NCBI RefSeq assembly: GCF_965363235.1
Contig: NC_134846.1
Coordinates: 2,299,001-2,363,000 of the forward strand
DNA length: 64,000 bases
Direction: 5' to 3'
Source: Mytilus galloprovincialis
Taxonomy: Eukaryota > Mollusca > Bivalvia > Mytilida > Mytilidae
Part shown: in pieces, positions 1-64,000 of the stretch
Layout: each line of letters starts with the position of its first letter
Position numbering within the stretch: the stretch's first letter is position 1
Position numbers and translations under genes: made by a program
The notes under the pieces: generated by a model
Told to the model about the DNA's origin: nothing
The model's input: only the letters and a program-made list of their open reading frames with translations
Database searches by the model: none

Positions 1-1290
1 TATAGAATGCTGAAACACATTTTTTCACGGAGAAAACATGAATTTATCATTTCATCATGAAAACCTATTATAGTCCAGGCAATCTATGAAAAAAGGTTAA
101 ACTAATTGCAACATAATATATTATTGCTTTAATGTTATCAGATGACTGCCATATACAGCATATGAAAATCAAAAATGTATAAAGAGGTCAATTCGGGGGG
201 TCTAATTTGTGGATTTTGGCATGCAGATATTGTCACAAAGGGAGACAACTACAACAACAAGACTTTTAGTGTCGGTACAAACGTTATCGTTGATTTATTC
301 TTTAAAAATAATTATACAATGTGAAATTTCAATTGATGGTAAGTATCTCTAAATCCTATCTGGTCACGATGTTACAAATATGAATCTTTACTGTATATAC
401 CCGTATTTTTTTTTTAAATCTTTATAACTGTATAACAATTATACATCTTGCTCCAAATTTTGTGATTTATCAAGAGTATTATCACATAAACTTCCTTTAA
501 AGAGAGGGTGCATGTTGTTCGTTATACATTGCTGGGTGTACCAATTGTACCTTGTATATTACTTAACCAAACAGTATAACCAATGTTTAAATGGTTATGG
601 CTGTCCGCTTGATTGTCCGGGATGTTAAATAGCCACGTTTAGTCGGAAAAGGGACGTACCATCTGATTTAGAGAAAAGGGTATAAATAAAATAAACATGG
701 AGCTATAGATGGCATGTTGCAAGACAAAATATTTGCCCCTGTATTATATATTTAATTTTCAGTTGCAGTTGCAATTCATGATGGTATCCTGGTCCACCTA
801 CTCTATTCATCTTTTTTCTTTTGTTTCTTCTCCTGAATATGCATGCAGTTTTTGTCACCCTTGTATCAAGCAACAACAAAAAAAATCAACCAATCAAACC
901 GGCATAAATGTTTGTAATTACTGAAAAATATTTCGTTATTCTGATTTGCCACTAACCGTCTACTCCCTATTGGAATTGAGGCCTTTGAATCATGTTGATG
1001 CTGAGATTGCTACCACTAAAACCTTTTGAATCACTTTAAAATAAAATTCAAGCTGTTATATATACTGTTATATTCTTGAAAAAGTTGTTATCATTATAAT
1101 ATTTAATAAATAATCTGCTTTGGTTTCATAATATTTATACAAGGATAAAATTTAGTACTGTATATGGTGTTCTTTAAAATACTATCTCAAGTTTAAAAAA
1201 AAACAACATCACATTTGCATGCCATGAGGCTGTATTGTACGATATCCGAATTAAGAAAGTGCATTAGGAAATCAGCGCTCGTTATCGTTA
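1..1290. other. AT-rich stretch without recognised features
   Basis: I see no gene, RNA gene or repeat I can name here. The only open frame of note (709-924, plus) has no signal of a protein domain and is rich in Tyr, Phe and Leu as expected for random AT-rich DNA. Confidence 0.5.
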
Positions 1291-1745
1291 AGCCCCAGTC
1301 CCACTAGACCAAGATCGCACCACGCTCACCGCGATCTTAAATAAATTCAGATCGTGATGAGGTCATAGTATGAGCGGCATGAAAATGTAGATTTCCGTTG
1401 TTCTCACGATGCTACTACATCTTAATTACTCTTCTACAACGATCTCGCTTCGACTATTATTATACCACATTTTTACCGCGCTTATTCTGAGACCTCACTA
1501 CGCTTATCAAGATCTTTCTACGCTCATCACGTTCACACTACGATCATACCACGATTTATGCGATTGCAACACGATCTCACCACGCTTCTACTGCGATTAT
1601 AGCACGTTCTTATCACGATTATACTACGCTCATACCGCGATCTTACTACGTTCTCAGCAATAATGTCAACATCGTGTTCCATGTCAAAACAGTTCCATTC
1701 CTTCTATTTTTTATTAAATGAGGATTTCGCGGAAACAATACAGTC

Positions 1746-1892
1746 ATGCCACCAAAATCTACTAGAACACGTGGGCGTGGTGGTAGGGTTGATGTAGTGG
1801 AGGAGGAAGCTCTGGTAGTAACGAGTCCTAATCAAGCAGAAATTTTGGACCGACCAGTCGAACCTAAATTACAACCTATTGCTGGTCCATAA
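1746..1892 (+). pseudogene. Short basic open frame inside the TIR element
   Basis: The frame starts at an ATG at 1746 and encodes about 48 residues beginning MPPKSTRTRGRGGRVD, followed by an acidic stretch and then a stop. The Arg/Gly-rich start is typical of DNA-binding N-termini, but no domain is recognisable. It probably is the 5' end of a lost transposon gene. It could also be chance. Confidence 0.3.
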
Positions 1893-1961
1893 AGCTCAAA
1901 TGACGATATTTTAGTGAACGATACCAGAGATGACACAGATGTGTCAATAGATATAGGAATA

Positions 1962-2160
1962 TGTGGTATGAGTTCCAATGAAACAACTCTCCATCCAAGT
2001 ATGATTTATAAAAGTAAACCCTTATAGGCCAAGGTACGGCCTCCTACACGGAGCCTTGGCTCACACCCAATAACAAGCTATAAAAGGCCCCAAAAATTAC
2101 TAATGTAAAACCATTCAAACGGGAAAACAAACGGTCTAATCTATATAAAAACGAAAAGCA
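1962..2160 (-). repeat. Retroelement tail family A, nested copy
   Basis: The sequence reads as the reverse complement of the family A tail: TGTGGTATG at one end, then CAACTCTCCATCC, and later AGCTATAAAAGGCCCC and CATTCAAACGGGAAAAC. It lies wholly inside the 1291-2542 TIR element and so inserted after it. Confidence 0.6.
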
Positions 2161-2545
2161 TGGTTTAGCCGTTAGATAAAACGGACAAGAGGTCATAATT
2201 ACATACAGACAAACAAAACCTGGAAAGATTTAATATATTGTATGCGAAAATGATAATGAGAATGAAGGTTGTAGTATGAACGTAGTCAGGTCACGCTCTC
2301 GGTACGATGGTCTGCGCTCTCACTACGCTTCTACTACGACCTGATTTCGCCAAGACCGCACCACGATTGTTTTGAACATGTTCAAAGTTGGCCACGCTCA
2401 TCACGATCTTGAAGATCTCACCACGACCATGATACGACATTACTACGAAATTACTACGATCTACACGATCGTTCTACGATCATCAAAATTTGCATTTATT
2501 TCATAGATCGTAGTGCGATCGTGGCCTAGTGGGACTGCGGTATTA

Positions 2546-3069
2546 GGTGTTCGTTTGAAACATCAATGGGCAAGGTAATTAATCCCAAAATCTGCATTGC
2601 AATGCATATGATAGGTGGTCACCGTTAATCAGTATTCATATATTATGGTTCGTTTCATAGGAACCAAAAAGTTAAATCACCATATGCAACTTCGTGGTGT
2701 TTTCGATTTTTTTATTTATTTCAGAACGAAAGTGAAGTCAGAAAGAGTGTTATAACATATTGACAAACTAGAGTCCTCTATATACCTTATGCTCTTAACA
2801 TAGCACCAATCTCAATAAAAGACAACAAAAATACAAACGTATGTTTGTCTACTAGCTTGTATATAGAAATAAATAACTATGATGCAATTTTAATATGGAT
2901 GAAAAGGTACAAGCATGTAATGGGCTAACAAAAAGTTGAACATACAAATGTATGCATGCGACACAAACAATTCTAAAAGGTAACTAATCATGTTGCTGTT
3001 GTATTTAGACCTTACGCAGTGATGACTTTGGATTTATAAGACAAAAGCAACTTCTGTTAGGCAAATTCT
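2546..3069. other. Intergenic DNA 3' of gene 1
   Basis: No gene or repeat is recognised. The 3' end of gene 1 transcription should lie in the right part of this stretch. Confidence 0.4.
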
Positions 3070-3539
3070 TTATTTAGAGCATACAATACAGTTCACCTGA
3101 ACATTGTCGGTGTATGGCGGACATTGAATGGATCCGCACTTCAAAACAGAGATGTACAGTAAATGTTTTTCGTTATCTCTCTGACCTCCATACACATAGG
3201 CCGGATGAGCATCTACGCAAATATAAGGTGAGGGATTGTGAGTGTACGCGCTGGCCGCTAGAACACCATTGTACTCTTTTTTCCAACCCGGATAACAAGT
3301 TTGTCGCCCGGGAAACATCACAGAGGAGGAAGTGTTTCTACTTCTACACAAAACACATGATACATCTTCATTATAAGAACCGGTGATGATTTCATTTGTA
3401 TCAAATTCTGTTCCATAAATCCTACTTCTGCCGGAAGCTGTTTTATTACTGACTTCTGGATTATCTGGGAGGCACAGCATTGTTGAATCTCCACCTTTAT
3501 AACTTGAACTGTATGTAAACTTTTCTCCTGTAGCATAAC
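3070..3539 (-). CDS. Gene 1 exon 3 (C4-like Cys-rich domain)
   Basis: The acceptor reads TTAATTAG|GTTATGC, giving GYATGEKF at the start of the domain. The frame ends CSK then TAA. A canonical AATAAA overlaps the stop codon on the minus strand, so the 3' UTR may be very short. Confidence 0.88.
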
Positions 3540-6399
3540 CTAATTAATAGTATAACGTCAATTATTAAAAAAACTATTTGTTATTTTAAGTTTAATGTTC
3601 TGCAACTGGCTAAATATAACATCTCTCATTCAACAACAGTCAAAATATGTGCTATTTTAATACTTCTGGATTATCAAACATCTATTTTAAGGTTAATATT
3701 TAACTGGAATATAATTAGTATATGTTGTGTATAAGGTGTAATTTTGTACATGTTATAATTTTTATAATGCAAAAAAAATAAAAATTTATAACATCAACAA
3801 AAGTACCTTATACATGTTAAAGCATATACAAAATATTGTTTACAAATGGTTTTAACTTTAAAAATTTAAATATAAACTGAATAAAGCAGAATTTACATTT
3901 AAGATTTATTGAATAATAAGGAACCATAATCAAACCCTCATTATAGTGTTTGCTTTAGGTCACACATATCCCAAAGTTTCAGACTGAATGTTTTTATTGC
4001 TTCACTATTTGTATTGGCATAATGCATATATATATATATACAAGTCTAAATTGAAAACTACATTCAAACCTATGATTGGCTAGGATAAAACACGCATTTT
4101 TAATACGTGTGCACGTAAAACAAATTTCATCGTAGAAAGGTCTAAGTACAGCACAAACAACATTTTCCAAAAGACCAAAAACATGAAAAAGTATATTTAA
4201 ACAAAACGCATTTGACTAACAGGTCGAACAACTGATGTTCTTTAACCCTGCTGACGGCCATTGGCGATTGCTAAATAAAATTTATCACAAGATATAACAA
4301 AATGGATCTTAATATAACTTTAATACTAAACAGAAAATACTGCTGGTGATCCGATTGACAAATCTGTTGTAGAGTTGTCACTGGCTCAGACGTACTTATA
4401 AATATAATTATTTTCTGTGACTGTATCTTCCATTAATTTGTAGGATCCTTTTCTATAGATAATTTAGCTTATCTGTAGAATAACATGTTCTTGCCTTATA
4501 TATCATGTACTGTAGTACGACGTTAGATTAAAAACTGACGTGGAAAGGTAACACCCGGCCACCGAAAGCTTCATTTTTATGAAGCCCAGGTGATTGTGTG
4601 GTCTAGCGGGACGGCTACAGTGCAGGCGATTTGGTGTCACGATATCTTAGTAGCATAGGTTCAAATCCCGGCGAGGGAAGAGCAAAAAAAATAAATTCGA
4701 AAGCAAATTTACAGATCTAACTCTGTTGGGTTGATGGTTAGACGACTTGTATATATATACAAACCACATACATATTATCTCACAGTCTGATATGTGTTTT
4801 GGGATCGCTTCAATGGTATTTTCAACTCAACAAACAGTTATTCGATTTTGTTTAATCTATAAGCACACTTGGTTTTTTATAAATAAATTCAGATCTAACT
4901 TAAATGTTGATACATGTGACTGGAAATTAAATTAGACAATTATACACTTTATAGGCATTGAAGAAGTCGCTTTGTATCATTAAAAATGCAAACTTCTAAA
5001 ATTACCTTTATATATCATATCTGTATTTTTAGCAGAACAATCGTTTCTTCCCCATCGTATGTAAGTAGATCCTTGACCTATGGAGTAAAATTTATAAATT
5101 GCTTTTTAGGAAATTGTTTTTTGATTCTGTGCATTTATGCAACAATATACATTTATTTACATTATGAAGGCTTGTTCCCCAAAGAATATTCTTAATTCAC
5201 GAGAGTATCACAAGAAGGAATTTATTTTCCAGGGAATACATATCTTCGATTAATAGTAAACTCCAATGATTTTTTTATTCAAATAGAAAAAGTAGCGTTT
5301 TTGGCACCTGAAATCACCCCATGTTTCATGTCGTGGCCTTTTATAGCAGACTATTCAATATTGGTTCAACATTGTTGACGACCGTACGGTTGCCTTTAAT
5401 TGCTTAAATCTTCTTAATTTCACTATATCAATAAGTCATGCCACCATGTGACCACATGTGGAACAGGATCTGCCTACCCTTTCAAAGCACCTGAGATCAA
5501 CCTTGGTTTTTGTGTGGTTCGTGTTGCTTAGTCTTTAGTTTTCTATGTTGTGGCTTATGTACTGTTATTCGTCAGTTTGTCTTTGTAATAGTCATAGCGT
5601 TGTCAGTTTAATTTCGATCTATGAGTTTATTTGTTCTTTTGGTATCTTTCGTCCCTCTTTTTGAAAATATAATAATAAAGTACAACGTTACGAATTTAAT
5701 TTCTTGTTCTGGTTTTGAATTTAAACGTAGTCTTTTCTTAATGTGAGTACTGCAACAAGTTGTGCTAGTGGTAGAAAAATGCTACCGTTTTCCGTCTTAC
5801 ATGGTTTGGCAAAGGAAAGAAACGTATATTCCCGGACATTATTCGTTTTGATCTTCTGGTCAAAAACCAACATAATTCAGATTTTTTTTGCTGTAAAAAC
5901 TGCATACGTTTCTTGTCATATACCCTTAGATAGTGTACGATTGAAGGCCTATAAATAACAAAATATTTCGGAAAAAACGATCAAAACAATACGTGTTTGC
6001 CCCAAGGTGTATGTGTAACATTAACATGATGATAAATACCTGTTTCCACTTACTAATTAGGCTCTGTTCATGTTTTAATTTTTCATCGGCTAAACCTTTG
6101 CGCAAAGACGTAATTTCAACTTCTTGTTGTGAATATTGTAACTGCAATTTGTCCTGTATCAGCTTTCCGTTTGCTAACTCATTACGCAAAGACGTTATAA
6201 CACCTTGTTGTTGAGAATATTTCAAATGTAGGTCCTGAAGTAACATGTCCATATTTGTTAAGCGTTTTCCAATAACATCCGGGTCATTGAGAAGTATACG
6301 CTTTGACTGTGAGTTTTCAGACATCGGTTCCTCACATTTTGCCAGTATAACATTTGACACCGTCAACATAAATACAATAAGCATCTCAGTTTTCCACAT
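3070..6399 (-). CDS. Gene 1: secreted coiled-coil protein with short-chain collagen C4-like C-terminal domain
   Basis: Three exons on the minus strand: 6399-6054, 5077-5006 and 3539-3070, joined with phase-1 GT-AG introns to about 295 residues. Exon 1 gives a signal peptide (hydrophobic core MLIVFMLTV), the motif RILLNDPDVI and a coiled coil made of two near-identical 28-residue (four-heptad) blocks, each with YSQQ and ITSLR. Exon 2 carries STYIRWGR and one Cys. Exon 3 carries a compact Cys-rich domain (MLCLPDNPE, YGTEF, CVLCRS, CYPGWKKEYNG, YICVDAHP, CGS-CPPY, CIVCSK). This architecture matches mollusc proteins annotated as short-chain collagen C4-like, here with a coiled coil in place of a collagen stretch. 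A secreted, oligomeric extracellular protein is inferred; ligand unknown. The donor of exon 1 is chosen at A|GTAAGT because it gives the correct phase; a second GT 14 nt downstream would not. A tRNA-derived SINE sits in intron 2. Confidence 0.85.
4411..4758 (+). mobile_element. tRNA-derived SINE, composite, copy 1 (in intron 2 of gene 1)
   Basis: An RNA polymerase III promoter is visible: A box TGGTCTAGCGGG at 4599-4610 and B box GGTTCAAATCC at 4658-4668, 59 bp apart. The tRNA-like part (about 4592-4677) sits in the middle of a 348-bp unit with a conserved upstream arm (GTAGGATCC, GACGTGGAAAGGTAACAC) and a downstream arm ending in a TA run. A second copy lies inverted at 46316-46672, with the same order and boundaries. 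Confidence 0.8.
5006..5077 (-). CDS. Gene 1 exon 2 (72 nt, YIRWGR motif)
   Basis: Flanked by CCATAG| and |GTAATT. It encodes QGSTYIRWGRNDCSA and continues to MIYK, completing Gly codons on both sides in the usual family pattern. Length is identical to exon 2 of the two paralogues. Confidence 0.85.
5330..5400 (+). repeat. Degenerate core of retroelement tail A
   Basis: GTGGCCTTTTATAGCAGACTA followed by GTTGACGACCGTACGGTTGCC is recognisably the central part of tail A (GGCCTTTTATAGCTGACTA, GGCCGTACGGTGACC), without its 3' end. Confidence 0.5.
5430..5664 (+). repeat. PLE 3' tail family C, in intron 1 of gene 1
   Basis: Carries the ordered family C landmarks: CATGTGGAACAGGATCTGC, GCACCTGAGATCA, GGTTCGTGTTGCTTAG, GCGTTGTCAGTTTAATTT and the terminal GGTATCTTTCGTCCCTC. 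The family is tied to Penelope-like reverse transcriptase by the copy at 13185-13700. Confidence 0.7.
6054..6399 (-). CDS. Gene 1 exon 1 (signal peptide and coiled coil)
   Basis: Start ATG at 6399; a TATAAATA box lies about 90 bp upstream. Encodes MWKTEMLIVFMLTVSNVILA as signal peptide, RILLNDPDVI, then a duplicated coiled-coil block. The open frame runs past the donor into the intron to 5926, which is read-through and not coding. Confidence 0.82.
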
Positions 6400-6487
6400 T
6401 TCAATATATAGAACTTTAAACCTATGATAGATAAGAATGCACTAAGTACACGACAATATTGAAATCTATCTAAATGTCGTGTTTGTG

Positions 6488-6495
6488 TATTTATA
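6488..6495 (-). promoter_or_regulatory. TATA box of gene 1
   Basis: TATAAATA on the minus strand, followed by C as in gene 2. Transcription would start near 6460, leaving a 5' UTR of about 60 nt before the ATG at 6399. Confidence 0.55.
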
Positions 6496-6547
6496 AAACA
6501 AGAGAACATTGAGAACGAGAAAATATTGATTTAGTAACCACCTTGAT

Positions 6548-6602
6548 TCATAAATGTGGATAGAGTGTTGTCTCATTGACACTCATACCACATCTTCTTA
6601 TG
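6548..6602 (+). repeat. Tip of retroelement tail A
   Basis: GTTGTCTCATTGACACTCATACCACATCTTCTTAT matches the last ~50 bp of family A. The rest of 6400-6970 shows nothing else recognisable. Confidence 0.55.
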
Positions 6603-6969
6603 TCTAAAGAATGGCTCTGATGTTAATAAGCTAGGCTAGCTTACTCGGTTACAGTTTTCGGGTACGCACGTCACAATACTATAACACAATTTGAAACTTC
6701 TTATTCTCAAAAGTCTTCACTTACTCAGAAATTACATGTGCAAAGTCATGTTACTAATCAGAAAATGATAATAACTTATTATTATTAAGGTTCGTCCATG
6801 GTGCTTTTTTTTTATTAGAAACGCTCAAAATTTTAAAAGAAAATAATCCGATTTAAATTTAGAAGATTATCAATTTTGAATCCTGCGTCCATGACGTTCA
6901 CATAGTTATAAACTTACGTAGTATTATGGAATGTACTCTTCCGTTTTAAAAAAAAAACTTATCACCCGG

Positions 6970-7110
6970 TTCTTCCCTATGCAACACGACAAGTTCTATA
7001 TGTGACAGCGGATCGGCGTACCCTTCCAGAATACCTGATATCACCTATTGTTTGGATTGGGTTCGTCTCGATCAGTCTTTATATTCCTATATTGTGTTTT
7101 GTATGGGTAA
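6970..7110 (+). repeat. Diverged PLE tail (family C-like)
   Basis: GCAACACGACAAG, CGTACCCTTCCAGAA, CCTGATATCACC and GGGTTCGT occur in the same order as in family C (CAACACGAC, TACCCTTCCGGA, CCTGAGATCACC, GGGTTCGTG). Strongly mutated. Confidence 0.45.
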
Positions 7111-7309
7111 TTTTGTTTGTCATTTGGTCGGGGTTTTGTTCGGCAAATTTCGTATATTGTCCTTACGCAAAGCGATCACTGGAATACCGGAAAAAGCATA
7201 CAATAAAATGAAAATAGAAAAAAAAATAGTTTTAGCTCAGCATCATCGGTAGAAAACGACATCCACACAGCGTTTAGTAGAACAATACTACAATAACTTG
7301 TCAAGGTAT

Positions 7310-7435
7310 TCGTGTTTGTTCCGTCTGATAAGGCTGATAATAATATCATTATTGTATGACGTAAATTTTACATTAAGGTTCTACAAAAAAAAATCACGAA
7401 TTCACCATTATTCCAACTGACTCCATTTTCGAAAA
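7310..7435 (+). pseudogene. 5' fragment of a Penelope-like reverse transcriptase ORF
   Basis: The plus strand encodes FVFVPSDKADNNIIIV, stop, then RKFY and ITNSPLFQLT across stops. The same segment (FVFLPADIDAKNIIIV ... ITNSPTFQLT) precedes the reverse transcriptase at 60480-60330 on the minus strand. The fragment is therefore a decayed PLE upstream region, without the catalytic part. Confidence 0.55.
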
Positions 7436-7557
7436 AAACAAATCTGTAACAATCATGGAAAATGGAAAGTCCTTAATCAAGTTGCAAAATAAAATGAGAT
7501 GTGCCAATGCTAATACAACTGAATACTCAATATCATTGACCTACCACAAGTAGTTCC

Positions 7558-7745
7558 CCTTAAACTGATATAATCACAATCTGATACATGTAAGAGGGCG
7601 AAAGATACCAAAGATACATCACACTGATAAGTCTAAAATAAACTGACAAGGCAATCATGGCTAACAAAGAAAAAAGACCAAAAAACAAAAATGATACACA
7701 AAACAAAACATAGATAGGTAAAGATTGAGCACCACGAACCCCATC
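7558..7745 (-). repeat. PLE 3' tail family C, diverged
   Basis: Reading on plus: AGGGCGAAAGATACCAAAG, AAAATAAACTGACAAGGC, CATGGCTAA and CACGAACCCCATCAAA, the reverse complement of the family C end. Open frame 7560-7886 (minus) is only this repeat. Confidence 0.6.
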
Positions 7746-7889
7746 AAACAAACTTATCTCAGTAAACCATAACTGACCGAGGAGGACAGCATAATTTTTA
7801 TGACAAAGAGATGTGCTTACAATGTATATACATGCATACCAAATAAAAAGAAGGCTTGCCCAAAACAAATAAGCATCATTATGCATTCA

Positions 7890-8160
7890 ATACCTCCGAT
7901 GGATTTGAATTTTTTAAGGTATTTTTTGTCATATAGCTCTCCAAATGTTTCGGTACTTATACATCCACAACTTTAAATATTTGGCTTTGAGCGTTCCTGA
8001 TGAAGGTAAATAAAAAAAAGTGCCTCAGACGCATGAAATTAATAAACGTGTTGTTTTCATTTTTTTAACATCACTGGGTCGATACCTCTGCCGGTGGACA
8101 ATTAGTTCCCGAGGGTATCATCAGCTCAGTAGTCAGTACTGTACTGACATGATTTATGTT
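7890..8160 (+). repeat. Dispersed repeat, copy 1
   Basis: Shares GGATTTGAATTTTTTAAGGTATTTTT, TTTCGGTACTTATACATCC, GAGCGTTCCTGATGAAGGTAAAT and ACGCATGAAATTAATAAAC with 8672-8850. The right part (GGTCGATACCTCTGCCGGTGG, CGAGGGTATCATCAGC) resembles the repeat at 21930-22200. Confidence 0.55.
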
Positions 8161-8671
8161 GCGTAGGTAATTGTTAACGAACAATGTCTTGGCTGAGAGG
8201 TTCACCAATAATTCCACACTTTATAATGAAAAACACATCAACGTTTTAACATTTATTCTATCATTTATAATAAATCATGCATACAATTCACATATTCCTA
8301 TTCAATTCTTACGTAAATCAAATATTTTTTTCCATTCTTATTTATAGGAAAAAGTGAAACATAAAGCACGAGAAATTAGTGAATATCAAGTGTTCTATAA
8401 CGATTAACGGAGATACTCAAATATGATTAAGAGAGAAACACAGTTTACCGGTTTACAGTAACAATAAAAGAAGATGATTAACGACAAAAGATATGATTAA
8501 AGGAGCATGTTTCATGTAAAGCAAAATGTCAAAGGAGAAATATGTTTAAACAATAATAGTGTTGATCGTAATTCGCGACAATTTATAACAAATCTTTCTA
8601 CAATTGTCCGTTTATAAATTTTAAAATCATAATGAAACTTAGATTTCAACTCCCTCAGGCAAAGTTAACTT

Positions 8672-8850
8672 AAGATGGATTTGGGTTTTTTAGGGTATTT
8701 TTAGCTACATTTGTAGCTCTTCAAATATTTCGGTACTTATACATCCTCGGATTTTAAATATTTTGCTGTTAGCGTTCCTAATGAAGGTAAATCCAGAAAA
8801 GCGCTTCGGACGCATGGAATTAATAAACATTTTGTTTTCAATATTGTTTA
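8672..8850 (+). repeat. Dispersed repeat, copy 2
   Basis: Second copy of the 7890-8060 unit, same orientation, about 780 bp away. Between them (8160-8670) nothing else is recognised. The minus open frame 8705-8968 overlaps this repeat and shows no domain. Confidence 0.55.
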
Positions 8851-8969
8851 CGAAATTGTGTGCAGACAACTCTGTTAAAATTGTACCTAAGTTAGAGTTT
8901 TGATATGATAAATTAGGGTTTAGCTTAACAAAAATCTTTGGCCGGTTCATACCCAGACTCACAATCATC

Positions 8970-9620
8970 TTCCCATCTTGACCATTCTCTTTATTAAATA
9001 TTTTAGCAATCTTGGTTATAAACTATAGTAACCGCAGATCAGTGGTGTAGACGACTATACACGATTAGTATTTTTTTTACGCAAAACTCATTCATATCCA
9101 AAAGCTTTCCGAATGTTTATTAGTTTCGGTTTGTGGACACTTAATATAAAAACAATGATATGAATATGAGAAACTGTACAGTTAGAAATGGAAAGTAGTA
9201 GTACAGGTTAGAAAAAACTTACGGGTTCATTTTTCCTACCGTATAGGCGTTATACAAATGCAATTTATAACGTCAAAATTTAAAACAAGAATTGCCATTC
9301 ATATACATTCTACTTGATCAGAGATCGTAGGTTTTACAAAGTTTTCGCAACATACTTTTAGGGTTCCACTTTCCAAATTTTCCTTATAACAAAAAGACTT
9401 CTACAGAGACATCTGGTCATTTGTTTGTTTTCCTAGGATATCCATCAATCTTAAAAGTCGCTTTTATTATCATCTGAATGAGTATCATACAATCAGTACA
9501 GTACGTATTTCCAAGTGTTAAAAAAAAAATGATAATATTTATTCTAGAAAAAAATCCTCTTAAACGGTCGATAAATATATATATGATTGTAAAAAAAAAG
9601 AGTAAATGAAACGTATATCC
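8970..9620. other. Intergenic DNA 3' of gene 2, nothing recognised
   Basis: AT-rich, with homopolymer runs. The 3' UTR of gene 2 should lie near 9550-9620. Confidence 0.4.
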
Positions 9621-10087
9621 TTATTTAGAACAGACTACACAGTAAACTTGAACGTTATCCTTGTACGGAGGACAAGGCAGTGATCCGCATTTAATCGCTG
9701 TGACATACAGCAAGTGACCAGTGTCGCTTCCGGCACCGTTTACATACGTAGGATGAGCATCTATACAGATGTATGGAGATGGAGTGAGACTGTATGCGGT
9801 TGCAGCAAGTATGCCATTGTATCCTTCTTTCCATCCCGTATAACATGATTTCCTACCAGGGATCATTACTGATGATGACGTGCTACTGCTCCTACATAAA
9901 GCACAGGGTACATTCTTGTTTGCAGAATCGGTGGCAAACTGATTTCCAGCAAATTTTGTACCGAAGATATAGCTATTCCCTGATCCAGCTTTATCACTAA
10001 GTTCAGGATTGTTTGGGAGGCAGAGCATGTTTGAAGCACCGCCTCTATAATCGGAACTCCAGAGATATTTTTCACCGGCAGCATAAC
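9621..10087 (-). CDS. Gene 2 exon 3 (C4-like Cys-rich domain)
   Basis: Acceptor TTTCACAG|GTTATGC. Encodes GYAAGEKYLWSS, MLCLPNNPELSDKAGSG, CALCRS, MIPGRKSCYTGWKEGYNG, YICIDAHP, CGSLPCPPYKDNVQVYC and CSK-stop. Closest to gene 3 of the three. Confidence 0.88.
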
Positions 10088-13000
10088 CTGTGAAATACCA
10101 ATTGCCTATATCACTTTATACATGAAAAATAATCATATCCTTTAAAATATATAGTGAAACTTACATGACATTGTGTACTTTTTAGTGGACTTTTTTAAAG
10201 TGTCCTGTAATGTTTTGCTATAAAAAGATTAAAAATAAACAGCGAATATTGTTTCATTGCAGCTTTTAGTAAGTGTTTGTTCTTCTACTAATCTGTTTAT
10301 GCCTTTTACTAGTTTTCTTACATTTCTTGAAGAACTTGTAATAAAGCATGTAAAATATTGGAATTAACAAGGTTAGAAAGTTTAAAAGAACGTGTTTTCG
10401 ATGGTCCTTCTAGGTTGGCTGACAGTTATGACTTTTCAATAACTTGAGTATCATTCACAAATCTCTAGTTAATTGTACCAATAGGGTCCATATCAAAAAA
10501 GGAAGGTTGGAATTGAGTATGGGGGTTAACCGTTTAGGAATAAGGGACCCAAAAATAAAACTTTTCTGATATTTAGTATACATTTCTAATTTCAAGATCA
10601 ATTTCAATATTATTTAATTCAAAGTCTTATAGTCTTGGGGGTCTTTGATATGCTGAATCTAACCGTGTATTTAGATTTACGATTTTCGGCCTCATTTTTA
10701 AACTGGTCCCCATTGATGTCAACAGGCTATTGAGAATGGAATTGGGGAATGTGCCAAAGAGACATCAACCCGAACATAGAGCAGACAACAGCAGAAGGTC
10801 ACCAACAGGTCTTCAATGCAACGAGAAATTCTCGCACCCGGAGGCGTCCTTTAGCTGGCCCCTAAACAAATATATACTGGTTCAGTGATAATGAACACCA
10901 TACTAAACTCCAAATTGTACACAAGAAACTAAAAGTTAAAATGATACAAGACTAACAAAGGCCAGAGGCTCTTGACTTGGGATCGGACAGGCGCAAAAAT
11001 GCGGCGGGGTTTAACATGTTTGTGAGATCTGAACCCATAAATTAATTCTTGGCGAAGGTGAACATGGCCAACAGTCATACAGTGGAATTAGCAACAAACT
11101 TACAGAGTATATAAACAGCAGGTTATGTTTTCATTGAATTAAGATAAAAACTCTATTAAATTGACTCGTTTTAAGACTTAAATAAAATATGACCAACATA
11201 TAACAAAACGAGTATCAAAACAAATATCAGAGAACAATGAGGTCTTTCAATCATTGAATTTTACATTCATTGATTCGGTTTACACAAAATTACTAATAGT
11301 GTTAAATCATAATAGGTTTATGTACACTGATTTCAAAATTATATGGTTTTTATGTACTTTTTCAATGAAAAAGGAAGATAATTTGTTATTTCTGTTTAAG
11401 AACATGTCATTCCGGTCTCACATTAATTCCAAATTTTATATATGGTTTTGATATACTATTAACGGTTTACAAAATGTCACGTCCGGTTTGAAATGATAGG
11501 TTTAAGCGAGATAATTAAACATATTTTGTTTCTAGGTATTTTTTCTTGAAGGATAGGCAAAGATACCGCTACTTCTGGATGACACAAAGTCCCTTCCTGT
11601 TGACATATTTCAAGGTATGAATTCTTCAAACCTAATGCCAAAACAAATGTTTGTATTTATCATGAACCTTTATGAAATTATAGCAAATGTCAAAATATGG
11701 AATGTTAAATTCTCATTGACCATGATCTCAATTTAATCCCCATGAAGGGAGGATCTCAAATTAATATAACATGGGTTTTAACTATGTATCATTATGAATT
11801 ACAAAATGTAACTTCATATGACTTATTTCAAACTTTCAAGAAGAGAAAAATCCTATTAAGGTGGTATGGTCTAAGGTCCGGATTATCAATCCAATTAGCA
11901 ACATTTGATGCAGACATGAATATGCATTTAAAAGAACTAATTCATAAGATTATGACTTTAAAATAGTAATATTTTTACAAGTAGACGTGTCACGGTACTT
12001 TTCTATCCAAAATTCATGTATTTAGTTTTGATATTATATTTGTTTTTCTCATCGGATTTTGTCTAATGCTTCTGTGTATGTTACATTTTATTGTTGTGTT
12101 TCTGTTGTGTAGTTGTTCTCTTCTTATATCTAATGCGTTTCCCTCAGTTTTATTTGTTAACCCAGATTTGTTTTTATCTATCGATTTATGAGTTTCGAAC
12201 AGCGGTATACTACTGTTGCCTTTATAGCTTTTTTTTGCTTGATTTTTAATGTTTTAAAATTGGCATTTTAAGGGGATGTAACTCTAAAATAGTGCATTTT
12301 CTGAAGGAATGTACATAGAATTTTGCTATTTTGTATTTTAGCAGGAAAAAATGCATGGTGACCCTATCTTTACTTTTTATTAGTGTTGTCAAATCGTACA
12401 CTTGTGCCTAACCTGTTACTTGGATAATCGTTCGACCGATTAACCGGTTAACCGGTAGTTTAAGTTGATAGAACTCTACACACATATATATATATATATA
12501 TAAGTTGTGGTATGGGTGTCAATGTGACAACCGTCCATACAAGTCATAAATTTACGTTTATGATACGATGAATCGATGTTTGTCCTTTGATATTATAAGG
12601 CTTGTTTGTGAGGATTCCTGGCGAAGTTTGACTTTTCATAATAAAATACACCGAATCAACTATGGCGTTTGTACTACATGTTACTTTAGATTGAATAATT
12701 AAAAAAAACGTTAAATTGAATATGTCTGAAACCGATAATTCTTTTATTTTTTCTTGTTGTCTCCGAAAATAAATGTTGAGTGTTCTAATTTGAAATGATT
12801 AAGCACTCGTACTATCAATTATAATACATTGATTACATTCACACTGGTTTGTATTTCAAAAGTATAACACAGCTTTTCACGGCAGAGGTTGCATATTCAG
12901 ATGTAGCTACTAGGTCTACACAATATTAGACCAAATATGAAATAATGAAGTAAATTGTAAAATTTAATCGTATTACTGATTTAAAGTTACTGTTAAAAAA

Positions 13001-16000
13001 AACATGTATACAATTGTGTTTTCTTAATATCTTGCCCCCAGCTGATAGATAAGTTCTTATTAATAATGTTTTTTGATTAACAATAGCAATCAATATACTG
13101 GACAAGTAATCTGTCAAATTAATTACCACGACGACAATTTTTAAATAAAACATAACTATTTAATGATTTCAATACAAATTTATCCAACGGGACAGTCAAA
13201 CTCATAAATCTAAAAAAAAACTGACAACGCCATGGCTAAAAATGAAAAAAGACAAACCGAAAAACAATAGTACACATGACACAACATAGAAAACTAAAGA
13301 ATAAACAACACGAACCCCACCAAAAACTCAGGTGATCTCAGGTGCTCCGGATCCGGAAGGGTAAGCAGATCCTGCTCCACATGTGGCACCCGTCGTGTTG
13401 CTTATGTGATTACAAATCCGGTAAATAGTCTAATTCGGTAGGTCACATTCATGAAAGGGAAGAGGATTGTAGTTACGACGTAAGAAACATATCCGATATC
13501 ATTTGTGAAACGGTTATTCCATAACGGTCAACCAACTCGTGATGGCGTCCGTAAAATTTACGAAGGGATGATTTCAACTTAACCATTTGGAACTCTTGGT
13601 TTAATAGCTTCCTTGTGAGCAGTAACCCTCTTTCAAGAAAATCATGATAGGAAATGCAAGCACGGGAATATCGTATCAATTGGGAGATATATAAGATGAT
13701 ATTAAAATCGAAAAAATGTCCGGTTAACCGGTAAGCATTTTTGGTATTCGGTATTCGATCGTTCAACCGATTAACCGTTGACAACACTACTTTTTATATT
13801 CACAAAGCATTTACTTAAAGCTATGTTTTCGTATTTTTTTTCACAGTTCTATCATTTAGTTTAGCTTCTTATCACATAATGATGCTTTATCCTGTATAAT
13901 CCATACAAAATGTGTCAATTTCTCACAACCTGTCGCTTGAGAAAATACGCGGTGACCTATCATTTTTATTATATTTTTGAACATATATCAATATATACTA
14001 TGTTTTGGGTGAGTATGAACAAACACAAGGTCATGTTTTTATCTGACTGTTTATGACGTTTTTACACTAAATCCATTGGATGTTGGATGTGGACGAATTG
14101 ATAATTTAGTTTTAGATGCATGATTTTTTTTTATTAGTTATAAGTGGCTTTGAACTAGCTGTCAGATAACTGCGAGTACTCTCAGATATGTTCCTAGTTC
14201 CTTTTTGTTGTCGGGATTACAAGAACCCGGCCACATCTACTTGCATTTTTGTGCATCTGATGAGTTCAGCCTTTTTCAACTGGTCTTTATAGTTCGTTCT
14301 TATGCTGTACAGTTTTACCACTGTCCCAGGTTAGGGGAGGGTTGGGATCCCGTTAACATGTTTAACCCCGCCGCAATATTAATGTATGTGCCTGTAGTCA
14401 AGAGCCTGTAATTCAGAGGTTGTCGTTTGTTTATGTGTAAGTTACATATTTGTTTTTTGTTAAAAAAAAATTATATAAATAAGGCCGTCAGTTTTCTCGT
14501 TTGAATTGCTTTACATTGTCACATCGGGGCCTTTTATAGCTGACCATGCGATATGGACTTTGCCTGTAATTCAGTGGTTGTCGTTTGTTTATATGTTACA
14601 TATTTGTTTTCCGTTCATTTTTTTACATAAATAAGGCCGTTAGTTTTCTCGTTTGAATTGTTTTACATTGTCTTATCAAGGCCTTTTATAGCTGACTATG
14701 CGGTATGGGCTTTGCTCATTGTTGAAGGCCGTACGGTGACCTATAGTTGTTAATGTCTGTGTCATTTTGGTCTTTTGTGGATAGTTGTCTCATTGGCAAT
14801 CATACCACATCTTCTTTTTTTATATTTGATCAATATATTTGATGGCAGTATCGATCAGATTTTATATATTTCTCAAATACTTTTGATCGGAAGCATTGTC
14901 GATAAAGAAAATTGGTAATTGTCTATGAGATTTATAGAACAACACATATATCAAGTGTTCTGGAGATAAAATAACGATATAACCAATTTTATTTGCTAAT
15001 TGAAAATTAAGCGGAATAAAATAATTTAAGACAGCAGAGAAGATAATTCTGTTTTAATTGGTTTATTTTATTACTAACCGACTTAAATAAAAGAGTGAGC
15101 TATTAATACTCTGAATGTATGATGTCTCTAGTCTGGTCAAAGGTTCAGAGTGTCCTACTTAGTTAAACTATAAATTGTAGAAATTAGATAACATGTTTCC
15201 ACGTGCAGAGAAATTTCACTTATGACCAATGCATGATTGGATTTCATCTTTCTTATTGGTCAATGATCTTGCGGGTCAGCCCGAGTTCACGTGTAAGTGC
15301 ATTATGGTCACTTCCTTTTATCATCAGCATTTGATGTGTTAACTTGTGATTCTTATCAAACAATTTGTTCAAAATTATCTTTATTTCACACAATTTCGCC
15401 GTATCTTGTTTTGGGTCAGTATTGCCTGCTAAAACGTTTAGGATCTTTATTTCATACGATTGTGTCTTTATTGCCGTCATCCTGCCGGTGCTGACTTTAC
15501 ACATTGTTCAGACTGTCAATGCGATCATTCGATAGGCTACCTTTAAATTGTGTTTTAATTTTATGGCCTGTTTGTATACATGCTTTGTTCGTAAATCATG
15601 ATATGGTTTTTAATGTTGCCTATCTAATTCATATTAATTATTCAAATTATATATATAAAAAGACTTGATGGTTTATTCCATTGTTGTACTAAATGCTATG
15701 GTCTTTAGAGGTAAATCCATCACAAACTAAAGTTTTATATTTAACTTAACTGGTTATTTTTACTACATTGGTTTTTTTTCTTTTCTTTTGGCATGTTTGG
15801 TTTAATGTTTAACGTATGTGTCAAAAGCTATAAATATTTTCTCGGTTAAACTTACTTCTTTTAACTTTCATCGCAATTAAGGTACAGTTTAATTATATGA
15901 AACAATATTATATTTTTCATTTTACAACTTTATTTACTTCCATACAATATAAACCTTTTAAATGTATTACGAAAATTATTTCTATAGTCTCTATCAATTC

Positions 16001-19000
16001 GGATCACAACAAATATAACTGTCCCAAGTTAGGAGTCTGTAGTTCAGTTGTTTCGTTGGTATATGTGTTACATTTTGTTTTTCGTTAATTTTTTATATGA
16101 ATAAGGCCGTTAGTTTTCTCGTTTAAATTGTTTTACATGGTCAGCTTGGGGCCTTTTAAAGCTGACTATGCGATATGGTCTTTGTTCATTGTTGAAGGCC
16201 GTGCGGTGACCTATAGTTTCTGTGTCATTTTGGTTTCATGTGGTGAACTGTCTCATTGGCAATCATACCACATCTTCTTTTTTTTTTATATTTATACAAT
16301 TTCGATTGAAAAATGTTAAGTGTAGTATGAGAATCATTTGCTCATGATTCCATACAGAAATAGTCAAATACAAAACTTCGTTTTAGAAAGGATCCAGGGC
16401 TTCGTAAAATGTACTTTAGTTTTGTTTGAACTTTTTAGATTAAAGATACAGTTTCGATTAATTAATGTACTAGTTGTGTGTACTAAATTATATAGAGGAT
16501 TCTATTCTTAAATGTCTGGATGTACGAAGAAATATGAATTCTGGAACATACTTAACGACGATTCCATTGTAATTTTATTGCTGTGATCCTGACCGGAATA
16601 AAATTTACACCTTTAATCATTTTTTACCAGTAAGAGAAAATTGAAAAGTAATATCTTGGTACATGTTATTATGAAGTTTTAATATTTCTGCTAAATGTGG
16701 AAACGTTTTACATAATATAATGATATGTGTTTGGTGAACATATCATATATATCTAGTCATATATAAATTGTATTCACGTCGCCAGAGTCCTCGGGTGGGG
16801 GATCCACTTTTTCAGCCTTAGAGTGGATTTCGGATCCACTCTTTCAACCTAAGAGTGGATTGGTGGCAGATTTTTCTCCCCACCTTTGCTATTCTTTGTC
16901 ATTTATTCAATTGATATGATATTAGTTGATGTAATTTCGTATTAATTATGTATTATTATTTCATATTAAATATGAACTTTTATGTCAAATGTTTTATTTG
17001 CAAAATGTATTTTTTGCATTTTATGATTTTGAATAAATGACCTTTTTTCGTCAGTTTAGTTTTTATATCATATAGCAAATCAAGCTCAGACTCTGGCATG
17101 TGTATACATAGTATGTTTCTGGTATCTAGCTGTCTGTCTTAAAATGGTTATATACGACTTTTAAAAAAACGAGACGCCGTACGTAACTTTAAGAATGAAA
17201 ATAGAACAGCTGTTCGTAACGGATCTTATGGCCGTGCGTAACTAACTTTTAATTTTATCGATTTGTCAAATGTATATCACTAACTTCTCTCAATTTAACA
17301 ATTTTCTGGTCATATTATTGCATTGTTTACAAAATACATAAAATCTTGGAATACAGATAAAAACAACATATTATGTACGTAAGTTTTTAGTCATTGATAT
17401 AATGTAATTCCGTGACAAAATATATTTTATTATTTTTGGGTGATTTCCCGGTATTAAGGCCACCCACTGTCTAGCCCCTACCCCATGTTTTTGACACTTC
17501 ATTTGAAAAAATGCATCTTAACAAACTCTGATGAGTAGATTTAATCTTCTATGATATTTTCCCCCAAATCCTTTTGAAGAAATAATTACGTTTTTTTTAA
17601 TGCACTATTTCAACTGATTGCATGCTGATAAATTATCTTGTTGATTTGTTATTTGCGGACTTCATATGCATGTAAAAAAATATGAGTAAGTATCTTTGTG
17701 GATATATTCTTGGACAAAAAGGCAAACTTGCATTGTATGTTCAGTTTTTTTTTTCAATGTAACGTTTCTTTTGTCCAGTGTTTAGTATGTTTTGCTTGTT
17801 TCGTGTCGGTGTTTTATAGAATAAAAAACAACAAATGAAGAATGATCTATAAATTATTTCTTAATGAGAAGAAATAAAAAGCGAATGAATGAATTGTGAT
17901 TCCGTATTTTTAGAATTTTATCTTTTTTAAATTTTATCCAAATCTTAACTACATATCTAAAAAAAAGTTTACACGACATATACAGCGTCCAATGAATATT
18001 ACGAATACTTTCCATTTTTATATACATTTCTATATATATATACGTCTATTAGAATGGTGGTGTTGTCTTATATATCTATGAAGTGCCATCCGTACTATCT
18101 GTTTGATATCTATATATTGTTCTGTTTTTACTTAGTAAAATGTCTTTTTGTTATCTGTCATATAGCATAACAATACAACATTCGATGCGTACATTTTGTT
18201 GATGTAGTAAAATGACAACTTGCAAAATTGTATGTTCCAAAATACAAGTGATAAAGCCATAAACATTATGATGTACGCATTGTGCTAAACTTGTTTTCTT
18301 TAAACGTTCCGTACAGCCGTTCTATATAAATACCTCACGTACGAACAGCTACCTTCAAAGTTACGTACGGCTTCTCGATTTTTTAAAAGTCGTATTAAAC
18401 CATTTTATCGTTATTTTATCTCCAGAACACTTGATATTCGTGTTGTTTTATATATCACACAGACAATAACTAATTTTCTCTGTCGACAATGCTTTCGATC
18501 AAAAGTATTTGGGATATATAAAATCTTACCGATACTGCCATATGCCATATTCGGCGGTCCGTAACGGAATTTACGGACGGCCGCTTTCCTCCAGTGATAT
18601 AGTCTTATATAATTCAAAAGAAAAATTCCTATAGGATATATTCAAGCACCAAAAAAAAAAAGAGTGAATGATTCCGGAAAACAATTGGATTCTTTTTATT
18701 TCATTGACAAAACATCTGTACAAAATTTAAACTTACAGTTTTGTACATATATAGACTTGGTTTAAGAGAAACTTCATCAAATTTAGGTGTAAGAGCTTAT
18801 CGGGTAATACTTCCTCTAGAACGAAATATTGATTTTCAATCTATGATGTATCTTATTAGATTATATTCGGATAACATAAATATTGATCCTCTTTTAAAAG
18901 AACCCTTTATTTTCTCTCAAAACTTAGACTCTGTTGAAATTTATTCCTGGTTCTCATATGTAAAACATGTATTAGAAGAAACAGGTATGGATTTGGACAC

Positions 19001-22000
19001 TTTGAAGAAATAATTTGTACTCTTATAGTCTTATTTATCTTTGGTGAGGACTATAATATTCATGACAAAAGATAACTAAAACTAGAAGAGTACAAATAAA
19101 AATGAAAAGCTAGTTAATTATAGAATATCAGATATAAAGGATAACAGCAAACTCACTATTTATAAACATGTAAAAATAAATAATACAGAAGAAAAGTATT
19201 TAACTTACTAAAAATTTAATTTACAAAACTGATAACAAAATTAAGAATAAGTAACCACAATTTAAGAATAGAAAAGGGAAGATACAAAATGTATCCTACA
19301 AACCAAATGAAGAAAGATTATGCAAAAACTGCAAACAATTTGAAGATAATCCATTTCTCTTTGTATTGTTATAGTATCAACAATAATAGAAAAGTTTATT
19401 TTGATTTTTTGATAAATGAGACTGTGCACTTTACAAATTCAAATGGCATAGATACAGTTAATATATACTCAACCCAAGATCACACATTTAGGTAAATAAG
19501 CTAGGGTCCTTTTTTAAAACAGTCTATTGAACTGAGGACAGGAGACTCTTGAAATATTTACTTCTATTATGTATATTAATCATCTTGTTGTTATTGTTTA
19601 TTTTTAATTTTGTTATGTTTTGTCACATACTATAAATATGAAGTTTTATGGCAGTAAAGAATTGATTCGAATTGATTTGAATTGAATTATGATTTGTGAT
19701 GAAAAGCGAAATCAATAAAAGTTTTAAATTTAGATCATCACCTTCACCTCAAATTTCTTTATTTACTGAAAACAAAATACAGTACATGCGAAATAGTGTT
19801 GGTGAAAAAGAGGGACGAAAGATACCAAACTCATAAATCTAAAATAAACTGACAACACCATGGCTAAAAATTAAAAAGACAAACAGACAAACAAAAGAAC
19901 ACATGACACAACATAGAAAACTAAAGAATAAACAACACGAACCCCACCAAAAACTAGGGGTGATCTCATGTGCTCCGGAAGGGTAAGCAGATCCTGCTCC
20001 ACGTGTGGCACCCATCGTGTTGCTTATGTGATAACAAATCCAGTAAATAGTCTAATTCGGTAGGTCACATTATGAAAATGACATGAGTGTGCTTGTATAT
20101 TAAGATAGACGTTTGTATGTTCATTTTAATATCGATACAAAGCGGAGTATTATATGTAAGACAGCAGTTGAAGGTTAATAGCACATATTTTATATTTCAT
20201 ATTTCATATTTTGATAAAAAGTAAGAGGATGCGTAGAGCCTAACGAATAGTCGTTAAGAAGTTGATGAACAAAGGCGACAAACAAAGAATCAACAAAACC
20301 TGTCTTATAGAAATTACGTAGACAATTAAATCCTCCTCCTCCTCCTCCTCCTTCATCATCAACGTCATCTTATCTTAGTACCATATTTGTGCTTATGTTA
20401 CTTGTGTTTTTGATTAAGATTGTTCTTGGAGGGGTATTTAAATCAATAGATCACATGTTCAGGCCATTTGTACTTGAAGGAACAAAATACTTTCACTATG
20501 CACTGCATTTTTATATCTTCGTTCCTAGATTTGATCAAAACTTTGTCAACATCCAATATATTTAATTCTGCCTTTCGTACCTTGTACTTTAGTTGCTGAA
20601 CAAATATCATACCTGAATAGACAACTTCTGTATTAACTCCAGAACAGTCACTTCTTCCCCATCGAATGTAGGTGGAACTCTTCCCTAGAAAAGAAATTTT
20701 GAAATTAAAATTAATGTAACGGTATTAGTTAACGTAATAAAGTGACATTTTCTAAACACAATATTAATATGATATGATACGAATAATAAGTATGCTTATT
20801 TGATACCATTTTTACCTTGAAAATAAGAGACATTATAAAAAAAAACTGTTTTAACTTTAAAATACAAAACATTATAAAAAAAATCGTATCAAAATAGAGT
20901 TAACTGTGTGTTTCCTTCAAAACGTATGGATTGAGTGTAAAACAATGGTAAAACAGTTGTTTACTGGTTTTAGTTTGAGTTTGTCATGGATCTTGAAAAT
21001 GCAAATGTTTCATGTGGTTTGAATAAACATTATAATAAAAAAAAAATGAGTGAAATCTTATCCTTTGAGATCTTGCTTGAAAAAGTAAGAACGTGTTCAC
21101 ACCTAACGCAAAGTACAGTAAACATGTTTACAATTAGTTTAATGTTATGTACACTGGTGTTCACATCTATACACATCTATAACCTGTACATAAGAGTTGT
21201 TCACACTTGTAAAAGAGGGACGACAGATACCATGCAGAGGGACAGTCAAACTCATCGATTGAAAATAAACTGAGAACGCCATGGCTAAAAATTAATAGAC
21301 AAACAAACAAATAATAATACAGCAGACACAACATACATGTATCTATATAGAAAACTATAGACTAAGCAACACGAACCCAAATACTGTTTGCTGTTAACAC
21401 TAAAACGTAACTTTATCTACGTATCATGTTGCAGATACAAGTTTCACACCAAAACATGAATAAGAATCACAAAATAACGTCAGGGTAATGAATATGTCAC
21501 ATTAAATATTTTAAACCTCAAGGTTGGTTCGAGTATGGTAAAAAATCGGGAAATCTCTATATAACGATTTACAAGATGTGAACATGTGTAAAACACTGAT
21601 AATAGTTATCCGTAATACAAGGTTATGTGGGGCAAATGCAGCAATAAAACCAGGTGCTATACAATTGTTAGGTATTAATTAAACTTAATGAAAAGTACAA
21701 GATGTATTAAGATATGAATTACAGATACCGTCGAAAAAAGTGTAAACGGTAGACATATCTGTAATTCTTACTAACTATTAACAAATACATTTTATAATTT
21801 GTGAAGCATTATTCTATTTATTAAACTTGCAGTTAACACTTCTAAATTATCATCGATATGATCATAGTTATCAATTAACTCTTTGCAGAACTTTGAATTT
21901 TTGAAATAATAAGACTTTTTCTACCTCAGGAATAATAGATTTTTACTGGGTAGATGATATCCTCGGGGAATGCATCTCCACCAACAGTGGCATCGACCCA

Positions 22001-23218
22001 GTGGTTGCAAATAAACTCATCATAGATACCAGGATTACATTTTGTAATTTCGCCGTTTCCTCATCATAGATACCAGGATTACATTTTGTAATTTCGCCGT
22101 TTCCTCATCATAGATACCAGGATTACATTTTGTAATTTCGACGTTTCGTCCCCAAGGGTATCACCAGCCCAGTAGTCAACATTTTGGTGTTGACATGCAT
22201 ATCAATAATGTGGTCACTTTTATTTGAATTTTCGAAAAAAAACTTAGCATTTCTTATTCCAGTAATAGATTACCTTAGCAATATTTAGCAAACCTTTTTT
22301 GGAATTTTGGGTCCTCAATGCTCTTCAACTTTGTACTTGTTTGGCTTTATTAGTATTTTAATATGAGCGTCACTGATGAGTCTTATGTAGACAAAACGCG
22401 CGTCTGGCGTAATAAATTATAATCCTGGTACCTTTGATAACTATTATTAAATATTCAATTCACTTTAAGTATCATGCATGCACTTTTATTCGTGACTTTT
22501 AAAGGCTTGAAAAATCTCGACAGGTTCGTGCCGTTCTTCTCATATGGTCCGTCTTGGAAACGTTTACATTTCTGTTGGTCAATACAAAATTTCAAACAAC
22601 ACTTCCGTGTATTATGTGGTTTGTTTCAGTGTAATGTCCATGCTAAATATTTGAAGATGGGGGTATATTTCGATTGGTTGCTAGTGCACTGATATTTAAC
22701 CTTACAACTCTTGAATTTTTTTCAGATAAAATATAATCTGAAAGTGTGGAATTGGGTGATCTTCTGAATCAATTATGAATTATAATTGACACAAAAAATT
22801 AATAGAATGTTTTATGAAGAAAATTTACCTTTCCAATAAATATATTTTTCTTACCGTTTTCTTGGTCTACCTTGACAACCATTTTGTTAATGTAGTCAGT
22901 CAGCTGATCGGTCAAATTCCTTTCAAAATTAATAATTTGAGATTTCATGATCCCTTCTATAGCTTTCATTTTCGCATCAAGTGTTTCAATAACAAACTGC
23001 TTAGATCTCATCGTCTGCTCTATATTTTTCATTTTTGCTTCGATTGCATCACTTACAAACTGCTTAACACGTTCGTCTGCTTTCGACATGTCCAATGTGG
23101 CCATTAATGGTGCATTTTGATTATCCAGTAACCGAACCTCTACACCCCCTTCAGAGTTTGGTGTGGTCGTTGATGCCAGCACAACCAATGTGAATCCATA
23201 AATTAAAATTCGGAACAT
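9621..23218 (-). CDS. Gene 2: secreted coiled-coil protein with short-chain collagen C4-like C-terminal domain
   Basis: Exons 23218-22855, 20684-20613 and 10087-9621, phase-1 GT-AG junctions throughout, about 300 residues. An upstream in-frame ATG at 23245 would add nine residues, but MFRILIYGFTLVVLAS from 23218 is the better signal peptide start, and a TATA box at 23285-23292 would place the cap site only about 10 nt before the first ATG. Exon 1 has VRLLDNQN in the place of the RLLLNDPD motif, then a coiled coil with two 21-residue (three-heptad) repeats around EAKMK / DAKMK. Exon 2 carries STYIRWGRSDCSG. Exon 3 is the Cys-rich domain ending CVVCSK. Intron 2 is 10.5 kb, far longer than in the paralogues, and full of mobile elements. 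Joining exon 3 to exons so distant is supported by matching phase and the absence of any other exon 1 or 2 candidate in between, but needs transcript evidence. Confidence 0.78.
10729..11038 (-). repeat. Retroelement tail family B
   Basis: Nearly identical to 58230-58560 in the same orientation (TTGAGAATGGAA, CACCCGGAGGCGTCCTT, AGCTGGCCCCTAAACAAATAT, GCGGCGGGGTT). The 58-kb copy lies just downstream of a PLE reverse transcriptase, so this is likely a 5'-truncated PLE tail. It lies in intron 2 of gene 2. Confidence 0.7.
11985..12235 (+). repeat. Retroelement tail family D
   Basis: Contains CTTTTCTATCCAAAATTCATG, CGGATTTTGTCTAATGCT, AATGCGTTTCCCTCAG and ends GAACAGCGGTATACTACTGTTGCC. A second copy is inverted at 32335-32560. 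I recognise it as a frequent mussel repeat; its coding partner is not in this window. Between 11040 and 11985 no other feature is recognised. Confidence 0.6.
12381..13789. mobile_element. hAT-like DNA transposon with perfect 8-bp target duplication
   Basis: Terminal inverted repeats TAGTGTTGTCAA (12381-12392) and its exact complement at the right end (13778-13789). The 8-bp sequence CTTTTTAT flanks both sides (12373-12380 and 13790-13797), the hallmark length of hAT insertions. Subterminal palindromes CCGGTTAACCGG occur on both sides (12444-12455 and 13720-13731). No transposase frame is left, so it is non-autonomous. It contains a later PLE insertion at about 13185-13700. Confidence 0.82.
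13185..13700 (-). mobile_element. 5'-truncated Penelope-like retroelement: RT C-terminus plus 3' tail C
   Basis: The minus frame from about 13690 to 13473 encodes YISQLIRYSRAC, YHDFLERGLLLTRKLLNQ, SSLRKFYGRHHELVDRYG and ISDMF, the end of a PLE-type reverse transcriptase. The tail follows directly, with CACATGTGGAGCAGGATC, GAGCACCTGAGATCACC and GGTTCGTGTTG. This copy establishes that family C repeats are PLE 3' ends. It is nested in the hAT-like element. Confidence 0.8.
14118..14820 (+). repeat. Retroelement tail family A, long copy with internal duplication
   Basis: The best plus copy: starts near GATAACTGCGAGTACTCTCAG, passes GTCCCAGGTTAGGGGAGGG and TGTTTAACCCCGCCGC, and ends CATACCACATCTTC plus a T run. 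A module of about 145 bp (GTTGTCGTTTGTTTA to TAGCTGAC-ATGCG) is present twice in tandem (about 14415-14560 and 14560-14705). The long minus copy at 49012-49560 has it once. Confidence 0.72.
14842..14982 (+). repeat. Inverted-repeat arm, left
   Basis: About 130 bp that pair with 18411-18540 in inverted orientation (shared stretches include CAAATACTTTTGATCG, GCATTGTCGA and ATCAAGTGTTCTGGAGATAA). Nothing else is recognised from 14985 to 15240. Confidence 0.65.
15253..15504 (-). other. Unrecognised 83-codon open frame in intron 2 of gene 2
   Basis: The frame has balanced, protein-like composition for this AT-rich window (MCKVSTGRMTAIKTQ, then Lys/Leu-rich text) but no domain that I recognise. 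It might be a fragment of a mobile element protein. The surrounding 15505-16026 shows nothing else. Confidence 0.25.
16027..16290 (+). repeat. Retroelement tail family A
   Basis: AAGGCCGTTAGTTTTCTCGT, GGCCTTTTAAAGCTGACTA, GGCCGTGCGGTGACCTATAG and CATACCACATCTTC with a T run, in order. 5'-truncated. Confidence 0.7.
16795..16866. repeat. Two tandem small hairpins
   Basis: Two adjacent ~35-bp units, each an inverted repeat ATCCACT ... AGTGGAT (GGATCCACTTTTTCAGCC.. and GGATCCACTCTTTCAACC..). Function unknown. 16300-17140 otherwise holds nothing recognised. Confidence 0.5.
17141..18406. mobile_element. TIR element, long imperfect inverted repeats
   Basis: The left arm (17141-17216) and right arm (18330-18406) are inverted copies: AAAATGGTT, ATACGACTTTTAAAAAA, GCCGTACGTAACTTT and GCTGTTCGTA occur in both. 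The interior (17220-18330) has no usable open frame, so the element is non-autonomous. No target duplication was identified with confidence. It lies in intron 2 of gene 2. Confidence 0.65.
18411..18540 (-). repeat. Inverted-repeat arm, right
   Basis: Inverted partner of 14842-14982, starting 5 bp after the end of the 17141-18406 TIR element. Just outside, 18550-18590 has GGTCCGTAACGGAATTTACGGACGG, itself a short palindrome. Confidence 0.65.
18741..19510 (+). pseudogene. Decayed LINE (non-LTR retrotransposon) 3' coding remains
   Basis: An open frame (18741-19013) ends in IYSWFSYVKHVLEETG, and the following text, across stops and shifts, carries SKLTIYKHVK, EKYLTY, ISNHNLRIEKGRYK and IHFSLYC. 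This order (S-KL-TYK, LTI/SNH-L-IE-GRY, EDE-HFL-C) is typical of the region after the reverse transcriptase in many invertebrate LINEs. At least two frame breaks are needed. The 90-codon frame itself is less certain than the 3' part. Confidence 0.5.
19803..20072 (-). repeat. PLE 3' tail family C
   Basis: GAGGGACGAAAGATACCAAA, CTGACAACACCATGGCTAA, ACACGAACCCCACC, GCAGATCCTGCTCCACGTG and CTAATTCGGTAGGTCACATT, all collinear with 13190-13450. Confidence 0.75.
20330..20352. repeat. Trinucleotide microsatellite (CTC)n
   Basis: About seven uninterrupted CTC/TCC units. Confidence 0.8.
20613..20684 (-). CDS. Gene 2 exon 2 (72 nt, YIRWGR motif)
   Basis: Acceptor TTTTCTAG|GG and donor TATTCAG|GTATGA. 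Encodes KSSTYIRWGRSDCSG and ends TEVVYS, phase 1 on both sides. It is 71% or more identical by eye to exon 2 of gene 3. Confidence 0.85.
21212..21378 (-). repeat. PLE 3' tail family C, short
   Basis: AGAGGGACGACAGATACC, GACAGTCAAACTCATCGAT, ACTGAGAACGCCATGGCTAA and AAGCAACACGAACCC. 5'-truncated inside intron 1 of gene 2. Confidence 0.7.
21930..22200 (+). repeat. Dispersed repeat with internal 44-bp triplication
   Basis: Three head-to-tail 44-bp units (22017-22060, 22061-22104, 22105-22148), each TCATCATAGATACCAGGATT and on to TTCGCCGTTTCC. The flanks (GACCCAGTGGTTGC, GTATCACCAGCCCAGTAGTC) match a common mussel repeat. Confidence 0.75.
22250..22445 (+). repeat. Dispersed repeat family E
   Basis: CTCAATGCTCTTCAACTTTG, ATGAGCGTCACTGATGAGTC, TTATGTAGACAAAACGCGCG and CCTGGTACCTTTGATAACTA. 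Other copies: 24795-24992 (+) and 32715-32885 (-). Confidence 0.7.
22855..23218 (-). CDS. Gene 2 exon 1 (signal peptide and coiled coil)
   Basis: Begins MFRILIYGFTLVVLAS and ends VDQEN with donor ACG|GTAAGA. Between them lie a VRLLDN motif and Lys/Glu-rich heptads. Codons beyond 22855 in the open frame are intron read-through. Confidence 0.8.
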
Positions 23219-23284
23219 TATTATTTCCTCTTGATTTAGTTGCATGTAGCACTGGTGATTGAATCAATAGGAGTGACCACTTCG

Positions 23285-23292
23285 TATTTATA
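23285..23292 (-). promoter_or_regulatory. TATA box of gene 2
   Basis: TATAAATA on the minus strand, 66 bp upstream of the chosen ATG at 23218. The same octamer, again followed by C, precedes gene 1. Confidence 0.6.
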
Positions 23293-23604
23293 CATTTCAC
23301 TCAAATTAATGTGTTTGTTAAGATGCCAAGTATTTTGTTTTTCTTCTGTCAAAACCAATGTGTTTCAAGCTTGGTTTAAACCTTCTTGTTTCAATTAAAG
23401 CCAGCTGTTTTTTGTTTTTGTTTTTTTGGATAGGATTTTCACTTTCGCATAAATGGCTTGTTTGTAATACATGAATAATTATGCCGAATCATATTAAAAA
23501 AATAATTGGGGATCGGAAGAGTAAAGAAAGGCGATACAGATTAAAGTTTTCGCTTCACAATTGTGAACTTTTCAATTCTATGTAGCATCACTCAAAAATC
23601 GTCT

Positions 23605-24065
23605 GCATTCGGGAGTATATATATCCCAGTTGATACTATATCCCAGGGCAAGTGTTTCCTTTCCCGATGTCCTTGATAGAGGATTGCTGATCACAAGAAA
23701 GCTATTGATATAAGAGTTCCAAGTTAGTGAATATATGTTGATGATCAGATGATTACAGATATTCTCTTAATGTCGTAACTACAATTCCGTACCCTTTTCA
23801 ATAATGTGACCTACCGAATTAGACTTGTTAACGGGATTGTAATAACATGAACAGCACGAAGAATGCCACATGTGGAGAAGGATTTGCTTACCCTTCTAGA
23901 GCACATGATGGCAGTATTTGATGGGCTTTGTGTTGCTCAGTCGTTAGTTTTTTTTTATGTTTTGGATGATGTTCATTGTTTATTGGTCGTTTCTTTTTTA
24001 ACCAGGGCGTTGACTTTTTTTATATTTGAATTTGTATGTTCCTCTTGTATCTTTCGACCCATTTT
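23605..24065 (+). mobile_element. Decayed PLE 3' end: RT C-terminus and tail C
   Basis: The plus strand encodes GVYISQLILYPRAS, LDRGLLITRKLL and then stops, which parallels YISQLIRYSRAC and ERGLLLTRKLL in the 13.6-kb copy. The tail follows (CCTACCGAATTAGAC, CCACATGTGGAGAAGGAT, GGGCGTTGACTTTTTT). Strongly mutated. Intergenic between genes 2 and 3. Confidence 0.65.
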
Positions 24066-24794
24066 TATTATCAATAAGATTCAATAGATATATCTGCACA
24101 TTTAAATATAATTAGTAATTGACTGGAAGAACAACTCTTAAAAACGACTACTGTACACACTTTAAAATGTGTAAGTTAATTGTAAATTCAGATCATTTGT
24201 AAAATTTATAATTACAAAATTAAGGATCATGCACTAAAAACATTTGATGGAACACCAATTGAATATTATAGTACATTATTTGTTTTTATCTTGGCAAGGT
24301 ATAATCTCAAACAGAAATGTGGTCAAATTCCTTAGTTACAATAAATCTTTTAAGCTGGAGTATAGAGATATAACATATTTTAATCGGAATTTTGTGACAA
24401 ACAAAATCTATGAAGTTGGAGCCTGTTACCTTTCATTTGTCCTGTTGACTTCCAAATCAGAAAGATAATTACAAATTGCTGTTAATGTATATTTTCCTAC
24501 ATATTTTATATTGTTAAAATCTATGATAAAGTAGTGGTCTTGTTTGATTAAAGATTGACATATACTATTGTAACTATTGATAGTCTTTTTTTTTTTTTAG
24601 ATTTTTTGAGTGCAATATCGCACAATCCTTTAATAAAATGAGAAAATGGATTACAGCAGAAAGTGTTATATTTGACTAACATTTGTCTTTATGTCTAACC
24701 TTAATAACATCATAGGGACAACATTTAATTCAATAATAATCGTATGTCATAATTGATATCTTATATTTTAATCAATTTTTTTTAAAAACTAAGG

Positions 24795-24992
24795 ATTTTC
24801 TTATCCCAGGCATAGATTAACTTAGCCGTATTTGGTTCAACTTTTTGGAATTTTGGATCCTCAATGCTCTTCAACTTTGTACTTGTTTGGCTTTATAAAT
24901 ATTTTGATATGAGCGTCACTGATGAGTCTTATGTAGACGAAACGCACGTCTGGCTTACTTAATTATAATCCTGGTACCTTTGATAACTATTA
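24795..24992 (+). repeat. Dispersed repeat family E
   Basis: Same landmarks as 22250-22445, in the same orientation, about 2.5 kb away. 24070-24790 shows nothing else I recognise. Confidence 0.7.
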
Positions 24993-24999
24993 TATGCTA

Positions 25000-26240
25000 T
25001 GAATGATAATTTTCTACATGTACCATAGAATAAGTGTTTTAATATATAATAACAATTCTCCGAAGAGTAAAACATATTTCTATAGTGTAAAGCTTTTGTT
25101 TTTTGCGTTTTATGACGTTGTTATTGTTAATGATTCTTTTTCAATAAACTTCCATATAAGTTAGATGTTTTCTGTATACTATTGCTGCTGTCTATAGTTT
25201 GTTGGTAATATTTATCGACTCTGCATTTAAGAGCACACATTCAGTGTTAACGAAATTTTGTCATATTTATTTTCCGATTATGACATAACGGAATGAGATT
25301 TGCTTACCGGGAGCTTCGCCTCATATGACCCTAGAGTAAATAGGCACTGCAATCGACCCGTTGCATTACATTTGCGAACAATTCCTCTGCATTACCCCTC
25401 AAAATCATTACGTTTGCGCGCGTCTTTTGGTTACATTTGCGCGCATTTCTGATCAAAATTATGATGTCGGTATATAATAAGTTGCAAATTTTAATAGACA
25501 ATTACATCTGAAAAAACATGCTTGGTTTTTTCATGTTCTTTTGTAAATTTATGATAAGATGCTATCTGAACTACAATGCTCTTCTGTAAATTACCATAAT
25601 CAAGTCAGTTTTTGTTATCTGTACTGAAAAAAGGTATTAAACGGAACAAATAGTAATTCATGTGCATTATTTTACTTTACATGTCAGATTTTCATGCCTT
25701 AAAACACACACCTGGGTGGTTCAAACTTTAGTCTGTATAATGCTTATCCGTTACAACTTAGAAAGTTATGGACTCAAATCATAATTAGCAGCAATTCTCA
25801 AAGTAAATTAATAACTGTTTCAGTTGACGTGATTAAAATGTTATTTTGTTTGATGCTTCAAATCATTTCATGTACAGAATGCCTTCCCAGTCTGAAGTTC
25901 TTTTGACCGAAATTATGAAGATGCTTGATTTCTTGATTGACGACGTTTTGGAGGACATATTATTCATCAATCAATCAGCATTTTCCTATAAACCAATTGC
26001 TCATTTTCTTGTCGACTTGTTCCATTAATCATATGAGGCTGATTTTATACAGATGCTTTTTAGGAAGAATAAAAAGAATGTTTCGGTATATTCTATCTTC
26101 ACTTTTTGCTATATAGCTTAAAGCATATCAAATTCTCAAATTTCTATAGCTATGTCAAGCGCATCTATCCTATTAAACTCGTAATTGAACTTGTAATACC
26201 AGTAAACACGAGATAAAGGAATGTTTGTTTCATATCTTTA
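25000..26240. other. Intergenic DNA, nothing recognised
   Basis: Short motif CATTACATTTGCG recurs with variants at 25365-25450 but no larger unit is visible. The 60-codon frame at 25846-26028 has no recognisable domain. Confidence 0.4.
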
Positions 26241-26244
26241 CTTC

Positions 26245-26380
26245 ATTTCGGGCCTTGTAAGGCTAGCTTTGCGTTATGGGCTTTGTGCATTGTTGACCTA
26301 TAGCTTTTAATTTCAGTGTCATATGGTCTTTTTTGAAGAGTTGCTTCATTGGCATTCACGCCACATCTTCTTTTTTTAAT
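26245..26380 (+). repeat. Retroelement tail family A
   Basis: TTCGGGCCTTGTAAGGCTAGC, GGGCTTTGTGCATTGTTGACC and CACGCCACATCTTC with a T run. 5'-truncated. Confidence 0.65.
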
Positions 26381-26394
26381 ATTAAACACATTAA

Positions 26395-26645
26395 TTGAAA
26401 ATAAGGATAGGTTAAGAACAAAACTTTACGACATAAGTAATGAGCTCAGCTGTCCATTCGTGAACATTATATTTATATGTACATGTAGCAACATTCCAGC
26501 AGCGCCTAATATGGAGTATATATATCTCCATCTGGATACGATATCTGCGGCTTGGATATTTTGTCATGAATTTTTTTATAGCGGACAGCTGCTCAAATGG
26601 ATTTTGTAAAACCAAGAGTTCCTTACGGTGAACTTTAAAATTTCT
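26395..26645 (+). pseudogene. Decayed PLE reverse transcriptase C-terminal fragment
   Basis: The plus frame gives KLYDISNELSCPFVN, SNIPAAP, then CHEFFYSGQLLKW and, in another frame, NQEFLTVNFK. These match the PLE pattern KIYDKRDEFSFPIVNY and YHDFLERGLLLTRKLLNQEF seen at 59.4 and 13.6 kb. It lies just downstream of the 3' end of gene 3. Confidence 0.6.
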
Positions 26646-26693
26646 AAATGATATAATGAGAAGACAAAAATGTAAATTACAGGAAATTTATTT

Positions 26694-27163
26694 TTATTTT
26701 GAACAGACTACGCAGTAGACTTGGACGTTATCTTTATAAGGGGGACAAGGTAATGATCCACATTTCATCGCTGTGACGTATAACAAGTGATCATTGTTGT
26801 TGCGTTCACCTCCATTAATATATGTTGGATTGGCATCTACACAGATATATGGGGAGGGTGTGTGACTGTATGCGCTAGCAGCGAGTATCCCATTGTACTC
26901 TTCTTTCCATCCAACATAGCATGTTTTCCTTCCAGGAATCATAACTGATGATGCTGTATCACGACTCCTACATAAGGAACAGGGTACGTCTTCGTCGTAG
27001 GAATCGGCGGCAAACTGATTACCTTGGAATTCTGTTCCAAAAATATAGCTACTCCCTGACCCAGCTTTATCACTTAGCTCTGGATTATTCGGGAGACAAA
27101 GCATATTTGAAGCACCACCATGGTAACTGGAACTCCAAGTGTGTTTTTCACCGGCTGCATAAC
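26694..27163 (-). CDS. Gene 3 exon 3 (C4-like Cys-rich domain)
   Basis: Acceptor ATTCAACAG|GTTATGC. Stop TAA at 26694-26696, directly followed by two AATAAA signals on the minus strand. Confidence 0.9.
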
Positions 27164-30100
27164 CTGTTGAATAATCAATTAAATTTAACATTTCTGATAC
27201 TTAATAATATTATTAATTCGCATATTTTAACAAAGTTGATTCGTTTAGGGATAGTCACATGTTTAACTATATTTTTGAAGGTAGAGAAAAAACGGCGGAT
27301 AACAAAAAGCATATTGCACAGCAAAAAGGATATTGCACGGTTGTTTTAAGAATATCTAAAAACCGATACACTTTGTGACGTCATGTTATGAATTTCAGGA
27401 TAATGTTAAACATTGAAATAAATGATATTTGTAATCGATTATTTGACGAAAAAAAAAAAATCAAATACATAAGATGTCAAACAAACAAAAAAAGTAAATG
27501 AAATAACAACTAATATTTTGTTATTGCCAAGGAGACAATATGATATCTATAAAATTCCAACAAAATCATATGAATTTGTTACCATAATGGCTTGAAATTA
27601 ATTATATAACAAATATAGCCCTTTGTACATGTTGTATGAGGTCAATACGGGATATATCGACCCAAAGAAGTATTTCGACCTCGCACTTCGTCCTCAGTCA
27701 ATATTCTACTTTCAGGTCGATATATTATTGTATTGACCTTATACAAAGGCTATGTTTGTATAGTATACACTGGATTCAATTATTTTCATTGTAACCACTT
27801 TTGTGGATTGAGAGAAATTTGCGTTTTTCGTCGATTTTCAAATTTTCTTTAAAAAAACTAGAAAATATGTATTGCGTTGAACATTGAATTTCTGTTTACA
27901 TATGAACCGACAATAACTACGAAAACTGGTACTAAACGAATAAAAATAGATCTAACAAAATATTAGATACAAAAAGTGTTCAGGCAGGATTTCAAATACT
28001 TACTTCATTTATCCCGTTGGACATAACTGGACAAAAATATGTTTTAAGTCGCATTGTGTGCTGTTTCGAAAACATGTCAACATTTATTATTTTAAAACGA
28101 AATCAACTTTTAAAGTCGGTCATCAATTCCAGTGTAACAAAATTTGAAAGCAATATCGGGTACATCGATAGGATGGCCATCTATTTTAAATTCATTCATC
28201 ATCATTATTATCCGGATTTAGTTAAGCCTGTCACACCGTAGAATAGGACACGATTCGTAAGGTAGAATATATGATAAGGACCTTATTTGGCCATTTATAT
28301 TTGAAAATGGAAACAACTTATAAATATACGAAATAAAATCTTTCTGATATCCAAAAAGCATGAGTGTGACAAATGCCAGTACCAATAGTTTCGAAGACTG
28401 CAAAACTGCCTGAATATCCCTTTGACATTTTGTCCTAGAGAAAGTAAATTAAAGTTACCTTTCTGCATTTAAGATGTTCATATCATATCAACTTGTTAAT
28501 TTATGAACAAAAGTTCGTAGGATTTTTACTTTTTTTGCAATTGAAATAGTCAAATAATGGCATTTATCTACCTACTCTTTTTTATGTATCCGGTATTGCA
28601 GGTTAACAAATAGATGCATCATATTTTTCTTGTATATAGAAATTCACAGTACTCATAAAACCGATCGAATTGAATGTTTCTCCAAAAACATTACAGTTGG
28701 AAGGCCTAAATAAAAAACGATATTCAACCATTGATGATCAAACATTGTAAATATTTTTGCTTTATCTGGATAAGGCGTTTAGTATTTTATACTACCTGAA
28801 TAAACTAGTTCCGTGTTAATTCCTGAACAGTTACTCCTTCCCCATCGAATGTAGGTGGAACTCTGACCTGAAAAGAAATTTAGTACTTTATAACAATACG
28901 CTTTCCTAAAAAGCCTTTAAAGAATATGATAATAGGGGAAACACTCTAAATGTATAATATCTTGTTTATCATTCTTTTTTAATACATCGTTATAGTTGAA
29001 TGTGTAGGTCACACCGCTGGACCCATTGAAAACAATTTATGGTGTATTCCAAACACATATATATATATATATGTCCAATGATGCTGGATAAAAGCTCTTT
29101 TTCAATGCAAACAGGCTTAATGTCCGAAGCTTAACACTTATATTCGCAATATTATTATAGGATTTGTGGTTGTAAAATTTTGTCGTGTTATTTAACTATC
29201 TTAGACCAATGTTGATATTCAAGATTTTCTAAACCTTAAGCTTGTACAGACATATATATTCCAGACAATGAACAGAACCTTGTAATAAGGTTTCAACAGT
29301 ACACTAATCATTTATGGCTGGAATGAATTATCAAAGTTACGTATGTTCTGTTCGATGTTAAACTATCCTGCAGAGAAGAAGATTTCTTACATTGTTAGGT
29401 TAAATAACTGAAACTTTTTCAATTTCTTAACGTATAGAAGAAGGCGATTTTATCATTAAAAATGTCTTCTTTCTTTTTTAAAGATGTTGGTCTTTCTTAT
29501 AATGATTTATATTCATATTAATACATTTTATTTCATTCAAAACGTTATAATATTGTATAAGCTCAATTATAAGTCTGTAATGAAATAATTTTTGTTGCCA
29601 GTTTTGCATGTACCGAATTAAATGTATGTGCCCAAAACTAAAGTTTCCACTTTCCTTAAGATATAAAAGATAGTTATATTAAAAATATATATTTGTTCAT
29701 ATTATTTATACATTTTGTATATTTTCATCGGCCTTTGTTCTGAACATTTTAAACAAATAAATCTTTGTAAACTGAAAGCCATCCCCCTTTCTGTACAGTC
29801 GCATACGTTTACTAGGAAAACTCATTTAATGATAGGTTTCCTCTTTTTAAGTAATAAAAATAGGTTCAATTTTTCATACGTTATACTGCAAAAAGAGTAT
29901 TTAAATTGGTATCAGATACATGTATTTAATTTTGCTTTTCCTTCAAAACGACATGAAACCTTTGGTGTTAATTCCTTAAAAGCTGCACCATATTTTCTTT
30001 TGAACCCAAAATTAATCTTAAACTACACATATATTCGAATCGACTGATATATGATATAGTCGTGTACTATTTTTGACGATTAATATTTTACGATTCCGAC

Positions 30101-30781
30101 TTTGGTCACTGGTTTATAATATCTTAATTAAATTGCCTTGTAGTAAAACAATACAACTTTGACTACATACAGATGCAAAAGAGAAACAAAATATACCAGA
30201 GGGACAGTCAAACTCATATATTGAAAATAACTGACAATGTCATGGCTAAAAATGGAAAAGACAAACAAGCAAACAAAAAACAGAAGACACACCATAGAAA
30301 ACTAAAGACTAAGCAACACCATCCAACCCCAAAATAAAACAGGGATGATCTCATGTACTCCGGAAGGGTAAGAGATCCTGCTCCACATGTGGCAACCGTC
30401 GTGTAAGTATCGTTTCATGGTGATTTTTATATTGCTGTTACATCAATATTAAATCTACATGGTCGTTTGTATTTGTCATGCATCTTCAATGAAAACACAT
30501 AAAAACTTACCCTGTACAGTCAGCATATCACGTATGTGTTGCGCCTTTTCTGCCGCCAGATCTTTCTGTAAGGTTCCATACTTTGTTTGTAAGTCGGTCA
30601 GTGAACCTGTAACGGATTGTAAATTCTGGCCCATAGTAAGTAACGTTGACTCGAGATGTGCCAGTCGGTTAGCAATCACATCAGGATCATTCAGAAGAAG
30701 TCGGCGATATTGATCTTTGTCAGAAGCTTGACATCCAAACACGAACAATAATCCAAAAAGCAAAATAACGACACGAGACAT
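26694..30781 (-). CDS. Gene 3: secreted coiled-coil protein with short-chain collagen C4-like C-terminal domain
   Basis: Exons 30781-30511, 28867-28796 and 27163-26694 give an uninterrupted 270-residue product with phase-1 GT-AG introns of about 1.64 and 1.63 kb. Exon 1: signal peptide MSRVVILLFGLLFVFGCQA, then RRLLLNDPDVI and a coiled coil (SLTDLQTKYGTLQKDLAAEK). Exon 2: SSTYIRWGRSNCSG. Exon 3: GYAAGEKHTW, MLCLPNNPELSDKAGSG, CSLCRS, MIPGRKTCYVGWKEEYNG, YICVDANP, CGSLPCPPYKDN and CVVCSK. Ten cysteines lie in exons 2-3, likely disulphide-bonded. The most regular of the three genes. The product is inferred to be secreted and oligomeric; the biological role is not known to me (shell matrix, byssus or immune recognition are all possible). 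Confidence 0.88.
27612..27765. mobile_element. Foldback/MITE-like inverted repeat in intron 2 of gene 3
   Basis: The left half (ATAGCCCTTTGTA, GAGGTCAATACGGG, ATATATCGACC) is mirrored by the right half (GGTCGATATATT, GTATTGACCTTATACAAAGG). About 150 bp in all, able to fold on itself. Confidence 0.55.
28218..28403 (-). other. Possible small secreted-peptide frame inside gene 3 intron 2
   Basis: The frame starts MQSSKLLVLAFVTLMLFGYQ, a plausible signal peptide, and continues 41 residues to a stop with two Cys. It is on the same strand as gene 3 and lies in its second intron. No supporting paralogue or splice evidence; it may be chance. Confidence 0.25.
28796..28867 (-). CDS. Gene 3 exon 2 (72 nt, YIRWGR motif)
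   Basis: Acceptor TTTTCAG|GTCAGAG and donor TATTCAG|GTAGTA. Encodes QSSTYIRWGRSNCSG and ends TELVYS. Confidence 0.9.
28900..30170. other. Gene 3 intron 1, nothing recognised
   Basis: AT-rich. The 110-codon frame at 29715-30047 has no recognisable motif and is taken as chance. Confidence 0.45.
30178..30405 (-). repeat. PLE 3' tail family C in intron 1 of gene 3
   Basis: CCAGAGGGACAGTCAAACTC, CTGACAATGTCATGGCTAA, CTAAGCAACACC, GATGATCTCATGTACTCC and GATCCTGCTCCACATGTGGC. Ends 105 bp from exon 1. Confidence 0.72.
30511..30781 (-). CDS. Gene 3 exon 1 (signal peptide and coiled coil)
   Basis: ATG at 30781, no alternative upstream Met in frame. Ends MLTVQ with donor AGG|GTAAGT. No TATAAATA was found at the expected distance, unlike genes 1 and 2. 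Confidence 0.88.
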
Positions 30782-30879
30782 ATTGCAGACAATGAAATAA
30801 CCAGACGACTAGCGTAAAATTGATAAGATAAAAACCGAGGTCACAGGGTTGTTCTCTTAAGGCAACATGACATTAAGAC

Positions 30880-31900
30880 TAAGGATAAAGTACTTTCCAA
30901 TTTGGATTTTCCTTGGATTTCGGTAAAAAAAAATGTAATCGGGAGGTACCAAGACCTTGTTCATAAATATTCCGATCAACTTTACAAATAATACACTATG
31001 GTCTTGAAGTAAAGACACTGGGTACTAACGTTGTTTATCTTTTTAATAGCATGTTATAGTATTCTCTTTTTTTTGTCTTTATGAATATTACCTATTGTTT
31101 TGGTGGTATCCTTTTGACTTGACTCTGTACTTTTACATCCCGTCGTTGTATTATTGTTCTATGAAACGTTTTATAATGTTGTCTTTCATTTTTGCTAATG
31201 TGCTTTATCTATACTAGTATTTTTTATTTTTTTTTTGTATTTCTTTGATACATATGACTTGGCGCTGTACTTATACATCCCGTCATTGTGTTTGATGTGT
31301 TTTAGCTTTTGATTTTGCCATTTGCTTAGGGACTTTCCGTTTTGAATTTTCCTTGGAGTTCAGCATTTTTGTGATTTTACTTTATACATAGAAACGAACT
31401 ATTTGATAACAACTGCCATAGTTCTGTGTTGTCACAGGACATTTTAAGACAACAACAATGGTCGGTTGATCCTTGTTTTATGGCTGGCAAAACCCAGTCG
31501 CTTATATGACAATGTTAAAAAATATCGCTAAAATAACAATACTACGTGACACAAAATACAACACAAGCACACACTAAAACTCATTACAGAGAAACAACGT
31601 ACAAACAAATAATACTAAAGCCGATACAACATGCAAATGGCAGAGCAACAACGAACATCTTCTATCAACGCAGAGAAAAACAGGACATCACAAGCAGTGA
31701 CTCACTCACTCACGTAACGAGCACACAATCTCGATTTTTATACAATTATTTTCCTAATATAACTCCAAACAATTATCATGAAAATGAGATATTGAAAGGC
31801 AATTTTATGATTATTTCGACTAGAAACGATAAGTAATAACATATCCAAAATCATAACAGAAACATCAAAAATAATTACATGAATTTTGGATGTACAAAAG
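30880..31900. repeat. Mixed degenerate retroelement-tail sequence
   Basis: Repeated tail-like phrases occur: TTTTGAATTTTCCTTGGAGTT (near 31345) and TTGGATTTTCCTTGGATTTCG (near 30900), and CTGTACTTATACATCCCGTC next to CTGTACTTTTACATCCCGTC (31270 and 31122). From 31430 an inverted D-like segment begins (CAGGACATTTTAAGA.. TTGATCCTTGTTTTATGGCTG), comparable to 32545-32595. No intact frame. Confidence 0.4.
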
Positions 31901-32334
31901 ACCGAGACACGTCGTATAGCAATGCAAATGCACACTGGGTATAACAGTCATATTTCGGTACTAACGACAGACGACATAGTAGACCAGTTACTGTACTGTA
32001 TCTGTTTGGCTCTGACAGATGAGATATCCGTATGTATCAAGGGAGAGGACCACAATAAAACTATGTTCTGCCCAGACATCCTAAAGAATGCCAACTAAAG
32101 AGTAATATGTGCGATTTGTGAATAGCAGGTGAAAGTTCCAATTAGCATATGACGATTAAAATTACAAGAAACAAACCATTAGATATCGATTTCCTAGCTT
32201 CTATGAGAAATATCTAATAAAGAAAAACGAGCAGAAAAAAGAAAGTAATAAAATTGTATCCTATAAAGTGAACATTTATCTTGTTTATATTGCAATAAAT
32301 AACAGAATTTCTTGAACAATATTCCTTCCCTGGT

Positions 32335-32600
32335 TTGGCAGTACATCTTAATAAAGGCAACAGTAGTATACCGCTGTTCGAAATTCATAAGTCGATTGAA
32401 AAAAATCAAATCCTGGTTACAAACTAAAACTGATGGAAACACATCAAATATAAGAGGAGAATTGCGACAAAACAGAAACACAACACTAAAATGTAACACA
32501 CACAGAAACGAACTATAATATAACAATGTCGATTTTCCTGACTTGGCACATGACATTTTAAGAAACAAATGGTGGGTTGAACCTGGTTTTGTGGCTAGCC
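32335..32600 (-). repeat. Retroelement tail family D, inverted copy
   Basis: GGCAACAGTAGTATACCGCTG, CGAAATTCATAAGTCGAT and ACAACACTAAAATGTAACACA are the complement of 11985-12235. Confidence 0.6.
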
Positions 32601-32714
32601 ACATCTCCCGCTGTTATGGCAATGTTAAATATAACATTACATGACAGGACTACAATACAAATAAATGGGAGAATATATAGGATAGAGAAACACACGAATG
32701 CTAGCTACGAAAAG

Positions 32715-32885
32715 GTACCAGGTTTATATCTTAATACGTCAGACGCGCGTTTCGTCTACACAAGACTAACAAATGACGCTCAGATAAAAAAAAGTTTGAA
32801 AGGCAAAACAAGTTCAAAGAGCATTGAGGACCAAAAGTTCCCAAAAGTTTTGCCTAATACGGCTAAAGTTTTCTGTCTGGGATAA
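32715..32885 (-). repeat. Dispersed repeat family E, inverted copy
   Basis: GTCAGACGCGCGTTTCGTCT, AATGACGCTCAGAT and AGAGCATTGAGGACC are the complement of 22250-22445. The plus frame 32577-32885 is this repeat, not a gene. Confidence 0.65.
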
Positions 32886-32999
32886 GAACACCCTTTTTAA
32901 TTAGAATAATTAATACTTTTGCAAACAGTAAATTTATAAAAATGACTATATATATAATAGATATACATGATAACACCGAAGTGGTGACTAACTTCAGAA

Positions 33000-34440
33000 T
33001 AATTACGAATACATAAAACAACCTAATCGTTTTCAGTTATATTAGCTCGTCATCTTTTTATGTACAAGGTTCCGGATATTTATATAGTTTGGTCTCGACC
33101 ATCAATGAAGAGATATTAAAAACTTTCCAAATGCGCATCTGATGCAGAAAAATAGTTACTTGCTATAATAACTGTATTGTTTAATCATCCCAAACTGTAA
33201 AATAAAGATAAGAATATTTAAAGCTGGCATGTAATTCCTCTCAGTCGAACTGTAATCGATAACCTTTGACACGTAATGTCTTCATTTAGATAAAGATATA
33301 CACATTAATAATCGTAAATATTGTACATATATTAAAACTTTAATTTCTTCAAGCCATAAATTTCGACAATTTCTGATTTGACAAAGCATATATTGAATTT
33401 AATGGTTTGTAATCTGGGGTTTGCCAAAAGCTCAGTACAGAATTAAGATAAAAGAAATATACTATTTCAAAAGAAATATATATTCATCTAAATATTTTTC
33501 ATTAAGCTACTCCTATCTATGTGAGTCACATCATTTTTACATCTCAGTACTTTTCAATGATAAATATGAGAAATAAGTTGGAAAATTATTTAACAAATAT
33601 CTCGACCATTCACACTATGTTATCCGAGTAACTAAAAAATTCAGAAGCAATTATTCCTGACATATGAATATGTGTTGGGGTTACAATAGTTTAATTTTAA
33701 TTTTTTATCTATACCTTCCTTCTTGTATTATCAATCAGTTGCCCAACACAATGTGTATAAAAGGACATAATATAAAAAGAACATTTTCTTGTAGCTCAGA
33801 GGGTGACAGATTGTTACCCCAAAGAAACATGGTCAACCACGGCGAAGCTCTAGATGCTCTTTATCAACCAAGTACACATATAAGAAAGCATGAGTTCTCC
33901 ACAGTCATAACTTTAAATCGTAGAAACATTGTACTTTTATTAACAAACTAAATATGTCAGCAAAGCTGCCAATAGAGTTAAGTATTCAAAATTTACGATC
34001 TTTTAGATATAAATGTTTGCTTTCAAAAATGAAAATTTACGTAATTGTTACAGCACATTTTTACCTTATCGTAACGTGGAATAGACATTAATCAACACGA
34101 GTTTTATAACAAATGATGAGTATATTGCTTTTGTCTTGGTATGAGAGGACATTATTGTAGATGTATTAGATGATGAAGATGATTTCTTTTATTTATGGTA
34201 AATAACGCAGTTGTCTACGTGTTTATCTCCTAACCTGTTATCGTTGCCAATATTTCTTCCCTGACGTATATGTTGTAAGAGATTTGTATGAATTAAAGTA
34301 CTCGTGTGGTAAATTGCAATTACACATTCCATAAATAATGTAACTTACATGTACATAAGGAGAAATTTTAGAAAAAAAGTAAAAATTTAAACTTCAAAAT
34401 ACTTTAAATCAAATTGTAAAAATTTAATAATTTTCACTTA
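33000..34440. other. Intergenic DNA, nothing recognised
   Basis: The 95-codon frame at 33664-33951 shows no domain. No repeat that I can name. Confidence 0.4.
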
Positions 34441-34449
34441 AGTTTTGGT

Positions 34450-34564
34450 CTGTTATATTAAAATTTTGTCTTTGGAAATTCATAATTTTACTATAACAAC
34501 TCTTCCTCAACAGTTGGTATAGTAAAATTATGAATTGCCAAAGACAAAATTGTAATATAACATG
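34450..34564. repeat. Long near-perfect hairpin
   Basis: Arms 34450-34495 and 34518-34564 are inverted copies over about 46 bp (TGTTATATTA, ATTTTGTCTTTGG and AATTCATAATTTTACTATA in the left arm) with only a few mismatches and a 22-bp loop. Likely a miniature foldback element. Confidence 0.75.
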
Positions 34565-34814
34565 TTTATGGATCGGGAACTGCTTAGCCTTCTAGCTAGA
34601 CTCTGGAGCATCTGCATTTATTCTCGATTTTCCTATAGTCTAACGTCATGTAGCTTGGATATATAATTATTTGGCTTTATGTCAATTTTCTTATCCTCTT
34701 GTTTCTCCGTTAATCTCATGATTTGAAATGCCCTAAGAATCTTCTTACTTTTCTTATGCAGATATTTTATTTATTTGTAGACTTAACAAAACTGAAAATA
34801 AACACATAATAAAA

Positions 34815-35090
34815 CAAGAATGTGTCCCCGGTAAACGGATTCTCCATCCGCACTATCATTTTCTATGTTCAGTGGATTGTAAAAATGGGGGGGGGGGGTC
34901 TCTAATCTCTAAGATCATTTCATAGGGAACATGTGTACTAAGTTTCAAGTTGATTGGACTTCAACTTCATCAAAAACAACCTCGACACAAAACTGTAACC
35001 AAAACTTTAACCTGAAGCGGGACAGACAGACGAACAGATGGTAAAACAGACGGACGGACGCACAGACCAGAAAACATAATGACCATAAAT
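34815..35090 (+). repeat. Bivalve dispersed repeat with poly-G
   Basis: AGAATGTGTCCCCGGTAAACG, CACTATCATTTTCTATGTTC, AAGTTGATTGGACTTCAACT, GCGGGACAGACAGACGAAC and GGACGCACAGACCAGAAAAC. I recognise this series as an abundant bivalve repeat. Confidence 0.65.
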
Positions 35091-35262
35091 GGGGTATAAA
35101 AAATATTAAAACTATGGGGTATAAAAAATATTAAAACTATGGGTATAAAAAATATTAAAACTATGGGTTATAAAAAATATTAAAACTATGGGTTATAAAA
35201 AATATTAAAACTATGGGTTATAAAAAATATTAAAACTATGGGTATAAAAAATATTAAAACTT
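35089..35262 (+). repeat. Tandem repeat, seven 24-25 bp units
   Basis: Unit CTATGGGTTATAAAAAATAT followed by TAAAA, repeated seven times with 1-bp length variants. It begins where the 34815-35090 repeat ends (GGGGTATAAAA), so it probably grew from that repeat's 3' end. Confidence 0.85.
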
Positions 35263-35721
35263 GACTACTTTTGTTAGTCTTTCGATTTCTCTCTGATGAT
35301 CTTGTATTTATGAGAGAAACCGTTATAATCAGTTACATCGCATTAGTTCTTAGCATTTTTGTCAGTTTATTATTGTACATACATCTATTTTCAATTGTTT
35401 ATCATGTTTACGAATGTTTTCTGATTATATCCCTCTGCAAAAAACTTGAGACAAGCAATGATTAAGAATTGAGAGTTGTCAGATTTAAATAGATTACCTT
35501 CATTGAAAAAAAATAATTGGATGTGTAAGTAAATTCGTTCACCTATATATATTGTAAGGTTATTTCAATTGCTTTAATACAGAAATTATGAAAACAAAGT
35601 TAAGGTTTCCTTTTTTGTATCTGGTTACTGGCAGACTTGCTGATGATTTTAATCAGATGTAAAAACTTAACCTAAAACTATTACAGAAAATCTTTGAATT
35701 ACCGTTACTGAGTATAGATAA

Positions 35722-35800
35722 TAGGAAGATGTGGTATGGGTGCCAATGAGACAACTCTCCATCCAAATAACAATTTATAAAAGTAAACCATTATAGCTTT
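35722..35800 (-). repeat. Tip of retroelement tail A
   Basis: GAAGATGTGGTATGGGTGCC, CAATGAGACAACTCTCCATCC and TATAAAAGTAAACCATTATAG, as in the nested copy at 1962. Confidence 0.6.
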
Positions 35801-36329
35801 GTAAATGGGTTCATTCTGGCTATTCCTACATTATGAATTTTATAGGTAAAATAGTAAAATTTTATGTAGGAGTTCCCAGAATTTTTGTGTAAACAATGGG
35901 ATTATGTAGGATTATGTTGCAACAACACTAAACTAATGAGATCTAATGAATCAAGGTAAATGCAGGTAATTCTTGTAGAAAGTAAAGAAAAAGAATAATT
36001 TATATCACAAAATATTATTTTTTTTAATAATATTTCATAGCACAGTTTATGTAAATAATATTCAAATGCACAATATAAATTTATAGCTATAATGACATGC
36101 ACAAGTAATTCCAATTATTTACAATAATATATACTCACATAGTAATACATTGAACACGATTGAACATATAAGAGAATTCAAAGTGTCTTAATCAATGCTC
36201 AACTGGAGTAAGTTCATCATTCTGTAACCTTATTTTCTATTATTATCTATGATAATTAAGTACTTTTGATATTATATTCGTTTTTAAAAATCATAATTTG
36301 TTAAAATAATGAAATTAAGAAATTCTTTG

Positions 36330-36482
36330 TGCCTGTCCCAAGTCAGGACCCTGAAATTCAATGGTTGTCGTTTGTTTATGTGTTACATATTTGTTTTTGG
36401 TTCATTTTTTTTTATATATGAATAATTAAGGTCGTTAGTTTTCTCGTTTGAATTGTTTCACATTGTCATATCAGGGCCTTTT
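36330..36482 (+). repeat. Retroelement tail A, 3'-incomplete
   Basis: CTGTCCCAAGTCAGGACCCTG, GGTTGTCGTTTGTTTATGTG and GTCGTTAGTTTTCTCGTTTG, stopping at GGGCCTTTTCAG. Confidence 0.6.
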
Positions 36483-36859
36483 CAGACTTTCCAGACATTT
36501 AAATGCTTTTACTACTTTTTCTCTCATTTTATTTTTATTTTTCCAATGCTTTTACTTCCTTTTTCTTTCAATTAGTTTTATTTTTTAGAAATTCCATGGT
36601 TCTAAAATACTTAAAATTATTACTTCATGCATGTTTTCAAACAAAAAAAGTCTCATTTTTTACATATAAATAATGATTTTTATTTAATTTCCACAGATGA
36701 ATTTACCTTTGACCAAATTAGACACTAATGACTAAAACAACATATTTTGCAATAAAAACATGTATTGTTCTTCTACTAATCCCCCATGTAGGAATAGCCA
36801 GAATAGTAAAATACAAAATGTAGGAATAGCCAGAAGACACCTGTAAATGATATCCATTG

Positions 36860-37300
36860 TAGAAATATGAGGATATGGTTTGATTTCCAATGAGACAACT
36901 CTCAATGCAAACATAGACTAAATGCCATAGAAGTTTACAGCTATAGGTCACCGTAAGACCTTCAACAACGAGGAAAACCCATATCACCTAGTATACTATA
37001 AAAAGTTTCGAAATGAAAATGTAAGAAAATTCGAAAATTCATCGTAAGACCGTCAACCATATGAAAAACCTATAGCAAGATGACAATCATGAAATACTTC
37101 AAACGGGAATACTCAAGACAGGTTAATGTAAAAAACAAAAACAAACAATAAACAGAAATAAAAAAATATCTACAGCAACAAAATACATCCAGTGACCTAC
37201 AGGGGACAGGCACAAGTGATGTCGGGTTGAATATTCTTTCGGGGGCCTAACTATAATATTAACATGAGACCAGGATGTAACAGCATAACATAAGATCAAC
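36860..37300 (-). repeat. Degenerate long copy of retroelement tail A
   Basis: CCAATGAGACAACTCTCAATG, ACAGCTATAGGTCACCGTAAG, ACTTCAAACGGGAA, GGGGACAGGCACAAG and GTAACAGCATAACATAAGATC follow the same order as 49012-49400. The two minus frames here are repeat noise. Confidence 0.5.
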
Positions 37301-40300
37301 TTGAACATACTTTATTGTTCACTCTTGGTTGATGCTAGAATTGCCAAATCTTTTATTTTCTCTAATGAAGGTGGCATCTTGTTTGTCTCTTAGCGCTTCA
37401 TTTTGGTATATTTGGTGGGTTTTTTTCTTGTCTTTTTCGACATAGTATTTTAACAAATTTGTGTATTCTTGCACATTTTTTTAGAACATCAAAACGGGCT
37501 CTTCCGCAAAGGAATCGACTGATAAATGAAGACCAATTACGATACACATGACTGTATATATAGTATCTAAAAACATTAAACACATGGGTGAACGGAGTAA
37601 TATCTGTGTTGAGATTCAAGGTCATATTCTTCTGGAGCTTTTTTTATTTTTTATCTCTATCATATTTATTACAGAAACTACTTTTTTTAAGCACTTCCCC
37701 TCTCCGTGTTTTGAAAAATGCCGTTTCGCCAATCGAAACACACTAAAAACAAAACACTCGAGTCTTGTATGTATGACGGCTTGCATATGTATTCCCCTTC
37801 CCCTCCCCTCCCTCTCCCCCTCTCGCCGAAAATCAAATGGTAGACCCTTTGTAGTTGTTTTTAATAACGAAAGTATAACATTCAATCAAATTAGAACTTC
37901 AACGAATAGAATGACTTATAATTCTTACATAAGAAATCAGAAGAGAGGTTGTATTAGACAGATGGAGAAATAACGATTATACTATAGTATGTTAATGCGT
38001 GCATTATTTTTTTTAAATTTGTTTATGCTTTTCTAAATTTTTTGTACTTCATTCATGATATAAATGTTGATGCTACAAATTTCGTTCTGCATCTTTTGAG
38101 ATCTTTGTTACCTTTAACCACGAGTAACAATTTTAGATAACCTTTAGGATATTTTTGATCACTTCATCTTTATTTAGTTTGGGCGAAGTTTGATTCTTTA
38201 ATCATACAAGTTAATAACCTTCAGATTGTGATATTAACAAGGACAAGTAACACAAATAACAAATAATGCCAAAAACTCTGATTATAAATTTCAAGCAACT
38301 TTAAAGTGCATTAGATCCGGATATAATATTGAGGGATATATGTTAGTGTGAGACAATCTTTGTGTACTATTAAGAGCGATTAACTGTGTACTGCCATCTT
38401 GGATTATAAAATAGCAGTGCACAATCGCTCTAATACTTGACTTAAACCTGCAAGTTTTGGGACGATTGGAAACATTTTGTGTGAGAATTTTACTCATTTA
38501 ACAAAACAATATGCGATTTATTGCATTATCAAGTCTGTATTAACAAATACCAAGGGAAGATAACTCTCAAAGTGATTTTTTTTTACAAAGGAATAGTGAT
38601 CAAAGTTTCAACTTGTACTTGTAGCAAGAAAACATGTTCGGTTACACTTTTTTTTATTAATTTTCTCAAACTATATAATTAAACCTGCCTTCGCTTTTTT
38701 TATTTCACAATTCTATCTCATAGATTTCCTTTTATTCACAAAAAAAAAGAATAATCTATGCAAAATAGTACAGTTTTGTACGACTTGCAACTTGAAAAAT
38801 TGCTCGTGGCCCATACTTTTGATTATATCTTGGAAAAAAGTATGGTAAAAATTCTTTATGATGAAATATAATGTGATGATCGACCTTCAAACCTAATCAT
38901 GACTGTATTCGTTGATAGCTGTTTTAACGTCAAGTAGATTCTTGTGAAAGGAAAGGTAACCCCGACATATTTAATTGCTGGTCAGATTTTGTATAAATAA
39001 AAGGTGTATACATACGTTAAAGTTTGTGACTGATAAAAAACGTATAGTTTTACATAAGTGCATAAACACATAATGAAAAAAGCATATCACCATAATACTG
39101 TCCCTCTGTTTCTCTAAAAAAATAGAAAAATAACCAACAATATTCTGACAACATAAAACGTAGCATGTTTGATGTGTATTTTAACACTCCAACAAAAAAT
39201 AAACACCATACCACATTTTCAATAAAACAAGTGCTCTTATATCGGTGCTGTGTGTCTATTGTTTCCACATTGGAGGTTTTCGTACTGATCTGTTGATGTC
39301 AATTGAGCCATTCTAAACTAATTTTTATAGTTTGTTCATAGGGTGTGCTGATATTTGCATTTTTGACGGATATAATGAAAAAATAAAGTATATAACCGAA
39401 ACTGTAAAGACAATATATAGGTGTACGCTTCTCTGCGCTTGGACTAGGTACAAAATGTACATATTAAAGAAGGTTGAAAATACAAATTGATCGCCGTGGA
39501 ATATTTAATTATATTTATGGGAAGGTCCGTTGTTTATCAAAAAAAGATTTTTAACATGTATTTCATTGACATAAAGAATAAATCCGATGTTATAAAAATA
39601 ATAAATAATGTTCAATTTTAAATCTAAAGAAGAAGTTATATTAAAATCAAAATGATTTTTTATTCAGACAACTAATTTAAAACGAGGAAATAATATAAGA
39701 CATTACCAATAATAAACTGTTATAAAAGAATTTGGCTGTTTACACACACAAAAAATTAATTTAAACAAAACGTGTGTTGAGCACCATTATTAACGTGACC
39801 TCTAAAGACTGTATATACGTAAGAACTGATGGGACCATCTACAAGAAATATGGGTAACACCCGGAAATGTCATGGTAAAACACTTCCTAATATACAGATG
39901 TACCATGTCAAAGAAACTCTCCCGATTTTAACACTGTGTCTTCATTAAAACTAGTTTTGCACTTTCCATGCCAATATGTTTCTTTACGTGCCTTTCGTTC
40001 CGTACAATATGAAATTAAATAAATTCGAATCAAGGTTCACTCATTTCGTCATTTTGACGTGTATTTTTTTTTTTTTTTTTTACTTATTTCTCCGTTAATC
40101 TAAAACAGTTGTAGAAAATATTACAATCGTTGTGCACATATTCTACGATATCATAAAAATATCAAATAAATAAGTAGAAACCTACATGTATCTTTTCTCT
40201 GTCTATTGATGTTCCGTCACCGTGGCGGGGTCCTATGTGAGGGGACATCTGACTTGTTTTTATTCCCCTCAATTTGCTACATACATTTTATATACTAGTA

Positions 40301-40370
40301 CATGTACCTCCTATAATGCCTGTACTTGGTAGTACATATAAAACTATTATCTTTTCTTTCGTTTATTCTC
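37300..40370. other. Long stretch without recognised features
   Basis: Frames at 37548-37973 (+) and 37622-37885 (-) overlap each other and show no domain. A small palindrome (GAGCGATT ... AATCGCTC, 38371-38434) is the only structure seen. Confidence 0.4.
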
Positions 40371-40379
40371 AAACATATT

Positions 40380-40770
40380 TTTCCTCCCTTAAGATATTTC
40401 ATTCTCCCATAGGATATTTTTATCTGTAATGATTTGCTCTCCCATTGGATTTTTATTCTCCATTAGGATTTTTTTTATCCATTAGGATTTTTTTTATCCA
40501 TTAGGATTTATTTTATCCAATAGGATTTATTTTTTACCCTTTGGACTTTCTTCCTCCCACTGGATTGTTATTCTGTATTGAAATCCTTTAGGATTTTTAT
40601 TAATCCTATCGGATTTTTTTAATTTCCCACAGGATTATCATATTAAACAAATATCCTATAGAATAACAATATATACTGTAGAAAATGCTTTTATTTCTCC
40701 TAAAGGATTTTTTTGGTCTCAACGGAGAAAACATATCCTGTAGGATATTTTTATTCTCAGGCCTAATGGA
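40380..40770 (+). repeat. Left subterminal array of ATCC/GGAT short repeats
   Basis: About fifteen irregular 20-30 bp units of the type CCATTAGGATTTTTTTTAT, CCTATAGGAT, CCCACTGGATTG. Many are imperfect palindromes around ATA or CATT. The same motif recurs at the right end of the candidate element. Confidence 0.7.
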
Positions 40771-40788
40771 TTATAAATCCCATAGACG

Positions 40789-40806
40789 TCGCGTACGGTG
40801 TTGGTG
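40789..40806 (+). repeat. Left 18-bp inverted repeat of the candidate transposon
   Basis: TCGCGTACGGTGTTGGTG, exactly complementary to 47053-47070, 6.25 kb apart. Confidence 0.85.
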
Positions 40807-41119
40807 ATAATACGGGTTTTGCTTTCCAGTTCGCCTTTATTGCATTTGTTAGAAGTTTCGGAATTGATAACTATATAAATGCATATATCAAAATGTGCGT
40901 AAAAAAAAGTAGAAATGGAATTTACCTTAAAATCATTACTTTTTTCATTTTGTAAGTCAATTGATCCCTTATAATACTGATTTTGAGCGTGTGGACAAGT
41001 AACACACAACAAATGACCAGTTTTGTTTTAGTGCTCTTCTCATTTTTTTAAAACTTAAACAAAACAAAAGGGGTATGTATAGAAAGAGCAGTCTTTGGTG
41101 CTGATGACGTATGTTTTAT

Positions 41120-41130
41120 TTATGACGTCA
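41120..41130. promoter_or_regulatory. Possible CRE-type site upstream of the transposase-like gene
   Basis: TGACGTCA lies about 80 bp before the candidate first ATG at 41206, with a second half-site TGACGTA 20 bp before it. A single short match, so weak evidence. Confidence 0.3.
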
Positions 41131-41827
41131 TCGTTTACTGGACGCGTCTGACCGGGACGAAAGGTGCACTCTATTTTGTGGCAGGCCGGAAAACGTAAAA
41201 AAAATATGGAAAGGAGAGAATGTAAGAGTCATTATAAAAAAAATCAAATATATAATTCCATAAAATGAAACATCGTTTTATTCCTTATAATGACAAGGAA
41301 AAAACAGTAAAGTTTTGTTACAATATTCCAAAAGATGGTTGCAGAATTTCAATCTCCGGCGCAGAGATCACATATCCGTTCCGTTCAATACTTTGTAACA
41401 CTACACTCAATATGATAGGTCAAATATAACTGTTTTAGTGGGGGAAAATAATTTGAAAGTATAGCACACAACAAACAACATAACAAAAAATTAATTTTAA
41501 AGGATTCATTTGAACCTATTTTCGACTATTTGTCGAATATATTAACGACACAATCAGCGCATACTTTTGTCTAGTCATAATGTCACACCATGCTTTTTTT
41601 ACTTGTTTTGACGTTATATACGTTCTTTTACATATAACATGTAGAGTCCTTAACGTCGCAACTCTTTTGCCGACTTATTTCATGTAAATCTATGATTTGT
41701 ATCCGTTTTTAGTGTTCATACTTGACATTAAATTTCCTTTTATTTGCAGTTGGCAATTTATATTAAATTATTTAGAGTAGTAATTCTGAGTTTGCTTTCA
41801 ACAATTGATACTTAACCTTTGATACAG

Positions 41828-41971
41828 GTGATGAAATAAACGCTTCAATTGATATTGTTATCCAGAAACTTTCAAAAGCAGATAGAAGAAAACAGCAGAA
41901 AAGAGAGTGGTTCGAAAAAAATAAAAACAAACTGTTACAATCAAAGAAAGAGAAGAGATCTTTGCTCAAAG
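41828..41971 (+). CDS. Exon A of the transposase-like gene
   Basis: Acceptor TTGATACAG|GTGATG and donor CTCAAAG|GTGATA enclose 144 nt open in one frame: DEINASIDIVIQKLSKADRR, then QQKREWFEKNKNKLL. It is Lys/Arg-rich like the start of exon B. Joining G|GT to exon B keeps the frame (LLKGLKSVSAS). Confidence 0.65.
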
Positions 41972-42448
41972 GTGATACAATATAATTTAAATACTGTCAT
42001 TTCTCTTTTAATGTAACTGCACTCGAAAATAATATGTGCCGCTTTTGCCTTTAATTTGGTCCTACACGTAGCAAGCGTGCCTGCATAGACATGTATGTTG
42101 CACCATGAAACAAAATAAATCTGTCTCTTCAAAAGTCGGTACTTTTTATTACACACAAAAACCAAAGAACTTTAAAAATTTAACATAATTATTTAGTTGA
42201 AGAACCATTTACTAATATATTTATATATATATATATACATATATCTAGTACATTATATAGTGCGTGCACGTACAGTAATTATTTTTATGAACACATTTTG
42301 GCTTCAAAAGGCTCCACTACCCTAGGTCGATTATCCCTACATATAAGTTATTGTCAATGATATTATATAGGCAAAGAACGAAAATACACAAATAAACAAT
42401 TTACAACTTTTCCATTATAAATCGCGTGTAAATATATAAACAACTAGA

Positions 42449-42690
42449 ACACACCCGCGAAATCGCGGGCATTCAGAGCGTAGTAGTATGTAAAGTGTTG
42501 TTGGAAGAATTTTGTAAAATACAGAATGACTGGAGAATTTCAGCAAAAGTATCATAAGTCATAGGTTATTGGGGACAGGAAAATTTTATTTTTTACCCTC
42601 CACCTTTATTTCCAAAGTTCCCAATTTTTGGGTTTTTTTTACCCTCCACCTTTATTTCCAAAGTTTCCAATTTTTGGTTTTCTATCAATT
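42449..42690 (+). repeat. Mussel dispersed repeat and a 46-bp tandem pair
   Basis: ACTAGAACACACCCGCGAAAT and CGCGGGCATTCAGAGCG start a repeat I recognise from mussels. At 42595-42677 a unit of about 46 bp (CCCTCCACCTTTATTTCCAA and on) is present twice in tandem. Confidence 0.55.
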
Positions 42691-42736
42691 TCAATATGAA
42701 CATACATTTAGTATGTTATGAACATTTATTTAAGTA

Positions 42737-43008
42737 AGGAGCCTGTAATTCAGTGGTTGTCGTTTGTTTATGTGTTACATATTTGTTTTTCGTTCGTTTT
42801 TTGTACATAGATAAGGCCGCTAGTTTTCTCGTTTGCACTGTTTTACATTGTCATTTCGGGGCCTTTTGAAGCTGAGTATGCGGTATGGGCTTTGCTCTTT
42901 GTTGAAGGCCGTGCGGTGACCTATAGTTGTTAATTTCTGTGTCATTTTGGTCTCTTGTGGAGAGTTGTCTCAACATGGCAATCATACCACATCTTCTTTT
43001 TTTTTTTG
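42737..43008 (+). repeat. Retroelement tail family A, inside the transposase-like gene's intron
   Basis: GAGCCTGTAATTCAGTGGTTG, AAGGCCGCTAGTTTTCTCG, CGGTATGGGCTTTGCTC, GGCCGTGCGGTGACC and CATACCACATCTTC with a T run. It is one of the better preserved copies. Confidence 0.75.
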
Positions 43009-43586
43009 TAATCAATGAATTTTGTAAAAGATTTAATGACTGTATCAAAACTTCACATGAATAATTTTAGCGCTTATCTGTATATTATGAACATTCATTA
43101 CTATATAAATAAAGCGTATTTACTTTCAATTCTAAGTTTACTAATCGATCCATGGTGATCATTGATATAGTATACAGACCCTCTCTATTTTATCAACTCT
43201 GTGACCGCCGTGGATAGTAAACTTGAAAATGATAGCAGATAAATTTCTGAAAATACACTTTATTCGTAGTATATGTATGTTGAAAGTATACAGAAAAACG
43301 CAAACCGGAAGTCTAATCTGACTTAAAATTTCGTACAATGACGGGACAATATCCGGATGCCTTTTTTCTCGTTTTTCTCCTAAAATAACTCAATCTGAAT
43401 AATCATATGAATGGATGACAAATGCGACTATGCACTGTACCTATAGGACACAGAGGCGTGTTAATTAATTTATTGTGGAAAGAAGAGAAGCGACACCAAA
43501 AATGAGGTCTTCTCGTTTAATAGTATAGATATCATGCATTTATACATGTAGGTACATAGTATATTAAAAACTACTCGATTTTGTAG

Positions 43587-46193
43587 GTTTAAAATCTGTA
43601 TCTGCTAGCACCATTCGCAAAAGAAAACAAAGAGTGAAAGAATTTATAATAAAAGAAAATTGTAAGAACAGAAAAAGAACTGAGAGGGAGCAAAATAAAT
43701 TAGAATGTGAAAAGCGGCAGAATTGCCTTGAAAAGAAGCGCGAATATCAAAGAAGAAAAAGGGCAAGCTCTTTTATTACAACAAGAAAACCTGAAAAAAT
43801 CCCACCTTTCTCTAACAAAATGAGAAAACACAGAGCAATAAAGAAGTTAAGACAAAGCCTTCCAGACTCACCAGGAACGCGCATTTCTACACTAGCAGCT
43901 TATCTTAGAAATGAGAAATCACCAACAATAAAAACACTGCAAAGCTCCAACATCATATACTCACCAGAGGAAAATAATGAAAATCAACTAGGTCTTGCTG
44001 TTCTTGAAGATATGAAAATAGCAATTTCAGAGACAAAACTTAAAAGAACAGACCAGGCTCGATTATCCATGAATGTTTTAAGCGCGTCAGTAAGCGGTAA
44101 CTGCGTAAAACAATTACGATCAAAACTGTCATTAGCAAAAAAATTGGGTGTACCTGCAAGGCGTATAAGCTCCGGATTTACACTCCGGAATAAAATTTCT
44201 AAAACTTTATCATCGTCTTATGTATATATACAAAAAGAAAAGTAAGAACAGATGCTCTTTCGGATGCAAATAAAAACTTAATTCATGACTTTTGGTGTTC
44301 TTCGGAAAATTCCCATCCGACCGGAAATAAAAATGACGTGAAAAGAGTGCGTATTGGACCCAAAAAATATTCGAGTCACCATGTCCAAATATTAGAAAAG
44401 ATTCAATCTGAAGTTTATATAGACTTTAAAAATAAATACCCGTCTGTTAAAGTTTGTCAAAGTTTGTTTGAACGCTGTAAACCTTATTTTGTTCGTGCTG
44501 CTAGCACGAAAGATCGTGTAACGTGTTGTTGTAGATATCATTTAGAAATGAAACATGTTTTTAAAGCTGCCATGAACAATCGTAAAAAATGTAACCAAAA
44601 TCTGCCAAGTGACAGACAATTTCCCGTTTATGCTTCTGTGACTGATATGTGTAATGCAACTTTATGTAATCCTAATGAAAGCAGGTTTCATGACAAGAAA
44701 TGTCTAGATAGAAATTGTCCGAATTGCGGAGTAAAACTTCTCAATTTCTCCAATGAAGAACTAAAAACTGATGACTCCAGTGAAAATATTAATTGGGAAT
44801 GTTTTGAATATATCAATCAAAATACAAAACACGGACCGAAAAAGAAACTTATGCTTGTGAAAAAAACACAAATCCTGGCTTAATGGTTCAGTACCTACAA
44901 AAATTACTTGGAACATTTCCGGCGCATAATTTTAGAGCAAAATGGCAAAACAATCATTAAAACATTTAGTTACAAATTTACCGCAAAATCACGTGATATC
45001 TGTGCATGACTATTCTGAAAATTATAAATGCAAAGAGAGAGACGAACTACAATCAAGCTATTTTCAAAAAACAGAAGCGTCTTTACACGTTTCTCTGTTA
45101 TACAGACATGCTATATTAGAAGTTGACGGTGTCGAAAGCACCTCTGAAGACCCTTATATAGTAACAGAAAACTTTTTTGTAATATCAGAAGATGAAAAAC
45201 ATGATCAATATTTCACCTTTCAAGTTCAAAAATATATATCTGAATATTTGTCATCAATATCATGTCATGTGCATACAATGCACGAGTTTTGCGATAGATA
45301 CAGTTGCCAGTACAAGAGCAGACATTGCTTAGGTCATCTTCGAAAAACATTAGATGAACTAGGTTATGTTAATTTTATTCGGAACTTTTTCGAAACGTCT
45401 CATGCGAAAGGCCCACAAGATGCCGCAGGAGGACTCATAAAAAATCAGACAGACTTAGCAATCGTTCGAGGAAGAGCAACTATACAAAATGCTCGTGATT
45501 TATTTGAATTTGCTAAAAGCAATCTATCCGTTCCGAAATCAAGTCATTGTAAACGTCGTTTATTTAAATATACTGAAAACATCAATAGAAATTTCCCGAT
45601 GTTTTATAAACCAATAACAGGAATTCGCAGCGTTCATCAGGTAGTTGTTAATAATGACCATCTTTTAATAAGATCTTTATCATGTTACACTTGCAATAAT
45701 TGTTTAGAAGGTAACATTAACGAATGCGAAAACACAAACATACTAGGAAGTTTTTCTCCGGTACCAATTGTCCCGGAAATCGGAACGGTTGAAGAAGATC
45801 AAACTGACGAGAATGATATGGAAGTCCCAATTAATGAACTAATATCTAAATCCACAATATTTGCGGTTCTTTGTGATGATGATGATTTTGATTATTACCT
45901 ATTAAAAGCTCAAACTGAAACTTATCAGTTAACGAGTCGTGAAACAGATAGTTGGGGGGGGGGGGGGGGTGTCTTATCAACCCGGAACTAAGGTAATCAA
46001 AGGAAACTATTTTATGCAAGGTGAAAATCCACTCCATTTCAAAATGATTGAAAGAAAGTATGGGCTCGTTCCTTCAAATTCATGCTCATATATTTGCACT
46101 GATGTTTGTGTACGTAATGGTGAAGTTAAACTTCCTGAAGATATTCACCAGAATATACTTAAATGTGTTGAAATGAGTACTTATGTGTTATAG
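43587..46193 (+). pseudogene. Exon B of the transposase-like gene
   Basis: Acceptor ATTTTGTAG|GTTTAAAATC. Long open segments 43589-44245, 44338-44883, 44942-45991 and 45970-46193 lie in shifted frames but encode consecutive parts of one protein. Coding-type composition runs unbroken across the shifts (for instance VRTDALSDANKNLIHDFWC directly after 44242), so these are indels and not introns. Confidence 0.72.
45954..45969 (+). repeat. 16-G homopolymer inside the coding region
   Basis: Sixteen consecutive G. The frame before ends in a Gly run and the frame after resumes with GTKVIKGNYF. Length change here, real or from sequencing, explains the last frameshift. Confidence 0.9.
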
Positions 46194-46315
46194 ATTATTT
46201 GAATAAAAAGTCAAAATATTGTAAATATGTAAATATTTTAGCATGGACTAAAATAATTAGAAATGGGTCTTGATTGAGATAGACTAAAGTATATATCTGC
46301 ATGACAAATATAAAC

Positions 46316-46666
46316 ATATATATATATATATATATACAACTCGTCTAAACATCAACCCAACAATGTTAGATCTGTAAATTTGCTTTCGCAAATTTTTGGT
46401 TCTTCCCTCGCCGGGATTCGAACCCATGCTACTGTGATATAGTGACACCAAATCGCCTGCACTGCAGCCGTCCCGCTAGACCACACGACCACCTGGGCTC
46501 TCAAAAAAAGAGCTTTCGCTGGCCGTGTGTTACCTTTCCACGTCAGTTTTAATCTAGCGGCGTACTGCAGTACATGATATATAAGGCATGAAGATGTTAT
46601 TGTAACAGATCAGCTAAATTATCTATAGTAAAGGATCCTACAAATTAATGTAAGATACAGTCACAG

Positions 46667-46672
<6 letters not shown>
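46316..46672 (-). mobile_element. tRNA-derived SINE, composite, copy 2
   Basis: On the minus strand: A box (complement of 46472-46483) and B box GGTTCGAATCC (46414-46424), the latter closer to consensus than copy 1. Same 5' and 3' arms as 4411-4758. The element ends in TA-rich sequence on both sides. Confidence 0.82.

Positions 46673-46738
<66 letters not shown>
46670..46738. repeat. (TA)n microsatellite
   Basis: About 33 uninterrupted TA units next to the SINE. Likely grew from the element's TA-rich end. Confidence 0.9.
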
Positions 46739-46740
<2 letters not shown>

Positions 46741-47052
46741 GGGTAAAAAAATAGACTGAAAATAATCTCAACTCAATATCAATATTCAATATCTGGTCTA
46801 TTGAGACATGGTTCTTAAATGTTCCTCATAATTCCTAGCAGTTACAATGTAATGTGTTGTATGAATATTTGTGAATCATTGAAACAAGTAGGAACGAAAA
46901 AAAATAGTTTTGTAAAGAGTTGCTCAGCAATCTAAAAAAAAATGGCACCATACTTTAAACCTTATTTTATTATCGGCACGAAATGAAATAGTTTTACGAC
47001 GTTATTTATATAATGCATGAAAATAACGTCAAATTAACGTTACCAAAACTAA

Positions 47053-47070
47053 CACCAACACCGTACGCGA
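47053..47070 (-). repeat. Right 18-bp inverted repeat of the candidate transposon
   Basis: CACCAACACCGTACGCGA, complement of the left copy at 40789-40806. Followed at 47114-47165 by CCTATAGGAT and CCTGCAGGAT repeats. Confidence 0.85.
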
Positions 47071-47456
47071 TTTTAATATCCGAAAATATTCTTCTGGATA
47101 ATGGTTTTATCCTATAGGATTTCTCAAAATCCTGCAGGATTTAAAAAAAAATCTATGGGAGAAAATAATATCCTGATTTTGTCATTGCTTTCACTGCAGT
47201 TACTAACCAGGTAAGCTACACAAAAGTTTTTTTGTATTGTTTTACCTATCGCCAGAGGTACATTATTGACAAATTTGATGATTCTACCGTTAAAAAAGTG
47301 TGGTTCCAATTTGAACTCGTAAGAAGTGAAAATTAATCCAATAACATGTTAAATGATATTTTAGAACTACAATTGTTATAGAAGTAAGGTACATAAAATG
47401 AATATTATCAAAGAAAAGAAGTTTATTGGACTTAATATAATAGATCGAATGATACG

Positions 47457-47708
47457 GTGCTTTTTGTCCGCGATTTGCTTTTTGTCCGCTTTTGCTTTTT
47501 GTCCGATTATTTTGCTTTTTGTCCGATACTTTTGCTTTTTGTCCGTTGCTTTTTGTCCGTTTTGCTTTTTGTCCGATAATTTTGCATTTTGTCCGATACT
47601 TTTGCTTTTTGTCCGTTGCTTTTTGTCCGTTTTGCTTTTTGTCCGATAATTTTGCTTTTTGTCCGACACTTTTGCTTTTTGTCCGTTGCTTTTTGTCCGT
47701 TTTGCTTT
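47457..47708 (+). repeat. Minisatellite TTTTGTCCG, 70-bp higher-order unit, copy 1
   Basis: Built from short TTGCTTTTTGTCCG units with tails ATAAT, ATACT, TTGC or none, arranged in a repeating 70-bp order (for example GTCCGATAAT at 47571 and 47641). Starts with ATACGGTGCTTTTTGTCCGC as does the 57.4-kb copy. Open frames here (LLFVR, AFCP repeats) are repeat artefacts. Confidence 0.88.
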
Positions 47709-47960
47709 TGAGCTCACCTGGACCATAGGACTAAGTGAGCTTTTCTCATTTTCTCATTATTCGTCGTCGTCATTAATTTTTACAAAAATCTTCTCTTCTG
47801 AAACTACTGGCAAAATTAAAGCAAACATGGCCAAAATCATCCTTAGGGTATTTAGTTTCAAAAAAGTATCCGATGACCCCGCCCAATAATTAAGATGGCC
47901 GCAATATCTAAAAGAAGAGCATCGCATAAAATGTAGATTTTGGCTTATATATCTGAAACA
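47709..47960 (+). repeat. Bivalve dispersed repeat F, adjacent to the minisatellite
   Basis: AGCTCACCTGGACCATAGG, AAGTGAGCTTTTCTCAT, CGTCGTCGTC, CTACTGGCAAAATTAAAGC and GACCCCGCCCAATAATTAAG. A second copy follows the minisatellite at 57630-57960 in the same order. Confidence 0.75.
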
Positions 47961-49005
47961 AAACCATAGAGACAATCTAACAAGGGATAAGAACATTTCG
48001 CCTCATAAAATAATGTGGACCAGTCAGAACTTTTCATGTGGGACAATATGAGCTCTTAATTTTAAAAAAAGTGGGACAATCGGGAATAAGCCATACAGAC
48101 TTGAGCAATTCTAAAATAAACACTGTTGATGTATCTCTTTTAAATTTTCTATCAAAAAGTGTTTTACATTTACGAATGCACTATATTGTATCTGTATCTA
48201 AAATATTAAACGCATTTATTTCGTGATAGAAATTAAGTAAATGCTTAAGTAACCATTTTATTACTTTTCCCCCTCTTTTCGAGTTTGTCAAACAAAAATA
48301 AACTACTTTGTTGAAAATGCTGTTGTGTTAACCAAAGTTTCCTTAATCTTATTACTTGAATAACCTCGAACTTCCTCGTCATTTGGATATAGTTGCTAAA
48401 TAATTCCGAAATGTATGGATTAATACAGTTTATCTAAATAAATAGCTACACATGTATTACGTAAACTTTGTGATAGTGTTCCAAAAATGAAGTTTGTTTG
48501 TTTGATATATTTGTAATATTTGTAATGTTTAAGAAAAATAAAGTTGTTGGAAATATGACGAAAATATTACCAGACTTAAAAAAGTTTTTTTTTAACTGAA
48601 ATGTTGCAAAATATTTTGGAGCGACTGTCAATCGGCCATTCGCATATAAGTGCAAATGGTGACTATATATTATTAGCGGGAAGAAGAAACTGTGCGTTTA
48701 AGCAATAACATGTCGTAAATGTGTGCACTTCCACATGTAGCAAACGCTGACACCATTTAACATAATGATAAAACTATTCAAACGAGAAAACCATTGATTT
48801 ACAAAACACTATACGACAAACAAATACAGAAACAAACAACAACTATTGAATTACAGATCGAAACTCCGTTCCTGACTTATTCGTATGATTATCATATATA
48901 ATATTTAGCGCGGTTAAACATCAATTTAGAATTTCAATAACGAAACCATCACTCAAGGATTATTTGATTTGATAAATTTCTAAACTATTCTAAAGTTTCG
49001 AGCAT
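47960..49005. other. Stretch without recognised features
   Basis: No repeat or gene that I can name. Confidence 0.4.
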
Positions 49006-49011
49006 ATAAAA

Positions 49012-49560
49012 AAGAAGATGTGGTATGATTGCCAATGAGACAACTATCCACAAAAGACCAAAATGACACAAACATTAACAACTATAGGTCACCGTACGAC
49101 CTTCAACAATGAGCAAAGCCCATACCGCATAGTCAGCTATAAAGGCCCCGATAAGACAATGTAAAACAATTCAAACGAGAAAACTAACGGCCTTATTTAA
49201 GTAAAAAAATGAACGAAAAACAAATATGTAGCACATAAACAAACGACAACCACTGAATTACAGGCTCCTGACTTGGGACAGGCACAGATTTAAATAATGT
49301 GCCGGAGTTAAACATATTAGCGGGATCCCAACCCTCCCCCTAACCTGGGACAGTGGTATAACAGTACAACATAAGAACGAACTATAAAAATCAGTTGAAA
49401 AATGCTTAACTCATCAGATAGACACAAATACAAGTGGACGTGGCCGGGTACTTATACATCCCGACACAAAAAGTCACAATGAACAGATCTGAGAGTACTC
49501 GCAGTTATCTGACAGCTATTTCAAAGCCACTAACAACTAATAAAAAGTCATGCCTCTGAG
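49012..49560 (-). repeat. Retroelement tail family A, long inverted copy
   Basis: GAAGATGTGGTATGATTGCC to GAGTACTCGCAGTTATCTGAC, collinear with the complement of 14118-14820 but without its internal duplication. Includes CCTCCCCCTAACCTGGGACAG. Confidence 0.78.
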
Positions 49561-49747
49561 ACTTAACGTTCGTTTAAGTCTTTGAATATCCCATGTATTC
49601 TACAAATTGGTGTACGTACACCATTGCTCACACATTTGAGGATGACAGACTAACTTACGACCAGAATGAATAAGAATTAGTCTATATAACAAGATCTAAA
49701 ATATTTCTAGTGTAAAAGACTTTAACCTCGCCACATTATTTATGTAT

Positions 49748-50030
49748 GTGCATGTACCAAGTCAGGAGCCTGTATATTCAGTGGTTGTCGTTTGTTTATG
49801 TGTTACATATTTGTTTTTTCATTTATTTTTTTGACATAAATAAGGCCGTTAGTTTTCTCGTTTGAATTGTTTTACATTGTCTTATCGGGGCCTTTTATAG
49901 CTGACTATGCTGTATGGGCTTTCCTCATTGTTGAAGGCCGTACGGTGACCTAATGCTGTTAATGTCTGTGTCATTTTGGTCTTTTGTGGATAGTTGTCTC
50001 ATTTGCAATAATACCACATCTTCTTTTTTA
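49748..50030 (+). repeat. Retroelement tail family A
   Basis: GTACCAAGTCAGGAGCCTGTA to ATACCACATCTTCTTTTTTAT. Lies 190 bp from the inverted long copy, making an inverted pair. Confidence 0.75.
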
Positions 50031-50164
50031 TAAGAATGCCAACTCCTCACACGTACAATTATTACTTCATTTTCTTTTTTTCACTCATCTAATTATTATA
50101 TCTATTTTAATTCAATATTGTATCCATATAAATGTATATGAACGCTTACATATATAAAATTATT

Positions 50165-50300
50165 GTGATATCATATATAAGAGAGAGGCAAAGTGTACCA
50201 AAGGATAATCACACTAAAAAGGGTTGAAACAAACCAACAAAGCCGCAGCTGAATGAAAAACAACAAGATACACAACATTCCACAAAACAAATGGTCCGAG
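50165..50300 (-). repeat. Degenerate PLE tail C-like fragment
   Basis: GAGAGAGGCAAAGTGTACCAA, then GGATAATCACACTAAAAA and GCCGCAGCTGAATG, loosely following GAAAGATACCAAAGGGACAG and GCCATGGCTAAAAATG. Confidence 0.35.
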
Positions 50301-51126
50301 AACACAATTAATTCGTAGTGCATTTCTTTCAGAACATAAATGAAAATTTAAAAAATCCCACCTGCGCTTTCTCAATGAAACTTTTACAGTGTGTTGTACT
50401 AATTTTGGGACAAATTATATCAAAATTATAGAAAACTTCATCGCATCTAACTCAAAATATGGACAATTTTGTGTTTAGGGTGTCTTGAAATCTTTTGACA
50501 GCTTCCGAAGTGCTAATTTTTAACCTTTTTCAGCTGGACCAAATCACTACTTTCCTGTAAAATTCTGGACCCAAATTTTTTTACAGTGTAATTTCACGCC
50601 CCCCCCCCCCTACTTACAATGTGAGGCATTAAACAAGGAGAAATAAATTTGGAAGGGGTATAAAAATTATTGGCAAGTAACCCACTGTTATCACTAGGGA
50701 CTAATAACGAAAAATCAAGGGACGACAATTGTGGTCTCGGACGAAATCATTGAAATTTAAAATCTGAGCAACAAGAACCAATGCATGTGATGATGTATGG
50801 TTAACTGGAAGAGTAAGATAATCCTGCTCCGTCCATTAAGTTTTAAAAAGTCATGTATTAAACTCAAACTCTCGAACACGTTGTCTTGGAAGATCTTTAT
50901 TCCAAGGGGGTCCTTAATAGTTGCTTTTTGATAATCCTATAAGGAGTTTATAATTTAACTCTTGCGAACACTTTCATAAGGAACGAAAATTCCCATCTGC
51001 ATCTTTTTGAAAAGATTGCAAATATTGTTTAAATTAAATAGGGTATCCCATTTCAAACCCAGCGTCTCGGAAAATCTCATTTTAGGGCACTAGACAATGA
51101 TTAAATGTAGTAATTCGATAATAATA
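50300..51126. other. Stretch without recognised features
   Basis: A C-homopolymer (50598-50610) is the only simple sequence. No gene. Confidence 0.4.
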
Positions 51127-52195
51127 CATGGATTTCTCGCGAAAACATCGTTAAGGCGAAATTTAAAGTTTGTCTTGGCTGATTGAAGAAATTTCACAAT
51201 AAAAACTGAAACGCAAAAACGCAAAAACGCATAAAGATGTTTATTCAGGACAATAACTTATATAAAACAACAGCAGAAATACATATAATGTATCACCAAT
51301 GGAGGTTGTAAAATACTGTATGTGATACTTAAACGTAATGTTCTATTTATTTTTTTTGTCGTTAAGGGGACTGGAGGGTATTAATCCATTATTTTTTAAA
51401 TATACATGTAGGATTTTGCTTGTTTTTCTATAGATGAACTTTTATCATATACTAAATAGAAAAATCAAATAAAAACATGGGGTTATCGTTCACTTAAGCT
51501 CACAATCTGCCCTCGAAAGAAGCAACCATTTTTGTTAAGGTACTTTTTTTTAAGTTGAACTAATAGGAGAAATAGAGAGATATATATATCGAAATAAAAA
51601 AAGAACTAAATTACAGAAATCGATTTAATTTTACAACTGTTTAGTTTACGTAAAGCATATTTGAAAAATATCTATAGGTCACCGATGAGTTGAAAAAGAC
51701 ATTTTAATTCTAATGCCAAAACAAAATGTCATTATTGCACTAAAGGGAGACAATTTGGAGCTTTTACAGTGATATAAACATTTGAAAAATAAATCTGAAG
51801 CCAAAATCATTCGATTTTTTGGGTTGATTTTTGAGCCAATTCATAAAGTTATAACTAATAGTGTAATAAATAAAATTTGTAATGAAAACAAAAATGATAA
51901 AATTTTTGCTGAAATTACCCTCGAGCCTCCGAAAGAGCAAGTATTGCACAAAAAAAAGGAATCATCCTTTAACGGAAACAACTCTTGAAATCATCGGCTA
52001 TTCGTCGATGACTAAAGGCTATTTATTTCTGAAATCTAAATTTTGTTTTGCTGTTCTGAGTGTTCAAGATGTTACATGCAGCTAAAATATTGGTAAAACA
52101 TTTGAAAAAATACTGATCTGTATAAAATTTACACAAAAGTAAACGAATGAAAGCCACTGGAATGCAGTCCAGGACTCGGATAAATAAGCACATTT

Positions 52196-53292
52196 AAACA
52201 AGAGTGCACACACTGAAATGTCTCGCCTACTTTACTCATCATTAATATTATGTTGATAGCCCTAAGTATAAAGATTTATTACAACTGCCACATAAACTTA
52301 ACATTAACCAAGATAGCTAAACAAAGACCAAATGAATTATGAAAATGAGGTAAAGATCAGACGAACCATACCAGGCAGACATGAACAGCTAACAATTCTT
52401 CGATACAACAAATATACTTGACCTATTACTTATAGTTTAATAAAAACAGACCAAAACACAAAAACTTAACACTGTGCAATGAACCGTGAAATTGAGGTCA
52501 TGGTCAAATAAAACCTGGGAGACTTATATATAGATCATAAGATATTTTCATGCACCAAATATAGTGACCTTTGGCATATAATATTAGATAAAAAGACCAA
52601 AACTCAAAAACTGAACTTAGACCTCTGAACCATGAAAATTAGGTCAAGGTCAGATGATATCTTCCCGCTAGACATGTACACCTTACAATCATTCCATACA
52701 ACAAATATTGTAGACTCATTGCATAAAGTATGAGAAAAACAGACCAAGACAGAAAAAATTAACTATAACCACTGAACCGTGAAAATGAGGTCAAGGTCAG
52801 ATGACACCTGCCAGTTGGACATGTACACCTTACAGTCCTTCCATACACCGAATATACTAGCGCCCTGTTGCTTATAGTATCTGAGATGTGGACTTGACCA
52901 CCAAAACTTATTCTAACCTTTGTTCACTGATCCACGAAATGAAGTCGAGGTCAAGTGAAAACTGTCTGACGGGCATGAGTACCTTGCAAGGTACGCACAT
53001 ACCAAATATAGTTATCCTATTACTTATAATAAGAGAGAATTCAACATTACAAAAATTCTGAACTTTTTTTCAAGTGATCACTGAACCATGAAAATGAGGT
53101 CAAGGACATTGGACATGTGACTGACAGAAACTTCGTAACATGAGGCATCTATATACAGAGTATGAAGCATCCAATTTTTCCACCTTCTAAAATATTAAGC
53201 TTTTCAGAAGTTAACTTACGCCGCCGCCGCCGCCGCCGCCGGATCACTATTCATATGTCGAGCTTTCTGCAACAAAAGTTACAGGCTCGACT
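52196..53292 (+). repeat. 1.1-kb bivalve element with six ~150-bp internal repeats
   Basis: Units begin near 52334, 52482, 52627, 52775, 52929 and 53083, each with the phrase GAACC-TGAAAATGAGGTCAAGG. It starts AGAGTGCACACACTGAAATG and ends with a CCG run and CGAGCTTTCTGCAACAAAAG. It sits inside copy 1 of the local duplication and is missing from copy 2, so it was inserted after duplication or lost from copy 2. Confidence 0.75.
53219..53241. repeat. (CCG)n microsatellite
   Basis: Seven CCG units within the 3' end of the 1.1-kb repeat. Confidence 0.85.
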
Positions 53293-54059
53293 AAAATGAC
53301 AGGTTATATGAACTGAGTGGCAATAAAAGCACAAGTCTATCACTTGCTTTTTAGAAAATTAAAATCTTTATTTAAGATGGTCATCTTTAAACAAACAAAA
53401 ATTGAATATGAAAATTTGCAATTCCAACAATAGATCGATATTAAACAGAAATGTTTCAATATCATTTTTCGGCTACAATTGGTATATGAACCATCAAAAT
53501 GTCAAAATATCAACATAGAGTAATTACAAAGAATGTTTCTGTTATGTTGTGCAACTAAATCTCTACAGCAAATGGTAGTGACAACACTAGATGTTAATTA
53601 GGATCCAGCGAAAAGCCAGGCTTTTGTCCACGAAGGTAGCAAATTGTCGGTGTGACTATCGCTGACGGCTTTTGGTAACACACGATATGGTTGTTGGTCA
53701 TGTTGTTATCACCAAGGGAAAGTCATCGTGCTCTTAATTTCCACACAAACTGATATAGCTCCAAAGGTTTAACAATGAACACCAATGGACACTCATGTCA
53801 ATTGGAAGGCCACACGGAATCAATATCGGAGATGTTAAAGACAAATGCATCGGTCATGCTGGGCTTTTGTTGCTTAATGTCTAAATGGACATGGCCTATA
53901 ATTAAAAGATCCTTTTGCGGAATTTGTGGATTATTTGGTCAACTGTATACAGTCTACGAGCAATTGCATCCTGGGAAAAGCCTCATTAGATAAACCCCAA
54001 TTTGTTTGTAATTGGTTGTCAGAAAGACCTGGCATATAGTCTTATATTTATTGAACTTA

Positions 54060-56870
54060 CTTACTTACAATAAGGGATAAGCCAGCAAGTTAGGGTTAGG
54101 GAAGTACCTTGGTATATAAAAAAGTCGAAATAAACAATTGCCGGCTGGCCAAGAGATTCTCCACGTGATGCCAGAGGTAGAAGTAGGCATTGCCTTAAAA
54201 AAGGCACAGATCACTTAGGCCCAAGACCCGTACGAGTTTGACAACAATGAATTAAAAGGGTAAGGTGGTACCTCTGTTTGCAACGAAGTCGAAATACACT
54301 TTAATAATTGCCGGCTGGCCAAACTAAAAGATTCTCCACGTAGGCCATTTTATCAGAGATAGAGGAGGGCATTGCCATACAAATTTCTTATAGCACGTAT
54401 GCCCTAGACCCGTACGAGTTTGACAATAATGAATCAAAAGGGGGAGATGGTACCTCTGTTTACAACAAAGTCGAAATAAAGTATTGCCGGCTGGCCAAAC
54501 TAAGAGGTTCTCCACGTAGGCCATTTTACCAGAGATAGATATGGTAATTGCCTTTAAAATGGCATATAACACTAATTCCAAAGACCTGTACGATTTTGCC
54601 TGCAAGGGGTTAAAAATAAAAGGTGTTACCTTTGTTTACAACGAAGTCGAAATAAACCTCTACCTCTGGTATAATGATCCACGTAGAGAATCCCGGAGTT
54701 TGGCCTACCGGCTACAGTTATTTTGACTTTAATGTGAACAGAGGTACCACCTCCTCATTTTATCTCTTTACTGACAAACTCGTACGGGTATATGCCATAT
54801 AAGTGCTATAGGCTATTTTAAAGGCAATGACCACCTATACCTCTGGTAGCATGGCCCATGTGGTGAATCTCGTAGTTTGAACAGCCGGCAATATTTCATA
54901 ACGACTTTGCGATATACTAGAATACCCTCCTTTCCTTTTGCTGGCATAAGTGCTATAAACCATTTTAAAGGCAAGGCCCACCTCTACCTCTGGTATCATG
55001 ATAAACGTGGATCATCTTTTATTTTTGGCCATCCGGCAATAGTTTATTTCGACTTTGTTATATACCAGGGTACCCTCCTTACCCTTTGCTGACAAACTCG
55101 TACAGATCAATGGAATAAGAAGTATGGGCCATTTTAGATGCAATGTCCACCACTACCTTTGTTATAATGGCCTATGTTGAGAATTTCTTTGTTTGGCCAG
55201 CCGGCAATAATTCATTTCGACTTCGTTGTAAACATAGATACCACCTCCCCCTTTTAACACTTTGCTGAAGCACTGGTACGGGTCTACGGCATAAGTGGCC
55301 ATTTTTGAGGCTATGGCCACTTCTACCTCTGGTTGCATGGCCCATGTGGAGAATCTCTTCGTTTAGCCAGCCAGCAATAGTTTATTTCGACTTTGTGATA
55401 TACTTAGGTACCCCCTTACCCTTTGCTGATTAACTTACACGGGTCTGGGACATACGTGTTATGGCTATGTTAGAGGTAATGCCTACCTCATCCTCTGATA
55501 TAATACCCCGCGTATAGAATCTCTTAGTTAGACCAGTCGGCTTAATTTATATTTTCGTTGTAAAAAGAGGCATCGCATCCCCCCTTTAACCTTTTGCTGA
55601 CAAACTCGTACAGGTCTAGGGCGTTAGTTTTATCAGCCATTTAAAAGGCAATGCACACATTTAACCTAGGATTACTGGCCAACTTGGAGAATCTCGTACT
55701 TAAGCAAGCCGGCAATAATTTATTTCGACTTCTTTGTAAACAGAGGTTCCAACTCCCTTTTAAACCCTTTGATGATACCGCGTACTTCTCTAGGGAATAA
55801 GTGATTTAGGCCATTTTAGAGGCAATGACAACTTTACCTCTGGTATCATGGCCCACGTGGAGAATCTCTTAGCCATCCAGCAATAGTTTAGTTCGACTTT
55901 ATTATATACTAGGGTACCAACCTTACACTTTGCTGACTAACTCGTACGGGTCTAGGTCATACGTGCTCATGGTCATTTTATAGAGGCAATCCCTTCCTCT
56001 ACCTCTCATATTATGGCCCGCGTGGATAATTTCTTAGTTTAGCCAGCGGGCAACAGTTTATTTCAACTTCGTTATATACCGGGCTAATTCATCCCCCTTT
56101 TAACTCATTGTTGACAAACTCGTTCGGGTCTATAGCATAAGTGCTATGAGCCATTTTTTTAAGAGAATGACTACTCCAACATCTAGTATAAGGGCGCACC
56201 TAAAAATGTCTTAGTTTGGGCAGCCGTCACTATTTTTGGTGGACTGTGTGATATACTAGAGTATTCCCCTTACCCTCTTCTGACCAACTCGTACGGGTCG
56301 AGGACATAAGTGCCATGGCCCATGGACCATTTAAGAGGCACTGCCTACCTATACCTCTGGTATAATGGCCAACGTGGAGAATCTCTTAGTTTGAAGAGCT
56401 GGCAATAATGAGGTTTATTTTTACTTCGTGATATACCGGCGAAACTCATGCCCCTTTTAATTCGTTGCTGATAAACTCGTGTAGATCCAGGACATAAAAG
56501 AGGGACGAAAGATACCAAAGGGACAGTCAAACTCATAAATCTAAAACAAACTGACAACGCCATGGCTAAAAATGAAAAAGACAAACAGAAAAACAATAGT
56601 ACACATGACACAACATAGAAAACTAAAGAAATAAACAACACGAACCCCATAAGTGCTATAAGCCATTTATAAGGGTTTGACTACCTCTTCTTCTGGTATA
56701 ATGGCCTACCTGGAGTATGTCTTAGTTTAGCCAGCTTTCAATAGTTGTTTTTTAGACTTAGGGATATACAAGAGTATTCCCCTTGCCCTCTGTTGACCAA
56801 CACCTACGGGTCTAGGATATTAGTGCTTCGAGCCATTTTAGAGGTAATGCGATATATTGTAAAAGACATG
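54060..56870. repeat. Satellite array, ~170-bp monomers, with an inversion
   Basis: Recurring phrases GCCGGCTGGCCAAACTAAGA, TCTCCACGTAGGCCAT, GACCCGTACGAGTTTG and AACGAAGTCGAAATAAA mark three to four forward monomers (54142, 54309, 54486). From about 54657 the same phrases appear in reverse complement for about eleven monomers (near 54710, 54884, 55030, 55199, 55373, 55534, 55710, 55878, 56044, 56220, 56397, 56728). Spacing is mostly 166-177 bp. Monomers are diverged. Open frames in it are artefacts. Confidence 0.85.
56497..56647 (-). mobile_element. 5'-truncated PLE tail C inserted in the satellite
   Basis: About 150 bp from GAGGGACGAAAGATACCAAAG to ACACGAACCCC, splitting a monomer. The monomer text GGACATAA ... 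ATAAGTGCTAT is duplicated at ATAA/CATA on both sides, consistent with a short target duplication. It is little diverged compared with the other C copies. Confidence 0.75.
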
Positions 56871-56989
56871 AAATTTCATGTACAAATCATTTATAATGTG
56901 AGTATGGTCTGTATTTAACTCCTAAAAGGACATGGTATTTTGAAGTTCAAAATGAAACCTGCCAAAAATATACACATTTTATATCGGAC

Positions 56990-57252
56990 ATAAAGCAAAA
57001 TTATCGGACAAAAAGCAAAACGGACAAAAAGCAACGGACAAAAAGCAAAAGTTTCGGACAAAAAGCAAAATAATCGGACAAAAGGCAAAACGGACAAAAA
57101 GCAACGGACAAAAAGCAAAAGTTTCGGACAAAAAGCAAAATAATCGGACAAAAGGCAAAACGGACAAAAAGCAACGGACAAAAAGCAAAAGTTTCGGACA
57201 AAAAGCAAAAGCGGACAAAAAGCGAATTGCGGACAAAAAGCACCGTATCAAT
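56990..57252 (-). repeat. Minisatellite TTTTGTCCG, copy 2 (inverted)
   Basis: CGGACAAAAAGCAAAA units with the same higher-order arrangement as copy 1, in reverse. Ends AAAAGCACCGTATC, the complement of the other copies' start. Confidence 0.88.
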
Positions 57253-57365
57253 CGAAGAAAATTAATATAATTTATGTTCATTCGTCACAACTCGGCCGAT
57301 TCCGTACTACGGCGAGAAGCGGTTTAACCCGCGGTTTTCCAATTTATATATGATAGCTCGATCTC

Positions 57366-57628
57366 GGCTGATACGGTGCTTTTTGTCCGCAATTTGCTTT
57401 TTGTCCGCTTTTGCTTTTTGTCGGATAATTTTGCTTTTTGTCCGACACATTTGCTTTTTGTCCGTTGCTTTTTGTCCGTTTCGCTTTTTGTCCGATATTT
57501 TCGCTTTTTGTCCGACACTTTTGCTTTTTGTCCGTTGCTTTTTGTCCGTTTCGCTTTTTGTCCGATAATTTTGCTTTTTGTCCGACACTTTTGCTTTTTG
57601 TCCGTTGCTTTTTGTCCGTTTTGCCTTT
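57366..57628 (+). repeat. Minisatellite TTTTGTCCG, copy 3
   Basis: Begins GATACGGTGCTTTTTGTCC. With copy 2 it forms a palindrome with arms of about 260 bp and a 113-bp spacer. Confidence 0.88.
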
Positions 57629-57629
57629 T

Positions 57630-57960
57630 TAGCTCACCTGGACCAGAGGGTTAAGTGAGCTTTTTTCATCCCTTGGCATCCGTCGTCGTCGATAACTTTC
57701 AGAAAATCTGAAACTAATGGCAAAATTAAAGCAAATATGGCCATAATCATCCTTAGGGTATGTAGTTTACAAAAGGTATCCGATGACACCGCCCAAAAAA
57801 TCAAGATGATCGCCATGTCTAAAAATAGAACATTGTGGTAAAATGTAGATTTTAGCTTATATCTCTACAACTAAAGCATTTAGCTCTGGGATAAAAATAT
57901 TCATCAAGTCATAACCTATATGCCCGAGATTTTTCAGTTACATTAGACAACGCGTTTTGG
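57630..57960 (+). repeat. Bivalve dispersed repeat F
   Basis: AGCTCACCTGGACCAGAGG, GTGAGCTTTTTTCATC, CGTCGTCGTCG, AATCATCCTTAGGGTATG and AAAATGTAGATTTTAGCTTA. It follows the minisatellite at the same distance as at 47.7 kb. 57960-58228 has only short AACTTGTTT/ACGACTTAACTAAC repeats. Confidence 0.75.
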
Positions 57961-58229
57961 GGTTGCTGCCCTTGATATTTTAATTTTAAGGTAAATTAGC
58001 ATTTTATAGTTTTAATTTGATTGAAGTTTTATTTTAAAATCATTATAACGAGTAGGCTTACTTGTTATAACGACTTAACTAACAACACAGCTAACTTGTT
58101 TTAACGACTTAACTAACTCGTTTAAATCACTTGATTAACTTGTTTACTTAAAAACTACTACACAATTTTGATGTGATGTTTGATAACAATATAATGATTA
58201 AATGTGTTGCTATCAGATAATAAATAAAA

Positions 58230-58560
58230 TTGAGAATGGAAATGGGGAATGAGTCAAAGCGACAACAACCCGACCATACAGCAGACAACAGCCGAAGGCC
58301 ACCAATGGGTCTTCCATGTAGCGAGAAACTCCGGCACCCGGAGGCGTCCTTCAGCTGGCCCCTAAACAAATATGCATACTAGTTCAGTGATAATGGACGT
58401 CATTCTAAACTCTGAATTATACAAAAGAAACTAAAATTAAAAAGCATACCAGACTAACAAAGGCCAGGGGCTCCTGACTTGGGACAGGCGCAAAATTGCG
58501 GCGGGGTTAAACATGTTTTTTTTTAGATCTCAACCCTACCCCTTTACCTCTATCCAATGT
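58230..58560 (-). repeat. Retroelement tail B, probable 3' UTR end of the adjacent PLE
   Basis: Same orientation as the reverse transcriptase at 58979-60480 and downstream of it. Near-identical to 10729-11038. Contains CGCCGCAATTTTGCGCCTGT on the minus strand, also seen in variant form in family A. Confidence 0.7.
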
Positions 58561-58572
58561 AGAAAACAAACC

Positions 58573-58693
58573 GTGGCGGATCCAGAACTTTTCCTAAAGG
58601 GGGGGGCCTCCAGTCATGCTTCAATAATTCCCTATATAATCAACCAAATTTTTCCCACAAAAGGGGGGGGGCGGGCCCCCTGGATCCGCCTAT
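58573..58693. mobile_element. MITE with GGCGGATCCAG termini
   Basis: Begins GTGGCGGATCCAG and ends CTGGATCCGCC, with G-rich tracts GGGGGGGCC and CGGGCCCCC just inside. A 120-bp palindromic element interrupting the PLE tail. I recognise this terminus from other marine invertebrates. Confidence 0.65.
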
Positions 58694-58978
58694 GAAACGC
58701 ACAACAATACGCACAGTAAAACTCAGTTTAAGATGTCCGAGTCCGATGTCAGAATATGAAAGAAAAGAATATAAACAAAATGACAATTATACATAAATAA
58801 CAACAGACTACTAGCAGTTACTGACATGCCAGCTCTAGACCTCAATTAAACTGATTGAAAGATTATGTCTTCATCATATGAATATCAGGTACAATCCCTC
58901 CTGTTAGGGGTTTAGTATTATACCATCATGAAACATATGAGAAGAACATGCCAACAACTGGTTTTAGAATAAATGTGT

Positions 58979-60480
58979 TTAAATCCGATGCAAAGACCCT
59001 ATAAGTGAATCAATATTAAAGCCAAAATATGCAATATTTAATGACCTGACAACAGTATCGTAACTATATCCCTCCTTAATAAGTCTGTTTAAAGGTTTTG
59101 TTAGCTTTTGGGGTGAATACTGACATTTTTGTGCTTTGTAAAGAATATTACCATAAAACATTGGATGTGAAATACCTGAACGTATAAGATATCTGTATGT
59201 TGAGTTATATTTACGAATTATTTCCTTGTACCGATAATAAATTTAGTAAATGTTTTGACTAGTTTGTGATATCGAAAACCCTGGTGTAATAATTTTTCAG
59301 TAATACATAAATTTCTCTCGCTAAAATCTAACATGTCGTTACATACACGAGCGAATCGTGCAAGTTGAGATATATAAACACCATAAGATGGTGACAAGGG
59401 AACGTAGCCATCTAAAAATGAATAATTAACGATAGGAAATGAAAATTCATCTCTTTTATCATAAATTTTTGTATTAAGCTTCCCGTTAATGATATAGATA
59501 TCACGATCGAGGAAAGGACATTGGTCATTGTTAGTATAAGCTATATTTAAAGTAAGTTCAACAGGATAAATTTCTTTAGTATACATACTGAAGTCGTCAT
59601 TATTGAGAGCCAATATATCATCGAAAAATCTAAAAGTATTGTAAAATTTTTGTATCAAATGTTGTTTCGATGGGTATTTGCTGATTTTAGTCATAGTTAG
59701 TAACTCGTAACAATACAAAAACAGGTCCGCAATAAGTGGTGCACAGTTAGTCCCCATTGGAATTCCAATAACTTGACGATTTAGGGAATCTCCAAAGCGA
59801 ACAAAAATGTTATCAAGTAAAAATTCAAGCGCAAATATAGTATACATAGTTCATTTTTTTTTGTTGCTACTAAAACATGACCGAAAAGAGTTTGAACATA
59901 TGTATTGGTATTCTGACTTTTTAAATGTCCAATTATTTAGGGATGTGATTTTTTTTCTTAATATGAATATGAGGCAAAGTGGTATATAAGGTAGAAAAAT
60001 CATAACTTTGAACAGATTCAAAATCACCAATATATGCATGCAATTTATCAAGTACTTCCAACGAGTTTTTGACACTCCAAAAGTAATTAATTCCACTATT
60101 TTCAAAGGCCTTATTTGAACAATTTATTATCAGGTTTTTGATTGTACCAAGTGTATCTGTAAGTAGAATAGACAATTTAGAAATGCAACAATGGCTTGAA
60201 GATGAAATAAATCTATACTTGTAATGTGTTTTGTGTAGCTTTGAAAGCCAGTACATACATTTGTAGTTGGGACTTTCATTGTATTTGGTTGTTATGTAGC
60301 TAAAAATTTGTGTTTGTTACAGATATCGTTTTCTGAAAATGAAGTCAGTTGGAATGTTGGTGAATTCGTGATTTCCTTTTGCAGAACCTCATTGTAAAAT
60401 TTACGTCAAACAATAATGATATTTTTAGCGTCTATATCAGCCGGGAGAAAAACAAATTCCTTGGCTAGTTTTTAGTTTAG
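58979..60480 (-). pseudogene. Penelope-like reverse transcriptase, frame-broken
   Basis: Minus strand, 5' to 3': FVFLPADIDAKNIIIV (near 60450), ITNSPTFQLTSFS, YWLSKLHKTHYKYRFI and SYDFSTLYTTLPH (60256-59960), then YICSNSFRSCFS, LEFLLDNIFVRFGD, GIPMGTNCAPLIADLFLY (about 59766), the catalytic-type FRFFDDILALNNDDF (DD at 59622-59617), CPFLDRDIYII, GVYISQLARFARVC, KLLHQGFRYHKL, and after a shift YYRYKEIIRKYN, SGISHPMFYGNILYKA and KPLNRLIKEGY, ending at 58979. Stops or shifts occur near 60420, 60110, 59945, 59860 and 59240. F replaces the usual Y/I before DD. No GIY-YIG endonuclease motif was recognised downstream. Confidence 0.82.
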
Positions 60481-60483
60481 CAT

Positions 60484-61428
60484 GGATTTCTGGCGAAAAC
60501 ATTTATAACGGCCGAATTTAAAGTTTTGTCTTGGTTAATAGAAGAAATTTTCATGATAAAAACTGAAACGCATGCGGAAAAACACACAAACGCATAAAGA
60601 TGTTTATTCAGGACAATAACTTATATCCAAAAATAACAGCAGAAATATATATGAACTACCACCAATGAAGGTTATAAAATACTATAGGTAATACTTAATG
60701 CTTTACGTAATGTGCTGTTTATCTTTTTTTTTTTTGGTCGTTTATATAAAAAAGAAGATGTGGTATGATTGCCAAGACTTAAAATTGCACAAAAATAATG
60801 GATTTATACTTTAACGAAAACATCTCTTGAAAAGCTATTCGTTGATGGCTATGTTGTGCAACGAAATCTCTACAGCACATGGTACATGTAGTGACAACAC
60901 TAGATGTTTAATAGGATCCCGCGAAAAGTCTGACTTAGGTCCACGAAGGTAGCAAATTGTCTGTGTGACCATCGCTGACGGCTTTTGGTACACATAAGAT
61001 ATTTTATTTTATTGGTTAACAGATATTTTTTTTAATACGCCGGACAGCCATTAAAACATCACCAAGGAAAGGTTGTCATGCTCTTTGTTAATTTCCATGA
61101 AACTGATATAGCCCCAAAGGTTTTACATGAACACCAATGTATACTCGTGTCAATTTGAAAGCCACGCGGAATCAATGTCGGAGATGTTTAAGACAAATGC
61201 ATCGATCCTGCTGGGCGTTTGTTGCTTTATATCTCCCTTGACATGGCCTATCATTAAAAGGTCCCTTTTGAGGATTTGTGGACTATTTGGTATACTGTAG
61301 AGGGTAAATAATTATACAGTCTACAAGCAATTGCATCCTTGGAAAAGCCTCCTTAAATTACACCCCAAATTGTTAGTCATTAGTTGTTAGAAAGACCTGG
61401 CATATAGTCTGCTGTTTATTGAAGTGTT
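60484..61428 (+). repeat. Local duplication, copy 2
   Basis: Collinear with the three blocks of 51127-54056 and lacking its insertions. A 30-bp tip of tail A (GAAGATGTGGTATGATTGCC at 60755-60776) interrupts it and has no counterpart in copy 1. Confidence 0.8.
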
Positions 61429-61654
61429 TTTACATAAGGGCGTGACATTCATGACATAAGCTAAACTTAACATGTCGAAAGTAAAAGCAAGAAAAAAGTC
61501 ATACGTGAGTTAGAAACGTTCGAACTCGAATTACGTCCGTTCAAATAACCCTTGTCCCTCACATATGTTTCAAAAATCTATCAAGCGAAAAGTATTCGAC
61601 ATTAGTCTTAACAGTCATTTTTGACCAACTATGCATAGTTCTAATAATAATAAA

Positions 61655-61830
61655 CTAGAGGCTCTAAATAGCCTTTGTGATCTCCTGGGTCTATGTGCAT
61701 ATTCAACAAAGGACACTCTTCAACATTGTACACAAGAATATAATTCATGACAAAATCTGTTTTGTTGATCTTGTATTGCTGATCATGTGCTGTTTAGATT
61801 CCTTCTATCTTGTTTAGTTTTGCTCAAAAC
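61655..61830 (+). repeat. Bivalve dispersed repeat G
   Basis: AACTAGAGGCTCTAAATAGCC, TGTGATCTCCTGGGTCTATG and TATTCAACAAAGGACAC. Another copy starts at 63828. Confidence 0.7.
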
Positions 61831-61979
61831 ACAAAAGTGGATAAAAAAAAATCCTCATGTAAGTGCAATTACTTCTATAAAGTTTCACAGTCTACTTAAC
61901 TTTGTCGACACCATTTGATTTGTTAGTAGATCTTAACTTGCTGATCATTTTTGTGATTTAAAGTGTACCTTAATCTATT

Positions 61980-62350
61980 ATAATTTTCTATAATATATGA
62001 CAAAACTTAAAAAAAGATAGATGAAAATCTTCTTTAAGGTGGTATGGAAGTTTAGATTAAAAATGCTAGAATTTGCCAAAACGTAGTACAAAAATGTATA
62101 TATATGAACTGTGTAATGTTCAAAAATTTAATAAATATGATAGGTCACCGAGCATTTTTCGCAAGTTACAGGTTGTGACAAAATGACACAATTTGTATGA
62201 CAGCGCTGAAGTACGTCCATTATTCATTTTCCATTATTCAAAATTCAATAAAGAATAATGAAATAGTTCATTAATCACTATACGTTAAGTGATGAATAAT
62301 GAATAATGAACTAGTTTTTATTTCAGTATTCAATTTGAAAAGTGAATAAT
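61980..62350 (+). repeat. Diverged repeat with ATTATTCA-rich segment
   Basis: CTTTAAGGTGGTATGGAAG, TGATAGGTCACCGAGCA (compare TATAGGTCACCGATGAG near 51674), then many GAATAATGAA/TTATTCATT words at 62218-62350. Confidence 0.4.
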
Positions 62351-62682
62351 GAAATAGAATAATACTTTTTGACTGTGACACTATATCTCGTATTACAGAA
62401 TTCGTAATTTTGATCTTACAAATATTCAAATTAATATCAGACAAAAAAATCAAACACTCTTTGAAATTTTTAACTTTGTTTATTTATCTAGTTTCGGAGG
62501 AATAACTAGAGGGATTCCCTAACTATTTTTAACAGAAGTTTCTTGGTTTAATGTATGGACGACCTGAATACCATAAATATAAAAAAAACAAACTCAAAAA
62601 CTTCACGTTGTCTTTTATTATTTTCACTGGACCTTTGCTATTCCTCATCCCTTGATTATAGATATGATATGCTAATTGTACA

Positions 62683-63806
62683 GCAATGACTATTAGAGGG
62701 CTTACGGAGGACCAAAATGCCAAAATACGCGTGAAAATTAAGAAATAGCCAATTTTTAATAATGAATCGGATAATTTGAATAATAGAATGGCTGCTGCGG
62801 CCCTTCAACCCCTATTTACACTTATACCTTATACCTCATTCGAAAGGATTAATAGAGGAGCAAAAGGTATGTAGTCAGTGTGTTCCTCGTCGCCTTTTAG
62901 AGGATAAACGAATGACCTAAATATCGAAATGCATGTGACTCTTAAAAGATATAACTTATTTTGAATAATGGAATGGACTGCTGCGACCTTTCAGCCTCTA
63001 ATTCAAGAAACCTTAATACATCATTTGAAACCTTGATAGAGTAAAAAAAACTGTTTTAACAACGTGTATTTTGGCACCTCTAATGGTCATTGTGGAACAT
63101 ACTGTTTATAACAATTTTATTCCTCTTTGTATAGCTATAGGCTATATACCTCTTGTTTCTCTGTTGGAACGCTTTTGAATGACGTATAAGGTAGCAATAC
63201 ACAGTAAGGAGTTTGGTTTCGTATTTTGGACCGGGTGGATATGAAAGTTATAGTGCAGAAAAATTCATTTTAGACAGCTGAGTACTAATTTAGCCTTCAC
63301 ATACGGTAAATAAGAACATGGAAATTATTTTTACATGTTTTATGGCCTATTTACTGCTTGACTCTCCGTATTTTCATAGCTAGACTGGCCATATAGGTCC
63401 GGAAATTAATGTAAATAAATGTTTACAAACGCTTTTTTCCGCACGAAGTATTTTACCAAAAAAATACGCGTATTTTGGCATTTACGTCCTCCGTAACCCC
63501 TCTAATGGTTAATGCGGAACATACTGTCTGTAACCATTTTATTCCTCTTTGTATAGCTATAGGCTGTATACATGTTTATCTCTTGTTTCTCTGTTGGTTC
63601 GCTTTTGAATGACGTATAAGGTAGCAATACGTTAGCTTTCGAATGAGTCATAAGGTATAATCTGTTATTAGGGGCTGAAGGGTCGCAGCAGTCCATTCCA
63701 TTATTCAAAATATCCATTTCATTATTCAAAATTGGCTATTTCTTAATTTCACGCGTATTTTGGCATTTAACTCAATCTCCGTAATCCCTCTAATGGTCAT
63801 TGCGGC
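62683..63806. mobile_element. Inverted-repeat element with ~165-bp arms
   Basis: Left arm 62683-62850 and right arm 63637-63806 are inverted copies: TTAGAGGG, TGCCAAAATACGCGTGAAA, TTAAGAAATAGCCAATTTT, AATGGACTGCTGCGACCC and TTATACCTTAT are shared. Between them is a further direct repeat (63065-63200 and 63495-63640: CCTCTTTGTATAGCTATAGG, TGAATGACGTATAAGGTAGC). Confidence 0.7.
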
Positions 63807-63827
63807 ACAATCGACATGTTATAGCTA

Positions 63828-64000
63828 AAATAAACTAGAGGCTCTAAAGAGCCTGTGTCGCTCACCTTGGTCTATGTGAATATTAAACAAAGGACACAGA
63901 TGAATTCAAGACAAAATTGTGGTTTGGTGATGGTGATGTGTTTGTAGATCTTACTTTACTGAACATGCTTGCTGCTTACAATTATCTCTATCTATAATGG
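63828..64000 (+). repeat. Bivalve dispersed repeat G, truncated by the window end
   Basis: ACTAGAGGCTCTAAAGAGCC, TGTGTCGCTCACCTTGGTCT, AAACAAAGGACACAGATG and TTGCTGCTTACAATTATCTC. Confidence 0.8.

Follow-up and report, generated by a model that had tools for sequence, protein, structure and literature searches.

The region 40785-47070 of the window (the whole stretch of 64,000 nucleotides of Mytilus galloprovincialis DNA that was analysed) is read here, at a probability of about 0.93, as a degenerate copy of a mussel DNA transposon of the cut-and-paste kind, dead in the window and apparently alive elsewhere in the same genome. The working type of the family is a DDD/E cut-and-paste element, as its copies at unrelated sites have terminal inverted repeats in common, its target duplications are short and nearly fixed in length, and its transposase carries three invariant, putatively catalytic acidic residues in a predicted RNase H fold. 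The model is built on the termini, target duplications, copies, gene and conserved triad, all read from sequence, and the features of the window copy are listed in Table 1.

Table 1. Positions in the window of the transposon copy, its gene, the sequences inserted in it and the adjoining host arrays.
Feature	Positions	Strand	Basis and remarks
GGAT/ATCC array, host flank, outside the element	40404..40780		absent from close copies
Left terminal inverted repeat GACGTCGCGTACGGTGTTGGTG	40785..40806	+	same terminus in other copies; GACGT in 25/30 left ends
Putative first exon (basic N-terminal stretch), donor 41972	about 41827..41971	+	open reading frame followed by GT; most of 29 non-autonomous copies retain overlapping stretches at 71-79%
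Nested dispersed repeat of 1.09 kb within the intron, foreign to the transposon, beginning near CACCCGCGAAATCGCGGG	42443..43531		at least 37 other genome places at 88-99%, from 40 of 7,894 candidates scored
Transposase gene, main exon	43587..46193	+	frame breaks at about 44225-44240, 44865, 44955 and 45957-45968
First putative catalytic Asp, in HDYSENY	45008..45010	+	D493 of P0159, 79/79 rows; strand 1 of predicted RNase H fold
Second putative catalytic Asp, context DRYS for DGCS, mutated in the window only	45293..45295	+	D588 of P0159, 80/80 rows; just past strand 4
Third putative catalytic Asp, in SHAKGPQDAAGG	45419..45421	+	D630 of P0159, 80/80 rows; nearly invariant in sister family
Predicted C-terminal BAH-like domain, frame broken at poly-G run	45815..46190	+	pLDDT 95.7 for a homologous domain modelled by itself
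Insert with SINE-like sequence and TA microsatellite, downstream of the gene	46282..46769		absent from L016
Right terminal inverted repeat	47053..47070	-	last bases (CGTC) altered in the window copy
GGAT/ATCC array, opposite host flank, outside the element	47078..47174		absent from close copies

The first-pass annotation had reported a perfect 18-bp inverted repeat about 6.25 kb apart, and this repeat (TCGCGTACGGTGTTGGTG) is present at 40789-40806 on the plus strand and 47053-47070 on the minus strand, 6,246 bp apart, far beyond chance, its 17-bp core having only two matches in the window with three mismatches allowed against 0.02 expected. Other inverted repeats of like or greater length occur in this repeat-rich window and were read as joining dispersed repeats or minisatellites; a minisatellite of TGCTTTTTGTCCG units lies at 47453-47710 and 56990-57620, in orientations inverted to each other. 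The 17-mer CGCGTACGGTGTTGGTG has 92+92 exact occurrences in the genome, with 0 for the control. The 100 listed among these 184 places are all on contigs C1-C8, and 60 of them form 30 convergent pairs, 29 of which (58 of the 184 places) were fetched, the thirtieth lying beyond the length limit; these 29 pairs, chosen by the 17-mer, and the locus L016, chosen by its gene, make up the set of 30 complete insertions. Because of this choice, only bases outside the 17-mer count as new evidence, and in these bases the ends extend to GACGTCGCG, with GACGT at 25 of the 30 left ends and ACGTC at 28 of the 30 right ends. Direct repeats immediately outside GACGTC measure 3 bp in 15 of the 30 insertions and 4 bp in 4, with neither in 11, where the chance level for the two lengths together (right flanks permuted, 2000 trials) averages 3.3 and never exceeds 8. 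The duplicated sequences vary (TAT, ATA, TCT, AAA and CTT are among them), and 200 bp of flank per side of the 29 pairs gave just four matches between different insertions (22-149 bp, 72-100%). Alignment of copy ends, which had been proposed as a check, fixes the termini at GACGTCGCG with target duplications of 3 or 4 bp, and the original proposal of a DNA transposon with terminal inverted repeats and a transposase is borne out by ends common to 30 complete insertions, with duplications adjoining 19 of them. A palindromic ACGT site had been considered as the duplication and was dropped when the bases beyond GACGTC were found to repeat. In two insertions (L061 and L072) the left flank matches the right flank of the same insertion (99% over 178 bp and 82% over 160 bp, respectively), as if the element had entered tandem repeats in the way proposed for the window copy and its GGAT array. 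In viral contigs the terminal 17-mer was matched exactly six times, which is at about chance level by a rough estimate.

The mirror-image GGAT/ATCC arrays outside the 18-bp repeat, also pointed out in the first-pass annotation, are real and non-random: all eight ATCCNNNNGGAT sites of the window fall in the two arrays, and 100 simulated sequences gave a mean of 0.51 and a maximum of 3. Their symmetry about the gene and a weak inverted similarity between them would suit subterminal transposase-binding repeats of an element running from about 40392 to 47175, but this is very improbable, as homology to the window starts at 40785 in L015 and at 40775 in L016 and ends at 47070 in L016, no exact ATCCNNNNGGAT site occurs in 10 kb of either locus, and target duplications stand directly outside GACGTC in 19 of the 30 insertions. 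The arrays thus lie beyond the termini and, since these two other close copies that were fetched are without them, are not part of the element; they are best read as one GGAT/ATCC minisatellite that the element entered. The window copy would have landed in or beside this minisatellite and then decayed, which would explain arrays on both sides.

The gene between the termini consists of the main exon and a putative first exon, probably separated by an intron to judge from GT...AG sites. Its closest proteins among the best 120 of 145 matches are P0003 and P0005 (named Mytilus edulis), and full-length relatives align to it successively in frames 2, 1, 3, 2 and 3, which amounts to four breaks, the fourth (45957-45968) being a poly-G run. 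The gene with an HDYSENY - DRYSCQYKSR core that had been described from the window as intron-containing is present and putatively joined at GT/AG sites, but it is broken, and its second motif (CDRYSCQYKSR) is a mutated form of TDGC(S/A)xQYKSR, of which the G and the C are nearly invariant among family members. The right terminus is damaged as well: past the right repeat L016 goes on with GCGACGTC where the window has GCGATTTT, so that the window copy ends without CGTC, and its target duplication is not callable. The window copy (40785-47070) is thus degenerate and dead: its frame is broken four times, two near-invariant residues are mutated, the right end is damaged and other sequences are nested in it. 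The idea that it is itself an autonomous element has to be given up. Among the inserts, the 1.09-kb repeat is missing at the same point of L015 and L016, which have an uninterrupted site there. Within 46373-46680 there are parts that match window positions 4409-4720, about 42 kb away, as inverted copies, and these look by eye like a tRNA-like SINE type, in which ARAGORN called no tRNA. Elsewhere in the window, a 210-aa open frame with GIPMGTNCAPLIADLFLYCYE and RFFDDI at 59218-59850 on the minus strand resembles part of a reverse transcriptase.

A genome search for copies with both repeat and gene, suggested at the outset, found L016 and a second gene-bearing subfamily with the same kind of termini. 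L016 (on C10) is a 95% copy and has termini and a gene with one stop in the match; L015 (on C11) is 97% identical over the main exon, its right terminus being absent. These two close gene-bearing relatives are a lower bound, as 40 of 7,894 candidates were scored. By contrast with L016, the 29 fetched pairs showed no coding similarity when compared with 212 family proteins at E 1e-6, and in the letter this is the occurrence of the repeat apart from the gene that the first-pass annotation had named as telling against the element. The pairs, however, typically retain the sequence of window positions 40785-41348 (about 83%), of parts of 41411-42075 (71-79%) and of 46976-47070 (about 91%), and the left ends of the gene-less copies are alike at a median of 95% (minimum 64%). 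Since they share with the window copy some 560 bp at the left end, stretches in the middle and 95 bp at the right end, they are read as a family of non-autonomous derivatives. One of them (L074) has on its minus strand a frame of 688 aa that resembles a reverse transcriptase and is probably a nested LINE.

Intact relatives were found with the protein P0016 as query, which gave 78 matching places in the genome with 73 of 641 candidates scored. In 17 of the 78 rows the frame is open over at least 880 aa with no stop in the match; C11:64502684, a partial match with stop-bearing rows adjoining, was discounted, which leaves 16 intact loci, spread over several chromosomes and with frames of 880-905 aa (902 aa in nine of them); not all of the 16 belong to the second subfamily. 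Two loci of this intact group that were compared directly are 99% identical over 3.7 kb. The proteins of the second subfamily are 58% identical in the core to those of the window subfamily, and one intact copy, at C9:62149728-62154723 (4,996 bp, coordinates set by hand from L076 and L099), has GACGTCGCGCA termini, the ends GACGTCGCGCAAGATACTGGTG and GACGTCGCGCAAAATACTGGTG and TAT as its duplication. Another copy, on C4, shares these termini but lacks a clean duplication (AAA/AAT), and the terminus form common to both subfamilies is GACGTCGCGYA....TGGTGA. As these related copies are intact and nearly alike, recent movement is suggested.

Conservation of full-length proteins across bivalves and cnidarians could also be accounted for by a domesticated host gene, kept for a cellular function and unrelated to the inverted repeats. 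This is a most improbable explanation in view of the 78 matching places in one genome, many with near-equal scores on different chromosomes, of the 99% identity of the two copies compared, of the termini and duplications that flank the gene in L016 and in the C9 copy, and of the broken state of the window gene. In addition, a tree of named proteins, in which 50 of 59 rows were kept (9 were left out for a core span below 170 positions or for having no core match), contains more than 10 separate Mytilus clusters, some of them beside other bivalves, with 11 of the 44 inner branches unresolved. A host gene is thus refuted for the family as a whole, and single domesticated members are possible.

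Returning to the transposon, the single transposase encoded by intact relatives is large, at about 850-905 residues (the longest family members have about 850-970), and comprises a basic N-terminal coil, a Cys/His zinc-type region, a predicted RNase H-fold core carrying the D-D-D triad, another Cys cluster and a predicted C-terminal BAH-like barrel. The Cys/His cluster noticed in the first reading of the window is real and conserved across the family alignment. An RNase H-like nuclease with Asp/Glu residues from three motifs had also been proposed; the predicted fold and conserved Asp agree with it, but for the third residue the D of SHAKGxQDAAG is much more likely than the E of ETSH, as A stands in place of that E in 30 of 30 aligned sister proteins, in which the D is nearly invariant. 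For the C-terminal domain, Foldseek and VIA-align searches with the predicted structure placed BAH domains at the top of their lists. As to how the element would work, we infer the steps of chemistry, excision, mobilisation in trans and chromatin tethering as follows: the transposase would bind the 22-bp termini (GACGTCGCG...TGGTG), the D-D-D metal site would cut the element out, and the excised element would be joined to the target with a stagger of 3 bp, sometimes 4 bp; the BAH-like domain may tether the complex to chromatin, and gene-less derivatives with the same ends would be mobilised in trans.

Protein searches gave 145 relatives from the core ORF and 293 from the alignment. The organism names come from 120 matches listed per protein search, and the named hosts among them are Mytilus edulis, M. 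coruscus, M. galloprovincialis, M. trossulus, Mizuhopecten, Argopecten, Saccostrea, Mya, Nematostella, Stylophora, Acropora, Exaiptasia and Sedimenticola bins, the last of which probably contain host DNA. The M. edulis protein P0197 matches at 99% over 221 core columns. P0012, an M. edulis gene model, joins the transposase to a monooxygenase domain (PF03712, precomputed) and is probably a fused annotation. In prokaryote and viral contig collections 35 and 9 stretches, respectively, matched a pattern, and no relative was confirmed there. A group of unnamed sister proteins (DFxENYxCxxQDEIQSAHW, SDGPSSQFKN, SHGKGPVDGIGG), reached by a hand-written query sequence and with a family name on 0 of the 120 matches listed, resembles the family over 262 aligned columns (hhalign probability 99.8) and has the same three nearly invariant Asp, but differs from it in the Ala for the E of ETSH. 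The matches of DUF7869 to the hand-written query (E 0.0089) and to one of 30 sister proteins (E 0.07) are too weak to use. Two sister proteins, P0220 and P0224, have another C-terminal motif, WCVVxYExxLFPGEI, perhaps belonging to another small barrel that replaces the BAH-like domain.

If the present reading holds, proteins called uncharacterised, hypothetical or unnamed in databases (the 145 and 293 matches) would become transposases, and mussel gene sets could be cleaned of such entries. A transposase with a predicted domain of chromatin-reader type would also be a natural, testable case of chromatin-guided integration, and since intact copies that hardly differ from each other occur on several chromosomes of one mussel, a working element is likely and with it a possible tool.

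As to known systems, the family gave nothing credible by sequence against Pfam, NCBIfam and PDB, and no description of it was recognised among the papers listed, as judged from titles and the starts of abstracts. The first-pass statement that no superfamily with these motifs is known agrees with this as far as these libraries go. We tentatively put forward, at somewhat less than an even chance, an undescribed superfamily of animal cut-and-paste transposons in bivalves and cnidarians, including a second branch built on this catalytic core, that would be marked by a DD41D RNase H transposase with HDYSENY / TDGCxxQYKSR / SHAKGxQDAAG, GACGTCGCG termini, 3-bp duplications and a fused BAH-like domain steering integration to marked chromatin, and that would still be active in living mussels. 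Membership in a superfamily already catalogued but lacking a Pfam model (Academ, Sola, Dada, Novosib or a Chapaev branch of CMC), known in Repbase but outside the libraries searched, has close to an even chance, and a large zinc-bearing transposase fits that explanation too. The motifs of Academ would seem to differ from those of the family. Sola makes 4-bp duplications, whereas 3 bp is found here in 15 of 30 insertions against 4 bp in 4 of 30, and Kolobok duplicates TTAA, whereas the duplications here are varied and of 3-4 bp.

Among the superfamilies whose transposases have models in Pfam (hAT, MULE, Harbinger, piggyBac, P, Merlin, CACTA, KDZ and Zator), none was matched by 45 members at E 0.1 or by 30 members at E 1, which leaves room for remote kinship; at E 0.1, one of the 45 touched Transposase_32 (E 0.0052) and one Zn_Tnp_IS91 (E 0.045). 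Tc1/mariner elements are characterised by a TA duplication and DD34D spacing; compared with the Mos1 transposase, the mussel family is DD41D, has varied duplications, mostly of 3 bp and in some cases 4 bp, and matches no mariner/Tc1 model of Pfam. Compared with the retroviral integrase core (RSV, HTLV-1 and HIV-1), to which identity is about 9%, the mussel family is D-D-D rather than D-D-E and has terminal inverted repeats, and a second long sense frame is absent from the intact mussel copy examined. KolobokP of bivalves (PMC9587614) is likewise a bivalve-rich DDD/E transposon with short inverted repeats (up to 18 bp), but it has long terminal direct repeats and a His-Me nuclease; the duplications of the mussel family are varied and of 3-4 bp. 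Academ elements encode an XPG-like nuclease or helicase together with the transposase; in the mussel family neither appears in the Pfam matches of 30 full-length members, and one intact copy, aligned over 4,289 of its 4,996 bp, has a single sense frame above 120 aa (902 aa) beside two antisense frames of 162 and 124 aa, which would speak against membership. Nevertheless, duplications are of 3 or 4 bp in AcademX and 9-10 bp in AcademH (PMC10045372), the former being the pattern found in the mussel insertions, and Academ elements are among the richest and, within the molluscs analysed, appear restricted to bivalves (PMC10294476). The 3-4 bp duplications and the richness in bivalves together make Academ the first known superfamily against which the mussel transposon should be tested.
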